A stretch of DNA of 64,000 nucleotides from Sphaerochaeta halotolerans (lineage in GTDB: Bacteria > Spirochaetota > Spirochaetia > Sphaerochaetales > Sphaerochaetaceae): contig NZ_QUWK01000007.1 of NCBI RefSeq assembly GCF_003429665.1, positions 62,001 to 126,000 on the forward strand, written 5' to 3'. The notes below the pieces were generated by a model, which saw only the letters and a program-made list of their open reading frames with translations, did not search any database and was not told the DNA's origin. Position numbers and translations under genes: made by a program. This document shows positions 1 through 64,000 of the stretch, piece by piece. Each line of letters begins with the position of its first letter. The stretch's first letter is position 1.

Positions 1-155
1 GACCACAATGGTATCCACTTACTTCTGTCTTCAAAGGGCAGAAGCTATGCCCGCCACGTTTCCCACACCCCCTTTGAGGCGGGGGGACGAGGAGAGCATG
101 TTCCCTTAAAAATTTAAACTTTCAGCCCTTCCGCTGGCACGGACCAAGAGGCATT
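1..155. other. Unassigned left edge with hairpin potential
   Basis: No gene can be assigned. Several frames are open from the edge but none gives a recognisable C-terminus. The stretch can fold: CTTCTG...CAGAAG, GGGCA...TGCCC and CCCGCC...GGCGGG arms are all visible before base 95, so it may be the end of a structured RNA or the terminator region of an upstream gene. I could not match it to 6S RNA, tmRNA, SRP RNA or RNase P RNA by eye. Confidence 0.3.
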
Positions 156-176
156 ATGAACCAAGGAGAATTGCTC

Positions 177-746
177 ATGGCTATTGACAACAAGAGCACC
201 CCGACCGACGACCTGGTAATTGACACCATCCAGCTGCTTGCTGGTAAAACCAAGGCCGACCCAAACCCTGATGAATTGGAACAACTAAAACGTCTGATCA
301 AAAAGAATGTCCCATTCTCGCTTCGTGGCTATTTCATGGCCTATCTGCTTAGGGAAGTTCTGCAGGCAAACACCCCGAAAAGAGCTGGTTCAAATGCAAA
401 ACCAGCACCTAAGGCAAAACGAGAAGCCCCTACCAAGAAAGAGGAACCCAAGGAAGAGAAAGAGAACCAACAACCTCGCAAAAAGACGCCCAGACCGCTT
501 CCTGAAGGAGCAAGAACACTGTATCTGAACATTGGTAAGATGAAGAGACTGTACACCAAGGAACTGAGTCAGATACTCCAGACAGAACTTGGTATTGAAA
601 GAGACGACATCTACAGCATTCGCATCCATGACAAATACTCCTTCATCAGCATGAGTGAAGAGAACTGCGAAAAAGCAATTGAGAAGCTCAATGGAAAGGA
701 CATCAGAGGACGGACGGCTTCCGTCAGCTATTCTAACAAGGAGTAG
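177..746 (+). CDS. DbpA-type RNA-binding domain protein
   Basis: A 189-residue basic protein. Residues about 1-65 are helical. Residues 70-105 are a low-complexity, Lys/Pro/Glu-rich linker. The C-terminal ~75 residues (ARTLYLNIGKMKRLYTKE...) match the DbpA RNA-binding fold, an RRM-like module that in DEAD-box helicases such as DbpA/YxiN recognises rRNA. No helicase core is present, so this is a stand-alone RNA binder; its target is unknown. The ORF opens at 156, but AAGGAG at 163-168 is ideally placed for the ATG at 177 (MAIDNKS), which I chose. The MBL-fold gene follows three bases after the stop, so the two are probably co-transcribed. Confidence 0.8.
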   Translation: MAIDNKSTPTDDLVIDTIQLLAGKTKADPNPDELEQLKRLIKKNVPFSLRGYFMAYLLREVLQANTPKRAGSNAKPAPKAKREAPTKKEEPKEEKENQQPRKKTPRPLPEGARTLYLNIGKMKRLYTKELSQILQTELGIERDDIYSIRIHDKYSFISMSEENCEKAIEKLNGKDIRGRTASVSYSNKE

Positions 747-749
747 AAA

Positions 750-1388
750 ATGATAGTGGAACGACTTGTGGTGGGGCCCTACCAGACAAATTGTTACATC
801 ATGGGTAATGAAGAGACCTCGAGTGCCTGGATCATTGATCCAGGTGCCGATGGTCAGCTCATCATTGACCGCATTACCCAGAGAAACCTCACCCCTGTCG
901 CCATTCTTTTAACCCACACGCATTGGGATCATATTACTGCTGTGGGAACCCTTATTACAAAATGGCCTGAGCTTGAGATACTCGTATCAGAGCAGGAGGC
1001 ATCCTCACTTTCGTATGAACATGTCAAGCAGGTCTGCTTTGACAAGAGTTTCTTACAGATGTATGACAAAGAGCTACAAATGCTTCCCAAGGCAACAGGT
1101 TTTCTCTCTGATGGCCAATACTTGCAAGATAGCCATCTTCTGGTGATGCTCACCCCCGGTCATACCAAGGGGGGCGTATGTTTGTATCATGAGGAAGGGC
1201 AGTTTATGTTTACTGGTGACACGCTGTTTGCCGGCAGTATAGGCCGTACTGATCTGGATGGTGGTTCATATAGTGAGATCATTGCAAGCTGCAATCGATT
1301 ACTGAAGCTCCCAGGAGAAGTGCAGGTACTTCCAGGACATGGACCTACAAGCACAATCAAGGACGAATACAGTAACCCGTTCCTGTAA
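750..1388 (+). CDS. MBL-fold metallo-hydrolase (glyoxalase II-like)
   Basis: A 212-residue metallo-beta-lactamase-fold hydrolase. The zinc-binding motif THTHWDH lies near residue 55, further ligands are the His of LTPGHTKG (about 137) and the Asp of FTGDTLF (about 155), and the last metal histidine is in LPGHGP near residue 199. The length and layout match short glyoxalase II-like proteins (YcbL type) that lack the long substrate domain of GloB, so hydrolysis of a thioester such as S-lactoylglutathione is possible but the substrate cannot be fixed. The start codon is three bases after the upstream stop, with AAGGAG overlapping that stop. A strong bidirectional terminator follows. Confidence 0.85.
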   Translation: MIVERLVVGPYQTNCYIMGNEETSSAWIIDPGADGQLIIDRITQRNLTPVAILLTHTHWDHITAVGTLITKWPELEILVSEQEASSLSYEHVKQVCFDKSFLQMYDKELQMLPKATGFLSDGQYLQDSHLLVMLTPGHTKGGVCLYHEEGQFMFTGDTLFAGSIGRTDLDGGSYSEIIASCNRLLKLPGEVQVLPGHGPTSTIKDEYSNPFL

Positions 1389-1390
1389 AA

Positions 1391-1436
1391 AAAACCAGAT
1401 TGTCCCTAACAAAAGGTTCCATCTGGTTTCTTTTTC
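1391..1436. terminator. Bidirectional terminator between MBL gene and dksA-like gene
   Basis: AAACCAGAT (1392-1400) pairs with ATCTGGTTT (1421-1429), with an A-run on the left and CTTTTTC on the right. It can stop transcripts arriving from either of the two convergent genes. Confidence 0.8.
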
Positions 1437-1451
1437 TGCCCTCCGTTGCGT

Positions 1452-1811
1452 TTATCTTCTCCCGGGGACCTCTTCTGCGTTTTTGCAAGCGATGCAAAGT
1501 ACTGCATAAGGGATAGCTCGAAGTCGTTCTTCTGGAATCTTTTTTCCGCATCTCAGACAGGATCCATATTTCCCATTATGGATACGGGCGATGGCATTCT
1601 CAATGGAACGGAGGCGGTTAGCCTCATGTTTGTTTATTGCCTCCATCTTTTTGAACGCAATATCATCAGCCGCCACATCGATGCTGTCTTTGATTCCCAT
1701 GGAATTGACCATCTCCCGGAAGTCACTGTTATCCTCAGTGAGTTTTTCCAACAGTTCTTTTCTCATGGAAACGAGAAGTTCTTCCATCTCATGCACAAAT
1801 GCCTCGGACAT
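1452..1811 (-). CDS. DksA/TraR family zinc-finger regulator
   Basis: A 119-residue protein with an N-terminal coiled-coil helix pair and a C-terminal four-cysteine zinc finger (CLRCGKK...CIACK), the hallmark of DksA/TraR proteins. These insert into the RNA polymerase secondary channel and alter promoter open-complex stability, often together with ppGpp. The coiled-coil tip carries acidic residues (EDNSDFREM, AADDIAF), though exact equivalence to the DksA DxxDxA tip cannot be judged by eye. The ORF track begins at 1862, but AGGAGG followed by a short spacer precedes the ATG at 1811 (MSEAFVHEM), which is the likely start. It is monocistronic. Confidence 0.85.
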   Translation of the reverse strand: MSEAFVHEMEELLVSMRKELLEKLTEDNSDFREMVNSMGIKDSIDVAADDIAFKKMEAINKHEANRLRSIENAIARIHNGKYGSCLRCGKKIPEERLRAIPYAVLCIACKNAEEVPGRR

Positions 1812-2082
1812 TACACGCCTCCTATAAGGGACAGTAGCTGTACCCCTTGGATTTTTATCCATATAAGATGGGGATAAGATGCGTTGTTGTCAAGCTCCTT
1901 ACCTCATTTTTAGGATTTTTAGCGTGTTTTTTTGTCTGAGCTTTCACTGTATGTACCAGGTATGCCCCTACCCTATTGAAGAAAAACGCTTCTTGAGCTG
2001 TGTGTGCCATGCAGAATATGCATATACCTTTTGGTAACCTCTGGAAGATACCGTAGAACAAGGTGCATATCGTGGGTGATGC
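1812..2082. other. Intergenic region, nothing identified
   Basis: About 270 bases between the dksA-like start and the first 160-bp repeat. It should contain the dksA-like promoter on the minus strand. I see no convincing ORF or RNA gene; the ORF-track entry at 1855-2115 has no ribosome binding site and an unlikely composition. Confidence 0.4.
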
Positions 2083-2242
2083 AATGAAAGGTATCAATAC
2101 CCCAGGGCAAGCCATGGACTCAGGAGGCGTTGCCTCCTTTTCCGCCCCAAGGGACGGGGTATCTCACCTTGCTTTCCCGGCACTCGCTCCAGAGAGGAAC
2201 CATCATGCTGATTCCTTTCCTCTCGCTCCGTTGGGGAATGAA
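2083..2242 (+). repeat. 160-bp dispersed repeat, copy A
   Basis: First of three gap-free 160-bp copies (others at 30325-30484, minus, and 46487-46646, plus). It runs from AATGAAAGGTATC to GTTGGGGAATGAA. Internal hairpins are visible: CCAGGGC-AA-GCCATGG, AGGAGGC-GTT-GCCTCCT, CCCC-AAGGGAC-GGGG and GAGAGGAA...TTCCTCTC. It differs from copy C at 5 positions, all in the first 55 bases, and from copy B at 6. It lies between the 3' end of the small membrane-protein gene and the 5' end of the dksA-like gene. Confidence 0.9.
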
Positions 2243-2320
2243 TGGATAACCCTGTCTTCAAATCCCAGGAGGGTAGACACCCTATGCGTAGCATGTATTG
2301 CTCCGCCGGAAGTTACCAAG

Positions 2321-2545
2321 CTATTGCGTAGGTTCCTTTTCATCGAGTTTCTCCTGCTTCTCGCGCATTTGACGGTCAAAGATCACTGCATATCTGATCA
2401 ACAGTACAGAGAACACTATCAAGACCAATGCCACTACGATCACAAGGAGAGCTGAAGGCTTATATGCTAAGGCGAGCAGCGAAAAGCCTATAAAGAGGGA
2501 GAGAATGAGGACAACAATGTTTGGAGTCAGCCTACTCTGTTTCAT
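2321..2545 (-). CDS. Small two-helix membrane protein
   Basis: A 74-residue protein with two hydrophobic segments (about residues 9-27 and 29-52) and a charged, Glu/Lys-rich C-terminal tail (REKQEKLDEKEPTQ). I do not recognise a family. Its ATG overlaps the stop of the thrH-like gene by 4 bp (ATGA), so it is translationally coupled as the last gene of the cobT operon. The coupling argues that it is a real gene despite its size. Confidence 0.6.
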   Translation of the reverse strand: MKQSRLTPNIVVLILSLFIGFSLLALAYKPSALLVIVVALVLIVFSVLLIRYAVIFDRQMREKQEKLDEKEPTQ

Positions 2546-3147
2546 CGGCCAATGAACTCCTTGATGATCTTCAGAAACTCATCGTATGTCTCTGCGATCT
2601 TCAAATCTGGATACTGCTCAAGAATCGTCTGGGGAGCACGGAACAAGCAACCTCCATCCGCTTCCTGAATCATGGTAAGGTCGTTGTAGGAGTCTCCAGC
2701 TGCAAATGTTCGGTAATTGAGGGACTTCAAGGCTTGAATGGCTTTCTTCTTGCCATCGTGAAGACGCATCCTATGACGAATAATTCTGTTCTCAGTATCG
2801 ACTTCCAGATCATTACAAAAGATGGTAGGCCAGTTTAGCTGACGCATAAGAGGACTGGCGAACTCACTGAAGGTATCGCTGAGTATGACCACTTGGGTCA
2901 TCGATCGCAAAGATTCCAGAAAGGAGAGCGCTCCTTCCAGGGGTCCCATCTTTGCTATGACATTCTGGATATCCTTGAGTTTCAGATTGTGTTCCTCAAG
3001 TATCTTGATCCGGCCGCCCATCAGCTTGTCATAGTCCGGTTCATCACGGGTGGTAATCTTCAGCTCCTCGATACCTGTTCGCTCTGCAACATTAATCCAA
3101 ATTTCCGGTACCAAGACCCCTTCCAAATCGAGACATACAATATCCAT
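2542..3147 (-). CDS. thrH: ThrH-like HAD phosphatase (phosphoserine phosphatase/homoserine phosphotransferase)
   Basis: A 201-residue HAD-superfamily phosphatase. Motif I is DLEGVLVP (residues 6-13), where the first Asp is the phosphate-accepting nucleophile; motif II is SDTF near residue 90; the motif III Lys lies in the HDGKKKAIQAL stretch; motif IV is AGDSYNDLTM near residue 150. DLEGVLVPE, rather than the DxDxT of SerB, is typical of ThrH, which dephosphorylates phosphoserine and can phosphorylate homoserine. Here it is the fifth gene of a cobamide operon, 30 bp after cobS. An alternative or added role as the missing cobalamin-5'-phosphate phosphatase (CobC function) is a reasonable inference, not shown by sequence. 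Confidence 0.82.
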   Translation of the reverse strand: MDIVCLDLEGVLVPEIWINVAERTGIEELKITTRDEPDYDKLMGGRIKILEEHNLKLKDIQNVIAKMGPLEGALSFLESLRSMTQVVILSDTFSEFASPLMRQLNWPTIFCNDLEVDTENRIIRHRMRLHDGKKKAIQALKSLNYRTFAAGDSYNDLTMIQEADGGCLFRAPQTILEQYPDLKIAETYDEFLKIIKEFIGR

Positions 3148-3177
3148 CCGCTACCTCCCAGAATGTATTGCCTAGTA

Positions 3178-3936
3178 TTACCGACTGATGGCTTGTGTTG
3201 CAAGAGGGAGGAGGAATCCAAGCATGGCAGCAGTCTCTGTGAGCACCTCCACTGCACCCAGGACATCCCCGGTAACCCCTCCTAGCCGTTTCCTGCTGAT
3301 CAGAAGCACCAACATGCCTGTACAGAGCGAAAGAAGAAACGCAATCAGGGCATTGAAGGCATACTCATGTGAATACAGAAACAGCAGAACCAGGATAATC
3401 ACTACCTGCAAAAGTGGAAGAACTATATGGTAAGGTTTTGCTGAACGTACCAGAAGGGAAGCAGTCCCCTCTCCTTCCCTCGCATAGGGCATCAGGGAAG
3501 CAGCGATTACCTGGTTCAGTCTTCCAAGCATCGGTACCAGAAGCAACGCCAAAGGAATATCGACGAGTTGCTGTAAGGAGGCATATTGGATCAGGAGTAC
3601 ACAGAACAGGGTAATCAGGGCAAAAGCACCGCTGTTACTATCCTTCATGATAGCGAGACTGCGTTCCTTATTCCATCCTCCTCCCAACCCATCGGCAAAG
3701 TCACAGAGCCCATCGAGATGAAAACCCCGTGAGAGATAGGCAGAGAGAGCAAGGATGAGCGCTGAACGAATCTGGGCTGAGAAAGGTAGATAGGAGGCTC
3801 CTACAAAAAAAAGACCGAAGAGAGCTCCCACAAATGGAAACCAGAACAGAATGCGTTGTTCCTTTTCCAATGTCCGGTAGGGAAGCGGAAAACGGGTGAG
3901 GGTGCGCAACGCACCCCCCAGACCTAGTGTAATCAC
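3178..3936 (-). CDS. cobS: Adenosylcobinamide-GDP ribazoletransferase (cobalamin synthase)
   Basis: A 252-residue integral membrane enzyme that joins adenosylcobinamide-GDP to alpha-ribazole (or its 5'-phosphate) in the last assembly steps of cobamides. The family motif is seen as GFHLDGLCDFADGLGGGWNKER (residues ~71-92), rich in Asp for Mg2+ binding, followed by several hydrophobic segments. N-terminal FLTRFP-like sequence (LRTLTRFPLPY) and length both fit CobS. Its start overlaps the cobU stop by 4 bp (ATGA), placing it in the cobT-cbiR-cobU-cobS operon. Confidence 0.92.
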   Translation of the reverse strand: MITLGLGGALRTLTRFPLPYRTLEKEQRILFWFPFVGALFGLFFVGASYLPFSAQIRSALILALSAYLSRGFHLDGLCDFADGLGGGWNKERSLAIMKDSNSGAFALITLFCVLLIQYASLQQLVDIPLALLLVPMLGRLNQVIAASLMPYAREGEGTASLLVRSAKPYHIVLPLLQVVIILVLLFLYSHEYAFNALIAFLLSLCTGMLVLLISRKRLGGVTGDVLGAVEVLTETAAMLGFLLPLATQAISR

Positions 3937-4580
3937 AGAATTTTTCCTTTAAGAGCAAGAGGAAGCCCTGCGACCATTACGATTACATTTCCAGCAATCT
4001 CTGCAAGTTCCTGATTCATCCAACCGCTCAAATCCCTGAATGCCCTACTTTCTGCATCCGCAGGGATTAAGCCCAGACCAGTTTCATTGGTGATGAGGAG
4101 AATCTCACAGGGGGGATGCCTGAGCACTTCATAGAGCGCATCTTCCTCGGGAAACCGTTTCTCAGGTATGCCTCTATGATGGAGAAGATTGCCCAACCAA
4201 ACAGTAAGACAATCGACAATACAGACCTCCACAGATGGGGGAAGCTCCTGTATGGCACGAGCGATATCCAACGGTTCCTCTATGGTGATAAATCGATCTG
4301 CACGATCCCTCTGATGAGCTGCAATACGTGCCTTCATCTCATCATCAATCGGTTCGGCGGTTGCAATATAGGCACGGGCTTGGGTACCGTCACACACACT
4401 GAGCGCATAATCTTGTGCATAGGAACTCTTCCCGCTTCTCCCACCCCCGATAACCAGTGTTACCTCACTCTTGATCTTGGTGTGGATTTTCATGGACCCC
4501 GCAGTGGAGACCATCGTGCCTTTTGCAGGTCGAAGCGGATATCCCTTTACTAGAGTCTTCTTCGTATCAATGGTTGCCAT
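3933..4580 (-). CDS. cobU: Adenosylcobinamide kinase/adenosylcobinamide-phosphate guanylyltransferase
   Basis: A bifunctional NTP-binding enzyme that phosphorylates adenosylcobinamide and transfers GMP to form adenosylcobinamide-GDP. The P-loop TLVIGGGRSGKSSYAQ is at about residues 41-56, followed by the RAYIATAEPIDDEM strand, the HQRDRADRF segment and the conserved DCLTVWLGNLL. An extra ~38-residue N-terminal stretch precedes the usual start; GGGAGGT just before the ATG at 4580 supports this long form, but an internal Met (MKIHTKIKSE) is possible. It overlaps cbiR by 14 bp and cobS by 4 bp. The guanylyltransferase activity would act directly on the adenosylcobinamide-phosphate expected from CbiR. 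Confidence 0.9.
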   Translation of the reverse strand: MATIDTKKTLVKGYPLRPAKGTMVSTAGSMKIHTKIKSEVTLVIGGGRSGKSSYAQDYALSVCDGTQARAYIATAEPIDDEMKARIAAHQRDRADRFITIEEPLDIARAIQELPPSVEVCIVDCLTVWLGNLLHHRGIPEKRFPEEDALYEVLRHPPCEILLITNETGLGLIPADAESRAFRDLSGWMNQELAEIAGNVIVMVAGLPLALKGKIL

Positions 4581-5391
4581 ACCTACCTCCCGAATCTTTT
4601 CCCATCATACCATGGCTTTTCTCTAAGAGGGAGAGGGAAGCATGTAACTCTGCTTCAGAAAAAACCTCCAAGGTAAGAACCCTCTGCACGTTGTCTTTTT
4701 GGGTTTGCTGGGAGAAAGCAGAGAGGAACCGGCTTACACTCGCCGTGTCCCCCTTATCTAACCCCAGATGATCCTTGCCACCATGGACCCCGTGGAGGTG
4801 TGCAATACGGGTCCTGGGCAAGAGGGAGTCAAGATTCTCCTGCATGGGGTACCCCATCAACCAGATGTGCCCGATATCAAGTGTAATAGATAGGTCAAAA
4901 CGTTCCACAAGCGGATAAACAATGGAGAACGGATAACTCAAGGTTTCGATACAGAACATTCGGCTCATAGCCCCATACTGCACTACCATCATTTCAAGAC
5001 TCTGCTCAAGGCATTTGGTCCATCGCTTGGGATGCGGGGAGGGAACAGGACCATAGGACTCTGGGGTGAGATGCAACACGTAACCGAAGGGATGTAAAGG
5101 CTCAGTAAGCGTGACGATTCGCTGCACGGTTCGTAAGAATCTAGTTCGTTCTTCCGGGTCCGCAGACCCTGGGTAGATGTCCAGGGGGAAATGCACGGTA
5201 TAACTCAAACCATGTGATTCACCCAGTAGAGCGAGCTCCTTGATAGTATGCTCATCCGGCAGATTGCTCATCTGTTCACTCTCAAAAAGCACCAACTCAA
5301 TATCATCCACCTTGTCTGCGAGGTAACGCACATTGGGTAGGATATCATCTGGGATGATGTAGCTTGTGGTTCCAGTCCGTATGTTCTTCAT
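4567..5391 (-). CDS. cbiR: CbiR-like cobamide-remodelling phosphodiesterase (AP-endonuclease-2-type TIM barrel)
   Basis: A 274-residue TIM-barrel protein of the xylose isomerase/AP endonuclease 2 superfamily. Likely metal ligands are in YTVHFPLD (His), VLHLTPE, CIETLSYP (Glu), LDIGHIWLMG (Asp, His), HLHGVHGGKDHLG (His cluster) and LTLEVFSE (Glu). In the cob context this matches CbiR, described from Akkermansia muciniphila, which cleaves the nucleotide loop of cobamides to release cobinamide phosphate. It sits between cobT and cobU with a 4-bp overlap to cobT and a 14-bp overlap to cobU. That tight coupling is the main support for the specific name; on sequence alone it could be any sugar-phosphate isomerase/epimerase-like protein. 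Confidence 0.78.
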   Translation of the reverse strand: MKNIRTGTTSYIIPDDILPNVRYLADKVDDIELVLFESEQMSNLPDEHTIKELALLGESHGLSYTVHFPLDIYPGSADPEERTRFLRTVQRIVTLTEPLHPFGYVLHLTPESYGPVPSPHPKRWTKCLEQSLEMMVVQYGAMSRMFCIETLSYPFSIVYPLVERFDLSITLDIGHIWLMGYPMQENLDSLLPRTRIAHLHGVHGGKDHLGLDKGDTASVSRFLSAFSQQTQKDNVQRVLTLEVFSEAELHASLSLLEKSHGMMGKDSGGRYGNH

Positions 5392-6434
5392 GCCAACCCC
5401 ATCGACTGTAACAGCTTCGTGCTATCGGTAACCTGGGCATCGGAGAAACTGGTCATATCGGTGAGCAGGTGACTTGCCAGACGGACCAAAGGCCAGGCAG
5501 CCAAGGCACCGGTCCCTTCACCCAGTTGCATCTGAAGATCCAAGAGAGGTTTTCCACAGCCAAGTGACTCCAGCATGTTTCTATGTCCCTGCATTCCTGA
5601 CTGATGGCATGGGATAAGGTACTCATGGAGATGCTCGTCCATGGCGTTAGCGACCAGTGCTGCACTCGTTACGATGAAGCCATCAAGCAGAATAGGGAGG
5701 GAAGCCTCTGCAGCTTCCAGCATGCCTCCACAGATGGCAGCAATTTCATACCCTCCAAGATTACAAAGCACACTAAGCGGGTCCCTCTGAGGATGAAGTT
5801 CCAAGGCTTTCTCGATAACAGCAACCTTGTGGAGTAATTCAGTATCGCTGAGCCCAGAGCCCTTACCTGTTATCTCAGAGACAGAAAGATTGGTCAGGGC
5901 AGCTGACACAGCAGAAGCACTAGTGGTATTACCCACTCCCATCTCCCCAAATGCAATTGCCTGGGCTCCTTCTTTCACTGCCAAATGAACCCTGTTCCTG
6001 CCTACTTCCATTGCCTGAAGGCAGAGCTCCCGTTCCATTGCAGGGCCTTTCAAAAAATTCTTAGTTCCATAGCCGATCTTACAATCGACTACTGCATCCT
6101 GCTTGGCAAAACTATGGTTCACCCCTACATCAATCACAGAGAGTGTCGCATGGTTCAAGGAAGCAAAGAGACTGCATGCCCCACCACCGGAAGCAAAATT
6201 ACAGCACTGTTGGTAGGTAATCTGCTGAGGGCTATGGGTAACCCCCTCCTCCACCACTCCATGGTCGGATGCAAACAATAAAAGAGAGAGGGAGTCCAAG
6301 GGCTCCTCCTTGATCAGCGCAAGCTTGAGAGCGAGAGATCCAAGTCTCCCAAGACTGTTCGGGGGCATTGCTTTTGCAAGCAACTGGGTTTCATACTCCC
6401 TGATTCGGGTAAAGTCGATAGCTTTGATTGACAT
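5388..6434 (-). CDS. cobT: Nicotinate-nucleotide--dimethylbenzimidazole phosphoribosyltransferase
   Basis: A 348-residue CobT that makes alpha-ribazole-5'-phosphate, the activated lower ligand of cobamides, from nicotinate mononucleotide and a benzimidazole-type base. Diagnostic segments are PPNSLGRLG near residue 25, FASDHGVVEEGVTHSPQQIT near residue 50, AIAFGEMGVGNTTSAS near residue 165 and the C-terminal LGEGTGALAAWPL near residue 310, whose Glu is the expected catalytic base. It is the first gene of the minus-strand operon, 60 bp from the divergent DMT gene. No cobalamin riboswitch fits in that short space. Confidence 0.93.
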   Translation of the reverse strand: MSIKAIDFTRIREYETQLLAKAMPPNSLGRLGSLALKLALIKEEPLDSLSLLLFASDHGVVEEGVTHSPQQITYQQCCNFASGGGACSLFASLNHATLSVIDVGVNHSFAKQDAVVDCKIGYGTKNFLKGPAMERELCLQAMEVGRNRVHLAVKEGAQAIAFGEMGVGNTTSASAVSAALTNLSVSEITGKGSGLSDTELLHKVAVIEKALELHPQRDPLSVLCNLGGYEIAAICGGMLEAAEASLPILLDGFIVTSAALVANAMDEHLHEYLIPCHQSGMQGHRNMLESLGCGKPLLDLQMQLGEGTGALAAWPLVRLASHLLTDMTSFSDAQVTDSTKLLQSMGLA

Positions 6435-6494
6435 GCGCTCATTGTAGAAGGAAAAGCTCTGGCGCTACAAGGCAGAAACCGATACAATGCGCCT

Positions 6495-7400
6495 ATGAAT
6501 CAGACACTCTATCTCTTCCTTGACATGATGACTGGAATGGTCATCTCCGTCATGGTGGTCTCCAACACCCTCTTAGGACAGGCAACCACCATGGGTGTCT
6601 CTCTGATCATCAACCACTTGATCGGATTAACCATCCTTTCTTTCATCCTGTTCCTTGGAAGGAAGTCACGGGCTATCAACGGTCCAGGAAGAAAGGTTCC
6701 CTGGTATCTCATGTTCAACGGTCTCTTCGGCCTTGCCATCCTGAACCTGAACTACACCACCGTGGTACATACCGGTGCTTCGCTTGCAATGGCCTCCACA
6801 GTATTTGGTCAGAGTTTCTGTTCTTTGGTGTTCGATCTTACAGGGTGGATGGGCATGCAGAAGCGTAGTCTGAACCGGACAAAAATTATCAGTCTGAGTG
6901 TCAGTGCGATTGGGATTATCATCATGGCGAGCGGAGGAACAGCGGATTTTGCTTTCTTCTATGTGTTGCTCGGATTACTCGCTGGTGCTCTTACCATGAC
7001 ACAGATGGTTCTCAACAGTACGCTTGCCCTCTATGAGGGACCCATCCGTGCTTCTCACAGAAATTTCATCGGTGGACTGGTGGCAGGATTGGTTTTTTAT
7101 TTCCTGTTTCAAAGAGATGCAACAATCGTTGGTCTGAAAACCCTTCCCCAAATCCCCCTGCTCCTCATCATTGGTGGGGGAACACTGGCTGTATTTGTCG
7201 TTGTAAGTACCAGCTACGTCATCGTAAAGATTCCGGCTGTATACTCCGCGCTCCTACTCTCCTCAGCTCAGATTTTGATGAGTCTCTTGATTGATTATCT
7301 TTTCTTTGACACTTTCAGCCTACCGTTGCTTATCGGTGCACTGTTGATGCTGTTGGGTATGGCAGGTAATTTGGCAGCTGACAAGAAACCTAAACCTTAG
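6495..7400 (+). CDS. DMT-superfamily transporter (YdcZ/DUF606-like, duplicated)
   Basis: A 301-residue protein of about ten hydrophobic helices arranged as two similar halves (start ~1-145 and ~155-301), the usual internal duplication of drug/metabolite transporters. The first half (VVSNTLLGQATTMGVSLIINHLIGL) resembles YdcZ/DUF606 proteins, which are usually half this length and encoded in pairs. The substrate cannot be predicted. A TACAAT hexamer lies only about 13 bases before the ATG and no ribosome binding site is visible, so a very short leader or leaderless mRNA is possible. Its 3' end overlaps the convergent MutY-like gene by 11 bp. Confidence 0.75.
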   Translation: MNQTLYLFLDMMTGMVISVMVVSNTLLGQATTMGVSLIINHLIGLTILSFILFLGRKSRAINGPGRKVPWYLMFNGLFGLAILNLNYTTVVHTGASLAMASTVFGQSFCSLVFDLTGWMGMQKRSLNRTKIISLSVSAIGIIIMASGGTADFAFFYVLLGLLAGALTMTQMVLNSTLALYEGPIRASHRNFIGGLVAGLVFYFLFQRDATIVGLKTLPQIPLLLIIGGGTLAVFVVVSTSYVIVKIPAVYSALLLSSAQILMSLLIDYLFFDTFSLPLLIGALLMLLGMAGNLAADKKPKP

Positions 7401-8274
7401 CTATCCGGTAGGTCCCTTCCGTTTCCTCGACAAACCCCTCTTTCACCAGCTGTACAAGACAGTACATCACCCGCTCTTCCTCAAAACGGGAGAGCAATGA
7501 AGTCACCTGGTCCTGTTCTTTCGCACCGGTATCGGCAAGCAGATGGATCAACTGTCCACGAATCTGTCGGTTGGAGTTCTCGAACTTTGCTTGCTTGGAG
7601 TAGTGGGCACTCCTCACATTTGAATTGGGAATCAGACCTTTGAGCAAGACACCAAAGTCCATCAAGGCGTAATACCACTGTTTTGGGTCCTCAACCCGTT
7701 GCACCAAATGAGCGAGCAACGATTCCAATTCCTTGTCCTTCACCCCTTCCTGATCAGGATAAAAACAATGAAGCAGAACCCTGCGTATATTTGTTTCGAG
7801 ATAGATGGTTCGCTCATGATAGCTGAATGCCCCAATTGCCGCAGCGGTAGCCTTTCCTACCCCAGGCAATGAACGGAGTTCATCTTGCTCTTTTGGTAGA
7901 GTCCACCCCCATCTCTCGCTTTCCATGGCACTCTTGCGTAGATTCAAAGCCCTGCGGTTATAGCCCAATCCCTTCCAATGAAAGAGCAATTGATCAAGCG
8001 GGGCCTGCGATAGGTCCTTGAATGTAGGCCAGAGGGAGAGAAACAGCACATACTTGGGAATGACCCGAATGGTTTGGGTTTGTTGAAGCATTACCTCTGA
8101 GAGCATGATCCGATACGGGTCACTGGTCTCTCTCCAATCAAACCGTCTGCCATGCGCTTCATAGAAGCCAAGGATTGTGCGTATGAATGCTTCATACCCG
8201 TCACTCGTCTGGCTGAAGGTTGGTTTCAGGTAATGGACTGCTTCTTCAGTTGATAGATTCGGGAAATCCTTCAT
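7390..8274 (-). CDS. MutY-like A/G-specific adenine glycosylase lacking the 4Fe-4S cluster
   Basis: A 294-residue helix-hairpin-helix DNA glycosylase. The MutY signature LSEVMLQQTQ (catalytic Glu near residue 60), the WKGLGYNRRALNL segment and the hairpin LPGVGKATAAAIGAF (135-150) are clear. Where classical MutY has a catalytic Asp (LDGNVKRVL) this protein has LETNIRRVL, and the four-cysteine cluster that should follow ALMDFG is absent: no Cys occurs in that segment. The NUDIX-like 8-oxoG-recognition domain is also missing, replaced by a short winged-helix-like tail (RFEEERVMYCLVQLVKEGFVEE). A role in A:8-oxoG repair is likely by family but the altered active site leaves doubt. Its ATG overlaps the AI-2E transporter stop by 4 bp. 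Confidence 0.82.
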   Translation of the reverse strand: MKDFPNLSTEEAVHYLKPTFSQTSDGYEAFIRTILGFYEAHGRRFDWRETSDPYRIMLSEVMLQQTQTIRVIPKYVLFLSLWPTFKDLSQAPLDQLLFHWKGLGYNRRALNLRKSAMESERWGWTLPKEQDELRSLPGVGKATAAAIGAFSYHERTIYLETNIRRVLLHCFYPDQEGVKDKELESLLAHLVQRVEDPKQWYYALMDFGVLLKGLIPNSNVRSAHYSKQAKFENSNRQIRGQLIHLLADTGAKEQDQVTSLLSRFEEERVMYCLVQLVKEGFVEETEGTYRIAKV

Positions 8275-9503
8275 TTCTTGTCGCCGAAATTCTCCGGAAG
8301 GACAAAGTCACCCTTATGATAATCTTCGTGGGCTTCCTTCTCCTGGGCTTCATTAATGTGCTCGGCCGTGGGATGTTCTCCCCGCTTGAGCTTGTCCTGC
8401 TTACGCAGGTAGCGTTCCAATGCCTTTTGCTTGGCCGTCTCCCGTTGATAACTCTTCCCATTACTTATCAAGATGGCAACCGGCCTCAGACTCTTGATAT
8501 TCGCACAAAGAATCTGCAATACACTAGTAAGCGGTACTGCGATGAACATTCCAGGAAGTCCCCATATGAAGCCCCAGAGGGAGAGAGAAACAAGAATGAC
8601 GAAAGGGGAAAGGTTGAGCTGACCACCCTGAAGACGGGGGTCTATGATGTTTCCCAGAATCATCTGGGTGCTGATTGCAAGGATTGCTACATAGAAGACA
8701 TTTGTCCAATCGGGGGCAAACTGGATCAAGGACATGATGATGACCATAGTCGTTACAATGACTGAACCAATGGAAGGAATAAAATTAAAAATGAAGGCCA
8801 GCACTCCCCAGAGAATGGGAAGGTCCAGCCCAGTAACCACGGCGGTAAGGAAAAAGAGTCCACCAGTGAAGGCACTGATCACCACTTTCAGGAGCAAGTA
8901 TTTGGAGGTCTGACGGGTAATGCGTTCAAACATGACAGCCACTTTCATACCCTTGTTCCTGGGAATCGCTGCAAGCAGTTTGGGAATTACGCTCTGCCTT
9001 TCAAGCAGCAGGAAAAGGACAAAGATGTAGACCAAGAGAGCGACCTTGGCAATGGAGAAGAATTTATTGGAGATTGAAGTCAAACTGCTGATAGCTATGC
9101 TTGACCAGTTCACAGGCAGAATCGAGAGAAAGGAAGCCCCCTCTGGAAGCTCTATTAAGGTACTCGCCCTACTGGTGAGAAGCCTGTCCAAGGAAACCAC
9201 TTTTTCTATATAGAAGGGAACCAGGTCAGCCAAGGTATTTACTGTTATGACAATAAACCAGCCGGCAGCAACAAAGATACAGAGCAACAGCGCCATAACG
9301 AAGATAACCGAAACGACTTTGGGTACATGGAGCCTATCAAGCCTACGAAGTAATGGGGTGAATAATAAATAACAGAAAAACGAAAGGACCAAGGGTATCA
9401 TTACGTCTTTCGATATTTTCAAGGCAGCAAATACTGCCAATGTTACAATGACACCAAGGAATATTTGGATGTACTTATTTCCTGAGAAAGGTTTTTCTGT
9501 CAT
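8271..9503 (-). CDS. AI-2E family transporter (PerM-like)
   Basis: A protein of about 410 residues with the AI-2E/PerM layout: two N-terminal helices (GVIVTLAVFAALKI, MIPLVLSFFCYLLFTPLL), a third and a long extracytoplasmic stretch, then four or five more helices including the conserved LPILWGVLAFIFNFIPSIGS motif near residue 235. A charged cytoplasmic tail rich in Lys/Glu closes it. Family members export autoinducer-2 or act as Na+(Li+)/H+ antiporters; the substrate is not evident. The ORF track starts at 9575, but the homologous region begins with MTEKPFSGNKYIQ at 9503; neither start has a good ribosome binding site. Confidence 0.82.
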   Translation of the reverse strand: MTEKPFSGNKYIQIFLGVIVTLAVFAALKISKDVMIPLVLSFFCYLLFTPLLRRLDRLHVPKVVSVIFVMALLLCIFVAAGWFIVITVNTLADLVPFYIEKVVSLDRLLTSRASTLIELPEGASFLSILPVNWSSIAISSLTSISNKFFSIAKVALLVYIFVLFLLLERQSVIPKLLAAIPRNKGMKVAVMFERITRQTSKYLLLKVVISAFTGGLFFLTAVVTGLDLPILWGVLAFIFNFIPSIGSVIVTTMVIIMSLIQFAPDWTNVFYVAILAISTQMILGNIIDPRLQGGQLNLSPFVILVSLSLWGFIWGLPGMFIAVPLTSVLQILCANIKSLRPVAILISNGKSYQRETAKQKALERYLRKQDKLKRGEHPTAEHINEAQEKEAHEDYHKGDFVLPENFGDKK

Positions 9504-9558
9504 AGGACAACTATAGACTAGCTTGGAAAAACCTGCAATATCTGTTATTACTGGTTCT

Positions 9559-10302
9559 ATGGACCAACAAACCAATTTGGATAGGATTCAAATCGTACTG
9601 GTGGACACACAGGATGGAGCCAATATCGGCGCTACCTGTCGTGCCATGAAGACCATGGGCATTACGCACCTGGCCTTGGTGGGTAATCGTGAATATGATG
9701 AAAACCGTGTCAGGACACTCGCCTTGCATGCCAGCGATGTGTGGGAGCAAGCCAAACGATTCCCGTTACTCAAAGAGGCCCTCTCTGGAAGCGTACTCAG
9801 TGTTGCCGCGACAAGAAGACGGGGCAAGTTCCGAAAGCACAGCTCGCTCAACCCTACCCAATTGGCGGAGGTGGTGCAAAAAACTGGTGATGGGCTCATT
9901 TCCATAGTCTTTGGAAGGGAATCTGATGGGCTAACCGATGATGAGGTGGCCATGTGCAGCCAGGTGGTTACTATTCCCACCAGCGATCAGTTTCCTTCTC
10001 TCAATCTCTCCCAAGCCGTCCAAATCATCACCTACTGTCTCTATGATACCATAAAGACGTATCCGGAGGGGGCGAACCCGGTGACGCAGGACCGCTGTGA
10101 AGAGGCCGCCCTTAAAGCCAGTGAGGCGCTTGATGAAATCGGATACTTCAAACTCGGGCAGGAGAAGCTCTGGACCTTCCGCTTCCTTCGAGATGTTTTC
10201 GTACGTTCTGCGCTTACTGAGAGCGAAATCCAGAAGATGGAGAAAGTGTTTGTTAAAATGGCCCGGATCAAGGCATATAAAAACACGGATTACGATGAAT
10301 GA
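9559..10302 (+). CDS. trmJ: tRNA (cytidine/uridine-2'-O-)-methyltransferase TrmJ-like
   Basis: A 247-residue SpoU-family (SPOUT) RNA 2'-O-methyltransferase. Motif 1 is DTQDGANIGATCRAMKTMG near residue 12, motif 2 is SIVFGRESDGLTDDEV near residue 115 and motif 3 is FPSLNLSQAVQII near residue 145, together forming the knotted SAM site. The C-terminal ~80 residues match TrmJ rather than TrmH or RlmB, so position 32 of tRNA is the likely target. The start at MDQQTN (9559) gives the usual TrmJ length; the ORF track's 9523 start would overlap the divergent promoter region. The stop overlaps the GDPD start (ATGAATGA). Confidence 0.83.
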   Translation: MDQQTNLDRIQIVLVDTQDGANIGATCRAMKTMGITHLALVGNREYDENRVRTLALHASDVWEQAKRFPLLKEALSGSVLSVAATRRRGKFRKHSSLNPTQLAEVVQKTGDGLISIVFGRESDGLTDDEVAMCSQVVTIPTSDQFPSLNLSQAVQIITYCLYDTIKTYPEGANPVTQDRCEEAALKASEALDEIGYFKLGQEKLWTFRFLRDVFVRSALTESEIQKMEKVFVKMARIKAYKNTDYDE

Positions 10303-11089
10303 ATCTTTTTTTGACCCGATGCCTCGTGTGGTAGCACATAGAGGGGACAGCGCACATTTTCCAGAGAATACACTCAGTGCTTTTCTGAGCGCCTGCACCT
10401 TGGGAGTCGATGTCATTGAAACAGATGTACACTTGAGCAAAGACGGGGAGCTTGTTATCTGGCATGACGAAACCTTGGATCGCAATACCGATGGATCGGG
10501 CCGGGTGGAAGACCATACCCTCTCTGAGTTGAAAACCTACGATGCAGGATATATGTTTACAGCAGACAATGGCAAAACGTATCCTTTCAGAGGGAAAGGA
10601 GTGCAGCTCTGTACCTTGAGAGAAGCATTGGAGGCATGCCCATACCAACGATTCAATGTGGATCTAAAAAGCAAGGATTCCGCCATCGTGGACACGTTCA
10701 TTGAAGTAATCCATTCGATGCAGGCTACCGAGCGTATCGTTGCTGCTTCTTTTCGTCTCGCACATCTCAAGTTGCTACGAAAAAAAGCCCCTGACATACT
10801 GACAAGCATAACTACGCTCGAGGTCGTACCACTCTTGGCCCTTCAGAAGCTCCATTTGCTCTCAAGGAAGAAACACCCTATCATCTTCCAAGTGCCAGTA
10901 CGTCAGTGGGGCATCGAAGTGATCACCCCTTCTTTTATAAGAACGATGCATAGCAGAGGGAGCATTATCCAAGTCTGGACCATCAATGAGGAAGCTGAAA
11001 TGAAACGCCTCTTCCAGATGGGTGTAGATTCGGTAATGACCGATAAACCGGCTTTAGCGATCAAAGTTGCAGCAGAGCTGGGACTCTGA
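10295..11089 (+). CDS. Glycerophosphodiester phosphodiesterase
   Basis: A 264-residue cytoplasmic GDPD TIM-barrel enzyme that hydrolyses glycerophosphodiesters to sn-glycerol-3-phosphate and an alcohol. Catalytic and metal residues are in VVAHRGDSAHFPENT (His and Arg-Gly, Glu), VIETDVHLSKDGELVIWHD (Glu, Asp, His) and NVDLKS. No signal peptide is present. The ORF-track start at 10097 lies inside trmJ; the ATG at 10295 overlaps the trmJ stop by 8 bp and begins the homologous sequence (MNESFFDPMPRVV), so the two genes are coupled. Confidence 0.88.
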   Translation: MNESFFDPMPRVVAHRGDSAHFPENTLSAFLSACTLGVDVIETDVHLSKDGELVIWHDETLDRNTDGSGRVEDHTLSELKTYDAGYMFTADNGKTYPFRGKGVQLCTLREALEACPYQRFNVDLKSKDSAIVDTFIEVIHSMQATERIVAASFRLAHLKLLRKKAPDILTSITTLEVVPLLALQKLHLLSRKKHPIIFQVPVRQWGIEVITPSFIRTMHSRGSIIQVWTINEEAEMKRLFQMGVDSVMTDKPALAIKVAAELGL

Positions 11090-11129
11090 TAGGTAAAACA
11101 ATACAATCAAATACAAAGAGAGGTACCTT

Positions 11130-12239
11130 TTGGAAGCTTCCAAAGTCTACTACACAAACTTACGCTGTGATAACGGGGACTCCCGCTTGCTCAAGCTCAC
11201 CAGGTTGATCAAGAGGGCAGGAATTGAAACTATTGACTTCAAGAACAAGTTTACTGCTATCAAGATCCATTTCGGAGAACCGGGGAATTTGGCTTTTCTG
11301 AGACCTAACTATGCCGCTACAGTTGTAGAGCTGGTGAAGGAGTTGGGAGGAAGGCCATTCCTTACCGATTGCAATACGCTCTATGTCGGGGGAAGGAAGC
11401 ATGCGCTCGATCATATGGAAAGCGCCTATAAAAATGGATTCATGCCCTATGCAACAGGTTGCCATATCATCATTGCCGATGGGCTGAAGGGAACTGATGA
11501 GACATTGGTCCCCGTTCCTGGTGGTGAGTATGTCAAAGAAGCAAAGGTAGGACGTGCTCTGATGGATGCCGATATCCTTATCAGCCTAGCCCACTTCAAA
11601 GGCCATGAGGCTACAGGTTTTGGAGGCGCTCTCAAGAATATCGGGATGGGTGGAGGTTCTCGCGCAGGAAAGATGGAGATGCATTGTGATGGGAAACCTC
11701 AGGTTGACCAGAGTCTTTGTATCGGTTGCGAAGCTTGTATTGACATCTGCGCCCACGATGCCCCGCACATCACTGATGGGCTCTCTTGGATCAATCAGGA
11801 CAAGTGTGTCGGTTGTGGACGCTGTATAGCAGTATGCCCCACCGATGCAATCTCAAACAACGATAACAGTTCAAATGACAAGTTGAACTGTAAAATTGCT
11901 GAGTACACCCATGCAATTTGCCATGGGAGACCAAACTTCCATATCAACATCGTTACTGAGGTATCACCGAACTGTGATTGTCATGGAGAGAATGATCTGG
12001 CCATCGTACCGGATGTAGGGTTCTTTGCTTCCTTCGACCCTGTTGCATTGGATAAGGCATGTGCGGATGCAGTAAACAAGCAACCGTTTATCCCTTCCTC
12101 TGCTCTTGGGGAAAGCGACCACTGCCACCATGATCACTTTACAGACACCCATCCAACCACGAGCTGGAAGGTAGCCCTGGAGCATGGGGAGAAACTGGGA
12201 TTGGGAACCATGGGGTATGAGCTGGTTGAAGTGAAATAA
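11130..12239 (+). CDS. DUF362 protein with two 4Fe-4S ferredoxin motifs
   Basis: A 369-residue protein. Residues ~1-185 are the DUF362 domain (KIHFGEPGNLAFLRP, LTDCNTLYVGGRKHA, LISLAHFKGHEATGFGGALKNIGMG). A ferredoxin module with two CxxCxxCxxxC motifs (CIGCEACIDIC, CVGCGRCIAVC) follows at ~195-245, and the C-terminal part returns to the DUF362-type fold. A His/Asp-rich stretch (SDHCHHDHFTDTH, near 335) may bind metal. The family is common in anaerobes and is assumed to transfer electrons or serve as an iron-sulfur maturation or redox partner; no exact function is known. The start is a TTG preceded by AGAGAGG at good spacing. Confidence 0.85.
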   Translation: MEASKVYYTNLRCDNGDSRLLKLTRLIKRAGIETIDFKNKFTAIKIHFGEPGNLAFLRPNYAATVVELVKELGGRPFLTDCNTLYVGGRKHALDHMESAYKNGFMPYATGCHIIIADGLKGTDETLVPVPGGEYVKEAKVGRALMDADILISLAHFKGHEATGFGGALKNIGMGGGSRAGKMEMHCDGKPQVDQSLCIGCEACIDICAHDAPHITDGLSWINQDKCVGCGRCIAVCPTDAISNNDNSSNDKLNCKIAEYTHAICHGRPNFHINIVTEVSPNCDCHGENDLAIVPDVGFFASFDPVALDKACADAVNKQPFIPSSALGESDHCHHDHFTDTHPTTSWKVALEHGEKLGLGTMGYELVEVK

Positions 12240-12337
12240 CTCTACAATGCAGAGGATAGATGTGGAAAAATTGGGATGTGCTCTCTCGGTATCGACCACC
12301 CTACCTTTTCTGGCAGGTATAAACAAAGGAGCTGTTG

Positions 12338-12490
12338 CTGGGTAGGTATTTGGAACTCGAATTTGCAGTTAACGCAACAACGTTTGCAAGTATCGGAGCG
12401 AAGGCAATTGATGGTATTTCAGCTGAAACAGATATAGGGATGAGCGGCTTGGCGCTCACTGCCCATGTAGGAGTTTCGGTCGCTTTCTAA
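12338..12490 (+). pseudogene. C-terminal remnant of an outer membrane beta-barrel protein
   Basis: A 50-codon frame without start codon (LGRYLELEFAVNATTF... to TAA at 12488) ends in HVGVSVAF, an alternating strand with a terminal Phe, the recognition signal of BAM-assembled outer membrane barrels. Just upstream in another frame is VSTTLPFLAGINKGAVAG, which could be the preceding strand separated by a frameshift. No ribosome binding site or full-length gene is present. I read it as debris of a deleted barrel gene. It is followed by a clean plus-strand terminator that may be the original gene's. Confidence 0.5.
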
Positions 12491-12510
12491 CCTACAAAAA
12501 AATAGATGTT

Positions 12511-12549
12511 ACAGGCCCTGATCCTTACGGTTCCATGGCCTGTTTTCTT
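12511..12549 (+). terminator. Rho-independent terminator after the barrel remnant
   Basis: ACAGGCC (12511-12517) pairs with GGCCTGT (12537-12543) followed by TTTCTTGG. It can terminate plus-strand transcripts from the DUF362 gene through the remnant, and the stem also stands at the end of the convergent nagB. Confidence 0.65.
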
Positions 12550-12566
12550 GGTTCACTCGGTTATGG

Positions 12567-13379
12567 TTACGAGAGCATATTCTCTACCGCGAGATTATCC
12601 CCTTCAATGTCCTTGAAGTACTTGAAAGTATTCAGTTTCAACTCTCCACATGCTGCTTCATCACATACAATGACAGCTCTCGGGTGCAGTTGGAGAGCAC
12701 TACAGGTCCAGCTCTGGCTAACACCGCCCTCGATGGTTGCCTGCAAGGCACGTGCCTTTGCATGACCATTCACCAGGATGATGACTTCCTTGCTGTCTGT
12801 TACGGTCTTCACTCCAACTGTAAGGGCTTTGGATGGCACTTTGTTCATATCATTGTCAAAGAATCTGCTGTTCATCACCTTTGTATCGTAGGTCAGTGAT
12901 TTCACCCTGGTTTTGCTGGAGAGGGAAGAGAACGGCTCGTTGAATGCAATATGGCCATCGGAGCCTATGCCACCCAGGAAGAGCTCGATGCCACCAAATG
13001 CAGCAATTGCATCTTCGTAGGCAGCACACTCTGCCTCCAGATCTTTCGCATTTCCATCAAGGATATGTACATTTTCCTTCTCGATGTCAATGTGATTGAA
13101 AAAGTTTTTCCACATGAAGGTGTAGTAACTCTGCTCATGGTCTCTTGGGAGTCCCACATATTCGTCCATGTTGAAGGTGACGACGTTGGCGAAGGAAACA
13201 TACCCTTCCCTATTCAGCCTGATCAATTCCGCGTAGGTCCCCAGCGGAGAAGATCCCGTTGGCAGCCCTAGCACGAAAGGACGATTTTCATTCGGTTCGA
13301 ACTCCCTGATTCTGCTCGCGATATACCGTGCAGCCCAGAGAGAAAGGTTCTCATAATCGTTTTGAATGATGACTCGCAT
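12567..13379 (-). CDS. nagB: Glucosamine-6-phosphate deaminase
   Basis: A 270-residue NagB that converts glucosamine-6-phosphate to fructose-6-phosphate and ammonia, linking amino-sugar breakdown to glycolysis. Recognisable segments are [17 protein letters not shown] (phosphate binding, ~39-55), [20 protein letters not shown] with the catalytic Asp (~66-85), [17 protein letters not shown] (~137-153, with the ring-opening His) and the C-terminal half. Length matches the hexameric E. coli-type enzyme. It stands alone, with a GGAGAG site before the ATG; no nagA is adjacent. Confidence 0.93.
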
Positions 13380-13431
13380 AGTGCTCTCCTTGTCGTTCCA
13401 TCATAAACGGAAAGACAGTATGAGACAACTA

Positions 13432-14502
13432 TCAGAAGGCTTCTTTGATGATGCCACCTGCGAGGATTCTGTCCCCTTCATAGAGAACCAGGGACTGTCC
13501 TACCGTGGCTGCCTTCACTGAGTCAGAGAATACCGCAGTAATGGTTCCATCACTATTCATGTGTGCTCTGGCTTCAGTGGGATACCCAGTGGAACGGATT
13601 TTGGCTTGTACTCCCACTTCTCCCTCCAAGGAAGCCTTCCCACTCCACACAACGTCATTGGCTGTTACCGTACTCTGCAGGGTTTCTTCCACAAAGCCGA
13701 CCACCACTTCATTTTTTTGTGCATCAAGCTGCAGTACATAGAGAGGTCGTTCGGCGGCAATACCCAGTCCTTTTCTCTGCCCAATGGTGTAGTGCCAGAT
13801 TCCGTCATGAGTTCCAAGGACTTCTCCACTCTGGGTGACAATATTGCCCCGCTTGTTTTCCACTTCCAAGAGGTCGGTGTAATCCCCATCGTAGAAATCC
13901 TGGCTCTCCTCCTGGTAGACTTCATGAAAGCCTTGTGCTACGTCGATAGCCCGAGTTTCCTCCTTGTTCATGGAACCCAAGGGGAAAAGCGTTGTAGCAA
14001 GCTGTGACTGGGAGAGACGATAGAGGAAGTAGGATTGGTCTTTCTTTGGGTCCACTGCCCGGGTGATTGCATATCGCCCGTTTTTTTCTGTGATTCGAGC
14101 ATAGTGTCCTGTGGCAAACTTGTCAAAGACAAGCCCACTCTCCCTGGCATAATCAACCATGGCACCAAATTTGATTTTGGCATTGCACCAGACACAGGGA
14201 TTCGGTGTACGTCCATCCATGTATTCATTCTTGAAGTTTGCAAGTACGACGTCCTCAAACTGATCACTCAGCTCAAGCACATGGTGTTCTATACCGATCA
14301 TTTTGCAGATTCGCTTGATGGCCTTGATGTCTTCGCTCTTGTCGGGAGCAAAGCAACTGGTTGAGCCTAGTGGCCGAGTCAGGTGGGCACGTTTATTCCA
14401 GATGGTCATGGTTACCCCTGTAACTTCGTGTCCCTGTTGCTTCAACAGATATGCCGCAACGGAGGAGTCTATTCCTCCACTCATTCCTACTAGTACCTTC
14501 AT
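13432..14502 (-). CDS. mnmA: tRNA-specific 2-thiouridylase MnmA with CxxC active site
   Basis: A 356-residue enzyme that thiolates U34 of tRNA Glu/Gln/Lys. The ATP PP-loop GMSGGIDSSVAAYLL is at residues 6-20, and KFATGHYARI and DQSYFLYRLSQ follow the family pattern. The active-site region is unusual: classical MnmA has PNPDxxCN with one catalytic Cys and a second Cys in a SQxICF motif. Here the first site is PNPCVWCN (Cys103 and Cys106) and the second is SQDFYDGDY, with no Cys. GGAGG before the ATG at 14502 favours this start over the ORF-track start at 14529. A terminator separates it from the upstream tRNA-Asp. Confidence 0.9.
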   Translation of the reverse strand: MKVLVGMSGGIDSSVAAYLLKQQGHEVTGVTMTIWNKRAHLTRPLGSTSCFAPDKSEDIKAIKRICKMIGIEHHVLELSDQFEDVVLANFKNEYMDGRTPNPCVWCNAKIKFGAMVDYARESGLVFDKFATGHYARITEKNGRYAITRAVDPKKDQSYFLYRLSQSQLATTLFPLGSMNKEETRAIDVAQGFHEVYQEESQDFYDGDYTDLLEVENKRGNIVTQSGEVLGTHDGIWHYTIGQRKGLGIAAERPLYVLQLDAQKNEVVVGFVEETLQSTVTANDVVWSGKASLEGEVGVQAKIRSTGYPTEARAHMNSDGTITAVFSDSVKAATVGQSLVLYEGDRILAGGIIKEAF

Positions 14503-14539
14503 TGTGCCTCCGAAAATCAATCTAACCATATACTATAGC

Positions 14540-14568
14540 GAAACCGCCCTGGAATCCAAGGCGGTTTC
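14540..14568 (-). terminator. Terminator after first tRNA-Asp
   Basis: GAAACCGCC (14540-14548) pairs with GGCGGTTTC (14560-14568). It lies just 3' of the minus-strand tRNA-Asp and before mnmA. The U-tract is short, so its strength is uncertain. Confidence 0.6.
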
Positions 14569-14574
14569 TTCAAG

Positions 14575-14648
14575 CGAGAGTGACGGGACTCGAACCCGCG
14601 ATCTACGGCGTGACAGGCCGTCGCGATAACCAGCTTCGCTACACCCTC
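14575..14648 (-). tRNA. tRNA-Asp (GTC), copy 1
   Basis: Read on the minus strand, GAGGGTG pairs with CACTCTC to form the acceptor stem (one G-T wobble). The anticodon arm ACGGC-CTGTCAC-GCCGT gives anticodon GTC, and the T arm is GCGGGTTCGAGTCCCGT. The discriminator is G, as expected for Asp, and CCA is not encoded. It is identical over all 74 bases to copy 2 at 14802-14875. Confidence 0.95.
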
Positions 14649-14660
14649 ATAGCATGAGTG

Positions 14661-14689
14661 AAGCTACACTATCACAGTATTTTTGTCAA
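14661..14689 (-). promoter_or_regulatory. Promoter of tRNA-Asp copy 1
   Basis: On the minus strand TTGACA (14689-14684), a 17-bp spacer and TAGCTT (14666-14661) stand 12 bases before the tRNA 5' end. Confidence 0.6.
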
Positions 14690-14759
14690 CATGGCTAAAA
14701 TAGTTTTTCCCATTTTCCACCAAAATGCATAAAATCGAATCGGTATAACCAAGATAACA

Positions 14760-14794
14760 GAATCCTTTGCTCATCAATGATGGACAAAGGATTC
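14760..14794 (-). terminator. Terminator after second tRNA-Asp
   Basis: GAATCCTTTG pairs with CAAAGGATTC around an inner CATCA/TGATG stem, directly 3' of the upstream tRNA-Asp on the minus strand. The two tRNA genes are therefore separate transcription units. Confidence 0.6.
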
Positions 14795-14801
14795 TTTACA
14801 A

Positions 14802-14875
14802 CGAGAGTGACGGGACTCGAACCCGCGATCTACGGCGTGACAGGCCGTCGCGATAACCAGCTTCGCTACACCCTC
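14802..14875 (-). tRNA. tRNA-Asp (GTC), copy 2
   Basis: Same 74-base sequence as copy 1, with acceptor stem GAGGGTG/CACTCTC, anticodon GTC and no encoded CCA. Flanks differ from copy 1 apart from the promoter hexamers, so only the gene and its promoter pattern are shared. Confidence 0.95.
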
Positions 14876-14890
14876 AAAAAGCACTCTTGG

Positions 14891-14919
14891 AAACTACACG
14901 ATAGAAAAGCTTTTGTCAA
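14891..14919 (-). promoter_or_regulatory. Promoter of tRNA-Asp copy 2
   Basis: On the minus strand TTGACA (14919-14914), 17-bp spacer, TAGTTT (14896-14891). The spacing and TAGYTT -10 match the copy 1 promoter. Confidence 0.6.
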
Positions 14920-14931
14920 CACATTCTGCTG

Positions 14932-14960
14932 TTGCCAATCAGGAAACACTTGCATATACT
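14932..14960 (+). promoter_or_regulatory. Promoter of the PAP2 phosphatase gene
   Basis: TTGCCA (14932-14937), 17-bp spacer and TATACT (14955-14960) stand about 20 bases before the ATG at 14982. The -35 is only 12 bp from the divergent tRNA-Asp -35. Confidence 0.6.
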
Positions 14961-14981
14961 TCCCGCAAGGAGAAGATACCC

Positions 14982-15881
14982 ATGCAAGAATCCATTATGC
15001 TGTTCTTTTTAAATATCGAGAATCCCGTTCTCGACTTCCTGGGCAACATTGCCTCACTCTTGGGAGAGCAAACCTTCGTTATTGCCGTCATTCTGTACAT
15101 CTTTTGGAATCATGACAAGAAGAAGGGATTCGGTCTCTACTCATCAGTACTGCTCTCAGTCATCGCAATGGGTATCTTGAAAGCCATTGTCCGGGCTCCC
15201 CGTCCATTCCAGGTATTGGAGTCAATCCAAGGGAAACGACTGGCGACCGCAACCGGCTACTCATTCCCCAGCGGACACACTACCACCGGTGCCGCTTTCT
15301 ATACAGCACTCGCCCTCTCATTCCGCAAGCGAAAGGTTAGCATTTTCTGTGCGATCATGATGACACTGGTAGGATTGAGCCGGCTCTATCTTGGCGTACA
15401 CTGGCCAATCGATGTGTTTGCAGGACTCCTGCTTGGAGTTTTCATCAGCTTCGCATTCTACCACTATCTGGACTATCTCTATGATGATGAGAATCGACGC
15501 ATGAGGTACTTGCTTATCATGGGGACCATCTTTGCCGTAAGTGGAGCTGTAATCAGCATTCTGCTCAACTTTTTCTCAGCAGATGAGACAGCATTCAATG
15601 ACCTGATGAAGGTCCTGGCGCTCGGCGGCGGAGGGTATCTTGGCTTCGCTCTTGAAAACAAGAAGGTTCAATTTTTGACGGATGGAACCTTGGGCAAGAA
15701 AATTGCCCGTTATCTTATCGGCTTGGTGGTAGTACTTCTGATCATGGGATCAAAAGTCATTATCCCAGAGTCTCTGTATGCGATCGGAGGCTTCGTGAGG
15801 TACAGCCTCGTAGGGTTCTGGGCAACTGGACTCTATCCACTTATAGGAAAAAATCTGCATCTTTTCTCTGGTGCTCGATAA
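14982..15881 (+). CDS. PAP2-family membrane phosphatase
   Basis: A 299-residue integral membrane phosphatase. The three PAP2 motifs are KAIVRAPRPF (residues ~66-75), PSGHTTT (~99-105) and SRLYLGVHWPIDV (~137-149), where the two His and the Arg form the acid phosphatase site. Substrates in this family are phosphatidic acid, undecaprenyl pyrophosphate or phosphatidylglycerophosphate. The C-terminal ~120 residues add extra hydrophobic segments beyond the core domain. AAGGAG before the ATG at 14982 (MQESIML) fixes the start; the ORF-track start at 14913 lies in the promoter. The 3' end overlaps the convergent exonuclease gene by 41 bp. Confidence 0.87.
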   Translation: MQESIMLFFLNIENPVLDFLGNIASLLGEQTFVIAVILYIFWNHDKKKGFGLYSSVLLSVIAMGILKAIVRAPRPFQVLESIQGKRLATATGYSFPSGHTTTGAAFYTALALSFRKRKVSIFCAIMMTLVGLSRLYLGVHWPIDVFAGLLLGVFISFAFYHYLDYLYDDENRRMRYLLIMGTIFAVSGAVISILLNFFSADETAFNDLMKVLALGGGGYLGFALENKKVQFLTDGTLGKKIARYLIGLVVVLLIMGSKVIIPESLYAIGGFVRYSLVGFWATGLYPLIGKNLHLFSGAR

Positions 15882-16434
15882 TCTTTGGCTCAATACCCTT
15901 GGTAATCAGGAACCGGCGAAGATCAAGCAACTCGTTGAGGTGCCCTTGGCAGAGCCGGTACATGATCTTTCCACACATGATGGCATCATCAAGAGCGTAG
16001 TGAGCCTGATACTCCATGTCGAAGTAATCGACAAGGTAGGAGAGCTTGTAGCTGTGCATCTTTGGCCAGAGCTTGCGTGCAATGGTCAGGGTGCATAGAT
16101 AGCTCATTTCCCGAGCTTCCAGGTCATATACTTCGAACGCAGCTTTCATCACTCCCATGTCAAAGACTGCATTGTGAGCAACAAGGATGTCACGACCGAT
16201 GAAATTGCGCATCTCATCCCAGATCTGGTCAAACTCTGGAGCAGCAAGACACTCTTCACTGGAGAGCTTGTGCACTGCGGTCATCCCTGGATCAAAATAT
16301 GGATGCTTGGGACGAATCAAGGAGTAATATGTCTCAAGCAGACTCCCCTCTTCATCAAAGCGGGCAAGGGCTACTGAACAAGCTCCACCGGGATAGCTGT
16401 TCGCCGTTTCAAAATCTAGTGCGACATAATTCAC
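15841..16434 (-). CDS. DEDDh 3'-5' exonuclease (DNA polymerase III epsilon-like)
   Basis: A 197-residue exonuclease domain protein. Exo I is ALDFETANS (Asp and Glu, residues ~5-13), Exo II is LVAHNAVFDMGVM (~85-97) and Exo III is HYALDDAIMCG (His and Asp, ~143-153), giving the full DEDDh set. A short C-terminal tail (HLNELLDLRRFLITKG) follows. It is a stand-alone exonuclease rather than the polymerase subunit, so repair or RNA/DNA degradation is possible. Its ATG overlaps the stop of the upstream cysteine desulfidase-like gene by 4 bp. Confidence 0.85.
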   Translation of the reverse strand: MNYVALDFETANSYPGGACSVALARFDEEGSLLETYYSLIRPKHPYFDPGMTAVHKLSSEECLAAPEFDQIWDEMRNFIGRDILVAHNAVFDMGVMKAAFEVYDLEAREMSYLCTLTIARKLWPKMHSYKLSYLVDYFDMEYQAHYALDDAIMCGKIMYRLCQGHLNELLDLRRFLITKGIEPKIIEHQRKDADFFL

Positions 16435-17705
16435 GACTGTTTTCCCAACATGATGGAGAGAATCGTTTTGTCCGTTTCCTCCATGCCTTCATGACTGATC
16501 CTGGAGAGGAAATCCATACTCTCCATACTCGACTTTCCAACGATTCCGCTCTCACTTCCTGGAGAAAGCCCACGAAATGCAAGGTTGCAGGCAAGGTTTG
16601 CCGCTTCCACACAACTGTAGATCTTCAGGGCACAGGTGGACTTTGCTCCATCACAGATAATGCCAGTGAGATTGCCAACCATGGTGTTGAAGGCACGGTC
16701 CATCTCTTCCAGGCTTCCTCCCAGAAGATAGACCAAACCACAAGCTGTCCCAATGGAGGCAGTAAAGGCCCCACAGAGGGCACTCAGTCGGTCTTTTCTG
16801 GCAGTCAAACCCAATCCAATCAGCTGGCTGAGCAACAATGCTTTCCCGAGCTGTTCATCATCTACTTTCAAATATGAGGCAACTACCGCTATAGGGACGG
16901 TCAAGGTAATTCCCTGGTTTCCACTGCCACTATTGATAATTACCGGCAAAGGGCATCCTGCCATTCTTGCATCACTGGCAGCGGCTGCCATTGCAGAGCC
17001 CAAACTGAAGGCTTCAGTTAGATTTTTAGGCGCTCTCCCTATTGGCTCAGCAGCGATTTTCCCCACTGAAAGGCCATAAGAATGATCGAGTGCATGTCGT
17101 GCAATGGCGAGGTTGGTCTCTTTTGCGCTCAGTACTAGGTCAATTGCCTCCTGAGGTGCTTGTTCCACCCACATGAGCATATCAGCAAGACTGGCAGAAT
17201 CGAGGAACTGCTCATCTTCTGCTTCCAGTTCTGTGCCACAGGCATCGACCGCCAGCTCACGCAGAACGGTATCGTTGTACTGAAGAAAGCTGAACCTGTC
17301 GTGTTCTCCACTGATGGTTGCAATGGCAACATCATCACCAGCCTTTGCAATAACCTTGATATACAGGGAAGGAACTCCACTTTCAATAACGAGGGAGACG
17401 GGAATTGCGGAGGCCTTCTCTATTTGCTTTTCGGTAAGACTGCTGAGGATACTTAGCCCTTTCTCACTGTCGCCCCCACTTGCTCCAAGGGCTACTGCAG
17501 CTTGAATCCCCTTTAGCGAGCAATTTGGGATGCCTACACCCATTGCATTCTTGACCATGTCTCGACTGGTGTAAATTTCCAGAGAGGTAGGCACCAGACC
17601 TAGAAGTTCCGCAGCCTTTGCTCCTGCCAGAGCTGAAGCTGCGGGTTCAGTGCATCCCATTGCAGGGCGCAATTCTTTTATTAATATTTTGAGGTATTTA
17701 TCCAT
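16431..17705 (-). CDS. UPF0597 / L-cysteine desulfidase-like protein (CyuA/YhaM family)
   Basis: A 424-residue protein of the serine dehydratase alpha-chain superfamily. Cys residues that can ligate a 4Fe-4S cluster are visible in MGCTEPAA (residue ~18) and in the C-terminal TGIICDGAKSTCALK (~340-355), with the central MAGCPLPVIINSGSGNQGI loop. Members cleave L-cysteine to pyruvate, ammonia and sulfide without PLP. The protein is full length. It is 4-bp coupled to the downstream exonuclease, an association with no obvious functional logic. Confidence 0.83.
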   Translation of the reverse strand: MDKYLKILIKELRPAMGCTEPAASALAGAKAAELLGLVPTSLEIYTSRDMVKNAMGVGIPNCSLKGIQAAVALGASGGDSEKGLSILSSLTEKQIEKASAIPVSLVIESGVPSLYIKVIAKAGDDVAIATISGEHDRFSFLQYNDTVLRELAVDACGTELEAEDEQFLDSASLADMLMWVEQAPQEAIDLVLSAKETNLAIARHALDHSYGLSVGKIAAEPIGRAPKNLTEAFSLGSAMAAAASDARMAGCPLPVIINSGSGNQGITLTVPIAVVASYLKVDDEQLGKALLLSQLIGLGLTARKDRLSALCGAFTASIGTACGLVYLLGGSLEEMDRAFNTMVGNLTGIICDGAKSTCALKIYSCVEAANLACNLAFRGLSPGSESGIVGKSSMESMDFLSRISHEGMEETDKTILSIMLGKQS

Positions 17706-17763
17706 AAAATCACTATATCACTACCCTAATGCTCACTCAAACCCAAAAAATCGAAATATTCCA

Positions 17764-18975
17764 TCATCTAGGAACATCTGCAATAAACAGAGTACCTTTA
17801 ACCTGCAAGGTATAGGAACCAAGGGAGGCCGCTACCACATGACAGCTGCCTTTCTTCAGCATTCGCTTCTCCTTTTCAGAGATGAACTGGGCACTACCCT
17901 CTGAGACAAAGAGCAACTCGATACTCCTTCGGTCGGTAATCTCATAGGTACCACTGGTGAGTACCATGAGATGGAACTCCTCGGTAGGAGTGAGGAGATG
18001 CATTCGTCCTGAAGCTCCCCGTACCATCTGAACCTTCTGAACCTCTTTTCCCTTGATCTCAGTGACCTTCATCAACTCCTTGACATCTACTTTCTTGTTT
18101 GTAAGCCCGCCACGAAGCACATTATCGGACGCACTCATGAGTTCAATACCATTACCAAACACATAAGCATGCAAGGTCCTTGGCTCAAGATAGAGGGCTT
18201 CCCCCTCTTCAAGATGTGTTACGTTCAACAAGAATGGGCAGAACAGTCCGGGGTCCTTGGGATAGGAGACATAGCTCGCAAGGACAATTCCCTTGCTCTC
18301 CAGAAAACGACCATCAGCCGTGCTGGTTGGCAACTCTTCATGCATCTTCAGGGATGCTATATACTCATCAATAAGCACGGACAAGGTTTCCTTGCTCATG
18401 GTGTACAGTTGTTTGAACAATCGGGAAAGCTGAGCATCCTGGTCCACACCTGTTTCATCAAGATATGAGAAGTATTTAGGATACCCTTCAGGTAACAAGA
18501 GTTTCAAAATGGGAGCAATCTGGGAAAGGGGGCGAAATCCACACATTGCCGTAATCGGGGTAAGTGCATAGATTACTTCCGCCTTACGATTGGGGTCCTT
18601 GTAGTTCCAGAGTTCTTGGGGAAGGCGTTTACGGATAATCGCTTCCCATTCCCATCCCGCCTTAGCTTGAAGCGTATCGGGATGGACCTGTATGGAGAGA
18701 GGCTTCTCAATGGCCAGGATCTTGAACAGAAGTGGCAGCTCATCCCCAAAGGATTCCTGGTGGTCTTCTCCAAACCAGTGATCACTGTCCCCTTTGAGAA
18801 ACGATGAAAGGTTTTGGTTCGTTTCCATGACGATTGCATCCCCCGAGGGATGGGTTCCAAACCAAAGCTCAGCTTTAGCTTTTCCATCTTCCGGGACACC
18901 CAACAGCGCAGGAATGAATGAGGTATTCCCCCACTCATACTCCTTGATATGTCCCTTTATTTGTACAATGTCCAT
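17764..18975 (-). CDS. manA: Mannose-6-phosphate isomerase, class I
   Basis: A 403-residue zinc enzyme interconverting mannose-6-phosphate and fructose-6-phosphate. Zn ligands appear in SIQVHPDTLQAKAG (Gln and His, ~94-107) and in YKDPNRKAEVIYAL (Glu), with LEPRTLHAYVFGNGIELMSASDNVLRGG (His, ~250-277) carrying the rest of the site. The ATG at 18975 follows TTGGAGG; the ORF-track start four codons earlier is a TTG. The gene appears monocistronic. Confidence 0.92.
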   Translation of the reverse strand: MDIVQIKGHIKEYEWGNTSFIPALLGVPEDGKAKAELWFGTHPSGDAIVMETNQNLSSFLKGDSDHWFGEDHQESFGDELPLLFKILAIEKPLSIQVHPDTLQAKAGWEWEAIIRKRLPQELWNYKDPNRKAEVIYALTPITAMCGFRPLSQIAPILKLLLPEGYPKYFSYLDETGVDQDAQLSRLFKQLYTMSKETLSVLIDEYIASLKMHEELPTSTADGRFLESKGIVLASYVSYPKDPGLFCPFLLNVTHLEEGEALYLEPRTLHAYVFGNGIELMSASDNVLRGGLTNKKVDVKELMKVTEIKGKEVQKVQMVRGASGRMHLLTPTEEFHLMVLTSGTYEITDRRSIELLFVSEGSAQFISEKEKRMLKKGSCHVVAASLGSYTLQVKGTLFIADVPR

Positions 18976-19019
18976 ATCAGCCTCCAAGACAAAGTATAGT
19001 TCGCTTGCCCTCAGAGAGC

Positions 19020-19049
19020 AAGTAAACCCACCGGAGGGTGGGCTTACTT
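19020..19049 (-). terminator. Terminator of nhaC
   Basis: AAGTAA-CCCACC pairs with GGTGGG-TTACTT around a GGAG loop (one mismatch), 17 bases after the nhaC stop on the minus strand. Confidence 0.7.
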
Positions 19050-19065
19050 GGCACAGAATCGTGTG

Positions 19066-20685
19066 TTAGTTGTTCAGAATCTTGGGAAGGAAGACCATGG
19101 CTGCTGCAAAACAGGCCAAGGTAACAATCCAAGCTGCCAGCACATTCAGGAAGATTCCACCTACGAAAAAGCCAACCAATGCACAAACTGCAGTGGTAAT
19201 TGCGTAGGGCATCTGGGTTGCAACGTGCTCAAGGTGAGGACACCCTGCACCGGTGGAACTCAAGATGGTCGTGTCACTGATTGGTGAGGCATGGTCACCA
19301 AAGACAGACCCACCGAGTACAGCACTCACGCTGATCATTGCTGCATTGAGCAAGCCGGCGTCTGCAAGGCCTTTTGCCTGAGCAAGACCGACAGCAATCG
19401 GCATAACAATCGGGATCATGATGGCAAAGGTGCCCCAGCTTGTACCGGTTGAGAATGAGATCAGTGCAGAGAGTGCAAAGGCGATGACAGGAACCAGTGC
19501 AATCGGGAATCCGCCACCAACAACTGCATCACTGAGGTATGCAGCCAAACCAAGACCACCATCTGCGGGACTGTTCTTGATAACCGTGCCAATGGTCCAA
19601 GCCATGGTCAGGATAATCAGAGCAGGAACCATGCTCTTGATGCCATCAGTTATAGCTCCACTTGCTTCCTTGATAGTAAAGAGCTTGCGAACGGTATAAT
19701 AGATGTAGGTGATAACCAAGGTGAAGATTACAGCATAGAACAGTGCCATGGAAGCATCAGTGTTATTGAATGCATCACCGAGTGACATGGATGCTGCTGC
19801 TGCACCGACACTGGTAATGGTCTCACCGTCAATGGAGGAGAGATAGGTGGTTACTGGGAATAAAATGACTGCTGAAACGATGAGGACAATAATCGGGAAA
19901 AGCATATCCAGAGGTTTTGCCTTGTCTGCATTCACATCTCCATCGATGTCTATTTCACCAGGGGCGGGACCATATTTCTCGTTGTACAGGTTACCGGTTT
20001 CCTGGGCGTACGCAATGCTTTTCGCCATGGGACCGAAGTTCCGCCCACTCAAAATGATTACCAACACCATGATGATTGTCAGAAGTGCATACAGGTTGTA
20101 GGGAACCGAACGGATAAAGAAGGAGAATTCACTGACTCCCAAAGCATCAAAACCTTCAGATCCTTTCACAATGGACATGACGGTAATAACCCAGCTGGAA
20201 ATGGGGACCAGAATACAGACAGGAGCTGCAGTGGAGTCCAGGATGTAAGCAAGCTGTGCGCGGGAAACCTTGTTCTTGTCGGTAATAGGACGCATGACTG
20301 TTCCTACTGCAAGACTGTTGAAGTAGTCATCGATGAAGATCAACAGACCACAGAACCAGGTCATCAAGAGACTGGTCTTCTGGGTATGCAGCTTGTCTGC
20401 TGCCCAACGACCAAAAGCGTGGGCTGAACCGGTCTTGCTGAGCATACCGACCAACCCGCCAAGCAATGCACAGAAGAGGAAGATACGGATGTTCCACCCA
20501 TCGTTGAGCGATCCGGCAACCATGTCGGTAAGATTGATGATTGCTACCAGAGGATTTCCGCCTGCTACGATCAACGCACCAGAAAAAATCCCGAGAAACA
20601 GGGAAACCATTACATCCTTGGTAATGAAGGCAAGGGTAATGGTAAGAACGGGAGGAATGAGTCCCCAGATTCCAAAACTTGTCAT
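19066..20685 (-). CDS. nhaC: Na+/H+ antiporter, NhaC family
   Basis: A 539-residue membrane protein with about 12-13 helices. Family segments include FIDDYFNSLAVGTVMRPI (~116-133), STAAPVCILVPISSW (~149-163), the ALISFSTGTSWGTFAIMIPI signature (~412-431) and VLGGSVFGDHASPISDTTILSSTGAG (~465-490). It exchanges Na+ for H+ to support pH and sodium homeostasis and fits a low-respiration, fermentative cell. A CTCATAAGGG/CCTTATGAG-like imperfect repeat lies before the start. The gene is monocistronic. Confidence 0.9.
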   Translation of the reverse strand: MTSFGIWGLIPPVLTITLAFITKDVMVSLFLGIFSGALIVAGGNPLVAIINLTDMVAGSLNDGWNIRIFLFCALLGGLVGMLSKTGSAHAFGRWAADKLHTQKTSLLMTWFCGLLIFIDDYFNSLAVGTVMRPITDKNKVSRAQLAYILDSTAAPVCILVPISSWVITVMSIVKGSEGFDALGVSEFSFFIRSVPYNLYALLTIIMVLVIILSGRNFGPMAKSIAYAQETGNLYNEKYGPAPGEIDIDGDVNADKAKPLDMLFPIIVLIVSAVILFPVTTYLSSIDGETITSVGAAAASMSLGDAFNNTDASMALFYAVIFTLVITYIYYTVRKLFTIKEASGAITDGIKSMVPALIILTMAWTIGTVIKNSPADGGLGLAAYLSDAVVGGGFPIALVPVIAFALSALISFSTGTSWGTFAIMIPIVMPIAVGLAQAKGLADAGLLNAAMISVSAVLGGSVFGDHASPISDTTILSSTGAGCPHLEHVATQMPYAITTAVCALVGFFVGGIFLNVLAAWIVTLACFAAAMVFLPKILNN

Positions 20686-20846
20686 ATTAACCTCTCATAA
20701 GGGAAAAACCCTAAAGTGTGATTGTATGGAGACTATATCATGAGTTTTGTAACAAAGGAAAGCTTAAAAAGAGCTGGTTTGTATATTTTCTTACAATTTG
20801 TTATTAAAATAACAAATCTCATCCTAAAGAAAGGGACAAGACGCGA

Positions 20847-20875
20847 GAATGCCCTCCTTTCCAGGGAGGGCATTC
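20847..20875 (-). terminator. Terminator of the barrel/lipoprotein operon
   Basis: A perfect 11-bp stem, GAATGCCCTCC with GGAGGGCATTC, around a 7-base loop, 20 bases after the stop of the 20895-22166 gene. The following U-tract is poor. Confidence 0.65.
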
Positions 20876-20894
20876 CGTGAGTAAGAGTACGACA

Positions 20895-22166
20895 CTAGCG
20901 AGACAAGAGTGAGAATCTCAGTGATAATGCATCGATGGGCTTGTCACCGATACTTGCTCCGTATTCCTGTATGGAATAAGCCGCATCAATGTGGAAGATC
21001 AGGAGATCTAATCCAGCACCGATGGACTTGTAGCCCTGGCTGATACCACCACGTACATCAAGAATGCTCAGCAATCTTACCGATGCTCCGAGGCGGGTCT
21101 GTTCGAAGAATGCACGCTTCAGATCATCACCCTGCAGTCCACCCATTGACGTGATATCTACAACATCCACGGCAAGAACGGGTCTGACCAGGGAACCAAT
21201 ATCTGGTACCCAGGTAAGTCCTGCATCCAGTCTCCAATCGGACTCGATAGTCCACTCATCCTCAAGTATAGAGGAGGATGGTGTTACATCAGCATCATCG
21301 GTAAGTCTATCGCCAAGCACCTCATAGGCCCAATCATTGACTGAGTTATAGGTGGTCATCTTATAATTACCGTTGAAGTTCTTTGCCGCTACAGAGAGGG
21401 TCAATCCAGCTGGGAAGTTCACGTTAATACCAGCAGAGATTGGGAGAGCATAGCCGGCAATTAGAGGGGTACTACCGATAAAAGTACCCTCAATATCTGG
21501 ATCATCTTCAGCCATCATATCGGTAATGGAAGATGCACTTTGGGCTTCATAGTATGCCTTGTACACAGCCTGGGCTGTTAGACCAAGGTCGATGCTGATC
21601 TTTTCAGGTACAATACCAATTCTGAAGCCGAGTCCAGCAGTAGCTGCTGTGGTTACCTGGGCAATCAGGTTGGTACTCATCATGTCAGCACCAGTCTTAT
21701 AGGACATAAGGCGTTCCTGAGCTTGCAAGGACAATCCAAAGCTTCCAATCGTCAAAGTGGTGGAAACATCGGTTGTCAGTACGTCTCCATATCCTTTCTT
21801 GATGGTTGCCAAGAATTTCTGAGCACCACTTATCATGGAATCATCTGTTCCTTCTTCAAAATCTTCAATCGCCCCACTCTCCAAGATTGCCTTGGGACTG
21901 TAAGCAATAACGGTTACCGATGGGAAAGTGAACTTGAATCCACTCTTGGTTAGGTTAGCTGGGTTGATGAGGAAGCTATCATGATAGCCTTTCACACCCA
22001 GTCCTGCACCACCCATGCCCATTGCCCGCACGCTCGTTCCCACAAAGGGTTCAGCTACTTGGGCATAGACAACATTCGAATCAGGGTCGTATGCACTCAC
22101 TGCAAGCAGAGGAGCCGCAACCATGAACAATGCAACCATTGTAATTATTGTTATTTTCGTCTTCAT
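20895..22166 (-). CDS. FadL/PorV-like outer membrane beta-barrel protein
   Basis: A 423-residue secreted protein. Signal peptide at residues 1-~25 (hydrophobic core ITMVALFMVAAPLLAVSA). After it, SVRAMGMGGAGLGV...HDSFLINPANL is the N-terminal signature of FadL/PorV/UPF0164-type barrels, followed by many alternating amphipathic strands (e.g. LDVRGGISQGYKSIGAGLDLL). The C-terminus LSLRFSLLSR is strand-like but does not end in Phe. The transported molecule is unknown. It follows the lipoprotein gene by 14 bp and shares its operon. Confidence 0.75.
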   Translation of the reverse strand: MKTKITIITMVALFMVAAPLLAVSAYDPDSNVVYAQVAEPFVGTSVRAMGMGGAGLGVKGYHDSFLINPANLTKSGFKFTFPSVTVIAYSPKAILESGAIEDFEEGTDDSMISGAQKFLATIKKGYGDVLTTDVSTTLTIGSFGLSLQAQERLMSYKTGADMMSTNLIAQVTTAATAGLGFRIGIVPEKISIDLGLTAQAVYKAYYEAQSASSITDMMAEDDPDIEGTFIGSTPLIAGYALPISAGINVNFPAGLTLSVAAKNFNGNYKMTTYNSVNDWAYEVLGDRLTDDADVTPSSSILEDEWTIESDWRLDAGLTWVPDIGSLVRPVLAVDVVDITSMGGLQGDDLKRAFFEQTRLGASVRLLSILDVRGGISQGYKSIGAGLDLLIFHIDAAYSIQEYGASIGDKPIDALSLRFSLLSR

Positions 22167-22180
22167 GATATCTCTCCTCC

Positions 22181-23650
22181 TTAATTACTCTCTGAATCCC
22201 AATCATCATAGATGGATTGGAGACTATCTTCGGCTGATGGTTTCAATAAGTCATCCAACAGCTCATCGAGCTGAGCAATACCGTTGATTGAATTGAGTGA
22301 TTTCAAATTCTTCACGATTGACTCATAGTACTCATAGGTTCTTTTCATTCCTTCTGTCCCATCATGTAAGAACTGCTCAAACCCATCATAGGAGAAATCT
22401 GTAATGTCCGGTTCAACCGGTTCATAATCTTCAGGCATCGTTCCAAGACCAATCTCTGGATTATCGTCAAGCAACTCGGCAATAATCGCCTCAGGTCTCG
22501 GAGAAGTGATTTCCTCACTCATCCAATATGCATGATGTTCAGTAAAGATTACCGAGATAAGATACTTGATCAAGGTTGAGGTATCGAAGTTCGCATTCGG
22601 GACTTCAGAAAGCTCCAATTCACTCTTTCTAGCAAATTGCAGAGCATGCTCAATAGAACCACGATAGGCTTTCTGATTCCTGAGGAAACTCTGGTACTTC
22701 GCCTTTGTATAGTCGAAATCATTTCCAGTGTGCGTTATTCCCATGACAGGAAGCAAATCGGGGATCAGATCATTGAGAGAGACCAGAATATCTCCAAACT
22801 CATTATCACCCTCTGCTCGGGAAATAGATTGACTGGTATCATCATTCATTCCAGAAAGCAGTGCTGCCAAATCCAACTGACCAGAGAAGTCGATACTTGC
22901 TGCTCCTGAGAGTTGCTCAGCTACTTGGGCAGTGAAGAGAGCATCGTCTACAATAGAGAGTACTTTTTCTTTGTTTTCTGCTTTAGTTATGTCGATACTA
23001 GTAAAGGAATCATTGCTATCATCTGTATCCAAATTAGTTACCGTATTAGTAATAAGGTTGGTCATCATCTGGAGGATCAAGATATCACCTTGGGTCAACC
23101 CCTCTCCTTGTTCAATCTCAGGAAGGGCAAGCTCTGCGAGGGTACTCTTTAAGTCTTCATCAGTCAATTGACCCTGGAGTGCAGTCAGAGTTGCATTGAA
23201 GAGCTTCACTGTTCCCTCCGCAGCAGTTTTCTGTTCACCTGATGCAGGAGCCTTCAAGGATTCTACCAGTTGCTTGGTCTGAGTTGGGGAAGCAAAAGCG
23301 GTTGCAAGATCGTCTTTTATTGCTTTTTGCTCATCTTCAGTCTGGGGCTTGATGATTGTAGTAACATCACCAGGAACGGTCACTGAAATTCCAATACCAT
23401 AAGGATCAGCAGTGCTATCTTGGCTGCTACTCACATCTATAGCCGAACCTCCTGTTCCAATACTTGCAGTGGTTGTTGTCACTGCAGTAGCATTGGCTGT
23501 ATTGGGCTCAACCATTCCGCTTTCTATGTATACATTACCACTAAAATCACCCATTAAACCTGCGATGTCTTGGCGGATACTAGCATCACATGAGGTGAAT
23601 GCCAGGGTCAGCAGTAGCACCGACAAGATAGGTATTAGAGCCTTTTTCAT
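22181..23650 (-). CDS. Lipoprotein of unknown function
   Basis: A 489-residue lipoprotein. The signal peptide MKKALIPILSVLLLTLAFTSC ends in a lipobox with Cys21, so it should be lipid-anchored on the outer side of a membrane. The mature N-terminus is Thr/Ser/Ala-rich and low in complexity (residues ~45-75), and the rest is acidic and largely helical (e.g. DYEPVEPDITDFSYDGFEQFLHDG). I do not recognise a domain. It is the first gene of a two-gene operon with the FadL-like barrel, suggesting a paired envelope function. Confidence 0.75.
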   Translation of the reverse strand: MKKALIPILSVLLLTLAFTSCDASIRQDIAGLMGDFSGNVYIESGMVEPNTANATAVTTTTASIGTGGSAIDVSSSQDSTADPYGIGISVTVPGDVTTIIKPQTEDEQKAIKDDLATAFASPTQTKQLVESLKAPASGEQKTAAEGTVKLFNATLTALQGQLTDEDLKSTLAELALPEIEQGEGLTQGDILILQMMTNLITNTVTNLDTDDSNDSFTSIDITKAENKEKVLSIVDDALFTAQVAEQLSGAASIDFSGQLDLAALLSGMNDDTSQSISRAEGDNEFGDILVSLNDLIPDLLPVMGITHTGNDFDYTKAKYQSFLRNQKAYRGSIEHALQFARKSELELSEVPNANFDTSTLIKYLISVIFTEHHAYWMSEEITSPRPEAIIAELLDDNPEIGLGTMPEDYEPVEPDITDFSYDGFEQFLHDGTEGMKRTYEYYESIVKNLKSLNSINGIAQLDELLDDLLKPSAEDSLQSIYDDWDSESN

Positions 23651-23817
23651 AACGTCCTCCTCCTGGGGAATTCCTTTCGTATTGCTTTATTCCCTCACCT
23701 CTTCAAGCAAAGGCTATCAATCCGTTTTTTCGCAGGTTGTGTCATACCCTGCACTAGTAAAACGTCTCTACATAAAAAGCGTTACATATTTTATGCTAGT
23801 TGTCTACTCCGAAACTC

Positions 23818-23864
23818 CAAAGGACAAGCAGAAAATTCATATATCCGCTTGCCCTTTGCTTTTT
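23818..23864. terminator. Inverted repeat downstream of the acyl-CoA ligase gene
   Basis: CAAAGGaCAAGC pairs with GCTTGcCCTTTG around a 17-base loop. The T-run (CTTTTT) is on the plus side, while the gene that ends here is on the minus strand, so its terminator role is uncertain. Confidence 0.4.
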
Positions 23865-23885
23865 ATCCAATTGGTTATTCTCTCA

Positions 23886-25808
23886 TTATTTGAAGAACAA
23901 GTTCTTTACTACCTCAAGGTTTGCCTTTCGGTTGGCTTCCTCACTCTCATAGAGTGTTACGATTCTGTCCTTGTAGAATTCAGCTGTCTTGTAACGAACG
24001 AGTTTCATCGTTGAATTTACCAGACCATCTGCTTCGCTGAAAGGCTTCTCTATCAAGGCAAAACGGGAGGGAATCCACATATCAGGAATAGCTGTGGCAT
24101 GAGTTTCATAGGAGTGAAGCTCTGCGATTATTCCTTCAAGTGCTTGTTCTGGAGTCGAGTAACCTTTGTCCTGAATCAAGGTGGTGATATCGCTCTCATT
24201 CAGGGTAACCAAAGCCGTAGTCATGGCCTGATGATCATTATACACCATTAATTGGTTGATGATGGAAAGGTGGTTAATCATCACCTCTTCAATCTCCTCA
24301 GGACTATACTTCTCTCCATCCTTTCTAACCAGAAGAGCCTTGGCCCTTCCGGTAACCACCAAGAAACCATCTTCATCGTAGTACCCGAGGTCACCTGTCC
24401 AGAGCCAGCCATCCCTGAGCACCTCTGCACTTGCCTTGGGGTTCTTGAAGTAGCCCTTCATTACGTTCTCGCCCTTGATGACAAGCTCCCCTCGTTGCCC
24501 GGTCTTTGCCTCGGTGGTCTCATCCACCATAATCTTGCAGATTTCACTCTTTGCAACCATTCCACTGGTACCGAATTTGTACCGATGCGGGGAATTGCTG
24601 CTGATAATCGGTGCAGCCTCTGTTAGTCCATAGCCCTGGAAAACAGGGACACCTATAGCAGCAAAGAATCGTTGCTGTTTTGCTTCCAGTAGCGCTCCTC
24701 CACCTACACAGTAGAGCATTCTATTCCCAAAGATTTCCCTAAGTTTTGGAAAGACCAAAAGGTTTGCCAGGGTATACGGGAACCACGTCTTGATTCTGAC
24801 CCATGTGCCAACCTTGTGGAAACCATCCCCATTACGGAGCATACCGGCTTCAAGCCCACGGTTGAAGATGCCTTCAACAAAAGGTCCCTTCTGATGAATA
24901 CCCTGAATCATCTTCTTCATGAAGTTTCCGGTTATGGAGGGAACAGTCATCAGAAAATAAGGGTTCACCTCAAGAAGATTTTTCGGGAAGTTTCTGATAA
25001 TAGAAGCATTCGAACCCCTGGAATCGACAAAGTGCAGGGTTATTCCCCTAAGCAATGCAGTGTAGATTCCCACAGTGTGCGCAAAGCTATGGTCAACAGG
25101 AAGCACAACAAGTGTCTCCATACTCGCATCAGGAAGCTTGAACAGGTCAATGGCGTCATGGACATTCACATAGTAATTCAGGTGGGTAAGCATAATACCT
25201 TTTGGGTTACCGGTAGTACCACTCGTGTAACAGATGTTGATCGTGTCATTCTCTTCAATGGTCTGTTCAACATCCCCTACCAAACGGGGCTTCTGTTCCA
25301 GGAGATTTGCCCCATCGAGCATGAGCGTTTCCCAGGGAACATAGTTCACATCCTGCTTCCAATCTGCCTCCTGAACCTGCTTTTCCAATCGTTCGTCCTG
25401 CTCATCCAGGTAGATGAACATAACTGGATGGTCAAACAGTGGAAGTGCTTTTACTGCATTGCCGAGGGTATTAGAGGAAACAGCCAAGGCGACAGCTTCA
25501 CTATGATTGATGCGGAATGCTACTTCCTCAGGGGTGAGCTTTATGGAGAGCGGCACGCTGATCATCTTTGCCTTGATCAAGCCCAATTCGCAGGTAACCC
25601 AGCTACTCTTCCCCTCACTGAGGATTCCAATTGTTTGCTCTGGCTTGAACCCATGGTTAATCAAGTAGGCAGCCACATAGTCCGACTCCACATCAGTCTT
25701 CTTGAAAGAACAAGCTACCCAGCCTGCATCGGTCTTTGTATTGGTATATGTGCGATCACTGTAACGTTTCGCAGCCTCATGCAACATTTCTATGATTGTT
25801 CTTTTCAT
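23886..25808 (-). CDS. AMP-dependent long-chain fatty acyl-CoA synthetase-like ligase
   Basis: A 640-residue adenylate-forming enzyme. The AMP-binding motif YTSGTTGNPKGIMLTH (~195-210), GYGLTEAAPIIS (~395), the WLWTGDLGYYDEDGFLVVTGRAKALLVRKDGEKYSPEEIE block (~465-505) and the late hinge/Lys region are all present. It resembles FAA/FadD15-type ligases, which activate fatty acids to acyl-CoA or acyl-AMP. No beta-oxidation genes are near, so fatty acid salvage for lipid synthesis is more likely than catabolism. The gene is monocistronic, 115 bp from the GntR gene upstream. Confidence 0.88.
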   Translation of the reverse strand: MKRTIIEMLHEAAKRYSDRTYTNTKTDAGWVACSFKKTDVESDYVAAYLINHGFKPEQTIGILSEGKSSWVTCELGLIKAKMISVPLSIKLTPEEVAFRINHSEAVALAVSSNTLGNAVKALPLFDHPVMFIYLDEQDERLEKQVQEADWKQDVNYVPWETLMLDGANLLEQKPRLVGDVEQTIEENDTINICYTSGTTGNPKGIMLTHLNYYVNVHDAIDLFKLPDASMETLVVLPVDHSFAHTVGIYTALLRGITLHFVDSRGSNASIIRNFPKNLLEVNPYFLMTVPSITGNFMKKMIQGIHQKGPFVEGIFNRGLEAGMLRNGDGFHKVGTWVRIKTWFPYTLANLLVFPKLREIFGNRMLYCVGGGALLEAKQQRFFAAIGVPVFQGYGLTEAAPIISSNSPHRYKFGTSGMVAKSEICKIMVDETTEAKTGQRGELVIKGENVMKGYFKNPKASAEVLRDGWLWTGDLGYYDEDGFLVVTGRAKALLVRKDGEKYSPEEIEEVMINHLSIINQLMVYNDHQAMTTALVTLNESDITTLIQDKGYSTPEQALEGIIAELHSYETHATAIPDMWIPSRFALIEKPFSEADGLVNSTMKLVRYKTAEFYKDRIVTLYESEEANRKANLEVVKNLFFK

Positions 25809-25923
25809 TGTTCTCCTCTTTCATCAGCTAGTTGTCTTTACTAACACTTATACAGCTGGTGTCAAGAAAACACAAGGAACAAACCATGCATCCAGAGAGG
25901 GAACACACATTTTTATAAGAAAA

Positions 25924-26658
25924 TCATCCACCTATGGAAACATCAGATCGATCCTCAACAGCAAATTCGTACATAAGTCCGTTGAAGACCTTGGTACACC
26001 TTCCAATTACCGTCCCATCATCGAGGACGCAGAGCCCTCTGCACCAGAGGCTTGCAGAATTGCAATCGATATCAAGTTGCTTACAGATTTCCTCATTAGG
26101 GTTGATGGCAGCCACCTTTCCCTGGACGAAATGGCACTTTTGGCCGATATGCAAACTCACCAAATCGAAAAAGGATCGTTCGCTCTCATCATCAAGAAGG
26201 GATATCTCTTGTCCAAACCTTGAAGTGACATAGTAATCGCTTAAAACTGAGGGTTTACCGTCCACGATATGCAAACTCTTGAAATGCCAGAGCTCAGTCT
26301 CTGTAGGATCATCAGATACGTGCATCTTTTCACGATCTGCATGCGATACTTCCAGCTTCTCTTTCAAAATGATCTTGTAGTACCCATCATTCTCGGTTTC
26401 TTTCCCTTCAATCTTTACCTGGGGATATCCAAGACCCACCACTTTCCGTTTGAACAGCACGAAGGACCCTCTTCCACGGGTACGGGAAATGTAACCTTGA
26501 CGGACCAACCCGTCCAGAGCACGCCTGATAGTGACACGAGAGACCCCATATTGTTCACAGAGTTCCATCTCAGTAGGAATGCGATATCCCTCTGGCCATT
26601 CCCCGAAAATGATCTTCATCTGCAATTGTGAAAAAACAGTCTTGAATTTCAGTGCCAT
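25924..26658 (-). CDS. GntR-family regulator with UTRA domain (HutC subfamily)
   Basis: A 244-residue regulator. The winged helix-turn-helix is at residues ~8-72 (YRIPTEMELCEQYGVSRVTIRRALDGLVRQGYISRTRGRGSFV), followed by a UTRA ligand-binding domain (SDYYVTSRFGQEISLLDDESERSFFDLV) that in this subfamily binds sugar phosphates, amino acids or similar small effectors. GGGAGGAG before the ATG at 26658 supports this start over the ORF-track start at 26682. It is divergent from the encapsulin operon across a 400-bp region with several palindromes and probably controls itself and/or that operon. Its effector is unknown. Confidence 0.87.
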   Translation of the reverse strand: MALKFKTVFSQLQMKIIFGEWPEGYRIPTEMELCEQYGVSRVTIRRALDGLVRQGYISRTRGRGSFVLFKRKVVGLGYPQVKIEGKETENDGYYKIILKEKLEVSHADREKMHVSDDPTETELWHFKSLHIVDGKPSVLSDYYVTSRFGQEISLLDDESERSFFDLVSLHIGQKCHFVQGKVAAINPNEEICKQLDIDCNSASLWCRGLCVLDDGTVIGRCTKVFNGLMYEFAVEDRSDVSIGG

Positions 26659-26699
26659 GGTGTGCTCCTCCCATTTGTGCAAGATTTAGGAGTAAAATG

Positions 26700-26714
26700 T
26701 ATACTATCAGTATA
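26700..26714. promoter_or_regulatory. Palindrome before gntR, candidate autoregulatory operator
   Basis: TATACT-ATC-AGTATA, a perfect 6-bp inverted repeat 42 bases upstream of the GntR start, where self-repression by HutC-type regulators usually occurs. Confidence 0.45.
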
Positions 26715-26828
26715 ATACAAATCGGTTTCCCGTTCAGTAAGGATTTTGTCTTATTTGAAAGATACTTTCAATACTAAAAAGCTATATTTCTGTACTAATT
26801 GCGATATTTATGAAATACTAATATTTTT

Positions 26829-26840
26829 TTACACGTGTAA
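26829..26840. promoter_or_regulatory. Perfect palindrome TTACACGTGTAA in the encapsulin upstream region
   Basis: A 12-bp perfect palindrome. A second palindrome, GTGTTAACAC (26857-26866), has its centre 27 bp away and shares the GTGT/ACAC arms, so the pair could be a double operator. Confidence 0.4.
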
Positions 26841-26856
26841 CAAACTCTATAAATCG

Positions 26857-26866
26857 GTGTTAACAC
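26857..26866. promoter_or_regulatory. Perfect palindrome GTGTTAACAC
   Basis: Second member of the ACAC/GTGT palindrome pair, centred 27 bp from the first. Confidence 0.35.
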
Positions 26867-26918
26867 AAGACAAAGAATAATGGATAGAGACACCTGAAAG
26901 ATACAAAACCCAAAGGCC

Positions 26919-26928
26919 TTGTATACAA
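26919..26928. promoter_or_regulatory. Perfect palindrome TTGTATACAA
   Basis: A 10-bp palindrome about 130 bp before the EncFtn start, similar in style to operators of sugar-responsive GntR/UTRA regulators (the TreR type). Confidence 0.35.
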
Positions 26929-27061
26929 CTTATCTATGCAAAATAACGTTGTTCTAAATCTAATTTCTAGCAACTCATAAGATTTTTGCTTCTCAGGTCT
27001 TTCTTTATTGCTAAACCATGAGTATCATTATAGTAATACAAAGTCTTATTAGGAGGATAGT

Positions 27062-27406
27062 ATGGCATATAGTGAACCTTATGATGCAATTGACGAGAAA
27101 ACGCGGGACATTTCCCGTGCAATCACTAGCCTTCGCGAAGAACTTGAGGCTATCAACTGGTACAACCAACGGGTAAATACCACCAAAGATACCGAGCTTG
27201 CTGGAGTTATGGCACACAACCGCGATGAAGAAATTGAGCATGCTGTCATGGCCATCGAATGGCTGAGACGCAACATGGACAAGTGGGATGATGAACTTAA
27301 AACCTACCTTTTCAGCAGTGGTAGCTTACTCGGAGTGGAAAAAGCCGGAGAAGGCGGCGAAAGTTCTTCTGCTCCTTCTCTTTCAATTGGTGATCTGAAG
27401 AAATAA
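27062..27406 (+). CDS. Encapsulated ferritin-like protein (EncFtn)
   Basis: A 114-residue two-helix ferritin-like protein, the cargo of an encapsulin shell. Ferroxidase ligands expected for EncFtn are present: Glu27 and Tyr34 in REELEAINWYNQRVN and Glu57 and His60 in NRDEEIEHAVM. The protein forms a ring in which two subunits share a di-iron site. After the second helix a Gly/Ser/Ala-rich linker leads to the C-terminal SLSIGDLKK, matching the family's encapsulation peptide. Iron oxidised here would be stored in the shell lumen. AGGAGG precedes the ATG at good spacing. The encapsulin gene follows after 21 bp. Confidence 0.95.
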   Translation: MAYSEPYDAIDEKTRDISRAITSLREELEAINWYNQRVNTTKDTELAGVMAHNRDEEIEHAVMAIEWLRRNMDKWDDELKTYLFSSGSLLGVEKAGEGGESSSAPSLSIGDLKK

Positions 27407-27427
27407 GAATGTCCAGGAGGTATTTAT

Positions 27428-28213
27428 ATGGATATGTTCAAACGTGAATTAGCGCCCCTCTCCTCGGAGGCTTGGGCAGAAATAGAAAACAGGGTAAGCG
27501 AGGTTTTACTCTCTCGTCTCACCGCTCGTAAAGTAGTTAACGTAAACGGGCCAAAGGGAATAGACTTCACTGCCATCAGCGAAGGACGTCTCTCATTGGT
27601 TGATGATGGCGATGTGAAGGCTGGAATCTACACAGTAAAACCCTTGACGGAAGCCAGAATTCGTTTTTCCCTCAATAAGTGGGAACTGGATAACCTAGCA
27701 CGTGGTGCAAAAGACATTGATTTTGACAGCCTAGACTCTGCTATTGAAAAACTGGCACTGTTCGAAGAACGAGCCATCTATGATGGTTATGAGAAAGGTG
27801 GAATCAAGGGGCTGAAGGAATCGAGTGGGCATAAGGCACTGACCTTTGGCAAGGAATCCAGTGACATTCTTGCCTCAATTGCTGAAGGCCTTATCTTGCT
27901 CAAGAAGAGTTATGTCCAAGGCCCCTACTCCCTTATTGTAGGAAAAGAAGGATGGATTGCACTGAACAAAGAATCCTATGGGCAGAATCTGCTTGAAAGA
28001 GTAGAGAGGATGCTTGGAGGGAAGGTGGTCTACTCGCCAAATATCGAGGGAGCACTGCTGCTTCCCTTTGACAGCAAAAATCTTGAGCTGACTATCGGAC
28101 AGGACTTTTCCCTGGGCTATGAGACCCATGACACCAAGGAGGTAATCCTCTTTGCAACAGAGTCTTTCACCTTCAGGGTATTGGAACCCAAGGCAATTGT
28201 AGTCTACAAGTAA
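27428..28213 (+). CDS. Encapsulin shell protein, family 1
   Basis: A 261-residue HK97-fold shell protein of the linocin M18/CFP29 family. The N-terminal MDMFKRELAPLSSEAWAEIENRV is the typical start, whose amphipathic helix and pocket bind the cargo peptide. The E-loop (VDDGDVKAGIYTVKPLTEARIRFSLNKWELDNLARGAKDIDF) and C-terminal FLVLEPKAIV-like end (TFRVLEPKAIVVYK) also fit. Its length suggests a T=1 60-mer, though that is inference. GGAGG stands 8 bases before the ATG. With EncFtn it forms a two-gene operon closed by a strong terminator. Confidence 0.95.
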   Translation: MDMFKRELAPLSSEAWAEIENRVSEVLLSRLTARKVVNVNGPKGIDFTAISEGRLSLVDDGDVKAGIYTVKPLTEARIRFSLNKWELDNLARGAKDIDFDSLDSAIEKLALFEERAIYDGYEKGGIKGLKESSGHKALTFGKESSDILASIAEGLILLKKSYVQGPYSLIVGKEGWIALNKESYGQNLLERVERMLGGKVVYSPNIEGALLLPFDSKNLELTIGQDFSLGYETHDTKEVILFATESFTFRVLEPKAIVVYK

Positions 28214-28242
28214 GAGGGACCATCAAATATGTGCTCTCATAT

Positions 28243-28275
28243 AAGGCCGGATTCATCGTCCGGCCTTCTTTATGT
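28243..28275 (+). terminator. Terminator of the encapsulin operon
   Basis: AAGGCCGGA (28243-28251) pairs perfectly with TCCGGCCTT (28259-28267), followed by CTTTATG. Confidence 0.85.
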
Positions 28276-28344
28276 AGTAACTGGAGCATTGTTCTAGGTG
28301 CATGAGAGTACGCATTGTTAGCCTTACGTATCAGAACAGAAAAA

Positions 28345-28416
28345 CGAAATACATTTGGCTTGCTGGCAGTATTTCGTCATTTACATTAAATTCGGCATAT
28401 TTAGTATTTGCCGAAT
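28345..28416. other. Two tandem inverted repeats between encapsulin and tRNA-Gly
   Basis: CGAAATAC (28345-28352) with GTATTTCG (28369-28376), then ATTCGGCA (28390-28397) with TGCCGAAT (28409-28416). Both have perfect 8-bp arms. No ORF explains them; the ORF-track entry at 28302-28514 runs into the tRNA terminator. They could be a small RNA or a regulatory or recombination site. Confidence 0.4.
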
Positions 28417-28482
28417 CTTATTCAACAACAGATACGATTGATACATCTCGGGATAATCAAACTAACCCTCATGCAAAAGCAA

Positions 28483-28512
28483 AGCCCCCTCAGTCAATTG
28501 ACTGGGGGGGCT
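28483..28512 (-). terminator. Terminator of tRNA-Gly
   Basis: On the minus strand AGCCCCC-CAGTC-AATT-GACTG-GGGGGCT forms a long stem followed by TTTGCTTTT, 3 bases after the tRNA. Confidence 0.85.
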
Positions 28513-28515
28513 AAG

Positions 28516-28587
28516 AGCGCCAGAAGGGAATCGAACCCTCGTCTCATGCTTGGGAAGCACGAGCACTAACCATTGTGCTACTGGCGC
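28516..28587 (-). tRNA. tRNA-Gly (CCC)
   Basis: On the minus strand GCGCCAG/CTGGCGC forms a 7-bp acceptor stem. The anticodon arm CGTGC-TTCCCAA-GCATG gives CCC, and the T arm is CGAGGGTTCGATTCCCTT. The discriminator is U, as usual for bacterial tRNA-Gly. CCA is not encoded. Confidence 0.95.
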
Positions 28588-28664
28588 ATCTGCCATTGGA
28601 TAATAGCAAAATAGAGAGAGGATGTAAACAACTATCTCCAGAGAATGTGATTCAAGCAGAATAG

Positions 28665-28820
28665 CCATGTTCCAATCTCCTTCCCGCGTTCAACTATCGC
28701 CAAGGAGCCAAGGGATGGTACATTCTAGACATCGAGGATCGTGTATTGCTGGAGGAGGTGGTAGCAATCAGACAAAAACGGAAGCCAATACATCCAAATA
28801 TGCTATTTCTTATACACTGA
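28665..28820 (+). pseudogene. Possible gene remnant without start codon
   Basis: A frame with no start codon after an upstream TAG reads NYRQGAKGWYILDIEDRV and then LLEEVVAIRQKRKPI before TGA. Its composition is protein-like, unlike the alternative frame in the ORF track, but I do not recognise the family. It may be the tail of a decayed gene. The evidence is composition only. Confidence 0.25.
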
Positions 28821-28885
28821 TTTATCTTTTTCTTTACATTATATACTGTTATATAGTTTCAATACAATTTTCCCCATTTTTTTGT

Positions 28886-28914
28886 TTGACACCGTATTCC
28901 AGTTGGGTTACAGT
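28886..28914 (+). promoter_or_regulatory. Sigma-70-type promoter of the orphan sugar ABC ATPase
   Basis: TTGACA (28886-28891), 17-bp spacer, TACAGT (28909-28914), 29 bases before the ATG. The same pattern (TTGACA-17-TACACT) drives the sugar-binding-protein gene at 55.9 kb. Confidence 0.75.
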
Positions 28915-28943
28915 TACGGATAGATAAAATAATTGGAGGCAAT

Positions 28944-30038
28944 ATGGCCACAGTACAACTCAAAAACATCTCTAAGGTGTATGAAGGTGGAGTCAAAGCT
29001 GTTGACAGTGTCAACATCGAAGTCAAAGATCGACAGTTTGTCGTTCTCGTCGGACCTTCAGGGTGTGGTAAATCCACAACGCTCCGTATGATTGCTGGTT
29101 TGGAAGACATCACAGAAGGTGAGCTCTATATCGACGGCAATCTCGTCAACGACGTTCCGCCAAAAGATAGAGACATTGCAATGGTTTTCCAGAACTATGC
29201 TCTCTATCCCCATATGACGGTGTATGACAACATGGCTTTCGGATTGAAGATCCGCAAGTTCCCTAAAGAAGAGATTGAACAACGTGTTCGAGAGGCAGCT
29301 AAGATTCTTGAGATTGAAGAGTTGCTCGACAGAAAACCCAAGGCTCTCTCCGGTGGACAGAGACAGCGTGTTGCTGTAGGAAGAGCTATTGTTCGTAAAC
29401 CTAAGGTATTCCTTTTTGACGAACCCCTCTCCAACCTGGATGCAAAACTACGTGTTCAGATGCGTGCAGAGATTTCCTCCCTACACAACCGTCTCAAAGC
29501 TACTATGATTTATGTTACCCATGACCAGGTAGAAGCCTTGACCATGGCTGACGTCATCGTTGTTATGAAGTTTGGTGTCATCCAACAGATTGGTGGACCA
29601 CTTGATCTTTACAACAATCCACAGAACAAATTTGTTGCTGGATTCATCGGTTCTCCTCCAATGAACTTCCTTGAAGCTGCTATTGAAGCTGATGGCGATG
29701 ATATCTACGCAAATGAAGGTACTTTCCGCCTCAAGGTGACTGCAGAGCAGAAGAAGTTCTTGACTCCCTACATCGGAAAGTCTGTAACCTTTGGTATTCG
29801 CCCTGAGGATGTTTCATTCAGTAACACTGCAAAAGATGGAGTGACCATCAACGGAACAGTTAGCGTTGTTGAGCCCCTTGGTAGTGAGACCCACGTCTAC
29901 ACATCCACTTCTAAGAGCCAGGTTATCGGTAAAATTGAACCCACCCTTGTTCCTGCTCCGGATTCCAAGATTTACTTGATTCCTGACATGGCAAAGGCTA
30001 AGTTCTTTGATCTTGAGACCGAACAGGTTATCAACTAA
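28944..30038 (+). CDS. Sugar ABC transporter ATP-binding protein (UgpC/MsmX/MalK type)
   Basis: A 364-residue ATPase of carbohydrate importers. Walker A is GPSGCGKST (~38-46), Q-loop FQNYALYPHMTVYDNMAFGL (~81-100), signature LSGGQRQRV (~135-143), Walker B VFLFDEPLSNLDAKLR (~154-169) and H-loop YVTHDQVEALT (~187-197). A C-terminal regulatory/OB domain (TFGIRPEDVSFS...) follows. No permease or binding protein is adjacent and it has its own promoter and terminator. This is the pattern of MsmX-like ATPases shared by several sugar importers, including perhaps the ATPase-less system at 55.9-59.1 kb. GGAGG precedes the ATG. Confidence 0.93.
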   Translation: MATVQLKNISKVYEGGVKAVDSVNIEVKDRQFVVLVGPSGCGKSTTLRMIAGLEDITEGELYIDGNLVNDVPPKDRDIAMVFQNYALYPHMTVYDNMAFGLKIRKFPKEEIEQRVREAAKILEIEELLDRKPKALSGGQRQRVAVGRAIVRKPKVFLFDEPLSNLDAKLRVQMRAEISSLHNRLKATMIYVTHDQVEALTMADVIVVMKFGVIQQIGGPLDLYNNPQNKFVAGFIGSPPMNFLEAAIEADGDDIYANEGTFRLKVTAEQKKFLTPYIGKSVTFGIRPEDVSFSNTAKDGVTINGTVSVVEPLGSETHVYTSTSKSQVIGKIEPTLVPAPDSKIYLIPDMAKAKFFDLETEQVIN

Positions 30039-30065
30039 TACTAATCAGTTCATAGTATACTATAA

Positions 30066-30117
30066 GGCTGTTTCAAAAGTCTGACTGAAAATCAGGCTGA
30101 GAAGCAGCCCTTTCTTC
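30066..30117 (+). terminator. Terminator of the orphan ABC ATPase gene
   Basis: GGCTGTTTC (30066-30074) pairs with GAAGCAGCC (30101-30109, one G-T wobble) around an inner CTGA/TCAG stem, followed by CTTTCTTC. Confidence 0.65.
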
Positions 30118-30324
30118 ATGTATACGCACACATCTTTATATATTCCACCTTGAGATAACACTTGGAATCAGCCGGGAAAACCATTAAAGCCATCAGAAGC
30201 GATGCGGAAAAAGCCACTATACCTCTCTCATATATAAGATTTACCTATACCATAGGCAAAACAAAGAAAGCAAGTAATACAATATATAGCCTTATACTAT
30301 TCTTAATTCGGTAGTATATTCCGG
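30118..30324. other. Intergenic A/T-rich region, nothing identified
   Basis: About 200 bases between the ATPase terminator and repeat copy B, with no credible ORF or RNA gene. A short palindrome, CCTAT-ACC-ATAGG (30244-30256), is the only structure I noticed. Confidence 0.35.
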
Positions 30325-30484
30325 TTCATTGCCCAACGGAGCGAGAGGAAAGGAATCAGCATGATGGTTCCTCTCCCGAGCGAGTGCCGGGAAAGCAAGG
30401 TGAGATACCCCGTCCCTTGGGGAGGGAAAGGAGGCAACGCCTCCTGAGTCCAGGGCTTGCCCTGGGGTATTGATACCTTTCATT
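30325..30484 (-). repeat. 160-bp dispersed repeat, copy B
   Basis: Same 160-bp unit as copies A and C, in inverted orientation. It has 6 differences from copy A. One change (A to C) makes the first hairpin perfect: CCAGGGC-AA-GCCCTGG. It sits immediately after the lysC terminator in the lysC direction. Confidence 0.9.
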
Positions 30485-30494
30485 TATGTGTTTC

Positions 30495-30528
30495 AAACTA
30501 AAAAGTCCACTTTCTTGAGAAAGTGGAG
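30495..30528 (-). terminator. Terminator of lysC
   Basis: TCCACTTTC (30506-30514) pairs with GAAAGTGGA (30519-30527); on the minus strand it is followed by CTTTTTAGTTT. Confidence 0.85.
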
Positions 30529-30539
30529 CACACTAATCA

Positions 30540-31844
30540 TTAGAACAATGCGTTGTAGAGAGTAATAACTGCATTTTGTGTCTTGTCAGCATCTACACCG
30601 AGCAGCAAGGATGTCTGTGATGATCCAAAGTTGAGGAAGTTCAGTTTGATGGAAGCCTTATCCAAAGCACCTACCACTCTTGAGATCAAGTCACGATGTT
30701 CCATGACTCCTTCCCCTACAACTCCTACAACTGTATGGTCATGATCAACCTCGATGGAATCCAGAGAGAACTCACTCTTGAGTCGGGTACACATTGCCTT
30801 GAGGACACTTTCACTCGCCTGACTGGTTTCAAAAAACCAAACGATACTATCTACCCCAAACAGACTGAACGTCGGCCTAATCCCAAACACATGCAGCATG
30901 GTGAGCAGTGCATGTTTGGTACCAGATTGCTTGAAAAGCATCAGCTTACGAAGGGTAATCCTACTATAGCCTTTCTTAGCAGAAACCCCAGCAAGAGGGA
31001 CCTTTCCACTCTCTCGTTCATTGACGATCATCGTCCCAGGATCGTCAGGAGCATTGGTATTCTTGACATTGATAGGAATCTGGGCGGCTATCACTGGAGC
31101 GATTGCCTCCTCATGAAATACACTTGCACCTACCCCGGCAAGCTCACGAAGCTCACGATAGGTCATGGTCTTGATTACCTTAGCATTGTCCACCAAGCGG
31201 GGGTCTACAGAGAACACACCCGAGACATCGGTCCAGTTCTCATACGATTCGGCATCAGAAGCACTACTGAGAATTGCTCCGGTAATATCTGAACCACCTC
31301 GACTGAACGTTTTCACTTTTCCTTCAATATCACAACCATAGAAACCAGGAACAATATACTTTTCATCTTTCTTTAGTACTGATCTCAGATTCTCATAGCT
31401 CTGTTCATGCACGGTTCCATCAGGATTGATCACGATGTAAGGATCAGCATCCAGAAAATTCCAACCAAGGTAGGAAGCAATCATCCGGGCACTAAGATAT
31501 TCTCCACGGCTTGCTGCATACTCCGCTCCGTTACCGGCATCAATCATTTGGCGAACTTCTTCAAGGATGGCAACAAAGGGTTTCTTCTCTATTCCCAGCC
31601 CATCAAGTATTGCGATATAACGATCAGCAATATTCTTGAAGACCGGCTTGCATGACAAACCCTGCTGGGCAAGAGCATTGCATGCATAAAGCATATCGGT
31701 GACCTTCTCATCATCCTTGCTCCTTTTTCCTGGAGCCGAAACAACCACTATCTGTCTTTTTGGATTGGCTTCTACTATCGCTCTGACTTTTTCTATCTGT
31801 TTGGCATCAGCCACTGAACTTCCGCCGAATTTACATACAATCAT
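30540..31844 (-). CDS. lysC: Aspartate kinase
   Basis: A 434-residue monofunctional aspartokinase, the first step of the lysine, threonine and methionine pathways. KFGGSSVAD (residues 5-13), the Asp/Arg-rich FSRGGSDITGAILS near residue 205 and the DVSGVFSVDPRLV segment mark the kinase domain. The last ~140 residues hold two ACT-like domains (LFKQSGTKHALLTMLHVF, VVGVVGEGVMEHRDLISRVVGALDKA) that normally bind lysine or threonine for feedback control. The IS element at 31939 lies 94 bp upstream of its start, so the native promoter may have been cut back. Confidence 0.92.
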   Translation of the reverse strand: MIVCKFGGSSVADAKQIEKVRAIVEANPKRQIVVVSAPGKRSKDDEKVTDMLYACNALAQQGLSCKPVFKNIADRYIAILDGLGIEKKPFVAILEEVRQMIDAGNGAEYAASRGEYLSARMIASYLGWNFLDADPYIVINPDGTVHEQSYENLRSVLKKDEKYIVPGFYGCDIEGKVKTFSRGGSDITGAILSSASDAESYENWTDVSGVFSVDPRLVDNAKVIKTMTYRELRELAGVGASVFHEEAIAPVIAAQIPINVKNTNAPDDPGTMIVNERESGKVPLAGVSAKKGYSRITLRKLMLFKQSGTKHALLTMLHVFGIRPTFSLFGVDSIVWFFETSQASESVLKAMCTRLKSEFSLDSIEVDHDHTVVGVVGEGVMEHRDLISRVVGALDKASIKLNFLNFGSSQTSLLLGVDADKTQNAVITLYNALF

Positions 31845-31909
31845 AAGTAATAACCTTCTATATTTCTTGGATATCTACAGGAATAAATTGTATTGAAGGA
31901 TAGCACGTT

Positions 31910-31938
31910 GTGCAAGACAACCATATTGAAAATAGCAC
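31910..31938 (+). repeat. 29-bp target-site duplication, left
   Basis: The sequence begins GTGCAAGACAACC and ends AAAATAGCAC; it is repeated exactly at 34386-34414 in direct orientation, abutting both ends of the insertion sequence. Its own ends (GTGC/GCAC) are inverted. Confidence 0.95.
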
Positions 31939-31967
31939 TGTAACCCGTAAATGATTTTTTCCTCCCC

Positions 31968-32153
31968 CTAGAATCCGTGGTAACCAGCTTTCCGGGCCTT
32001 GTGGGCCTCCTTATCCCAGGCCAGGAGTATGTCGGACGAAGCCTGCTCAAGCTCCTCGTTGATGTTTTGCACCAGTGTTTCGTACTCGTCACTGGAGAAT
32101 GAATGCTCTTCCCTGAGTGTTTGCAGGGTTTCTTGTCTCTCCCACCATTTCAT
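31968..32153 (-). CDS. Small IS-encoded ORF downstream of transposase
   Basis: A 61-residue helical, charged protein (MKWWERQETLQTLREEHSFSS...). I do not recognise it. The ATG at 32153 overlaps the transposase stop as ATGA, and GAGAGG lies about 11 bases upstream; the ORF-track start at 32225 would lie inside the transposase. It ends 29 bp inside the left IS terminus. The coupling suggests it is expressed with the transposase. Confidence 0.5.
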   Translation of the reverse strand: MKWWERQETLQTLREEHSFSSDEYETLVQNINEELEQASSDILLAWDKEAHKARKAGYHGF

Positions 32154-33589
32154 GACTCGTAATCCTCTCTGGGTTTGGCGATATGACTCGCCAGCACCTT
32201 TGGTGAGAGGAATCTCGTTCTCCATGGATGGTCTGGTGCAGGCGTGGAAGACTTCCTCTTACTGGGTGCAGGTCGTTGCTCGGGGTCGAATTCCTTGCTG
32301 TGGCTGCTCCGTTTCTCCACCTCCCTGAGCAGGTATATCTCATCCTTGATGCTGGCCAGCAGCGTCCCGTCGAAGGCCTTGACGACGAGGGCCTTGGTGT
32401 CCTTGGCGAAAAGCCGGGGGCGCTGGGAGGACGAATCCTGTGCATAGGGCTGGTAGTAGGCGTTGTGGTACTTGATGCTGTGGCCCGCATCGATGACCCG
32501 GTTGGAGACCACCGCCAGGATTGCATTGATGTCGGCATCGGGGGGGGCTTGGAGGAAGGTGCCGGACTGTACATCCTTCTCATCCTTGAGCGAGAATTGT
32601 GCATTGAAACGGGGAAGATAGTCCCACAGGAAGGTGTTCGCCGCCTCCATGGTGGTGATTCCGTGGCGCAGAAGCTCGACCGGGATACGGCCTTGGAGCG
32701 TTCTGTTCATTCTCTCCACACGACCCTTGACCTGAGGTACCGAGGTGGCCTCGAGCTCGATGCCCAATGTCTTGCAGGCGGCTCCGAACTGGGTGAAGGT
32801 GTCCTTTTCCTCATCGGGTTTGGAGAGGGACTTGTACTCGAAGACGGTCCTTCGGTCGGTCCTGAACCGCGAGGGGATGCCGTAGAGCTTGAGAATCATG
32901 TACAGGACGTGGTAATAGCCGTCCAGCGTCTCCTGGGTGTCGAACCAAGCCCCCACCACCTCGCTGGTTGCATCGTCGACGGCCACATGCAAGTGCCATT
33001 TCCCGGCCCCCTTGGCCCAGACCAGCTCGCTGGCGTCCATCTGGATCATCTCCCCGAAGTATTTGCTCCGCGGCCTGCGCGGATGCGCGTCGGCGTCGTC
33101 CAGGATTGCCATGGCTGCATTTATTTTCTCGCTTTCGGCCTTGCTCAGGTGCTCCTTCCGTGCAAGCATCCTCAATCTCTTCTCCATCAGCCTCTTGGTC
33201 GCCTTCTTCGAGCAGGGCGAGACGAGCATGGCCTGCTTGAGGATCGAATGCACCGTCCCGTCGGAGAGGCTGACACCGTGGTCCTCCTTGAGTATCTCCA
33301 AAAAATGGGTGAAACTGGCGGTGCAGTAGGTGTCCTTGTACAGCCTCTCGACCAGCTCCCTCGTATCCTGCGGTATGGTGGTGGCGGGCTTGCGGCCCTT
33401 GTTGCGGTGACTGAACCGGGATATGTCTTCGTTTTTGCACCACTGCACGTACTTCAGGAGCGTCTTTCGGGTGCATCCCAGCCTCGCCCGGCCCCTCCTG
33501 ACGGCCGTGTCGGTGCAGCCGAGGTCGATGACATCCTTGGCGGTGGTGTACTTTTCCTGCTCGTTCGGTCTCAAATCCTTCAATTCCAT
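32150..33589 (-). CDS. DDE transposase (ISNCY/IS1202-like, rve integrase core)
   Basis: A transposase of about 479 residues. N-terminal helix-turn-helix segments (residues ~15-55, ~90-115) bind the IS ends. The catalytic core has IQMDASELVW (first Asp, ~185), FRTDRRTVFEYK (second Asp, ~240) and KGRVERMNRTLQGRIPVEL (Glu, ~290), an rve-type DDE triad. A C-terminal Lys/Ser/Pro-rich region follows. The upstream ORF ends in GGAGGATGA; that GGAGG is well spaced for the second in-frame ATG at 33589 (MELKDL), though 33598 is also possible. The gene looks intact. Confidence 0.88.
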   Translation of the reverse strand: MELKDLRPNEQEKYTTAKDVIDLGCTDTAVRRGRARLGCTRKTLLKYVQWCKNEDISRFSHRNKGRKPATTIPQDTRELVERLYKDTYCTASFTHFLEILKEDHGVSLSDGTVHSILKQAMLVSPCSKKATKRLMEKRLRMLARKEHLSKAESEKINAAMAILDDADAHPRRPRSKYFGEMIQMDASELVWAKGAGKWHLHVAVDDATSEVVGAWFDTQETLDGYYHVLYMILKLYGIPSRFRTDRRTVFEYKSLSKPDEEKDTFTQFGAACKTLGIELEATSVPQVKGRVERMNRTLQGRIPVELLRHGITTMEAANTFLWDYLPRFNAQFSLKDEKDVQSGTFLQAPPDADINAILAVVSNRVIDAGHSIKYHNAYYQPYAQDSSSQRPRLFAKDTKALVVKAFDGTLLASIKDEIYLLREVEKRSSHSKEFDPEQRPAPSKRKSSTPAPDHPWRTRFLSPKVLASHIAKPREDYES

Positions 33590-33594
33590 CTCAT

Positions 33595-34350
33595 TCATCC
33601 TCCCCGGGGCGGCTTGCGCCGTTCTGCACCCTCCTCAGCGAGGGGTTCCTGCAGATTCTCGTCCCTGGGGCCGATCGTAGGGCCGATGAGGTCGAGGAAG
33701 ATGCAAAGGTTGTTGGATTGTGTGTAAAAGAGGTCCAGCACGTACCGCAGCCACGACTCGCCGCACCCCTTGAGGAATGCTGTAAGCGCACAAGCGATTT
33801 CGTATTCCGAGAGGCTGCGGCCGATGTAACGATGGATTTCCTCGACCACCGACGCCCACACCTTGCGCAGCCACGACCGCCAGTAGGACCTGGTGCGCGG
33901 GCTTGCAAGGCAATAGTCAGCCTTGTTCTCCAGCACAGAGCGAATGTCGCCCAGGCAATACTGCTTGTTCCTGACAAGGTCGTCGCCGTAGACTGTCGAG
34001 TAGCTGCCATCCTCCGGGCAACGGCCGACGGCAACGATTGTCGTTTCCACCGCCGGGCCTTCCTCCGCCGTGTATCGTTTGCCCCTCTTGCGCGAGAAGG
34101 CATACTCCAGCGCTCCGATGCATGTCCGGCACAGCATGGCGCCGTTGCCCGTCCTCAAGGATGGATGGAAGTTCTCTTGAATCGAAGCTGTTTCGATGGT
34201 AGTGTGTCTATAGTGTTTATGATGAAGGGGAAGTCTTTGCAGTGTACTAACAAAGACAAAGGGCTTCCTCTTCATTTCTCCTTCAGGGATCCTCTCCCTT
34301 GGTCTTCCTTTCATTAAACCACATATCTCAAACAGACAGGCAAAAATCAT
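33595..34350 (-). CDS. IS-encoded accessory protein with a CxxC motif, unknown function
   Basis: Up to 251 residues, no recognised family. A possible zinc site is MLCRTCIGALEYAFSRKRGKRYT (~92-115), with further Cys in GRCPEDG and QYCLGD. The C-terminal half (RSLSEYEIACALTAFLKGCGESWLRYVLDLFYT) is helical. Its stop overlaps the transposase ATG (ATGA), so the two are coupled. Three candidate starts (34350, 34314, 34275) lack good ribosome binding sites; the longest is given. It lies wholly inside the IS and is probably a transposition partner or DNA-binding accessory. Confidence 0.6.
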   Translation of the reverse strand: MIFACLFEICGLMKGRPRERIPEGEMKRKPFVFVSTLQRLPLHHKHYRHTTIETASIQENFHPSLRTGNGAMLCRTCIGALEYAFSRKRGKRYTAEEGPAVETTIVAVGRCPEDGSYSTVYGDDLVRNKQYCLGDIRSVLENKADYCLASPRTRSYWRSWLRKVWASVVEEIHRYIGRSLSEYEIACALTAFLKGCGESWLRYVLDLFYTQSNNLCIFLDLIGPTIGPRDENLQEPLAEEGAERRKPPRGG

Positions 34351-34385
34351 TTGAGGAATGATTGGAAGAAATCATATTCGAGACA

Positions 34386-34414
34386 GTGCAAGACAACCAT
34401 ATTGAAAATAGCAC
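34386..34414 (+). repeat. 29-bp target-site duplication, right
   Basis: Exact direct copy of 31910-31938, abutting the right end of the IS. Confidence 0.95.
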
Positions 34415-34464
34415 ATGACAGAATGGACATACACTGGTACGCTATGGAAAAGAGGATACAAACA

Positions 34465-35748
34465 ATGCAAGATTCAAAACGATCGATTGTCGCATGGGCT
34501 TTCTATGACTGGGCTAATAGCGCTTTTGCAACTACGGTGATGGCAGGATTCTTCCCCGTCTTTTTCACTGCCTATTGGGCAGTGGGATCAAGCAGTCAGG
34601 AAGGCACCTTTTATCTTGGACTGGCAAACTCACTGGGTTCATTGGTAGTTGCTCTCTTGGCCCCTATCCTGGGAGCTATAGCAGACTGGGGCACCTACAA
34701 GAAGCGGCTGTTGGCATTTTTTGCCTTGATTGGCTCTGTTATGACCGCAAGCTTATATATACTGCAAATGGGGGCATGGCCTCTGGCGGTGCTCTTCTAC
34801 TCAATAGCGGTGGTCGGATTCAGTGGAGCCAACACCTTCTACGATGCACTACTACCCTTTGTAGCCTCAGAGAAGAAGGTGGATTTTGTCTCCTCTCTTG
34901 GATTCAGTCTAGGGTATATCGGTGGTGGATTGCTGTTCCTTGTGAATGTTCTGATGTATCTCAATCCCTCATGGTTTGGATTTGCCGATGGAGGAGAAGC
35001 AATCAAAGCATGTTTTGTCATCGTGGGAATCTGGTGGATAGTATTCACACTCCCCTTGCTTTTCTTCGTAAAAGAAGAGGTGACCGCTGATAACCTCCCC
35101 TTCAAGCAGGCAGTCAAGAAAGGGCTCTCCATCACACGTCAAACTGTGCGAAGCTTTCGTCAATTGAAGACATTGGCAATCTTTCTCATTGCTTACTGGC
35201 TCTATATTGATGGAGTCGATACCATCATCAGAATGGCCGTAAATTATGGGACCAGTCTCAACTTTCCCAGTGAGTCATTGATCGTTGCACTACTCATCAC
35301 ACAATTTGTTGCCTTCCCCTCGGCTCTTGCCTACTCCGTCTTCGGACGAAAGGTCGGAATTCGTAAGGCCCTTGAGATTGCCATTGGGGCCTACGCAGTC
35401 ATTGCCATCCTTGGTTATTTCATGACCAAACCACTCCATTTCTACCTGCTTGCAGTGTGTATCGGGCTATTCCAAGGGGGAATCCAAGCACTCAGCAGAT
35501 CATATTACACACGACTCATACCAAAACAACGTTCTGCTCAGTTTTTTGGGTTTTTCAATATGTTGGGTAAATTCGCTGCAATCATTGGACCATTACTCAT
35601 GGGAGTTGTCACGTTGGTGACCGGAAATTCTCGGTATGGAATATTTTCATTGGTCTTGCTCTTCATTGGCGGATATATTCTGCTGAAACGAGTTGATGAA
35701 GAACAAGGGAAAAAGGAGGTAGAGGCATTCCTCAAGGAGACCAACTGA
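34465..35748 (+). CDS. MFS transporter, UMF1 (Atg22-like) family
   Basis: A 427-residue 12-helix transporter. The N-terminal VAWAFYDWANSAFATTVMAGFFP is the signature of the UMF1/Atg22-like MFS family. The TM2-3 loop (LLAPILGAIADWGTYKK) and the C-terminal half (GIQALSRSYYTRLIPKQRSAQFFGF) also match. In yeast Atg22 exports amino acids; the bacterial substrate is unknown. The ORF track starts at 34351 inside the IS; AGAGGA upstream of the ATG at 34465 marks the real start. The IS end is only 80 bp away, so its expression may depend on the insertion. Confidence 0.87.
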   Translation: MQDSKRSIVAWAFYDWANSAFATTVMAGFFPVFFTAYWAVGSSSQEGTFYLGLANSLGSLVVALLAPILGAIADWGTYKKRLLAFFALIGSVMTASLYILQMGAWPLAVLFYSIAVVGFSGANTFYDALLPFVASEKKVDFVSSLGFSLGYIGGGLLFLVNVLMYLNPSWFGFADGGEAIKACFVIVGIWWIVFTLPLLFFVKEEVTADNLPFKQAVKKGLSITRQTVRSFRQLKTLAIFLIAYWLYIDGVDTIIRMAVNYGTSLNFPSESLIVALLITQFVAFPSALAYSVFGRKVGIRKALEIAIGAYAVIAILGYFMTKPLHFYLLAVCIGLFQGGIQALSRSYYTRLIPKQRSAQFFGFFNMLGKFAAIIGPLLMGVVTLVTGNSRYGIFSLVLLFIGGYILLKRVDEEQGKKEVEAFLKETN

Positions 35749-35811
35749 CAACCTGCTTTACTAAGCTTGCATGGTGTGCTATGACTGTACCAGAATCTAT
35801 AAGGAATACCC

Positions 35812-37167
35812 ATGCAACCTGTCCAAGAAAACAAAATGGGGGTCAAGCCGATCCCCTCTCTCGTTCTGTCCATGTCGTTTCCCATCATGCTCAGCATGTT
35901 GGTACAAGCTCTCTACAATATAGTGGACAGTATGTTTGTCTCACACTACAGTCAGCAAGCGCTGACTGCAGTAACCCTTGCCTTTCCCATGCAGAACCTG
36001 CTTATCGCGGTAAGTGTAGGCACCTCTGTCGGAGTCAACTCCCTGCTCTCCAGGAAACTGGGTGCAAAGGACATTACCTCAGCAAGGAAGGCTGCAGGAA
36101 ATGGCCTTACTCTCTCGGTGATAAGCTGGGCATTCTTCGCTTTCATCGGTCTCTTTTTCTCCAAGACTTTCGTTTCATTCTTCACCAACGATCCAGAACT
36201 TATCACCATGGGTACCCAATACATCTCCATCTGCCTGATTTTTTCACTTGGTTTGTTTATTGACATCATATGTGAAAGAATCCTGCAGGGTACAGGAGAC
36301 ACAATCCACCCCATGATCATCCAAAGTACCGGGGCGATTGTAAACATCTTACTGGACCCCATTCTTATCTTCGGGTTGTTTGGTATGCCAAGGATGGGGG
36401 TAATGGGAGCTGCCATCGCTACCGTCTTCGCCCAGCATATCTCTACTGTGCTTGCAATATACTATGTGCGAAGGAACAAGGAAATTGTACTGAAAAAATC
36501 CTCCTTCCGTCTCGAGAAGCAAACAGTCAAGGATATCTACGCTGTCGGGATTCCTACAATCATCATGCAAGCCATTGGAACAATACTTATTACAAGCCTG
36601 AATAAAATCCTTATTGGCTTCTCTACCTCAGCGGTTGCTGTCTTTGGTATCTATTTCCGCTTACAATCCTTCATATTTATGCCTGTATTCGGTCTGAACA
36701 CCGGTATGATACCGGTGATCGGGTACAACTATGGAGCAAGAAAGCCAAAACGGATAACGGCAACCATCAAGGTTGGTCTGGTGGTTGCAATCACCATCAT
36801 GGGGATTGGGACAGCTCTGTTTATGCTCTTTCCTCACATACTACTCAGTTGGTTTGATGCAACTCCTGAAATGATTGCAATTGGTACGGTAGCAATGCAA
36901 CGGATCAGCATGGGTTTTGTGTTTGCAGGCGTCAGTATTGTCTTGATTGCGCTTTTCCAGGGGATGGGCTATGGATACTTGTCGATGATCAACTCGGTAT
37001 CACGACAGCTGGTATTCTTGCTCCCTGCCGCATACCTATTGGGTAAATATGTAGGACTTGATGCTTTGTGGTACTCCTTCTTCATCTCTGAACTGGCGTC
37101 CTTCACGTTGACCCTCTACTTCTTCCGAAAGATCTACAAAACGAAGATCAAGACTATGACTGCGTAA
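35812..37167 (+). CDS. MATE-family efflux transporter
   Basis: A 451-residue, 12-helix multidrug/toxin exporter driven by Na+ or H+. The halves begin with LVLSMSFPIMLSMLVQALYNIVDSMFVSHYSQQALTAVTLAFP (~15-57) and YAVGIPTIIMQAIGTILITSLNKILIGFSTSAVAVFGIYFRLQSF (~240-285), the internal repeat of the family. LNTGMIPVIGYNYGARKPKRI (~298-318) is the conserved second-half loop. With NhaC nearby, sodium coupling is plausible but not shown. AAGGAATA precedes the ATG. It starts 63 bp after the MFS gene on the same strand. Confidence 0.9.
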   Translation: MQPVQENKMGVKPIPSLVLSMSFPIMLSMLVQALYNIVDSMFVSHYSQQALTAVTLAFPMQNLLIAVSVGTSVGVNSLLSRKLGAKDITSARKAAGNGLTLSVISWAFFAFIGLFFSKTFVSFFTNDPELITMGTQYISICLIFSLGLFIDIICERILQGTGDTIHPMIIQSTGAIVNILLDPILIFGLFGMPRMGVMGAAIATVFAQHISTVLAIYYVRRNKEIVLKKSSFRLEKQTVKDIYAVGIPTIIMQAIGTILITSLNKILIGFSTSAVAVFGIYFRLQSFIFMPVFGLNTGMIPVIGYNYGARKPKRITATIKVGLVVAITIMGIGTALFMLFPHILLSWFDATPEMIAIGTVAMQRISMGFVFAGVSIVLIALFQGMGYGYLSMINSVSRQLVFLLPAAYLLGKYVGLDALWYSFFISELASFTLTLYFFRKIYKTKIKTMTA

Positions 37168-37177
37168 GAGATCATCT

Positions 37178-37197
37178 CCCGATTCACGTGAATCGGG
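37178..37197. repeat. Perfect 20-bp palindrome between MATE and DUF1232 genes
   Basis: CCCGATTCACGTGAATCGGG is perfectly self-complementary. It follows the MATE stop by 10 bp without a T-run and precedes the next ribosome binding site. It could be a partial terminator, an mRNA-stabilising hairpin or a protein-binding site. Confidence 0.6.
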
Positions 37198-37217
37198 ATA
37201 GGCAGGGAGTCCTGAAG

Positions 37218-37673
37218 ATGTGTCTCAGGAAAATATCATTACTCGATTCCAATTACATTGAAACAGAATCAGGGAAAACCTATAGTATTCCTGTGAAACA
37301 GATCAAACCCAGATTAATGCAACGTGCATTATTGCTGAAAGGCCAGTTGACAGCAATCTACTATGCATCGAAGGACAAGAGGATGCCTTTACTCCCGAAG
37401 GTATTGGCTGGTTTTATTCTACTCTACGCACTCAGTCCCATTGATCTCATTCCTGATTTCATTCCCGTCCTTGGATATCTGGATGATCTGATCATTCTCC
37501 CCGCATTGTTGGTGCTGACCATCAAGTGCATACCCAACGAAGTGCTCAAGGATGCCCAGGATCAAGCAGAGCGCAAGCCAATTTCGTTGCCTAAGAACTG
37601 GAGTTTTTCCATTCTCTTCATTGGCTTTTGGATACTGATTCTCTGGTTCATTGTGCACAAGCTCACACAGTAA
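37218..37673 (+). CDS. DUF1232 (YkvA-like) membrane protein
   Basis: A 151-residue protein with the DUF1232 core LLYALSPIDLIPDFIPVLGYLDDLIILPALL (~80-110), two hydrophobic segments there and a C-terminal transmembrane helix (FSILFIGFWILILWFIV). Function of the family is unknown. GGGAG 9 bases before the ATG at 37218 fixes the start; the ORF-track start at 37188 is a GTG inside the 20-bp palindrome. Confidence 0.78.
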   Translation: MCLRKISLLDSNYIETESGKTYSIPVKQIKPRLMQRALLLKGQLTAIYYASKDKRMPLLPKVLAGFILLYALSPIDLIPDFIPVLGYLDDLIILPALLVLTIKCIPNEVLKDAQDQAERKPISLPKNWSFSILFIGFWILILWFIVHKLTQ

Positions 37674-37836
37674 TGCCAGCCTTGTGAGTACATAATCAGT
37701 ATATTGCTTGATGATCAGCTATTGCAGGTTCTGATTCCTCGAAGAATTTTTGCGGATTCCGCATTTTTAGTCTGTTTGTAGACATCTCTTCCGACAATCC
37801 ATGCCAGAGAAAACAATAAGTAAGGCAATGAGTAAG

Positions 37837-37873
37837 AAAAGACCCCAGCAATTGGAGTCTTTTCTCTTTTTAT
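37837..37873. terminator. Bidirectional terminator between DUF1232 gene and guaA
   Basis: AAAAGACCCC and GGAGTCTTTT flank a short loop (one mismatch), followed by CTCTTTTT on the plus strand and CTTACTC on the minus strand. It serves the plus-strand gene best, and lies 34 bases after the guaA stop. Confidence 0.7.
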
Positions 37874-37906
37874 TGAGCATTGTAAAATTTTATCTTCCTT
37901 GTGGCA

Positions 37907-39460
37907 TTACTCCCACTCGATAGTCCCAGGAGGTTTACTGGTGATGTCATAGAGTACTCGATTGACTCCTTTCACCTCATTGCAGATCCTGCTAGAGGCG
38001 TGTTGCAGCACATCAGGAGGGAACCGGTACCAGTCAGCGGTCATGGCATCCTCACTGGTAACTGCCCTAAGGGAGCACACCTCTTCATAGGTTCTTTCAT
38101 CCCCTTGGACGCCCACGCTCTTAACCGGAAGCAAACACGCCAATGCCTGCCAGATATCATCATATAGATTGGCTTTGCGGATCTCCTCAATGAAGATTGC
38201 ATCAACATCGCGCAGGGTATCCAGCCGTTCCTTGGTTACTTCTCCTACACATCTAACCCCGAGTCCGGGACCGGGGAATGGATGACGGTTTACCATCTCT
38301 TCAGGAAGCCCAAGCTCTCTGCCCACAGCCCTTACCTCGTCCTTGAACAGTTCACGAAGTGGCTCGAGCAGGTCCCATTTCAGATCTTCGGGTAATCCCC
38401 CAACATTGTGATGGCTCTTGATGGTTGCAGAAGGTCCACCGGAGGGACTCTTGCTCTCGATTACATCTGGATAGAGTGTACCTTGGGCAAGGAAGCTGAT
38501 CTCCCCTGCTTTGCGTGCCTCATCATAGAAGGTATCGATGAAAACCTTGCCGATGATTTTCCGCTTCGCCTCAGGTTCTGTAACTCCCTTGAGTGCTGAG
38601 AGGAACGCATCCTCGGCATCAGCATATTGGAGACGTATATTGTAATGGTCCCTGAACAGTTTCAGGACCATATCAGCCTCTCCCTTGCGCAAGAGACCGT
38701 TGTTAACAAATACACAGACCAACTGGTCCCCGATTGCCTCATGGATAAGTACCGCTGCAACAGCAGAATCGACACCACCAGAGAGACCACACAGTACCTG
38801 CTTGTCTCCGACTTTCCTTCGAATCTCCTCGACTGCAGTACTTATGAAGAAACCCATATCCCAGTCCTGGTTTGCTTGGCAGACCCCAAGCACAAAGTTC
38901 TGCAGGAACTGGTTGCCTTCTGCGGTATGTACTACCTCAGGATGGAACTGAACCCCATAGAAATGCTTCTCATCATTCTCAATAACAGTAAAGGGACAGT
39001 TCGGGGTACTGCCTGTCTGGATAAAGCCATCAGGAAGCGAAGCAACTGCATCACCGTGACTCATCCAGAGCCGAGAGTTTGCACTGATGCCCTTGAGCAG
39101 AGAAGCCTCTGGATGGAGAACGGTAAGATCAGCGAAGCCATATTCACGCTTCAGCGGGCGTTCAACCGTCCCTCCGTTTTGGATGCTCATCACCTGTAAG
39201 CCATAGCAGATACCCAAAATAGGAATTCCCAACTCATAGATTCCTGCATCAGGCCTAGGTGAACCTGCAGAGCGAACCGAGGATGGACCACCACTGAAGA
39301 TGATTCCTTTTGGACTCAGTGCCGCAAGCTCTGTCGCTGTGATGGTATAGGGGACGATCTGGCTATATACGTGCATTTCACGTACCCTACGTGCAATCAA
39401 CTGACTGTATTGAGCCCCGAAGTCTAATACAACGATGGTGTCATGGGGGAATTGTTGCAT
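37907..39460 (-). CDS. guaA: GMP synthase (glutamine-hydrolysing)
   Basis: A 517-residue bifunctional enzyme converting XMP to GMP. The N-terminal class I amidotransferase has GICYGLQ with the catalytic Cys (~80) and GVQFHPEV with the catalytic His (~165). The ATP-pyrophosphatase has the P-loop LSGGVDSAVAAVL (~225), and the C-terminal dimerisation domain ends in the conserved KPPGTIEWE. GAGAGGA lies six bases before the ATG at 39460 (MQQFPHD); the ORF-track start at 39523 would run into ecfS. It begins 56 bp after the ECF S-component gene and may be the last gene of that transcript. Confidence 0.95.
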   Translation of the reverse strand: MQQFPHDTIVVLDFGAQYSQLIARRVREMHVYSQIVPYTITATELAALSPKGIIFSGGPSSVRSAGSPRPDAGIYELGIPILGICYGLQVMSIQNGGTVERPLKREYGFADLTVLHPEASLLKGISANSRLWMSHGDAVASLPDGFIQTGSTPNCPFTVIENDEKHFYGVQFHPEVVHTAEGNQFLQNFVLGVCQANQDWDMGFFISTAVEEIRRKVGDKQVLCGLSGGVDSAVAAVLIHEAIGDQLVCVFVNNGLLRKGEADMVLKLFRDHYNIRLQYADAEDAFLSALKGVTEPEAKRKIIGKVFIDTFYDEARKAGEISFLAQGTLYPDVIESKSPSGGPSATIKSHHNVGGLPEDLKWDLLEPLRELFKDEVRAVGRELGLPEEMVNRHPFPGPGLGVRCVGEVTKERLDTLRDVDAIFIEEIRKANLYDDIWQALACLLPVKSVGVQGDERTYEEVCSLRAVTSEDAMTADWYRFPPDVLQHASSRICNEVKGVNRVLYDITSKPPGTIEWE

Positions 39461-39516
39461 GTGCATTCCTCTCTGGTTAGGGATAGTTGGAGTATACCGA
39501 AAAGAAACGACAGTGG

Positions 39517-40038
39517 CTACCAAGTAAGCGAACTCACCGGGGGATAAGCTCGCTTCACTGCTGCCGATACAACAAGGCCGAGCGCAAATCCTACTGCACT
39601 CTGGGCGATGTTGCCTGGGATCTCAGCAGCAGCCACACTGACAGTGCTGATAAACAAGGCAGATAATGCAAAATACCCTAAGGAAACAGTTGCAATGCAG
39701 ATGAAGGCTGCAAGGACCTTTCTTCCTACCGATACTGTAGCATCGCCCTTTTTCTGCACGATCAAGGCAACCAAGAGCCCTTCCACCCCATGGACCACAA
39801 AGCTGATAGGTGCCCATTGTGCATAGCCACTGATCAAATCAGCAAGGGCCGTTCCCAAACCTGCAGCGATGAACGCAGACCAAGGACCAAAGGTGAACGC
39901 GATAAAGCAGATGGCTACATCGCATAGATTCAGATATCCTCTTGCGGTAGGGATACGAACTACCATGGTAAAAACCACAACCACAGCAGTCAGCACTGAC
40001 ACCATGGCAACTTTCAAAGCATTCCTATTCCCCTGCAT
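39517..40038 (-). CDS. ECF transporter substrate-binding S component
   Basis: A 173-residue membrane protein of five or six helices. The N-terminal MVVRIPTARGYLNLCDVAICFIAFTFGPWSAFIAAGLGTALADLISGYAQWAP has the conserved S-component layout seen in riboflavin- or hydroxymethylpyrimidine-type members. The motif that binds EcfT (small-residue AxxxA on helix 1) is plausible in LKVAMVSVLTAVV. The vitamin or precursor bound cannot be named. It is 9 bp downstream of ecfT and completes a dedicated (group I) ECF operon with the ATPase and T subunit. Confidence 0.82.
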   Translation of the reverse strand: MQGNRNALKVAMVSVLTAVVVVFTMVVRIPTARGYLNLCDVAICFIAFTFGPWSAFIAAGLGTALADLISGYAQWAPISFVVHGVEGLLVALIVQKKGDATVSVGRKVLAAFICIATVSLGYFALSALFISTVSVAAAEIPGNIAQSAVGFALGLVVSAAVKRAYPPVSSLTW

Positions 40039-40047
40039 ATACTCCTC

Positions 40048-40818
40048 CTAGAACAACATACTCGCTAGCCAAAACGCCAATGGAATGATACAAGCGAGAA
40101 GGAAATTGGTACATACATGATGATATGCATCAAGACTGTGGTAACTGCTACGCCTCTCCTGTCTCCCGAATCCGCGCATCTCCAGGCTCATAGCCAAGTT
40201 TGGGATGGATCTAAGCGCAACCACCAAAGCGCTGGTAAGGGTTGGGACCAAATCCTTGAGACGCTGGCCAACCTTCTTTTTCTGCTCATCCTCGGCTTCA
40301 CGGAGACGATGTGACTCTGATATCTGACTGAAACTATCAGCAATGAAAGGAATATAGGTAAAAGCGAGTGTCACAACCAAGCTCGCTTTATAGGGAAGAT
40401 GATACCATCTCAGGGTAAGCATGACCTCATGCATCACGGTAGTGGCAAACAACAGGGTACAGACATAGGTGATACCAATGAAACGGCTCATCAACCTCAA
40501 GGCTTGTTCCAAACCTTCCTTCGTGATTACAGTAAAACTGCCAATCGACACCAAGGGAACCCCTTCACGTACATTGAATGGCATGAAAAGTATCATGAAC
40601 AGGAGCATTGGAGAAATGGAATAAACGGTTCTCCATGCATGATGCCACCCTGTGCTATGAGCACCAACTAAAACAACCAAGGCAACCACAAGAGCAAGAT
40701 GCAACAAGGTAACAGGGAGAAAAAACCAGACGCACATCAGAAGCATCAATAGCAGTTTTGCACGTGGATCAAAGCGGTAGAGCCACCCCTTCCCTGCAAT
40801 GTAGGTGTTGGTAGTCAT
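40048..40818 (-). CDS. ecfT: ECF transporter T component (EcfT/CbiQ-like)
   Basis: A 256-residue membrane protein with about five helices. The C-terminal cytoplasmic part has the two coupling motifs expected to touch the ATPases: ALVVALRSIPNLAMSLEMRGFG, containing the AMEARGF-like segment (~207-228), and the earlier SHRLREAEDE. It joins S component and ATPase. Its ATG overlaps the ecfA stop by 4 bp. Confidence 0.86.
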   Translation of the reverse strand: MTTNTYIAGKGWLYRFDPRAKLLLMLLMCVWFFLPVTLLHLALVVALVVLVGAHSTGWHHAWRTVYSISPMLLFMILFMPFNVREGVPLVSIGSFTVITKEGLEQALRLMSRFIGITYVCTLLFATTVMHEVMLTLRWYHLPYKASLVVTLAFTYIPFIADSFSQISESHRLREAEDEQKKKVGQRLKDLVPTLTSALVVALRSIPNLAMSLEMRGFGRQERRSSYHSLDAYHHVCTNFLLACIIPLAFWLASMLF

Positions 40819-42239
40819 ACAGCGATCAACCTCCCTTCCTTGATGGTGTAGGAGCGCTGGGCTACCTTGTCGGCAAATTGCCGGTCATGGGTAATGAGCA
40901 GGATACCTGCCCCATTGCGCCTCAGATGCGCAATGATGGAGAGTGTACTCTGATAGGTCAAGGCACTATCAAGCTCATCAAGAATATAGAAGGGTCGGTC
41001 AAGCAGATAGTACACTGCTGCTTGGAGGGCTTTACGTAGCGGATAACTCATTGTGGTGGGTGTGTCCTCAAGGTCGAGGCTGAACAGTTCTGCACAAGTT
41101 GCTATGCGACTCTCAATCTCTGATTTCGATAAGTCTGAACGTCGCTTCAGAGACCAAGAAAGTTCTTCTGCAACGGTAGGTAGAAAGATTTGCAGATCGG
41201 GGCTCTGAAACAAGTAACCAACACGTTTGGAGAGTTGTTTGTCTCTGAACGGTTCACCATCGATGGTAATCTGGCCCGCTATGGGGGTATCCAAGCCACA
41301 GAGCAAGCGACTGAAGGAGCTTTTGCCACTTCCGTTTGGCCCAACAAGGGTTACCAACTCCCCGCTTCGTAGTTGGAAATCAGGTACCTCCAAAGTAAAC
41401 TGCTTACTCTTTGTAGTGCTCACCCTGCTCCGTTCAGCTTGGAGCGACTTACAAGAGAGAATCCTTTTTTGGGAAGGCTGTATGTGTTCTGTTTCCAAAG
41501 GACTGGGAAGATCATCACCACAGAGGTGGGCAAATCGAGAGATTAAGGTGCTTCTATCCCCACTGGCAATATCTCCTTCATCGAGCAACAATACCTGATC
41601 AAAGAGGTCATCAAATTCACGCAAGTAACGACTTGCAAGTACCAGTACCGTCTTGTCTTTGGTTGCTATCAGATGTTTTAGTTGGTCTCTCCAGTGCTGG
41701 TCCAAGTCATCAAAAGCTTCGTCAAGCAGCCAGAAAGAGGCATCAATCGCCTGCATGGTGGCAAGGAGCACGCGTTTACGTTCTCCCCCACTGAGCTCCT
41801 GTTCACTGCTGGTCCTTAAATCCTGAAGCCCCCACTGTGTAATTGCTTCCTCAATACGTGCATGCATGGTCTCTCTTTCCATGCCCATTGACTCCAGGGG
41901 AAACGCAATTTCTTCCTCAACCGATGTGGCAACAAACTGTTCTTGAGGGTTCTGGGAAACATACGTACATACTGGCAAGAGGTCCCAAGGGTCCAAATCT
42001 GAGAGTGATTTCCCATAGAGATTGATATCACCCTGTAGTTCACCAGGGAAATATTTGGGGCACACCCCGCAAATGATCTTGGCAAGTGTGGTCTTTCCCT
42101 TGTTGAATGGAGCAAGCAAAAGCGTCTTGCTTCCAGCAGGAAGAGCGAGAGAGAGCGCACGAAAAAGGGGTTCATTCTCTTTCTCCGTCCACGACTGATA
42201 GGTGAAAGAGAGGTCTTCAATGGAGAGTGCGTTGATCAT
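40815..42239 (-). CDS. ecfA: ECF transporter fused double ATPase (EcfA-EcfA') with one degenerate site
   Basis: A 474-residue fusion of two ATPase domains. Domain 1 (~1-225): Walker A degenerate (APFNKGKTT, 43-51), Q-loop VSQNPQEQF, intact signature ELSGGERKR, Walker B FWLLDEAFDDLD, switch His absent (VLASRYLREF). Domain 2 (~255-474): canonical Walker A GPNGSGKSS, Q-loop FQSPDLQIF, signature degenerate (TMSYPLRKA), Walker B FYILDELDSAL, H-loop LLITHDRQF. One composite site therefore has all consensus parts and the other lacks several. The start at 42239 has AAGGGTGG before it; the ORF-track GTG is two codons earlier. It follows plsC by 8 bp. Confidence 0.9.
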   Translation of the reverse strand: MINALSIEDLSFTYQSWTEKENEPLFRALSLALPAGSKTLLLAPFNKGKTTLAKIICGVCPKYFPGELQGDINLYGKSLSDLDPWDLLPVCTYVSQNPQEQFVATSVEEEIAFPLESMGMERETMHARIEEAITQWGLQDLRTSSEQELSGGERKRVLLATMQAIDASFWLLDEAFDDLDQHWRDQLKHLIATKDKTVLVLASRYLREFDDLFDQVLLLDEGDIASGDRSTLISRFAHLCGDDLPSPLETEHIQPSQKRILSCKSLQAERSRVSTTKSKQFTLEVPDFQLRSGELVTLVGPNGSGKSSFSRLLCGLDTPIAGQITIDGEPFRDKQLSKRVGYLFQSPDLQIFLPTVAEELSWSLKRRSDLSKSEIESRIATCAELFSLDLEDTPTTMSYPLRKALQAAVYYLLDRPFYILDELDSALTYQSTLSIIAHLRRNGAGILLITHDRQFADKVAQRSYTIKEGRLIAV

Positions 42240-42247
42240 AGCCACCC

Positions 42248-42988
42248 TTAGACTTGGCCAGGAAGCTCGTCAAACCGTTTGGCGATGGTTCCATAGACCG
42301 ATTCATGAAGCGTCGAAATCTCTTCATTGCTAAGATTATCAGTGTAGATTGGCTTGCCAATTGAAACGTATGCATGAACACGTTTAAAGCCATGCAACAG
42401 CTCCATCCCAGCACGTAACCCCTTGATGGTAATGGGTACGATGACCGATTTGGAGCGGGTCGCAAGTTTCAGACTCCCCTTCTTCAATTCCCCGATTCTT
42501 CCACTCTTGCTTCTCGTTCCCTCAGGGAAGATCAACATATTTTTCCCACTCTTCAGGAGTTCTACACCACTCAGAATTGCATTAATCGAATCACGGGGAC
42601 TCGTTCGGTTGATAAAAACGCAATCCAAGGCATAACACCAGAGATTGATGACAGGAATTCTTTTCACCTCTACCTTTGCTATAACAGAAGCCCAAAGATT
42701 CGCAGGTCCTATAAAGGCAGCAATATCAAGCATGCTCTGATGGTTTGCGATATAGCAAACGGAACGCTCTGGTGGCAGGTTCTCCTTTCCATCAATATGG
42801 ACCGTAACCCCCAAGAAGAAAAGAATGGAATTCCCTATAAAGTGCCCACATGCGCGTAGGTATCTTTCCCCAGCCTTTCTCATACCAAGGAGGCGTAACA
42901 GATAGCCAATCGGGAATGCATACACAATCGAAAGCGCTATGATAGGAATTACAAACAGTCCTGCAAATGCTATGCGTATCTTCTTCAT
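42248..42988 (-). CDS. plsC: 1-acyl-sn-glycerol-3-phosphate acyltransferase
   Basis: A 246-residue membrane-bound acyltransferase making phosphatidic acid from lysophosphatidic acid. Block I NHQSMLDIAAF (HxxxxD, ~82-92), block II FINRTSPRDS (~123), block III FPEGTRSKSG (~155) and block IV IVPITIKG (~182) are all present. Two N-terminal hydrophobic helices anchor it. GGGAGGG precedes the ATG. It follows the ABC exporter gene by 14 bp. Confidence 0.92.
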   Translation of the reverse strand: MKKIRIAFAGLFVIPIIALSIVYAFPIGYLLRLLGMRKAGERYLRACGHFIGNSILFFLGVTVHIDGKENLPPERSVCYIANHQSMLDIAAFIGPANLWASVIAKVEVKRIPVINLWCYALDCVFINRTSPRDSINAILSGVELLKSGKNMLIFPEGTRSKSGRIGELKKGSLKLATRSKSVIVPITIKGLRAGMELLHGFKRVHAYVSIGKPIYTDNLSNEEISTLHESVYGTIAKRFDELPGQV

Positions 42989-43002
42989 GCATATCCCTCC
43001 CG

Positions 43003-44721
43003 CTAAGAAAAGTCTTGTGTTTTATAGAGTTTTGCATACTGGCCACCCAAAGCAAGCAACTGTTCATGGGTTCCCGACTCTACCAGTTTACCCTCATCGA
43101 GAACCAAGATACAATCTGCATGTTTGATAGTGGTCAAACGGTGGGCAATAACGATGGCAGTCCTTCCCTTGGACAGGCGATGGAATGCTTCATTGATCAA
43201 CTCTTCACTCTCGGTATCCAAACTACTGGTTGCCTCATCAAATATGAGGATTTGGGGGTTTTTCAAGAATACTCGTGCAATGGAAATACGCTGTTTCTGT
43301 CCACCAGAGAGCAAGGTACCCCGTTCTCCAACCTGGGTATCGAGCCCGAGGGGAAGCGAACGGACAAAATTACCGAGGTTTGCTGCATCCAGTGCCAACC
43401 AAAGTTGGTCATCGGTTGCATCTACCTTTCCGTACTTCAGGTTCTCCCTGATTGTGTCATCAAAAAGAAACACATTCTGCTGCACGAAGCCGATATTCTG
43501 TCTGAGAGAGTGCTGCGTCAGTTCACGTATATCTTGACCATCAATGCATACCTTGCCTTCACTGGGTTCGTAGAAGCGGGGGATCAAGCTGGCGAAGGTA
43601 CTCTTTCCAGCTCCCGACTCCCCAACCAATGCATAGGTGGAACCTCCGGGAATCGTGATGTCTACATCCTTAAGGATGACCTCAGCTGAGTTCTCATACG
43701 AGAATGAGACATGGTCGAACTGGACCGTACCATCCTTGACCTTCAAGCTCTTTGCGTCCTTCACATCCTGGATATCCGGATGTTCATCCATGACCTGGGT
43801 GAAGCGCTCAAAGCTTGCCATACCTTGTTGCAGTTGCTCGGTGAAGTTGATCAGGCGATCGATAGGAGGGAGCACTACTCCTACGTAGAGAATAAAAGTG
43901 ACCAAGTCATAGGACTGCACCTTTCCCATGAATATCAACAACGTTCCACCGGCGATGGTACAGAAGTAGTAGAGCTCACGAAAGAACCCCAAGATGGAGT
44001 GATACCTTCCCATTACCCTATACTGCTCCATCTTGCTGTCACGCAGAATGTCATTGACGTGGTTGAATTTTGCCTCTTGGTAGGACTCCCGGCCATAGGA
44101 CTTGACCTCTCGAATCCCCATCAGAGAATTCTCCACATTGCTGTTCACATCAGCAACGGTCCGCCGTACGCGACGGAAGGTTGCCTTCATACGAATTCCA
44201 TAGTACACCCCATAGAACACCATGATCGGCAACGGAATGAGTGATATCAAGGCAAGAGGAACGCTATAGCTGAACATAAGGATGTAAGACCCCAGAATGG
44301 TGGCCACACTGATGATTAAATCCTCAGGAGCATGGTGAGCCATCTCGGTAATCTGGAACAGGTCATTGGTAATTCGGCTCATCATGTGTCCGGTCTTGGT
44401 CTTGTCGAAGAATCCAAAGGAAAGTTTTTGCAAGTGACCGAACAATTCACTGCGCATATCGGTTTCCATCTTTACCCCAAGGATATGTCCCCATGTCACC
44501 CTGATATATTGGCAGATTGCCTGCAGGATGTAGATAAGAAGCATCAGGCCAAAGATGATGATCATATTTTTCAGATTCTGGTCTGGTATTTCCACCCTGA
44601 GCAGTTGTCTGGTCAAGGTGGGAAACAGAATTGAAAGGATTGAAGCAAAAATTGCCACTCCCATATCAAGAAAAAACAAACCCTTGTATGGACGGTAATA
44701 GGCGATGAACCGTTTGAGCAT
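43003..44721 (-). CDS. ABC exporter, fused permease/ATPase (MsbA-like)
   Basis: A 572-residue half-transporter. An N-terminal six-helix exporter domain (~1-310) is followed by an ATPase with Walker A GESGAGKST (~372), Q-loop VQQNVFLFDDTIRENL (~410), signature LLSGGQKQRIS (~470) and Walker B ILIFDEATSSLDTESE (~492). Homodimers of this type flip lipids, lipopolysaccharide-like molecules or drugs. The neighbouring plsC hints at lipid handling but this is weak. It starts one base after the helicase stop, so the two are coupled. Confidence 0.9.
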   Translation of the reverse strand: MLKRFIAYYRPYKGLFFLDMGVAIFASILSILFPTLTRQLLRVEIPDQNLKNMIIIFGLMLLIYILQAICQYIRVTWGHILGVKMETDMRSELFGHLQKLSFGFFDKTKTGHMMSRITNDLFQITEMAHHAPEDLIISVATILGSYILMFSYSVPLALISLIPLPIMVFYGVYYGIRMKATFRRVRRTVADVNSNVENSLMGIREVKSYGRESYQEAKFNHVNDILRDSKMEQYRVMGRYHSILGFFRELYYFCTIAGGTLLIFMGKVQSYDLVTFILYVGVVLPPIDRLINFTEQLQQGMASFERFTQVMDEHPDIQDVKDAKSLKVKDGTVQFDHVSFSYENSAEVILKDVDITIPGGSTYALVGESGAGKSTFASLIPRFYEPSEGKVCIDGQDIRELTQHSLRQNIGFVQQNVFLFDDTIRENLKYGKVDATDDQLWLALDAANLGNFVRSLPLGLDTQVGERGTLLSGGQKQRISIARVFLKNPQILIFDEATSSLDTESEELINEAFHRLSKGRTAIVIAHRLTTIKHADCILVLDEGKLVESGTHEQLLALGGQYAKLYKTQDFS

Positions 44722-44722
44722 G

Positions 44723-46369
44723 CTACTTGTCTCTCCTGAACAATCGAGAGAAGAAATTCTGTTTCTTCTTCGGCTTTGTCTCCTGCTTTTGCGTAACAGG
44801 TTGCTTGGGAGTAGGTTCCTTTTTCACCGGAATATCCTTCTTACCTGTAGGTTGACTCCTCTTAGCAGCAGGAGTTCCTTCAGGAATCTGACCACCCTCA
44901 CTCTTGTACTGTTGCTTGTAATAAGACAATCGCTCTTCAAGTGAGAGATTCTGGATTTCTGCATAGCTCTTGGACCCTGTATGACGTCGTCTCTGAGGTT
45001 CCTGTGTTCTTCCCTGTCTTTCAGGTCTTGGCCCTCGAGACTTGTTGTCTCTCTCGTCTCTTGTACGTTTTGGCCGATTGGAGGACTGTGGCTGACCTCG
45101 CTTTGGAGGTCTGGAGCCACCACGAGAGGGTTTAGCACCACTTCTTGGTCCACGGCTTGGACGCCCACCATACTCATCATTCCTCACCAAGTCCCTGAAG
45201 GAGTATGAGGCACTCTTGTCCTCTACCTGTTCAAGGTCCCCCTCCTCAGGCCAGATTACTGGAATCTTCATTTGTATGAAATTTTCTACGGCTTCTAGAT
45301 TGAAGACATATTCTTCATCTGCAAGCGTTATGGATTTCCCGCTCTTACCCGCACGGGCTGTACGGCCAATGCGGTGAACATAGTTCTCGAAATCATCAGG
45401 AATGTCATAGTTTACAACCAGTTCCAAGTCATCAATCTGCAGTCCACGGGCGGCAACATCGGTTGCAACAAGGAATCGTATCTTCCCTTCTTTCATACGA
45501 TCGATTGTCTGCAAACGCTTGGCTTGAGGGAGGTCTCCCATCAGGTACTTGGTTGGGTATCCGTTGAGCGAAAGTCGCTTCGAAACCTCGATACACCGTG
45601 CTTTTGTATTGGTGAAAATCAGACAGTTCTCTGGATTCTCTTTCTTCAAGAGTTGCAGAAAGAGGGTGAACTTCTCATCTTTCGCGACATGATACAGTTC
45701 TTGGGTGATTGCATTAACAGTAATCTCCTCAGGATTGACTTCAATCTCAGCTGGGTCGTTCATGAACGACCAGGCAAGATTACGCACCTTGGTGCTGAGG
45801 GTTGCTGAGAACAGCATGGTTTGCCGCTCTGTACAATCACGGAGCAAGCTGAACATTTTCTGGATATCGGGATAGAAACCCATATCGAACATTCGGTCTG
45901 CTTCATCAACAACAAAGATATCAAATTCGCGGAAGTCGATCTTATGCATCTTCTGGTAGTCAAGAATACGTCCAGGGGTACAGACAAAGATATCACACCC
46001 CTTCTCAAGGATCTCATCCTGCTTTCCGTATCCGACACCACCATAGAAACTTCCAATCGTGAGGTCCTCGATACCAGATCCCAACAAAATGGTATCTTCC
46101 TCAATCTGCACAGCCAATTCACGGGTTGGAGCAACAATCAATGCCTTCGGTTTGCCCTTTCCAGCCTTTATGGCCTGGACAAATGATTCAAGTATCGTCA
46201 ACACATACACTGCGGTTTTTCCGCTTCCAGTCATTGACTGGACCATGACATCGCGACGGGAGAGGCTTGTGGGGAGGACTTTTTCCTGTACTTCGGTACA
46301 GTCACTAAAGCCTGCAGACTCGATGCCTTTGAGCACTTGCTCACTTAAGGATAATTCGGTAAATTTCAT
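44723..46369 (-). CDS. DEAD-box RNA helicase with basic C-terminal tail
   Basis: A 548-residue helicase. Q motif FSDCTEVQEKVLP (~19-31), motif I MTGSGKT (~45), Ia APTRELA (~82), II VDEAD (~152), III SAT (~185), V ATDVAARGLQ (~302) and VI HRIGRTARAGKSG (~330) are present. The ~150 C-terminal residues are disordered and very basic, rich in Arg/Gly/Pro/Lys (e.g. GGRPSRGPRSGAKPSRGGSR), typical of RhlE/CsdA-like helicases acting on ribosome assembly or mRNA decay. It heads the run helicase-exporter-plsC-ecfATS. Confidence 0.92.
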   Translation of the reverse strand: MKFTELSLSEQVLKGIESAGFSDCTEVQEKVLPTSLSRRDVMVQSMTGSGKTAVYVLTILESFVQAIKAGKGKPKALIVAPTRELAVQIEEDTILLGSGIEDLTIGSFYGGVGYGKQDEILEKGCDIFVCTPGRILDYQKMHKIDFREFDIFVVDEADRMFDMGFYPDIQKMFSLLRDCTERQTMLFSATLSTKVRNLAWSFMNDPAEIEVNPEEITVNAITQELYHVAKDEKFTLFLQLLKKENPENCLIFTNTKARCIEVSKRLSLNGYPTKYLMGDLPQAKRLQTIDRMKEGKIRFLVATDVAARGLQIDDLELVVNYDIPDDFENYVHRIGRTARAGKSGKSITLADEEYVFNLEAVENFIQMKIPVIWPEEGDLEQVEDKSASYSFRDLVRNDEYGGRPSRGPRSGAKPSRGGSRPPKRGQPQSSNRPKRTRDERDNKSRGPRPERQGRTQEPQRRRHTGSKSYAEIQNLSLEERLSYYKQQYKSEGGQIPEGTPAAKRSQPTGKKDIPVKKEPTPKQPVTQKQETKPKKKQNFFSRLFRRDK

Positions 46370-46486
46370 TCGTTCTATATTTCGCCTTTATAAGTAATTG
46401 CAGTATTCGCAATATGAGGGATTCTTTTACAAACCTTATGGTAGTAAGATAGAGGAAAATAAAAACCTTGTCCACCTCTGCTAAAA

Positions 46487-46646
46487 AATGAAAGGTATCA
46501 ATGCCCCAGGGCAAGTCATGAACTTAGGAGGCGTTGCCCCCTTTTCCGCCCCAAGGGACGGGGTATCTCACCTTGCTTTCCCGGCACTCGCTCCAGAGAG
46601 GAACCATCATGCTGATTCCTTTCCTCTCGCTCCGTTGGGGAATGAA
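46487..46646 (+). repeat. 160-bp dispersed repeat, copy C
   Basis: Third gap-free copy, same orientation as copy A. All 5 differences from A are in the first 55 bases; the last 105 bases are identical. It lies between the helicase start and the 3' end of the aminotransferase gene. Confidence 0.9.
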
Positions 46647-46664
46647 AAAATAACGGATGGGCTT

Positions 46665-47477
46665 CTAATCTTCCAACTCCCATTGTCTGACGAGACTACA
46701 GATCTCACGTGTCAAAGCAAACGTTGTTCCAACGATCGTTCCATTCACCCGTGAAACAGGCATTGCAGCCATGCTGGTAGCTGAGATGAAGAGTTCATCG
46801 TAGGATCCTGCAAGCACCTGTTCCACAGAAGGGGCTTCGTAGAGTATTTGTAAGCCAAACTGCTTTGCTGCCTTGATCACTCTATCGCGGGTGATTCCAA
46901 GCAGGACCTTCTCATCTTGTGCAGTAAAGAGTTTTCCATCTTTGATTGCAAAGAAGTTGGACCGAGTTCCTTCAAGGATTTTGTGTTCACTGTCAACCAA
47001 AAGTGCTTCAAAGCACCCCTGTCTCCTGGCTTCTTCTAAAGCAATATAATTCAAAAGCAGGTTTCCATTCTTTGCTCCAGGTAGCAGACGCTCCCCTTCA
47101 TAGGTGAAAGTCTTCACCCCTTCCGTGTAGAAAGATTCTGGATAGGTCAGAATTTCACTCGTGGTGATGAACAGTTGTGGTTGCATGCCCCCATAGATCT
47201 GGATTCTCAGCGATGCATTCTCCACCAGATCCACCTCGATCAAAGCATGTACCCAGGAAGCAATTTCTTCCCGATTAAACGGATAGGTAAGATTAATGAG
47301 TTTTGCAGAAGCCTCAAGCCGCAGGAGGTGGTCCTCCAGATGCACAGGGTGGGCTTGGATGACCCTGAGGGATTCATACACATAGAATCCTGACTGTACT
47401 TCTCTGAGGGTGACAGGTACCACCGCCTCACTCTGCATTATAATCTTTCCGTTGTATACGGCATGTTCACCAACCAT
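46665..47477 (-). CDS. Class IV (branched-chain/D-amino acid type) aminotransferase
   Basis: A 270-residue fold-type IV PLP enzyme. The likely PLP lysine is in GAKNGNLLLNYIALEEAR (~130-147), the cofactor Glu in HKILEGTRSNFFAIKDGKLF (~165-185), and LLGITRDRVIKAAK (~197-210) with FISATSMAAMPVSRVNG (~235-252) are the phosphate-cup motifs. BCAT (IlvE), D-amino acid aminotransferase and 4-amino-4-deoxychorismate lyase share this fold; I cannot choose among them, although the STSM-like SATSMAAM favours the BCAT/DAAT side. It starts 14 bp after ftsK. Confidence 0.8.
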   Translation of the reverse strand: MVGEHAVYNGKIIMQSEAVVPVTLREVQSGFYVYESLRVIQAHPVHLEDHLLRLEASAKLINLTYPFNREEIASWVHALIEVDLVENASLRIQIYGGMQPQLFITTSEILTYPESFYTEGVKTFTYEGERLLPGAKNGNLLLNYIALEEARRQGCFEALLVDSEHKILEGTRSNFFAIKDGKLFTAQDEKVLLGITRDRVIKAAKQFGLQILYEAPSVEQVLAGSYDELFISATSMAAMPVSRVNGTIVGTTFALTREICSLVRQWELED

Positions 47478-47491
47478 TGACGTAATTTCTC

Positions 47492-50275
47492 CTAGGGATA
47501 CTTGATCAATTCACGGGGTTTGCTCCCATTGGGAGGACCAACATACCCCAGCTCTTCCATCTGCTCAACCATACGGGCAGCCCGGTTATACCCAATCTTC
47601 AAACGTCTCTGCAGGTAGGAGGCTGAAGCACACTTGCGTTCAACAACAATTGCAAGCGCCCTATCCATCAACGCTTCATCATCGTTTGAATCAGCACCCT
47701 CATCATCACTGCTTTCACTAGCCTTTGGTTCATCGTCTTCAAAGAAAGACTCATCGATAAACTCAGGCTCGCCTTGTGAGCTGACAAACGCTACCACCTG
47801 CTCCACTTCATTGTCACTCAGGAATGAACCTTGAATTCGCTCAGTAGCGGGGCTGCTGCTGGACATATAGAGCATGTCACCTTTCCCCAGCAGTTTGTCC
47901 GCCCCAGGTTCATCAAGGATGATACGGCTATCGGTCGAACTCGTCACAGCAAATGCGATACGGGTGGGAATATTGTTCTTGATCACACCGGTAATGACAT
48001 CAACAGAGGGCCGCTGGGTCGCAAGAACCAAGTGTATGCCGACCGCTCGACTCATGGCAGCAAGACGGCTGACCTTGCTCTCCATATCCTTGCCAACGAG
48101 ATGCATCAAATCAGCAAATTCATCGATAACCACCAGGATATAGGGGAGTTTCTCCCGAGCAAGACGGCTACTTTCTATCTTCTCGTTGTAGCCGATAATA
48201 TTCCTGACGCTCAAGGCTTGCAGCAGTTTGTATCGTCTCTCCATCTCATAGAGGCAGAAGTCGAGTGCCTTCAGCGTTTTCTTTGCATCAGTGATGACCG
48301 GAGTGAGCAGATGTGGAATTCCATTGTAAATGTTCAATTCTACGATTTTGGGATCAACCAGGATCATCCTGACCTGTTTTGGACTTCGCCTGAACAACAC
48401 AGAACAAATCAATGAGTTTACGCAAACACTCTTACCACTTCCCGTGCTTCCAGCAATCAAAAGATGGGGAGCCTTGACTACATCAACTACTACCGGTTCT
48501 CCCATCAAGCTGCGCCCCAATACCATGGGGATACCCAATGAGGAAGTGAGGTATGGTAGTATTTCACGGAACCCAATAATATCCCGCTTACGATTGGGGA
48601 TCTCAACGCCTACAGCCGATTTTCCAGGAATAGGTGCAACGATACGGACTTGTGTAGCCGCGAGGGCAAGGGCAATGTTGTCCGAGAGATTCACAATTGA
48701 ATTTACCCTCACACCAGGGGCAGGAAGTAGCTCGAACATGGTAACCGTGGGACCACGTACAATGTTGGTCAATTCAACAGTTATATTGAACTGTTCCAGC
48801 GTAGCAACCAAGAGTTTCCCTTGGTTGACCGTCTGCTCATCTACTACATCACCAATCTGTGGATAGGTCACCAGGATGGATTCATCTGGATACTGGTAGG
48901 TAATACGCCTGCGGTTGATCAAGGCGCTCCCTTCTCCTTTGGAGGAAAGGCCGCCCACCCCGCTGGCACTCTCGAGAGGATCTTCATCAAGCTCCTGACT
49001 TTCAGTCTGTACTTCCGCCCCTTCCAATATACCACCACCAATTGGTTGCGCAGTGCTCTGCGGTGCAAAGGTCGATTCTATCTGACTCTCTTGTTTTGGT
49101 GAATTTGCTCGGAAGAAGGGATCATCAACTTCTCGGTTGTGTGGGGTTTCTTCTCGCTTTTTCGGCTCATACTGGACCGAAAGAATCCGCTCCTTGATAT
49201 TCATATTTTGTGAGTCATTGGCTGGAGGTGTTTCAGCCTTTCCCTGTTGCTGTTCCACTGCCTGAGCAAGCATGCTTTTCACTTTGCCTTGAGGTTCATT
49301 CCTTCGCATGTTGTGCTTCCTTGGTGCTTTTCCCACTGCTTCCAATGCACCTTGCAGGAATCCTGATAATTGCACAGGTTCTTTTTCTTTAGCCGGCTGA
49401 GGATGTGTTTCTGCCTGTTTTTTTTGCGCTTCCAGTTCTCGTTGTTTTCGCTCTAGATACGAGACCCCATTATTTCGCTTTCGCTCCTCCCCGAGTGTAT
49501 GCAGCGCACCAATACTGACCTTTCCAACCTGCATCTCCTTCACTGCAAAGGTATCTTCCTTCGGTGGTTTCCGGTCAACTGGAGTATGCTTTCTCGACAA
49601 ACTCTCCAGGGAAGGCACCTCAGCGATGGAAGGGAAGGCAACCTTTTGGTCAGCAAAGCTCGTCCCCTCAATAGCCTCTTCAGCCTCCACGGGTTTCTTG
49701 CTGAGGGTAATGGTTTCCTCATCAGCCTCGATGGATTCCTGAGCCTTTGAAACACGTTTTTTCTTTTCCCCCCGCTTCTCTTTTGGAGTCTTGAGCTTCT
49801 CGCCTCTCGCCGTCTTGAACCGTTTCATACCGTCGCCGATCAAGGTGAAAATGATAAAAAGAGCCATCTCCACAAAGAATATGAGTACTATACGGAAGGA
49901 AGCACTACGCAAGTCCTCCGGTATGGTTCGTATGAGCAACGGACGAGTACTCCCCTGCATGAGATGACTGAGCACATAGAGTGTATAGGCCATAATGCCA
50001 GTGAGAGGGATCAATACATAGAAAAAGCGGTTTCGTACCCTAAAGGTGAAAATCATGATTGTCCAGATTCCAAGGAGTACGGCGAGAGGGACCAAGGAGA
50101 GGGAAGTGGGAGGAACGGTAAAAGAGAAAAAGCGATTCAGGAAAGAAACCACCCTATCCAGGAGAATATGGTGGATACCAAGACGTGGAAGAACTTCCAA
50201 CGCAACCACCACCAACGTTGACAGCAGGGAGGCTATCCCCAGTATCAAAGAACTTTTTCCACGGTCTTCCTTCAC
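47492..50275 (-). CDS. ftsK: DNA translocase FtsK/SpoIIIE
   Basis: A 927-residue septal DNA pump that clears and aligns chromosome termini at division. Four N-terminal helices (~10-160), a long charged linker (~165-460), then the motor: Walker A AGSTGSGKSVCVN (~615), Walker B ILVVIDEFADLM (~715) and TRIAFAVTSSTDSRIILD. The C-terminal gamma winged helix that reads polar KOPS motifs is intact (ASYLQRRLKIGYNRAARMVEQMEELGYVG). It sits between rsmG and the aminotransferase gene. Confidence 0.94.
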   Translation of the reverse strand: MKEDRGKSSLILGIASLLSTLVVVALEVLPRLGIHHILLDRVVSFLNRFFSFTVPPTSLSLVPLAVLLGIWTIMIFTFRVRNRFFYVLIPLTGIMAYTLYVLSHLMQGSTRPLLIRTIPEDLRSASFRIVLIFFVEMALFIIFTLIGDGMKRFKTARGEKLKTPKEKRGEKKKRVSKAQESIEADEETITLSKKPVEAEEAIEGTSFADQKVAFPSIAEVPSLESLSRKHTPVDRKPPKEDTFAVKEMQVGKVSIGALHTLGEERKRNNGVSYLERKQRELEAQKKQAETHPQPAKEKEPVQLSGFLQGALEAVGKAPRKHNMRRNEPQGKVKSMLAQAVEQQQGKAETPPANDSQNMNIKERILSVQYEPKKREETPHNREVDDPFFRANSPKQESQIESTFAPQSTAQPIGGGILEGAEVQTESQELDEDPLESASGVGGLSSKGEGSALINRRRITYQYPDESILVTYPQIGDVVDEQTVNQGKLLVATLEQFNITVELTNIVRGPTVTMFELLPAPGVRVNSIVNLSDNIALALAATQVRIVAPIPGKSAVGVEIPNRKRDIIGFREILPYLTSSLGIPMVLGRSLMGEPVVVDVVKAPHLLIAGSTGSGKSVCVNSLICSVLFRRSPKQVRMILVDPKIVELNIYNGIPHLLTPVITDAKKTLKALDFCLYEMERRYKLLQALSVRNIIGYNEKIESSRLAREKLPYILVVIDEFADLMHLVGKDMESKVSRLAAMSRAVGIHLVLATQRPSVDVITGVIKNNIPTRIAFAVTSSTDSRIILDEPGADKLLGKGDMLYMSSSSPATERIQGSFLSDNEVEQVVAFVSSQGEPEFIDESFFEDDEPKASESSDDEGADSNDDEALMDRALAIVVERKCASASYLQRRLKIGYNRAARMVEQMEELGYVGPPNGSKPRELIKYP

Positions 50276-50318
50276 AACTCGCTCCTTTGTAGGTAAACAC
50301 CTGTTCCTTCAGATGGTA

Positions 50319-50978
50319 TCAAATCTTTGTAAGAACGCAAAGCGTACGATTTGCATCCAGATGGGGAACCGTGAGGGGAAAAACCTCTGCACTCCAACGG
50401 CTTTTGCATTGTGATGCAACCTGGATCAGTTCTGATTCAACCTGTTCCCCTATACCTTTGTATGCGCAGACGAGGCCACCATCACTCAGTATAGGCGCTA
50501 CATCATCAAGAATTTCCACCAGAGGCCGAAAAGCCCGGAAGGTAATTACATCAAAGTGTTGACGTACCTGTTTCAAGTCCTGAGCGGCAATTTGCACCCG
50601 CTCAGATAATCCGGTAGCTACCAGGGCATTTCGTAAGAAATTCACTCGCCGCTCCATCCGCTCTACCAAAGTGAAGGGATACGCATTCAGAGCAATGGCA
50701 AGGGGAATACCGGGAAGGCCTGCTCCTGAACCAAGATCGGCAAAAGAGGGGGTTTCATACTGCCGGGCAAATTCCCCGATCTTTCCTACTGCAGAGAGAC
50801 TGTCGAAGATGTGACGAATGACCAAATCGTCGCCTTCAGCTCCAACCAACTTGTAGATAGGATTAAAGAGCTCCACCTCTGCTATATAGCGCTCCAGTTG
50901 CTGCAACTGCTCAGCAGAAAATGAGAGTTGCATGGCATCCAGGCCTTCCTTGATCAAGGCCTCATACTTACCGCTCAC
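50319..50978 (-). CDS. rsmG: 16S rRNA (guanine-527-N7)-methyltransferase
   Basis: A 219-residue SAM-dependent methyltransferase (GidB). [18 protein letters not shown] (~72-89) is the SAM-binding motif, [15 protein letters not shown] (~98-112) and [14 protein letters not shown] (~140) are typical. It overlaps mnmG by 11 bp, the classical gidA-gidB pairing. Confidence 0.93.
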
Positions 50979-52782
50979 GATGGCCTCCCCTGTCCAGATG
51001 CACGATCAGAAGGGCAATATCGCTATTGCGTACCCCACTGATTCGGGAAGCCTGCCCCACTGAAATAGGCCGTACCAATTTCAGTTTTTCCTTCCCCTCT
51101 GTACTCAGTCCATCCAATGCATCATAGTCGAAATCCTGGCTGATATGGAGACTTTCCAGTTTTTCAAATCGGTTGATCTGTCGTTCCTGACGATTGATGT
51201 ACCCTTCATACTTTACATCAAGTTCCACTTGGTACTTGATAGGCTCTTCAAAACCTGAGAGTTCGGGAATAGACTCCTGGAGACTAGCCATTGTAACCTC
51301 TGGCATCTTCAGAGCCTGGATTGCACTCTTATCGGCCAGTTTACGCTGACGAAGCAGATCCTTAACCGTTTCCATCTTCTCCAGCTTCTGGCGGAGACGG
51401 GAAAGGCTCTCCTCAGACTGCAAACCTACACGAAAACCTTTCTCGGTAAGGCGTTGGTCACAGCTATCATGTCGGAGATTGAGACGATACTCTGCCCTGC
51501 TGGTAAACATACGGTAGGGTTCTTTGGTTCCCATGGTAACCAGATCATCAATCAGCACCCCGGTATAGGCTTCATTGCGGCTGAGCACCAAGGGTGGTTC
51601 CCCTTTGAGTTTCTGTGCTGCATTGATTCCTGCCATCAAGCCTTGACAGGCGGCTTCCTCGTAGCCACTGGTACCGTTGGTCTGGCCTGCAATGAACAGA
51701 TTCTCAACCAGTTTGCTCTCCAGGGAAGGGTAAAGGGCTTGTGGATTGATGAAATCGTATTCCACTGCATAGGCTGGGCGCATGATCTGAGCATGTTCCA
51801 AGCCTTCAATGCTATGAACAAAATCCCATTGTACATCCTCAGGAAGGGAGCTAGAGATACCATTAAGATACATCTCCTCAGTGCCGATGCCCTCCGGTTC
51901 TACAAAGATTTGATGACGATTACGATCAGGAAATCGCACCACTTTATCTTCAATCGAAGGGCAATAGCGAGGACCGGTTCCGACAATCTTCCCTCCATAC
52001 AGGGGGGATCGATGGATATTATCCCGTATGATCGCATGAGTCTTCTCATTGGTCCAGGTAATGTAGCAAGGGACCTGGGGTCTGTTGATGCTGTCATAGT
52101 CGAAACTGAAGGGCATCATGAGTTCTTCCCCATCCTGCACTTCCATCTTGTCGAAATCCAGGGAGGACTTGCGGACCCTTGCGGGGGTACCGGTCTTCAA
52201 CCGTCCGACTGGGAAACCCTTTTTCCGGAGGTTGGTACCCAAGCCAATGGCAGAGGGTTCGTCCAAACGCCCATTGGGAGCATCATATTCCCCTATGAAG
52301 ATTTTTCCCTCCATGAATGTCCCTGTGGTCAGGACAACAACGTTGGCGGAGATGGTATGCTGTCTCTCGGTAATGACCCCTGTTAGGCGCTTACCTGTTG
52401 GGTCGAGTAAAAAATCGACAACCGTATCCATGAACAAAGAAAGGTTGTGTTCACTCTCCAACGTCTCCTTGGCAAGCCTTGCATAGGTGAATTTATCAGC
52501 CTGTGCACGGGGAGCTTGTACAGCCGGCCCGCGCCTCCTATTGAGTATGCGGTACTGTATCATGGAGTGGTCTATCAGGTGGGCCATCTCTCCACCGAGG
52601 GCGTCAACTTCCCTGACGATGTTTCCCTTGGAAAGCCCACCAATTGCCGGATTGCACGACAAACGCCCGATTGCATCGAGGTTCTGGGTGATCAAGAGCG
52701 TCTTGAATCCTATTCGGGAGAGAGCCAAGGATGCCTCAATACCGGCATGTCCTCCTCCCACTACAATTGCATCATAATCCAT
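50968..52782 (-). CDS. mnmG: tRNA uridine-5-carboxymethylaminomethyl modification enzyme MnmG
   Basis: A 604-residue FAD enzyme (GidA) that acts with MnmE on U34 of several tRNAs. The Rossmann FAD motif [14 protein letters not shown] is at residues 7-20, [23 protein letters not shown] and [14 protein letters not shown] follow, and the C-terminal helical domain (~550-600) is complete. It starts 3 bp after the mnmE stop, so partner enzymes are made together. Confidence 0.95.
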
Positions 52783-52785
52783 ATA

Positions 52786-54114
52786 TTATTTACCTACACA
52801 AAATCCACTGAAGATTGTCTCAAGAATATCGGAGGGGGTAACCTCTCCGGTCAACTGACCAAGATTGTCCAACGCCTCACCCAACTCAACTGCAGTGATA
52901 TCCAATGGGATATCCTCATCCACCAAGGCGAGCGCTCGGCCAAGTGCTTCCTCACTTGCATTCAAGAGTTGGTACTGCCGCTCTGATTCAATGATTAAGA
53001 GCTCATCGGCACTGACAGAGAATCCACTGGTCAGCCTGGTGGAGATCTCATGCAACAAACGATCCACTCCTTCCCCACTTTGGGCACTGATAGCCAGCTT
53101 TCCTTTGGGCGGCTTTGCAAGATCACTCTTGTTGTACACCACCAAGGTTCGCTCATCCTCTTCAGGTACGTGACCCATCAGGGTACTGTCAACAAGGAAT
53201 ACCACCAAGTCAGCTTGCCCGATCAAACGCTCTGTTCGTTTTATGCCTTCTCGCTCAACACTATCAGAGCTTTCCCTCAGTCCTGCTGTATCGTATAACC
53301 GAATCGGGATACCCTCGATTGATAGATCTGCTTCAATGTAATCGCGGGTGGTCCCATTTATGGGACTGACTATTGAGCGTTCCTGTTTGAGCAACAGATT
53401 GAACAGCGAGCTTTTCCCTGCATTGGTAGAACCGGCAAGTACGATTCTGGCTCCACTCTTATACAACTTTCCTACTTGGTAGGTCTCAGAGAGATGATGG
53501 AGCTGGGCTATCAAATCGACAAGTTGAGTCCGAGGAAATACAAATTCATCCAGTTCATCCTCAGCATAATCAAGTTGTACTTCTACCGCAGCCATGATCT
53601 GCATCAATTGTTGCTTGAGGGAACTGATCCGTTCCTTCAAGCTTCCTTCGAGTCTCCCCAAGGCAAGTGCCCTGGATCGTTCACTCTGGCTTACAACCAG
53701 TTCCTGGACTGCTTCTGCCTGGGTCAGATCCAACCTGCCGTGCAAGAACGCACGGAAGGTGAACTCACCACCTTCTGCACTGCGCATACCCAATTGGGAG
53801 AACAGAGACAAAATCTCCTTGATTACAGCAAGTGAACCATGACAAGAAAACTCCAGAGCTTCCTCCAGGGTATACCCATGTCCTTCTGTATAGACGGCAG
53901 CAACAACCTCATCAATCTTTTTCCCTGCCTCATCCTGCAGGTATCCATGTACCAACGTGGCATTACCAGCTTCTTTCAGGGATTTAGGCCGGGAAAACCG
54001 GGTGGCCAGCAGCGCTTTGCACCCCTCCCCGCTCACCCTGATGACCGCTAATGCACTCTGTGCCCATGGGGTGGCAAGGGCATAGATGATATCGTCTGTT
54101 ACATACTCTCTCAT
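52786..54114 (-). CDS. mnmE: tRNA modification GTPase MnmE
   Basis: A 442-residue GTPase (TrmE). The N-terminal formyl-THF-binding domain (DDIIYALATPWAQSALAVIRVSG), the G domain with G1 AGSTNAGKSSLFN (~205), G2 region GTTRDY, G3 DTAGLRES (~255) and G4 NKSD (~320), and the C-terminal FCVGK with the family's catalytic Cys are all present. The ORF-track start 14 codons earlier is unlikely; MREYVTDD matches the usual N-terminus. It diverges from epmA across 67 bp. Confidence 0.94.
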   Translation of the reverse strand: MREYVTDDIIYALATPWAQSALAVIRVSGEGCKALLATRFSRPKSLKEAGNATLVHGYLQDEAGKKIDEVVAAVYTEGHGYTLEEALEFSCHGSLAVIKEILSLFSQLGMRSAEGGEFTFRAFLHGRLDLTQAEAVQELVVSQSERSRALALGRLEGSLKERISSLKQQLMQIMAAVEVQLDYAEDELDEFVFPRTQLVDLIAQLHHLSETYQVGKLYKSGARIVLAGSTNAGKSSLFNLLLKQERSIVSPINGTTRDYIEADLSIEGIPIRLYDTAGLRESSDSVEREGIKRTERLIGQADLVVFLVDSTLMGHVPEEDERTLVVYNKSDLAKPPKGKLAISAQSGEGVDRLLHEISTRLTSGFSVSADELLIIESERQYQLLNASEEALGRALALVDEDIPLDITAVELGEALDNLGQLTGEVTPSDILETIFSGFCVGK

Positions 54115-54181
54115 AGGAGTGAGTATACTGTTTTGCACGGTATGCTTGCAACACAAGCGACCCTTTGGCTATGATGCACCC

Positions 54182-55174
54182 ATGAAAACAGCAGCACAGC
54201 AAAGGAGTAGGATGAACAAGGCGATCCGCACCTTCTTCGATGAACGTTCCTATACCGAAGTTGATACCCCTATTCTTAGTCCTACCCTCATACCAGAGGC
54301 TACCATAGAGAACTTTTCCACGCGGTTTGAAAATCCCTTTCTTCCATCCAAGGACCTGTATCTGGTTCCTTCCCCTGAAATTTTCATGAAGCAACTCATT
54401 GCAGATGGACTCGGCAGCATCTACCAGATCAGCCATTGCTTCAGAAACAGTGAACAACTTGGACATATCCACAATATAGAGTTCTCAATGCTTGAGTACT
54501 ACACGGTAGGTGCAGATGAACAGGATTCCATTACCTTGAGTGAGGAGCTTATTGCCTCGTTGCTTTCTGCGGACAGTCCTGAAGACCTCAGACCTCCGTT
54601 CAGGAGGATGACAGTCGAAGAGGCAATGCTCTCCTATACGGGAATAGATCTGAAAAAGCACCAACAACAGAGTTCACTTGCCTCAGAAGCACGGAGACTA
54701 GGGCTCTCAATTCCGACCGAACCTGAAAGCTGGGAAGACACATTCAACAGGATCTTCCTTACATTTGTAGAACCGAAACTCCCTCAAGACCGTCCGTTGG
54801 TACTCGAGCAGTATCCGAGGCAGATCGCCTGCCTAGCCAAGTCAGACGGTCTTTATCGCCGCAGGTGGGAACTGTATATCCGTGGCGTAGAAATTGCCAA
54901 TTGCTATGATGAGGAGCGGGGAGAGAACGCCATCTCCGCCTACTATCAGAGTGAGTATGCAAAACTGATTGAAAACAGGATGGTCAGTGGTTCGGTTATC
55001 CCTGATACCGACCCAACCCTTGCCCATACTTTTGCCTCAATGCCCCAGTGTTCTGGTGTTGCAATGGGGCTTGACCGCCTGTTGATGTTGCTCATGGACA
55101 AAATGAGTCTGCAGGGGGTGATTCTTTTTCCGCTTTCTGATATGCTGAGGAATGGCAATACGCGTAATTTGTAA
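54182..55174 (+). CDS. epmA: EF-P--lysine lysyltransferase (EpmA/PoxA)
   Basis: A 330-residue class II lysyl-tRNA synthetase paralogue without the anticodon-binding domain. Motif 2 is QISHCFRNSEQLGHIHNIEFSMLEYY (~85-110) and motif 3 is GVAMGLDRLLMLLM (~297-310). It attaches lysine to EF-P, whose gene follows after 18 bp. The start at 54182 (MKTAAQQRSRMNKAI) matches family length; the longer ORF-track start would read through the mnmE promoter. No epmB (lysine aminomutase) is seen in the window. Confidence 0.92.
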   Translation: MKTAAQQRSRMNKAIRTFFDERSYTEVDTPILSPTLIPEATIENFSTRFENPFLPSKDLYLVPSPEIFMKQLIADGLGSIYQISHCFRNSEQLGHIHNIEFSMLEYYTVGADEQDSITLSEELIASLLSADSPEDLRPPFRRMTVEEAMLSYTGIDLKKHQQQSSLASEARRLGLSIPTEPESWEDTFNRIFLTFVEPKLPQDRPLVLEQYPRQIACLAKSDGLYRRRWELYIRGVEIANCYDEERGENAISAYYQSEYAKLIENRMVSGSVIPDTDPTLAHTFASMPQCSGVAMGLDRLLMLLMDKMSLQGVILFPLSDMLRNGNTRNL

Positions 55175-55192
55175 CTATACGAGGTAATACAC

Positions 55193-55756
55193 ATGATTAA
55201 AGCAGGCCAAATCGATAAGGGAACCGCCTTATTGATCAAAGGACAACCCTTTGTGGTCGTTGACCGAGAGTTCGTGAATCCCGGAAAAGGCTCCGCCTTC
55301 GTTCGGCTGAAGATGAAGAGCCCCTCAACAGGCCAGACCTTGAGTGAAACGATGAAGACCCAGGATAACGCTGAAGACATCAGTGTAATGGACCGTGACT
55401 GTCAGTATCTGTACAATGATGGAGAGCATTTCCATTTCATGATGACTGATACCTTCGAGCAGATTGAGGTTCCCATGAGCACTTTCCCGGATTATGAGTT
55501 TCTCATGAAAGACGGGGAGACCTATCGGTGCACATTCTGGGAAGACCAGTTGCTCGACATCCAGCTTCCCCCAAAAGTCATCTATTTGGTAGCAGAAGCT
55601 GAAGAAGCGGTAAAGGGTGACACCGTTCAAGGTGCAACCAAGTACGTTACCACGGAAACAGGACTGAAGGTCCGGGTACCAATTTTCATCAAGCAAGGTG
55701 AGAAGATTCGCATCAATACTGAAACAAAAGAGTATATTGAACGAGTCAACAACTGA
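55193..55756 (+). CDS. efp: Translation elongation factor P
   Basis: A 187-residue EF-P that relieves ribosome stalling at polyproline. Three beta-barrel domains fit the length. The modified loop is VNPGKGSAFVRL with Lys at the lysylation position (~residue 33), consistent with the adjacent epmA rather than an Arg-type rhamnosylated EF-P. Co-transcribed with epmA and closed by a strong terminator. Confidence 0.95.
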   Translation: MIKAGQIDKGTALLIKGQPFVVVDREFVNPGKGSAFVRLKMKSPSTGQTLSETMKTQDNAEDISVMDRDCQYLYNDGEHFHFMMTDTFEQIEVPMSTFPDYEFLMKDGETYRCTFWEDQLLDIQLPPKVIYLVAEAEEAVKGDTVQGATKYVTTETGLKVRVPIFIKQGEKIRINTETKEYIERVNN

Positions 55757-55772
55757 CCAATCCCTTGCTACC

Positions 55773-55806
55773 AAACCCCCATGAACATCCTTGGGGGTTT
55801 TTCTTT
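55773..55806 (+). terminator. Terminator of epmA-efp
   Basis: AAACCCCC pairs with GGGGGTTT around a 12-base loop, followed by TTCTTTAG. Confidence 0.88.
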
Positions 55807-55889
55807 AGACAATTTTGTCTAATTCCGACATATTCTTGGATAATACATACTCATTATCTTCTTTGTATAAAACTACTTACCATAAGTTT

Positions 55890-55918
55890 TTGACATCTTA
55901 TGTGTAAGCCCGTACACT
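55890..55918 (+). promoter_or_regulatory. Promoter of the sugar ABC importer operon
   Basis: TTGACA (55890-55895), 17-bp spacer, TACACT (55913-55918), 32 bases before the ATG. The -10 is nearly the same as that of the orphan ATPase gene (TACAGT). Confidence 0.78.
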
Positions 55919-55950
55919 ATACACAACACGAACAATAAGGAGTGATTTGT

Positions 55951-57231
55951 ATGAAAGCAAAAAACGTTCTCATCACCATCTTGGTGACCCTCTTGTTGCT
56001 ACCGGGAGTCCTCTTCGCCCAGGCAGCTGCCGAGAAAACTGATTCGAACACGATGCGTCTCGCTTGGTGGGGTAACCCTACCCGAGATGAACGCACCTAC
56101 AAGGCCGTCCAAATGTTTGAAGCTAAGAATCCGGGAGTCACAATTGAGACCGAGACAACCGGTTGGAGTGGCTATTGGGACAAGATGAACACCCAGGCAG
56201 CCGCAGGGAGCCTCCCTGACCTTATGCAACATGACTATGCATACATGCTTCAGTGGGTAGAGAGGAATCAGCTCGCTGATCTTACCCCCTATGTAAACCA
56301 GGGAATCATCGACCTCTCCAAGATCAATGACTCCTTCCTTACAGGTGGCAGGGTTGACGGTAAATTATATGGCATCAGCTTGGGCACCAATGCAGTTTGT
56401 CTAACCTATGATCCTGCTGTTCTCAAGAAGGCGGGCATTTCACAAATCGACAGCACAACCTGGACTTGGGAAGATTTTGAACGCATCGCCATACAGGTAT
56501 ACCAGAAGACTGGTGTACAGACCATCCCATTCTTCACCACTGATCCCAAGGTTGGGTTTGACAACATGATCCGTCAGACCGGCGCATCCACCTATGGTAA
56601 AACAGGACTCGGTTTTACCGATCCCGCAGTTCTGCGTGAGTTCTATGCAATCCAGCTCAGACTCCTTGATGCGGGTGCTCTCATCAAACCGGAAACAGCC
56701 TTTGTAACAGTCAGCCCCGAAGAAGGAGCAATGGCAAAGGGGGATACATGGGTTGAATTCATCTGGTCCAACCAATTTGTATCCACTCAGGCTGCTGCAC
56801 AACGCCCGCTCGAAATAGCAATGCTTCCCAACATCAAGAATGCTAAGGCTAAGGGAACATTCCTCAAGCCTTCCATGTTCTTCAGCATTCCAGCTACTGC
56901 AGAGAATCCTGAACTTGCAGCCAAATTCCTCAATTACTTTGTCAATGATATTGAAGTCAATGAAATGTTGATGGGTGAACGTGGCGTTCCCATTCCTGAT
57001 GATGTGCGTGAGCACATGGCTACAATGGTTGATCCAATCAACAAGCAAATTTTCGATTACATCAGTCTTGTTTCCAAGAATGCAGGACCGATTGATGCTC
57101 CCGATCCGGCAGGCAGCGGCGAGTTCCTCAAGATGGTACGTGATGTAACCCAAGAGATACTCATGAAGCGTGTATCCCTCAATGAAGGGGTTGCAAAGAT
57201 CATGAGCAGAGGAAACGAAATTCTGAAGTAA
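55951..57231 (+). CDS. Sugar ABC transporter substrate-binding protein
   Basis: A 426-residue extracytoplasmic binding protein of the family 1 (MalE-like) type. Signal peptide at residues 1-~25 (VLITILVTLLLLPGVLFAQA), then LAWWGNPTRDERTYKAVQMFEAKNPGVTIE, the standard first strand. No lipobox Cys is present. GGAG before the ATG at 55951 fixes the start. Two permease genes follow, and the facing GH105-type hydrolase suggests an unsaturated pectin-derived oligosaccharide as ligand (inference). Confidence 0.92.
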   Translation: MKAKNVLITILVTLLLLPGVLFAQAAAEKTDSNTMRLAWWGNPTRDERTYKAVQMFEAKNPGVTIETETTGWSGYWDKMNTQAAAGSLPDLMQHDYAYMLQWVERNQLADLTPYVNQGIIDLSKINDSFLTGGRVDGKLYGISLGTNAVCLTYDPAVLKKAGISQIDSTTWTWEDFERIAIQVYQKTGVQTIPFFTTDPKVGFDNMIRQTGASTYGKTGLGFTDPAVLREFYAIQLRLLDAGALIKPETAFVTVSPEEGAMAKGDTWVEFIWSNQFVSTQAAAQRPLEIAMLPNIKNAKAKGTFLKPSMFFSIPATAENPELAAKFLNYFVNDIEVNEMLMGERGVPIPDDVREHMATMVDPINKQIFDYISLVSKNAGPIDAPDPAGSGEFLKMVRDVTQEILMKRVSLNEGVAKIMSRGNEILK

Positions 57232-57250
57232 GAGCAACGGTACACTATGG

Positions 57251-57276
57251 GGAAGACCTGCCCCCCAAGGTCTTCC
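57251..57276 (+). other. Intercistronic stem-loop between binding protein and permease genes
   Basis: GGAAGACCT pairs perfectly with AGGTCTTCC around an 8-base loop; no T-run follows. Such stems commonly protect the binding-protein mRNA and lower downstream permease expression. Confidence 0.65.
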
Positions 57277-57298
57277 TCTATAGCCGGAAGGAGCATCC

Positions 57299-58213
57299 AT
57301 GAAGCAACTCACACCCCGCAGGCGATCGTTCTTGAACGATCTATCCGGCTATGCTTTCATCAGCCCATGGCTGTTGGGGTTCATAGCCTTTTCGATTATC
57401 CCTATCCTTTTCTCTCTCTATTACTCATTCACCGAATACGATATCCTCGGTGAACCGATATTCAATGGACTGGAGAACTTCAGGAGAATGCTAGGTGATG
57501 AACTCTTCTGGCAGTCGCTGAAGGTCACCTTCTTTTATGCCTTCGTTTCAGTACCACTGCGTCTGGTTTTCGCCTTCTTCGTTGCCATGCTGTTCAACCG
57601 TGGTACCCGTGCAATCAGGATATATCAAGCAATATATTACGTGCCTTCCCTAGTCGGCGGCTCAATCGCCATCGCGGTTATGTGGAGACGCCTGTTCATG
57701 GCAGACGGAGCATTGAATGCTGCACTCACAAAAATCGGTATCGTCACCGACATATCCTGGATTGGAAACCCTTCGACAGCAATCTGGACTTTAATTCTGC
57801 TTGCAGTATGGCAGTTTGGATCCTCCATGCTGATCTTCCTTGCAGGGCTTAGACAGATTCCCAAGGAGCTTTATGAAGCTGCCTCCATCGATGGGGCAAA
57901 CCCTTTGAAGAAATTTACTCACATAACAGTCCCCCAGATTACCCCGGTTATCTTCTTCAACCTGGTCATGCAGCTGATCAATGGGTTCACTGTCTTTACC
58001 CAGGCGTTTGTGGTCTCAGGAGGCTCCGGAGATCCGCTGAACTCAACATTGGTGTATGCTCTCTACCTCTACCAAAGAGCATTCAAGTACTATGACATGG
58101 GTTATGGAAGTGCTCTAGCATGGGTCCTCGTACTGATTATTGGAGTGATGACTGGAATAGTTTTCAAGACTTCAAACAGCTGGGTCTTCTACGAAGCAAA
58201 GGAGGGCAAATAA
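57299..58213 (+). CDS. Sugar ABC transporter permease (MalF/UgpA type)
   Basis: A 304-residue, six-helix permease. YAFISPWLLGFIAFSIIPILFSLYYSFTEYD (~17-47) is the usual start, and the EAA loop that contacts the ATPase is ELYEAASIDGANPLKKFTHITVPQI (~194-218). GGAAGGAG precedes the ATG. Second gene of the operon, after a stem-loop. Confidence 0.93.
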   Translation: MKQLTPRRRSFLNDLSGYAFISPWLLGFIAFSIIPILFSLYYSFTEYDILGEPIFNGLENFRRMLGDELFWQSLKVTFFYAFVSVPLRLVFAFFVAMLFNRGTRAIRIYQAIYYVPSLVGGSIAIAVMWRRLFMADGALNAALTKIGIVTDISWIGNPSTAIWTLILLAVWQFGSSMLIFLAGLRQIPKELYEAASIDGANPLKKFTHITVPQITPVIFFNLVMQLINGFTVFTQAFVVSGGSGDPLNSTLVYALYLYQRAFKYYDMGYGSALAWVLVLIIGVMTGIVFKTSNSWVFYEAKEGK

Positions 58214-58214
58214 G

Positions 58215-59063
58215 ATGTTGAATCGAAAAACAAAATATCTTCTCGGCCAAACCACATTCCACATCGTTGTCATCCTGCTTGGATTCCTGATGCTCTATCC
58301 GATTCTTTGGATGGTTTCCAACTCGTTCAAGACCAATGCTGAGATATTTGGTTCCAGCTCCCTGATTCCAAAATCCCTGAGTTTGGAGAACTATATCCGT
58401 GGTTGGAAATTCAACAACACAATCACTTTCACAACCTTCTTCAAGAACTCATTCTACTATACGATCCTCTCCACTTTCGGAGCAGTGCTTGCCTCCAGTT
58501 TGGTTGCCTATGGCTTTGCCCGGGTACCATTTAGGGGCAGATCATTCTGGTATGCTTGCATGTTCCTTACCATGATGATTCCCTACCAAGTAGTCATGGT
58601 TCCCCAGTTCATCATTTTTCATAAGATTGGTTGGATCAATTCTTTCAAACCCTTGATTGTGCCGCAGTTTGCTGGACTACCCTTCTTCATCTTTCTCATG
58701 GTGCAATTCATCCGGCAGATTCCCTATGAACTTGATGACTCTGCAAAGATTGACGGGTGCAACCGCTTCATGATCTTCACGAAAATCCTTTTCCCTCTGA
58801 TCAAGCCCGCAGTGATCACCAGTACCATCTTCAGCTTCTACTGGAGATGGGATGACTTCCTCGGCCCACTGCTCTTTTTGAACAAGCCAAAGCTCTTTAC
58901 CGTATCTTTGGCCCTCAGGATGTTCAGTGATCCACAAACCTCGACTGACTGGTCCGCCATCTTTGCCATGGGGACACTGAGTCTTCTCCCAGTTCTGATC
59001 ATCTTCCTGATCTTCCAGAAGTACATCGTTCAGGGATTGGCTACAACCGGGCTGAAGGGTTAA
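58215..59063 (+). CDS. Sugar ABC transporter permease (MalG/UgpE type)
   Basis: A 282-residue, six-helix permease. MLYPILWMVSNSFKTNAEIF (~21-40) is typical, and the EAA loop is ELDDSAKIDGCNRFMIFTKILFPLI (~174-198). It begins one base after the stop of the other permease. No ATPase gene follows; the next gene is convergent and overlaps by 4 bp. Confidence 0.93.
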   Translation: MLNRKTKYLLGQTTFHIVVILLGFLMLYPILWMVSNSFKTNAEIFGSSSLIPKSLSLENYIRGWKFNNTITFTTFFKNSFYYTILSTFGAVLASSLVAYGFARVPFRGRSFWYACMFLTMMIPYQVVMVPQFIIFHKIGWINSFKPLIVPQFAGLPFFIFLMVQFIRQIPYELDDSAKIDGCNRFMIFTKILFPLIKPAVITSTIFSFYWRWDDFLGPLLFLNKPKLFTVSLALRMFSDPQTSTDWSAIFAMGTLSLLPVLIIFLIFQKYIVQGLATTGLKG

Positions 59064-61117
59064 TCGAGTTTCTCTCCTTCACAGAGCGCTAGGAGGATGA
59101 TACCTATTCCATGGGTATCATCCAGGCGGGGAAGCAACTGCTCGGCATAGTAGCGCCGTGAACAGGAGAACTCCGAACCACGGCACACACCATGCACATG
59201 GCCATCGCCATCGATGGCCTTTTTCTTGAGTCCATCACATGCCTTCACACACCCCTCACGATAGGGTTCCGGGTTCTCATACCACTGGTGACGCACGCCC
59301 CTAGAGAAGGCACAGGCAGCCATGGCAGTACAGGAACTTTCTTGGTAGGAACTGTGCATATCCAACACTTGATGGAACATTCCCTCCTCATCCTGGTGAC
59401 GGAGGAATCCTTCACTGAGGGAGCGAAAAAATGTAATCAGCTTCTTCCGTTTCGGATGGTTTTCAGGCAATACCATCAGCAGTTCGGAGAGGCTGAACAA
59501 TGCCCACCCATTTCCCCTTCCCCAAGGAATCCCTGTTGCAATATTTCGCTCAAAATCATAGACATGGCTCATCAATTGCTCATCTTCCATGTAGAGGTAT
59601 TTGGCAAACCCAAAGAATTGGTTGATTGCATCCTCCAAGGAGGAATTATCGTTTGCATAGATACTGTAGCGAATAAGGAAAGGAACGGACATATATAGGT
59701 CATCGACCCACATGGTGTTCTCATGGAACTCATGCATGAGTCCGGTGCGGAAGAACGTACCATCACTTAAGCGGGGCTGAATTTTGCTGATATACGTATG
59801 AACTACTTCAATAATCTCTTCAAATCCATGAAGTTCATGATCCTTCCCCACTTCCAGAACCGTCGAGGCAAAGGAACCACAGTCATCAAGGCTGTCCAGA
59901 CTTGTCATCAAGTGATGTACAGCGGTGCTGCCTCCCAAGTGCTCCTTGTCCCACATCGCATAGGGGTAGGAGTCCAGACTGGCTTGTATGTGGTTCTCCA
60001 GATACTCTGCAATACGGTATGCCAGGGAAGGATCAGAAGAAGAGAGCATCCGCTCCGTTTCCGCTAGGCCATAGAGGGTGACACCAAGGGGATAGTTCCA
60101 ATGACCGAACAGAGGATTGTCATTATACATTCTCAAGTAGGTATTTTTCCCTTCAAGATGCCAGAAATCTTCCCCATCGGCAGTAGGAAACGGCTTGGTG
60201 TATTGAAGTGTGAATGCATCGGGACGTGAATCAAAGGGACCTGCTATGAGAAAACGATAAGGGCACGATTCTGGAAGGACTGGATTGGATACAGCTATCG
60301 TATCATTGGTCTTCGCATCCCGGACTACCAAGGAGACCATTTCCTCGATTCTGGCATGGAGCAGAAGGGTATGCCGGCCTGATTGCAGTTCCAGAGACCC
60401 CTCTACGGGAAGATCATCAAGAAAAAGTCGGGCATTGCTCTGAAAGGTACACCATCGGTTCTCTTTCAAGGTAAAGGATGTGGCAAGTACAGCACATTGC
60501 CCTTCCTTCGCATCAGGGAAAACGCTGCTAAGCTTTACCTCTCCCTCATGAAGGTCAGGACGCTCTGGAAACCACGATAAGGAATACAAGGAATCCAAGG
60601 AGAGAGATTCCAGCAGGGTTTCCTGAGGAGCAGAGTAACACAATCCTTCCATTTCACTGTAGAGGGCGGGCATGAGAAAGTAATAGTCCAGCTTCCCGAC
60701 CCACGTACCGAACTCACAGCCAAAACCTCCACTGGTGTTTTCACAGAGCAAGACCAGATCATTCAGGCCTTTTCTCATGGGAAGTTCGAGAATCTGCTTG
60801 CTGCGATATCGTTCACTGAAGATATCACTCTCCCCCACCAGTGCACCATTCACATACACTTTGACTGGTCCATAGGGGATGAGGGCGAAACGGAGCGTAG
60901 TCTCTCCTGTGCTGGGATATACTCCCCAGATATAGCTGTAGGAACCAAGAGGAGCAGAGGGGAGCAAACCCTGCAGGTCTGCATGGTAGCGGTAATCTTC
61001 TCTCCTGTAGATACCTCGTTTTACAAACGGTCGCCACGTATACTGGCCTCGCTCGTGTGATGCGAGATAGCGCTCCACTATTGCTTTTGCTGCATCAGTT
61101 GATGATACGTTTTTCAT
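59060..61117 (-). CDS. GH105-like unsaturated uronyl/rhamnogalacturonyl hydrolase with N-terminal beta module
   Basis: A 685-residue protein without signal peptide, so cytoplasmic. The C-terminal ~370 residues form an (alpha/alpha)6 GH88/GH105 domain: TMWVDDLYMSVPFLIRYS (catalytic-type Asp, ~473-490), IPWGRGNGWALFSLSELL (~540-557) and the closing GVCRGSEFSCSRRYY. Such enzymes hydrate the 4,5-double bond of disaccharides left by pectate or rhamnogalacturonan lyases. The N-terminal ~300 residues are beta-rich (TLRFALIPYGPVKVYVNGALVGES), possibly carbohydrate-binding, and are not part of the usual ~370-residue enzyme. It converges on the sugar importer operon, which is the probable source of its substrate. 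Confidence 0.82.
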   Translation of the reverse strand: MKNVSSTDAAKAIVERYLASHERGQYTWRPFVKRGIYRREDYRYHADLQGLLPSAPLGSYSYIWGVYPSTGETTLRFALIPYGPVKVYVNGALVGESDIFSERYRSKQILELPMRKGLNDLVLLCENTSGGFGCEFGTWVGKLDYYFLMPALYSEMEGLCYSAPQETLLESLSLDSLYSLSWFPERPDLHEGEVKLSSVFPDAKEGQCAVLATSFTLKENRWCTFQSNARLFLDDLPVEGSLELQSGRHTLLLHARIEEMVSLVVRDAKTNDTIAVSNPVLPESCPYRFLIAGPFDSRPDAFTLQYTKPFPTADGEDFWHLEGKNTYLRMYNDNPLFGHWNYPLGVTLYGLAETERMLSSSDPSLAYRIAEYLENHIQASLDSYPYAMWDKEHLGGSTAVHHLMTSLDSLDDCGSFASTVLEVGKDHELHGFEEIIEVVHTYISKIQPRLSDGTFFRTGLMHEFHENTMWVDDLYMSVPFLIRYSIYANDNSSLEDAINQFFGFAKYLYMEDEQLMSHVYDFERNIATGIPWGRGNGWALFSLSELLMVLPENHPKRKKLITFFRSLSEGFLRHQDEEGMFHQVLDMHSSYQESSCTAMAACAFSRGVRHQWYENPEPYREGCVKACDGLKKKAIDGDGHVHGVCRGSEFSCSRRYYAEQLLPRLDDTHGIGIILLALCEGEKLD

Positions 61118-61238
61118 AGGCTTGATCCCTCCATGTTTTCAGTATCATGTTGAACGGGCATGGTTGCAAGAGCAACTAAACAAAGCTTGGAAAAAAACGT
61201 ATTTCCCTCTTGTCAAAATAGAAAAACAATTGTACGTT

Positions 61239-61252
61239 AGTAATCGTTAACT
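61239..61252. promoter_or_regulatory. Candidate TetR operator before the tetR gene
   Basis: AGTAATCGTTAACT, differing by one base from the site before the RND gene (AGTAAACGTTAACT at 61899-61912). Both are imperfect palindromes and lie just before the ribosome binding site. Confidence 0.65.
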
Positions 61253-61268
61253 TACTCTGGAGGAACCG

Positions 61269-61850
61269 ATGCAGACAAAACGACAGATTGAGTTGGTTGA
61301 AGCAGCAATCCGCGTGACAGCCAATGATGGAATCCAAAAATTGACTATTCGTAATGTGGCCTCTGCCATTGGAGTCAGCGAGGCGGCGGTATATCGACAC
61401 TTTGCGAGCAAACATGAACTACTACAAGCCATCCTTGTCCATTTAGATAGTTTACTTGCTCCACAGTTCGCTACATTACATGCATCCCAAGGTTCCTACA
61501 AAGAAGCACTCACCAAGTTTATAAATGACTTGTTCACTCTCCTGGAACATAATACAGCGTTCACCCTCATGCTGTTTGCTGAGGAGACTTTCAATGTCGA
61601 TATCCAACTCAAGCCACAGTTGGATGCACTACTAAGTGGAAACCTGAAGCAACTCGCTAAGTTCTATACAGATGCCATTGCAGAAAAACGTTGCAGAGCC
61701 GATTTGAAACCTATTGAACTTGCCATGATCACCTTCGGCACCATCCGCCTCTATGTCTCACGCTGGCACATGCAGGACCAACCAACAAACCTGATGGACT
61801 ATGCGGCCCCTGTCACGGCAAGCCTGAGTACCCTCTTTTCATTGCAATAA
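61269..61850 (+). CDS. TetR/AcrR-family transcriptional regulator
   Basis: A 193-residue repressor. The N-terminal helix-turn-helix is at residues ~18-55 (GIQKLTIRNVASAIGVSEAAVYRHFASKHELLQAIL), followed by an all-helical ligand-binding domain with no recognised ligand. GGAGG precedes the ATG. The downstream RND exporter gene and the shared operator-like sequence suggest it represses itself and the exporter. Confidence 0.9.
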   Translation: MQTKRQIELVEAAIRVTANDGIQKLTIRNVASAIGVSEAAVYRHFASKHELLQAILVHLDSLLAPQFATLHASQGSYKEALTKFINDLFTLLEHNTAFTLMLFAEETFNVDIQLKPQLDALLSGNLKQLAKFYTDAIAEKRCRADLKPIELAMITFGTIRLYVSRWHMQDQPTNLMDYAAPVTASLSTLFSLQ

Positions 61851-61898
61851 CCATGCACTCCATTGAAAGAAGAGTGATATTCATTTCAATTATATGTA

Positions 61899-61912
61899 AG
61901 TAAACGTTAACT
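61899..61912. promoter_or_regulatory. Candidate TetR operator before the RND exporter gene
   Basis: AGTAAACGTTAACT contains the palindromic core AACGTT and repeats the site before tetR with one change. It lies 12 bases before the ATG, overlapping the expected transcription start. Confidence 0.65.
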
Positions 61913-61924
61913 ATCGGAGGATTT

Positions 61925-64000
61925 ATGCACTTTTTCACATCATTTGCAAAACGCCCGTTTCTTCTCTTGTTCACAGTTCTGATACTATCCCTCATCTTTG
62001 TGCTCTCCATTGCCAACAATGCAGTGTTGGAGACAGACCTTGATGAGTATATGCCAAAGACCCACCCGGCCTTCATGGCTAGTGACAAAGCGGAGAGTCT
62101 CTTCGGCATCAAGGATGCAATACTCATCGTAGTGGAACACCCAGAGGGCATCTACAATTCGGGCACGATTGAGAAGATTGATGCCATCACCGTAGCGCTT
62201 CAAGAGGAGTTCGATGCAATTGAATCCGTAACCAGTCTTACAACTGCCGACAACATCAAGAGTGATGACGGATTTCTTGAGGTTGAGCCGTTCTACTCTG
62301 GAAAAACAAGTCAGGCGGCCATCTCACAAATGCAGGCAGAGGTAGAAGCCAATCCGATGATCTATGGGCGAAACGTCAGCAAAGATGGCACAGCTACGCT
62401 CATCATCGCTGAACTGAACAACGACATTGACGCAGATGTCTTACAAACGTGGGTCACACAGTGGGAAGGGCCTGAGAAACTCATGGTTGCAGGACGCCCA
62501 GTAGTTGAAGGGGCACTTGCCGAGCTGGGACCGAAGGACATGGCAATCATGTTCCCCCTGGTCATCATTACCATGATAATCCTGCTCTTCCTATTGTTGC
62601 GATCGGTACGAGATACCGTACTGAACATGGTCATTGTGCTCTTTGGCACACTGGTCTCCTTCGGCTTGATGACGTTGCTTAACATCCCAATATATGCGGT
62701 TGATACCATGATCCCCGTCATGTTGATTGCCATCGGGGTTGCCTATGGTATCCACATGCACAACACCATCCACCACTTTATGCGCTCCTACCCTGATCTT
62801 TCCAAAGAGGAACTTGCCACTCTATCCTTGAAGCAAATGGTCAGACCGATCATTATGACCGCAATAACCACGGCAATCGGATTTGTAGCCTTGATGAGCA
62901 GCCAGGTACTTCCTGTCCGCTATTTCGGGTTGTTTGCTGCCATTGGTGTCCTATCGGAGATGTTGCTTGCCCTGTTGCTCTTCCCCGCCTCCATATATCT
63001 TCTGGGCAAACCCAAGTACAAGAAAGCGAAGGCAGACTTTGAGACACAGAGGGAAAAAGGAACCTTATCTGATACTTTGCAAGCACTCCTGTTGCATCGT
63101 CCAAAGATGATTGTTTTCATTTCCATTGCAGTGCTCATCATCGGGGTGTGGGGAACAAGTAAAGTCTGGATTGACACAAGCTTCCTAGCAAACTTTGAGG
63201 AAGACAGCACCATCGCACAGACTGACCAATTCGTAAACAGCAATTTCGGAGGTACCTCCACCTTGAATATCATCCTCAATGGAGATGAGCCAGACCTCTT
63301 CAAACATCCGGAAGTTTTGCTTGCGATGGATTCCATGCAAGAGGACCTGGAGAAGGATCCAATTGTAGGCAACACCCTCTCGCTGGCAACCTTCATAAAG
63401 CAGATGAACCAAGTAATGCTGGAGCATGAGGATGGCAGTTACAGCATTCCTGACTCACAGGAGTTGGTTAGTCAGTATCTCCTGCTCTATGAATTCTCTG
63501 GTGACCCGGAAACCTTGGAACAGGTCGTTGACTATGAGTATACCAGTGCAAACATCACTGTTCAGCTGAAGAGTGACAGTTCAGCTGTTCTGAAGGACAT
63601 CCTTGCTGTGGTTGACTATTACCGACCAGTCTTTGCGGAACATGCAATTGAAATAACGTATGCAGGCAGTGGATACAAGGCCTTCATCTTCAGCGAGCTC
63701 TTGCTCGAAGGGCAGATCATCAGCTTGGCCATAAGCTTCGCAATCATCATCATTCTCTTGGCTCTCATGTTCAAAAACCTCCGTATCGGTGTAGTGGGAA
63801 CGGTTCCGATTGCCATCACAGCAGTGGTGAATTTCGGGGTGATGGGACTACTTGGCATCCCACTCAGCAGCGCAACCGCCTTGATAACGAGCATCGCCAT
63901 CGGTATCGGGGTGGACTATGCCATTCACTTCCTGGAGCACTATACAAATGAACGACTTGGTGGATCTTCGCTTGAACAAGCCACAAGATCGACGCTGAGA
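61925..64000 (+). CDS. RND/MMPL-family exporter, partial (runs off the right edge)
   Basis: 692 codons from ATG (after GGAGG) to the window end with no stop; it is missing from the ORF track for that reason. The layout is RND: one N-terminal helix (~13-30), a periplasmic loop (~32-200), helices 2-6 with VMLIAIGVAYGIHMHNTIHHFM (~265-285), helix 7 (~400), a second loop, then LITSIAIGIGVDYAIHFLEHY near residue 665. The length and loops fit the hydrophobe/amphiphile efflux-3 (MmpL-like) group, which exports lipids or hopanoid-type molecules. Probably controlled by the upstream TetR. Confidence 0.9.
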   Translation, partial: MHFFTSFAKRPFLLLFTVLILSLIFVLSIANNAVLETDLDEYMPKTHPAFMASDKAESLFGIKDAILIVVEHPEGIYNSGTIEKIDAITVALQEEFDAIESVTSLTTADNIKSDDGFLEVEPFYSGKTSQAAISQMQAEVEANPMIYGRNVSKDGTATLIIAELNNDIDADVLQTWVTQWEGPEKLMVAGRPVVEGALAELGPKDMAIMFPLVIITMIILLFLLLRSVRDTVLNMVIVLFGTLVSFGLMTLLNIPIYAVDTMIPVMLIAIGVAYGIHMHNTIHHFMRSYPDLSKEELATLSLKQMVRPIIMTAITTAIGFVALMSSQVLPVRYFGLFAAIGVLSEMLLALLLFPASIYLLGKPKYKKAKADFETQREKGTLSDTLQALLLHRPKMIVFISIAVLIIGVWGTSKVWIDTSFLANFEEDSTIAQTDQFVNSNFGGTSTLNIILNGDEPDLFKHPEVLLAMDSMQEDLEKDPIVGNTLSLATFIKQMNQVMLEHEDGSYSIPDSQELVSQYLLLYEFSGDPETLEQVVDYEYTSANITVQLKSDSSAVLKDILAVVDYYRPVFAEHAIEITYAGSGYKAFIFSELLLEGQIISLAISFAIIIILLALMFKNLRIGVVGTVPIAITAVVNFGVMGLLGIPLSSATALITSIAIGIGVDYAIHFLEHYTNERLGGSSLEQATRSTLR

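What the first reader, a model, noticed from the sequence alone, without database searches (positions are those of the whole stretch)
27062..28213. Encapsulin nanocompartment with encapsulated ferritin
EncFtn with ferroxidase residues Glu27, Tyr34, Glu57, His60 and a C-terminal SLSIGDLKK peptide precedes a family 1 encapsulin by 21 bp. The system stores iron or limits iron-driven oxidative damage. Such pairs are known, but records in spirochaetes are few and the regulation here is unexplored.
Basis: partly seen in the sequence, partly recalled or inferred. Interest (0 to 1): 0.7.

Follow-up and report, generated by a model that had tools for sequence, protein, structure and literature searches.

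The report
Ordinary iron-storing encapsulin operon in Sphaerochaeta
A spirochaete (most likely Sphaerochaeta) carries an intact but textbook two-gene system: a small iron-oxidising protein and the virus-like protein shell that packages it. The system is already well known in other bacteria and is common in this genus.

Summary
EncFtn lies at 27062-27406 (+) and a family 1 encapsulin at 27428-28213 (+), 21 nt apart, each with its own AGGAGG. Both pass curated NCBIfam cut-offs. The ferroxidase residues E27/Y34/E57/H60 are the R. rubrum E32/Y39/E62/H65. They are invariant in 21 homologues, as are the entry-site glutamates E26/E29. The C-terminal SLSIGDLKK matches the cargo-docking peptide seen in the Haliangium structure (GSLGIGSLR) and is conserved behind a variable linker. 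The shell is closest to T=1 Thermotoga encapsulin and keeps its flavin-stacking Trp (W85). This is a new member of a known kind.

"Few in spirochaetes" needs correcting: 39 of 393 spirochaete genomes pass the encapsulin cut-off, and 11 of 13 good genomes of this genus have a match.

Regulation stays open. A conserved block (TGAGTATYAT...) ending about 20 nt before the start codon is Fur-box-like (14/19 here, 16/19 in one relative), but the genome's two Fur-family genes look PerR-like and Zur-like. The divergent GntR gene travels with an acyl-CoA synthetase even where the encapsulin is absent, so it is not shown to control this operon. Some relatives carry broken copies or remnants.

The parts
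27062..27406 (+). encFtn: encapsulated ferritin-like protein, 114 aa, ferroxidase residues E27, Y34, E57, H60; entry-site residues E26, E29
27377..27403 (+). C-terminal cargo-loading peptide SLSIGDLKK
   Evidence: only match to the degenerate peptide pattern in the whole genome
27428..28213 (+). family 1 encapsulin shell protein, 261 aa; predicted T=1; R77 and W85 correspond to T. maritima R79 and flavin-stacking W87
27414..27420 (+). ribosome-binding site (AGGAGG region) of the shell gene inside the 21-nt gap
   Evidence: read directly
27019..27039 (+). conserved promoter-proximal block TGAGTATCATTATAGTAATAC: -10 region and/or Fur/PerR-type box
   Evidence: unique in own genome at up to 3 mismatches
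28243..28267 (+). intrinsic-terminator-like hairpin after the shell gene (10 pairs, 6 GC)
25924..26658 (-). divergent GntR/UTRA (HutC-type) regulator; likely start is ATG 26658, not TTG 26682; belongs with the acyl-CoA synthetase, regulatory role on encFtn not shown
26709..26721 (.). gntR-side conserved element AGTATAATACAAA (promoter or auto-operator of gntR)
26918..26931 (.). conserved CTTGTATRCAACTT, possible GntR-family operator; unsupported beyond the close relatives

Best explanation
This is a two-gene operon for an iron-handling encapsulin nanocompartment. EncFtn should form a ring-shaped decamer whose di-iron ferroxidase centres sit at the interface of paired subunits. Its C-terminal SLSIGDLKK should dock it on the inner wall of a 60-subunit, roughly 24-nm T=1 shell. 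Fe2+ would enter through shell pores, be oxidised to Fe3+ at E27/Y34/E57/H60 and be mineralised inside. This would store iron and limit Fenton chemistry in an anaerobe. The ORFs, residues, peptide, gene order and selection are shown here; decamer, shell, loading, flavin binding and iron mineralisation are inferred from solved relatives.
For: Curated family hits for both genes. Solved homologues: EncFtn of R. rubrum and N. europaea, shells of T. maritima and H. ochraceum; T=1 shells score far above T=3 ones. All ferroxidase and entry-site residues are invariant in 21 homologues, and the tail is conserved behind a variable linker (entropy 0.84 vs 1.70). The docking peptide seen in the Haliangium cryo-EM map is GSLGIGSLR (PMC8791618). 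encFtn-enc order with a 9-27 nt gap in 20 of 21 loci (58 nt in the other). Only one shell gene and one peptide match in the genome, and no DyP peroxidase.
Against: No structure or biochemistry was run. The genome also has a classical ferritin, so this is not the only iron store. Several relatives carry a broken shell gene, a remnant or no match, so it is dispensable in some species, though some of these are draft assemblies.
Confidence: 0.95

Rival explanations
1. The shell serves mainly a redox or peroxide-defence role, with EncFtn as a ferrous-iron sink during oxygen exposure, controlled by a PerR/Fur-type repressor at the promoter-proximal block, rather than being an iron reserve.
For: A classical ferritin is present besides EncFtn. 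The block overlapping the likely -10 is Fur-box-like: 14/19 here (shuffle P about 0.01) and 16/19 in G326. A PerR-like gene next to rubrerythrin is in the genome.
Against: In several relatives the match is no better than shuffles (L058, L064, L067). No such box lies upstream of the PerR-like gene, and the block has no second copy in the genome.
Confidence: 0.3
2. The divergent GntR/UTRA protein is the dedicated regulator of the encapsulin operon.
For: Divergent neighbour in most loci of the genus, with conserved elements in the shared intergenic region.
Against: gntR stays with the acyl-CoA synthetase gene where encapsulin is absent next to it (L068 beside a Cas9-like ORF, L071 with only an EncFtn remnant) and in another genus (L074). 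L006 keeps the synthetase but not gntR beside encFtn. The gntR-side element persists without encFtn.
Confidence: 0.15
3. The operon is decaying and non-functional in this lineage.
For: Shell frame broken in G442/L005 and G460/L070; remnant in G439/L071.
Against: Both genes are intact in the window with low dN/dS and full catalytic residues; 11 of 13 good genomes of the genus have a match.
Confidence: 0.03

Closest known systems
EncFtn-encapsulin of Rhodospirillum rubrum (Rru_A0973, PDB 5DA5) and Haliangium ochraceum (7OE2)
   Same: Same cargo family, same ferroxidase residues, same type of C-terminal docking peptide
   Different: Spirochaete host; different neighbours; roughly half-identical sequence; cargo tail SLSIGDLKK instead of SLGIGSLR
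Thermotoga maritima encapsulin (3DKT, 7KQ5), T=1 flavoprotein shell
   Same: Best shell match, same length class (261 vs 264 aa), R77/W85 at the flavin-site positions
   Different: Well under half identical by the printed alignment; flavin binding not tested here
EncB-family ferritin-like cargo encapsulins of Brachyspira-like spirochaetes (f29/g79, e.g. L041; genus is my inference)
   Same: Family 1 shell following a ferritin-like cargo with a C-terminal peptide
   Different: Cargo belongs to NF058679 (EncB_fam), 29% identical to this one; shell also distant

Membership tests
Encapsulated ferritin (EncFtn, TIGR04535/PF22277) | Profile match above curated cut-off | tested here: met
   144.7 bits vs 125; Pfam 134.8 vs 27
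Encapsulated ferritin (EncFtn, TIGR04535/PF22277) | Ferroxidase residues Glu, Tyr, Glu, His and entry-site glutamates | tested here: met
   E27/Y34/E57/H60 and E26/E29 align with R. rubrum residues; invariant in 21 homologues
Encapsulated ferritin (EncFtn, TIGR04535/PF22277) | C-terminal cargo-loading peptide | tested here: met
   SLSIGDLKK, conserved L-x-I-G-x-[LM]-K; Haliangium GSLGIGSLR
Encapsulated ferritin (EncFtn, TIGR04535/PF22277) | Annular decamer with ferroxidase activity | not testable with these tools
   Needs purified protein
Family 1 encapsulin (NF041155) | HK97-fold shell protein, profile above cut-off | tested here: met
   262 bits vs 100; solved homologues cover the full length; fold inferred from sequence, no model was predicted
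Family 1 encapsulin (NF041155) | Cargo gene next to shell gene, same strand | tested here: met
   21-nt gap; same order in all 21 homologous loci compared
Family 1 encapsulin (NF041155) | Self-assembly into T=1 shell of about 24 nm loaded with cargo | not testable with these tools
   Predicted from closeness to T=1 shells
Fur-regulated promoter | Fur box at the promoter and a Fur protein in the genome | tested here: inconclusive
   14/19 match here; two FUR-family genes look PerR-like and Zur-like by neighbours

The most novel reading that the evidence does not exclude
The encapsulin is tied into regulation not described for encapsulins: a GntR/UTRA protein, perhaps with a fatty-acid-type ligand, or a PerR-type repressor couples acyl-CoA synthesis and iron sequestration from one shared divergent promoter region.
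Probability: 0.07. Interest if true: 0.45.

Novelty: new member of a known kind. Interest (0 to 1): 0.2.

Why it matters
It adds a clean spirochaete example of the EncFtn type and shows that one phylum uses two distinct encapsulated ferritin-like cargo families (EncFtn in Sphaerochaeta-type genera, EncB-family in Brachyspira-like genera). The genus has intact and broken copies side by side, which could be used to ask what the compartment is for in anaerobes that also have a classical ferritin. No paper naming both encapsulin and Sphaerochaeta was found in the open-access library searched.

Tried and rejected
GntR as dedicated encapsulin regulator: rejected as the leading view, because gntR stays with the acyl-CoA synthetase where encapsulin is absent. 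Canonical Fur regulon: inconclusive; the Fur19 match is strong in one relative only and no other copy of the block exists in the genome. A second cargo elsewhere in the genome: the peptide pattern gave only EncFtn, and no DyP was found; the pattern is narrow, so a divergent cargo could be missed. Encapsulin as the sole iron store: rejected, since a classical ferritin is present. RNA elements near the operon: only the tRNA-Gly. No structure prediction was run, because solved homologues were close enough.

Full report
Observation. EncFtn is an ORF at 27062-27406 and the encapsulin one at 27428-28213, both on the + strand, with 21 nt between stop and start. Each start codon has an AGGAGG a few bases upstream, and a terminator-like hairpin follows the shell gene at 28243-28267. 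The 21-nt gap is too short for a separate promoter, so an operon is the natural reading (inference). EncFtn passes the curated cut-off of TIGR04535 and matches PF22277 at 9.2e-40; the shell passes NF041155 and matches PF04454 at 2.3e-77. The shell gene is single-copy in this 2.9-Mb genome.

Residues. The phmmer alignment to R. rubrum EncFtn has an offset of 5, so E27, Y34, E57 and H60 are E32, Y39, E62 and H65, the iron ligands of the crystal structure, and E26/E29 are the proposed entry-site glutamates E31/E34 (PMC5012862). All six, plus W33, are invariant in 21 homologues from Sphaerochaeta-type genomes, other spirochaetes and Peptoniphilus.

Docking peptide. The last nine residues, SLSIGDLKK, resemble the Haliangium EncFtn peptide GSLGIGSLR that was built into a cryo-EM map on the inner shell wall (PMC8791618). 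In the 21 homologues, mean column entropy is 0.58 in the ferritin domain, 1.70 in the linker and 0.84 in the tail. I and G of the tail are invariant, and L107 and K113 nearly so. A conserved tail behind a loose linker is what a docking peptide should look like.

Shell. The best solved relatives are the T=1 shell of T. maritima (2.8e-56) and then that of H. ochraceum; the T=3 shell of Myxococcus (EncA) is far weaker (about 3e-5). This supports a T=1 shell; the T numbers of these named shells are from established knowledge. R77 and W85 correspond to T. maritima R79 and W87. Trp87 stacks on the flavin there and is thought to be retained in close relatives only (PMC8086157); the R79 role is from memory. 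Flavin binding here is an inference.

Distribution. Named relatives are Sphaerochaeta and related spirochaete MAGs, with Peptoniphilus stercorisuis the only non-spirochaete among the ten. Of 393 spirochaete genomes, 43 have a match and 39 pass the shell cut-off. In the window's own genus 17 of 26 genomes have a match, and 11 of 13 well-assembled ones. So 'few records in spirochaetes' holds for the papers searched, not for the genomes.

Loss. G442/L005 has a shell reading frame disturbed in its middle, G460/L070/L011 keeps only pieces of the shell, and G439/L071 has an EncFtn remnant upstream of gntR. Some of these are draft assemblies, so single frameshifts may be sequencing errors; the larger losses are less easily dismissed.

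Regulation. In the close relatives a block TGAGTATYAT...ATAC...GTCTTA sits just before the ribosome-binding site. It probably contains the -10. Against the 19-bp Fur box it scores 14 here (P about 0.01 in shuffles of this 80-nt region, uncorrected for several motifs and loci) and 16 in G326, but only 11-12 in some others. It occurs once in this genome at up to 3 mismatches. The two FUR-family genes are beside a rubrerythrin (PerR-like) and beside an ABC metal-transporter operon (Zur-like), judged by neighbours only. Iron- or peroxide-responsive control is therefore plausible and unproven.

The GntR neighbour. A GntR/UTRA gene diverges from encFtn across most of the genus. Its own conserved upstream element AGTATAATACAAA persists, exactly or nearly, where the neighbour is a Cas9-like ORF (L068) or an EncFtn remnant (L071), with the acyl-CoA synthetase gene downstream. 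In L006 the synthetase gene lies next to an intact encFtn without gntR between them. The natural partner of gntR is therefore the acyl-CoA synthetase. Control of encFtn by GntR is possible through the shared region but is not supported.

Function. The most likely role is ferrous-iron oxidation and sequestration inside the shell. A classical ferritin is also present, no DyP peroxidase is, and no second cargo peptide was found. Whether the compartment is a reserve or a stress sink cannot be told from sequence.

Verdict. Confirmed and ordinary: a new member of a known kind, with a modest comparative point about two cargo families in one phylum and an open question of regulation.

Noticed in passing
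window 32150-34350 (-): Insertion-sequence-like pair: an integrase-core ORF (PF00665, weak) and a 251-aa ORF behind it with no Pfam hit, in a stretch of 58% GC against about 47% around it; probably a recently arrived IS21-like element (type from memory).
   Followed up: partly
window 22181-23650 and 20895-22166 (-): Two consecutive long ORFs with no Pfam match; the first starts with a lipoprotein-like signal (LLTLAFTSCDAS).
   Followed up: no
L068 2502-4880 (+): A Cas9-like ORF stands next to gntR-acyl-CoA synthetase at the place where encFtn stands in other members of the genus (judged by the N-terminal sequence only).
   Followed up: no
L007, L018, L019 upstream of encFtn: In related genera an Hsp20-type small heat-shock gene lies directly upstream of encFtn on the same strand (judged by sequence, no profile run).
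   Followed up: no
L042 1486-2450: PerR-like gene followed by rubrerythrin in the window's own genome; no Fur/PerR box at the thresholds used.
   Followed up: partly
L042 92-1327: Long ORF with many near-identical RPSGDRPSYRDRDD repeats just upstream of the PerR-like gene.
   Followed up: no
window 25924-26682 (-): The longest-frame TTG start of gntR is probably not the real one; homologues and an AGGAG motif point to ATG 26658.
   Followed up: yes
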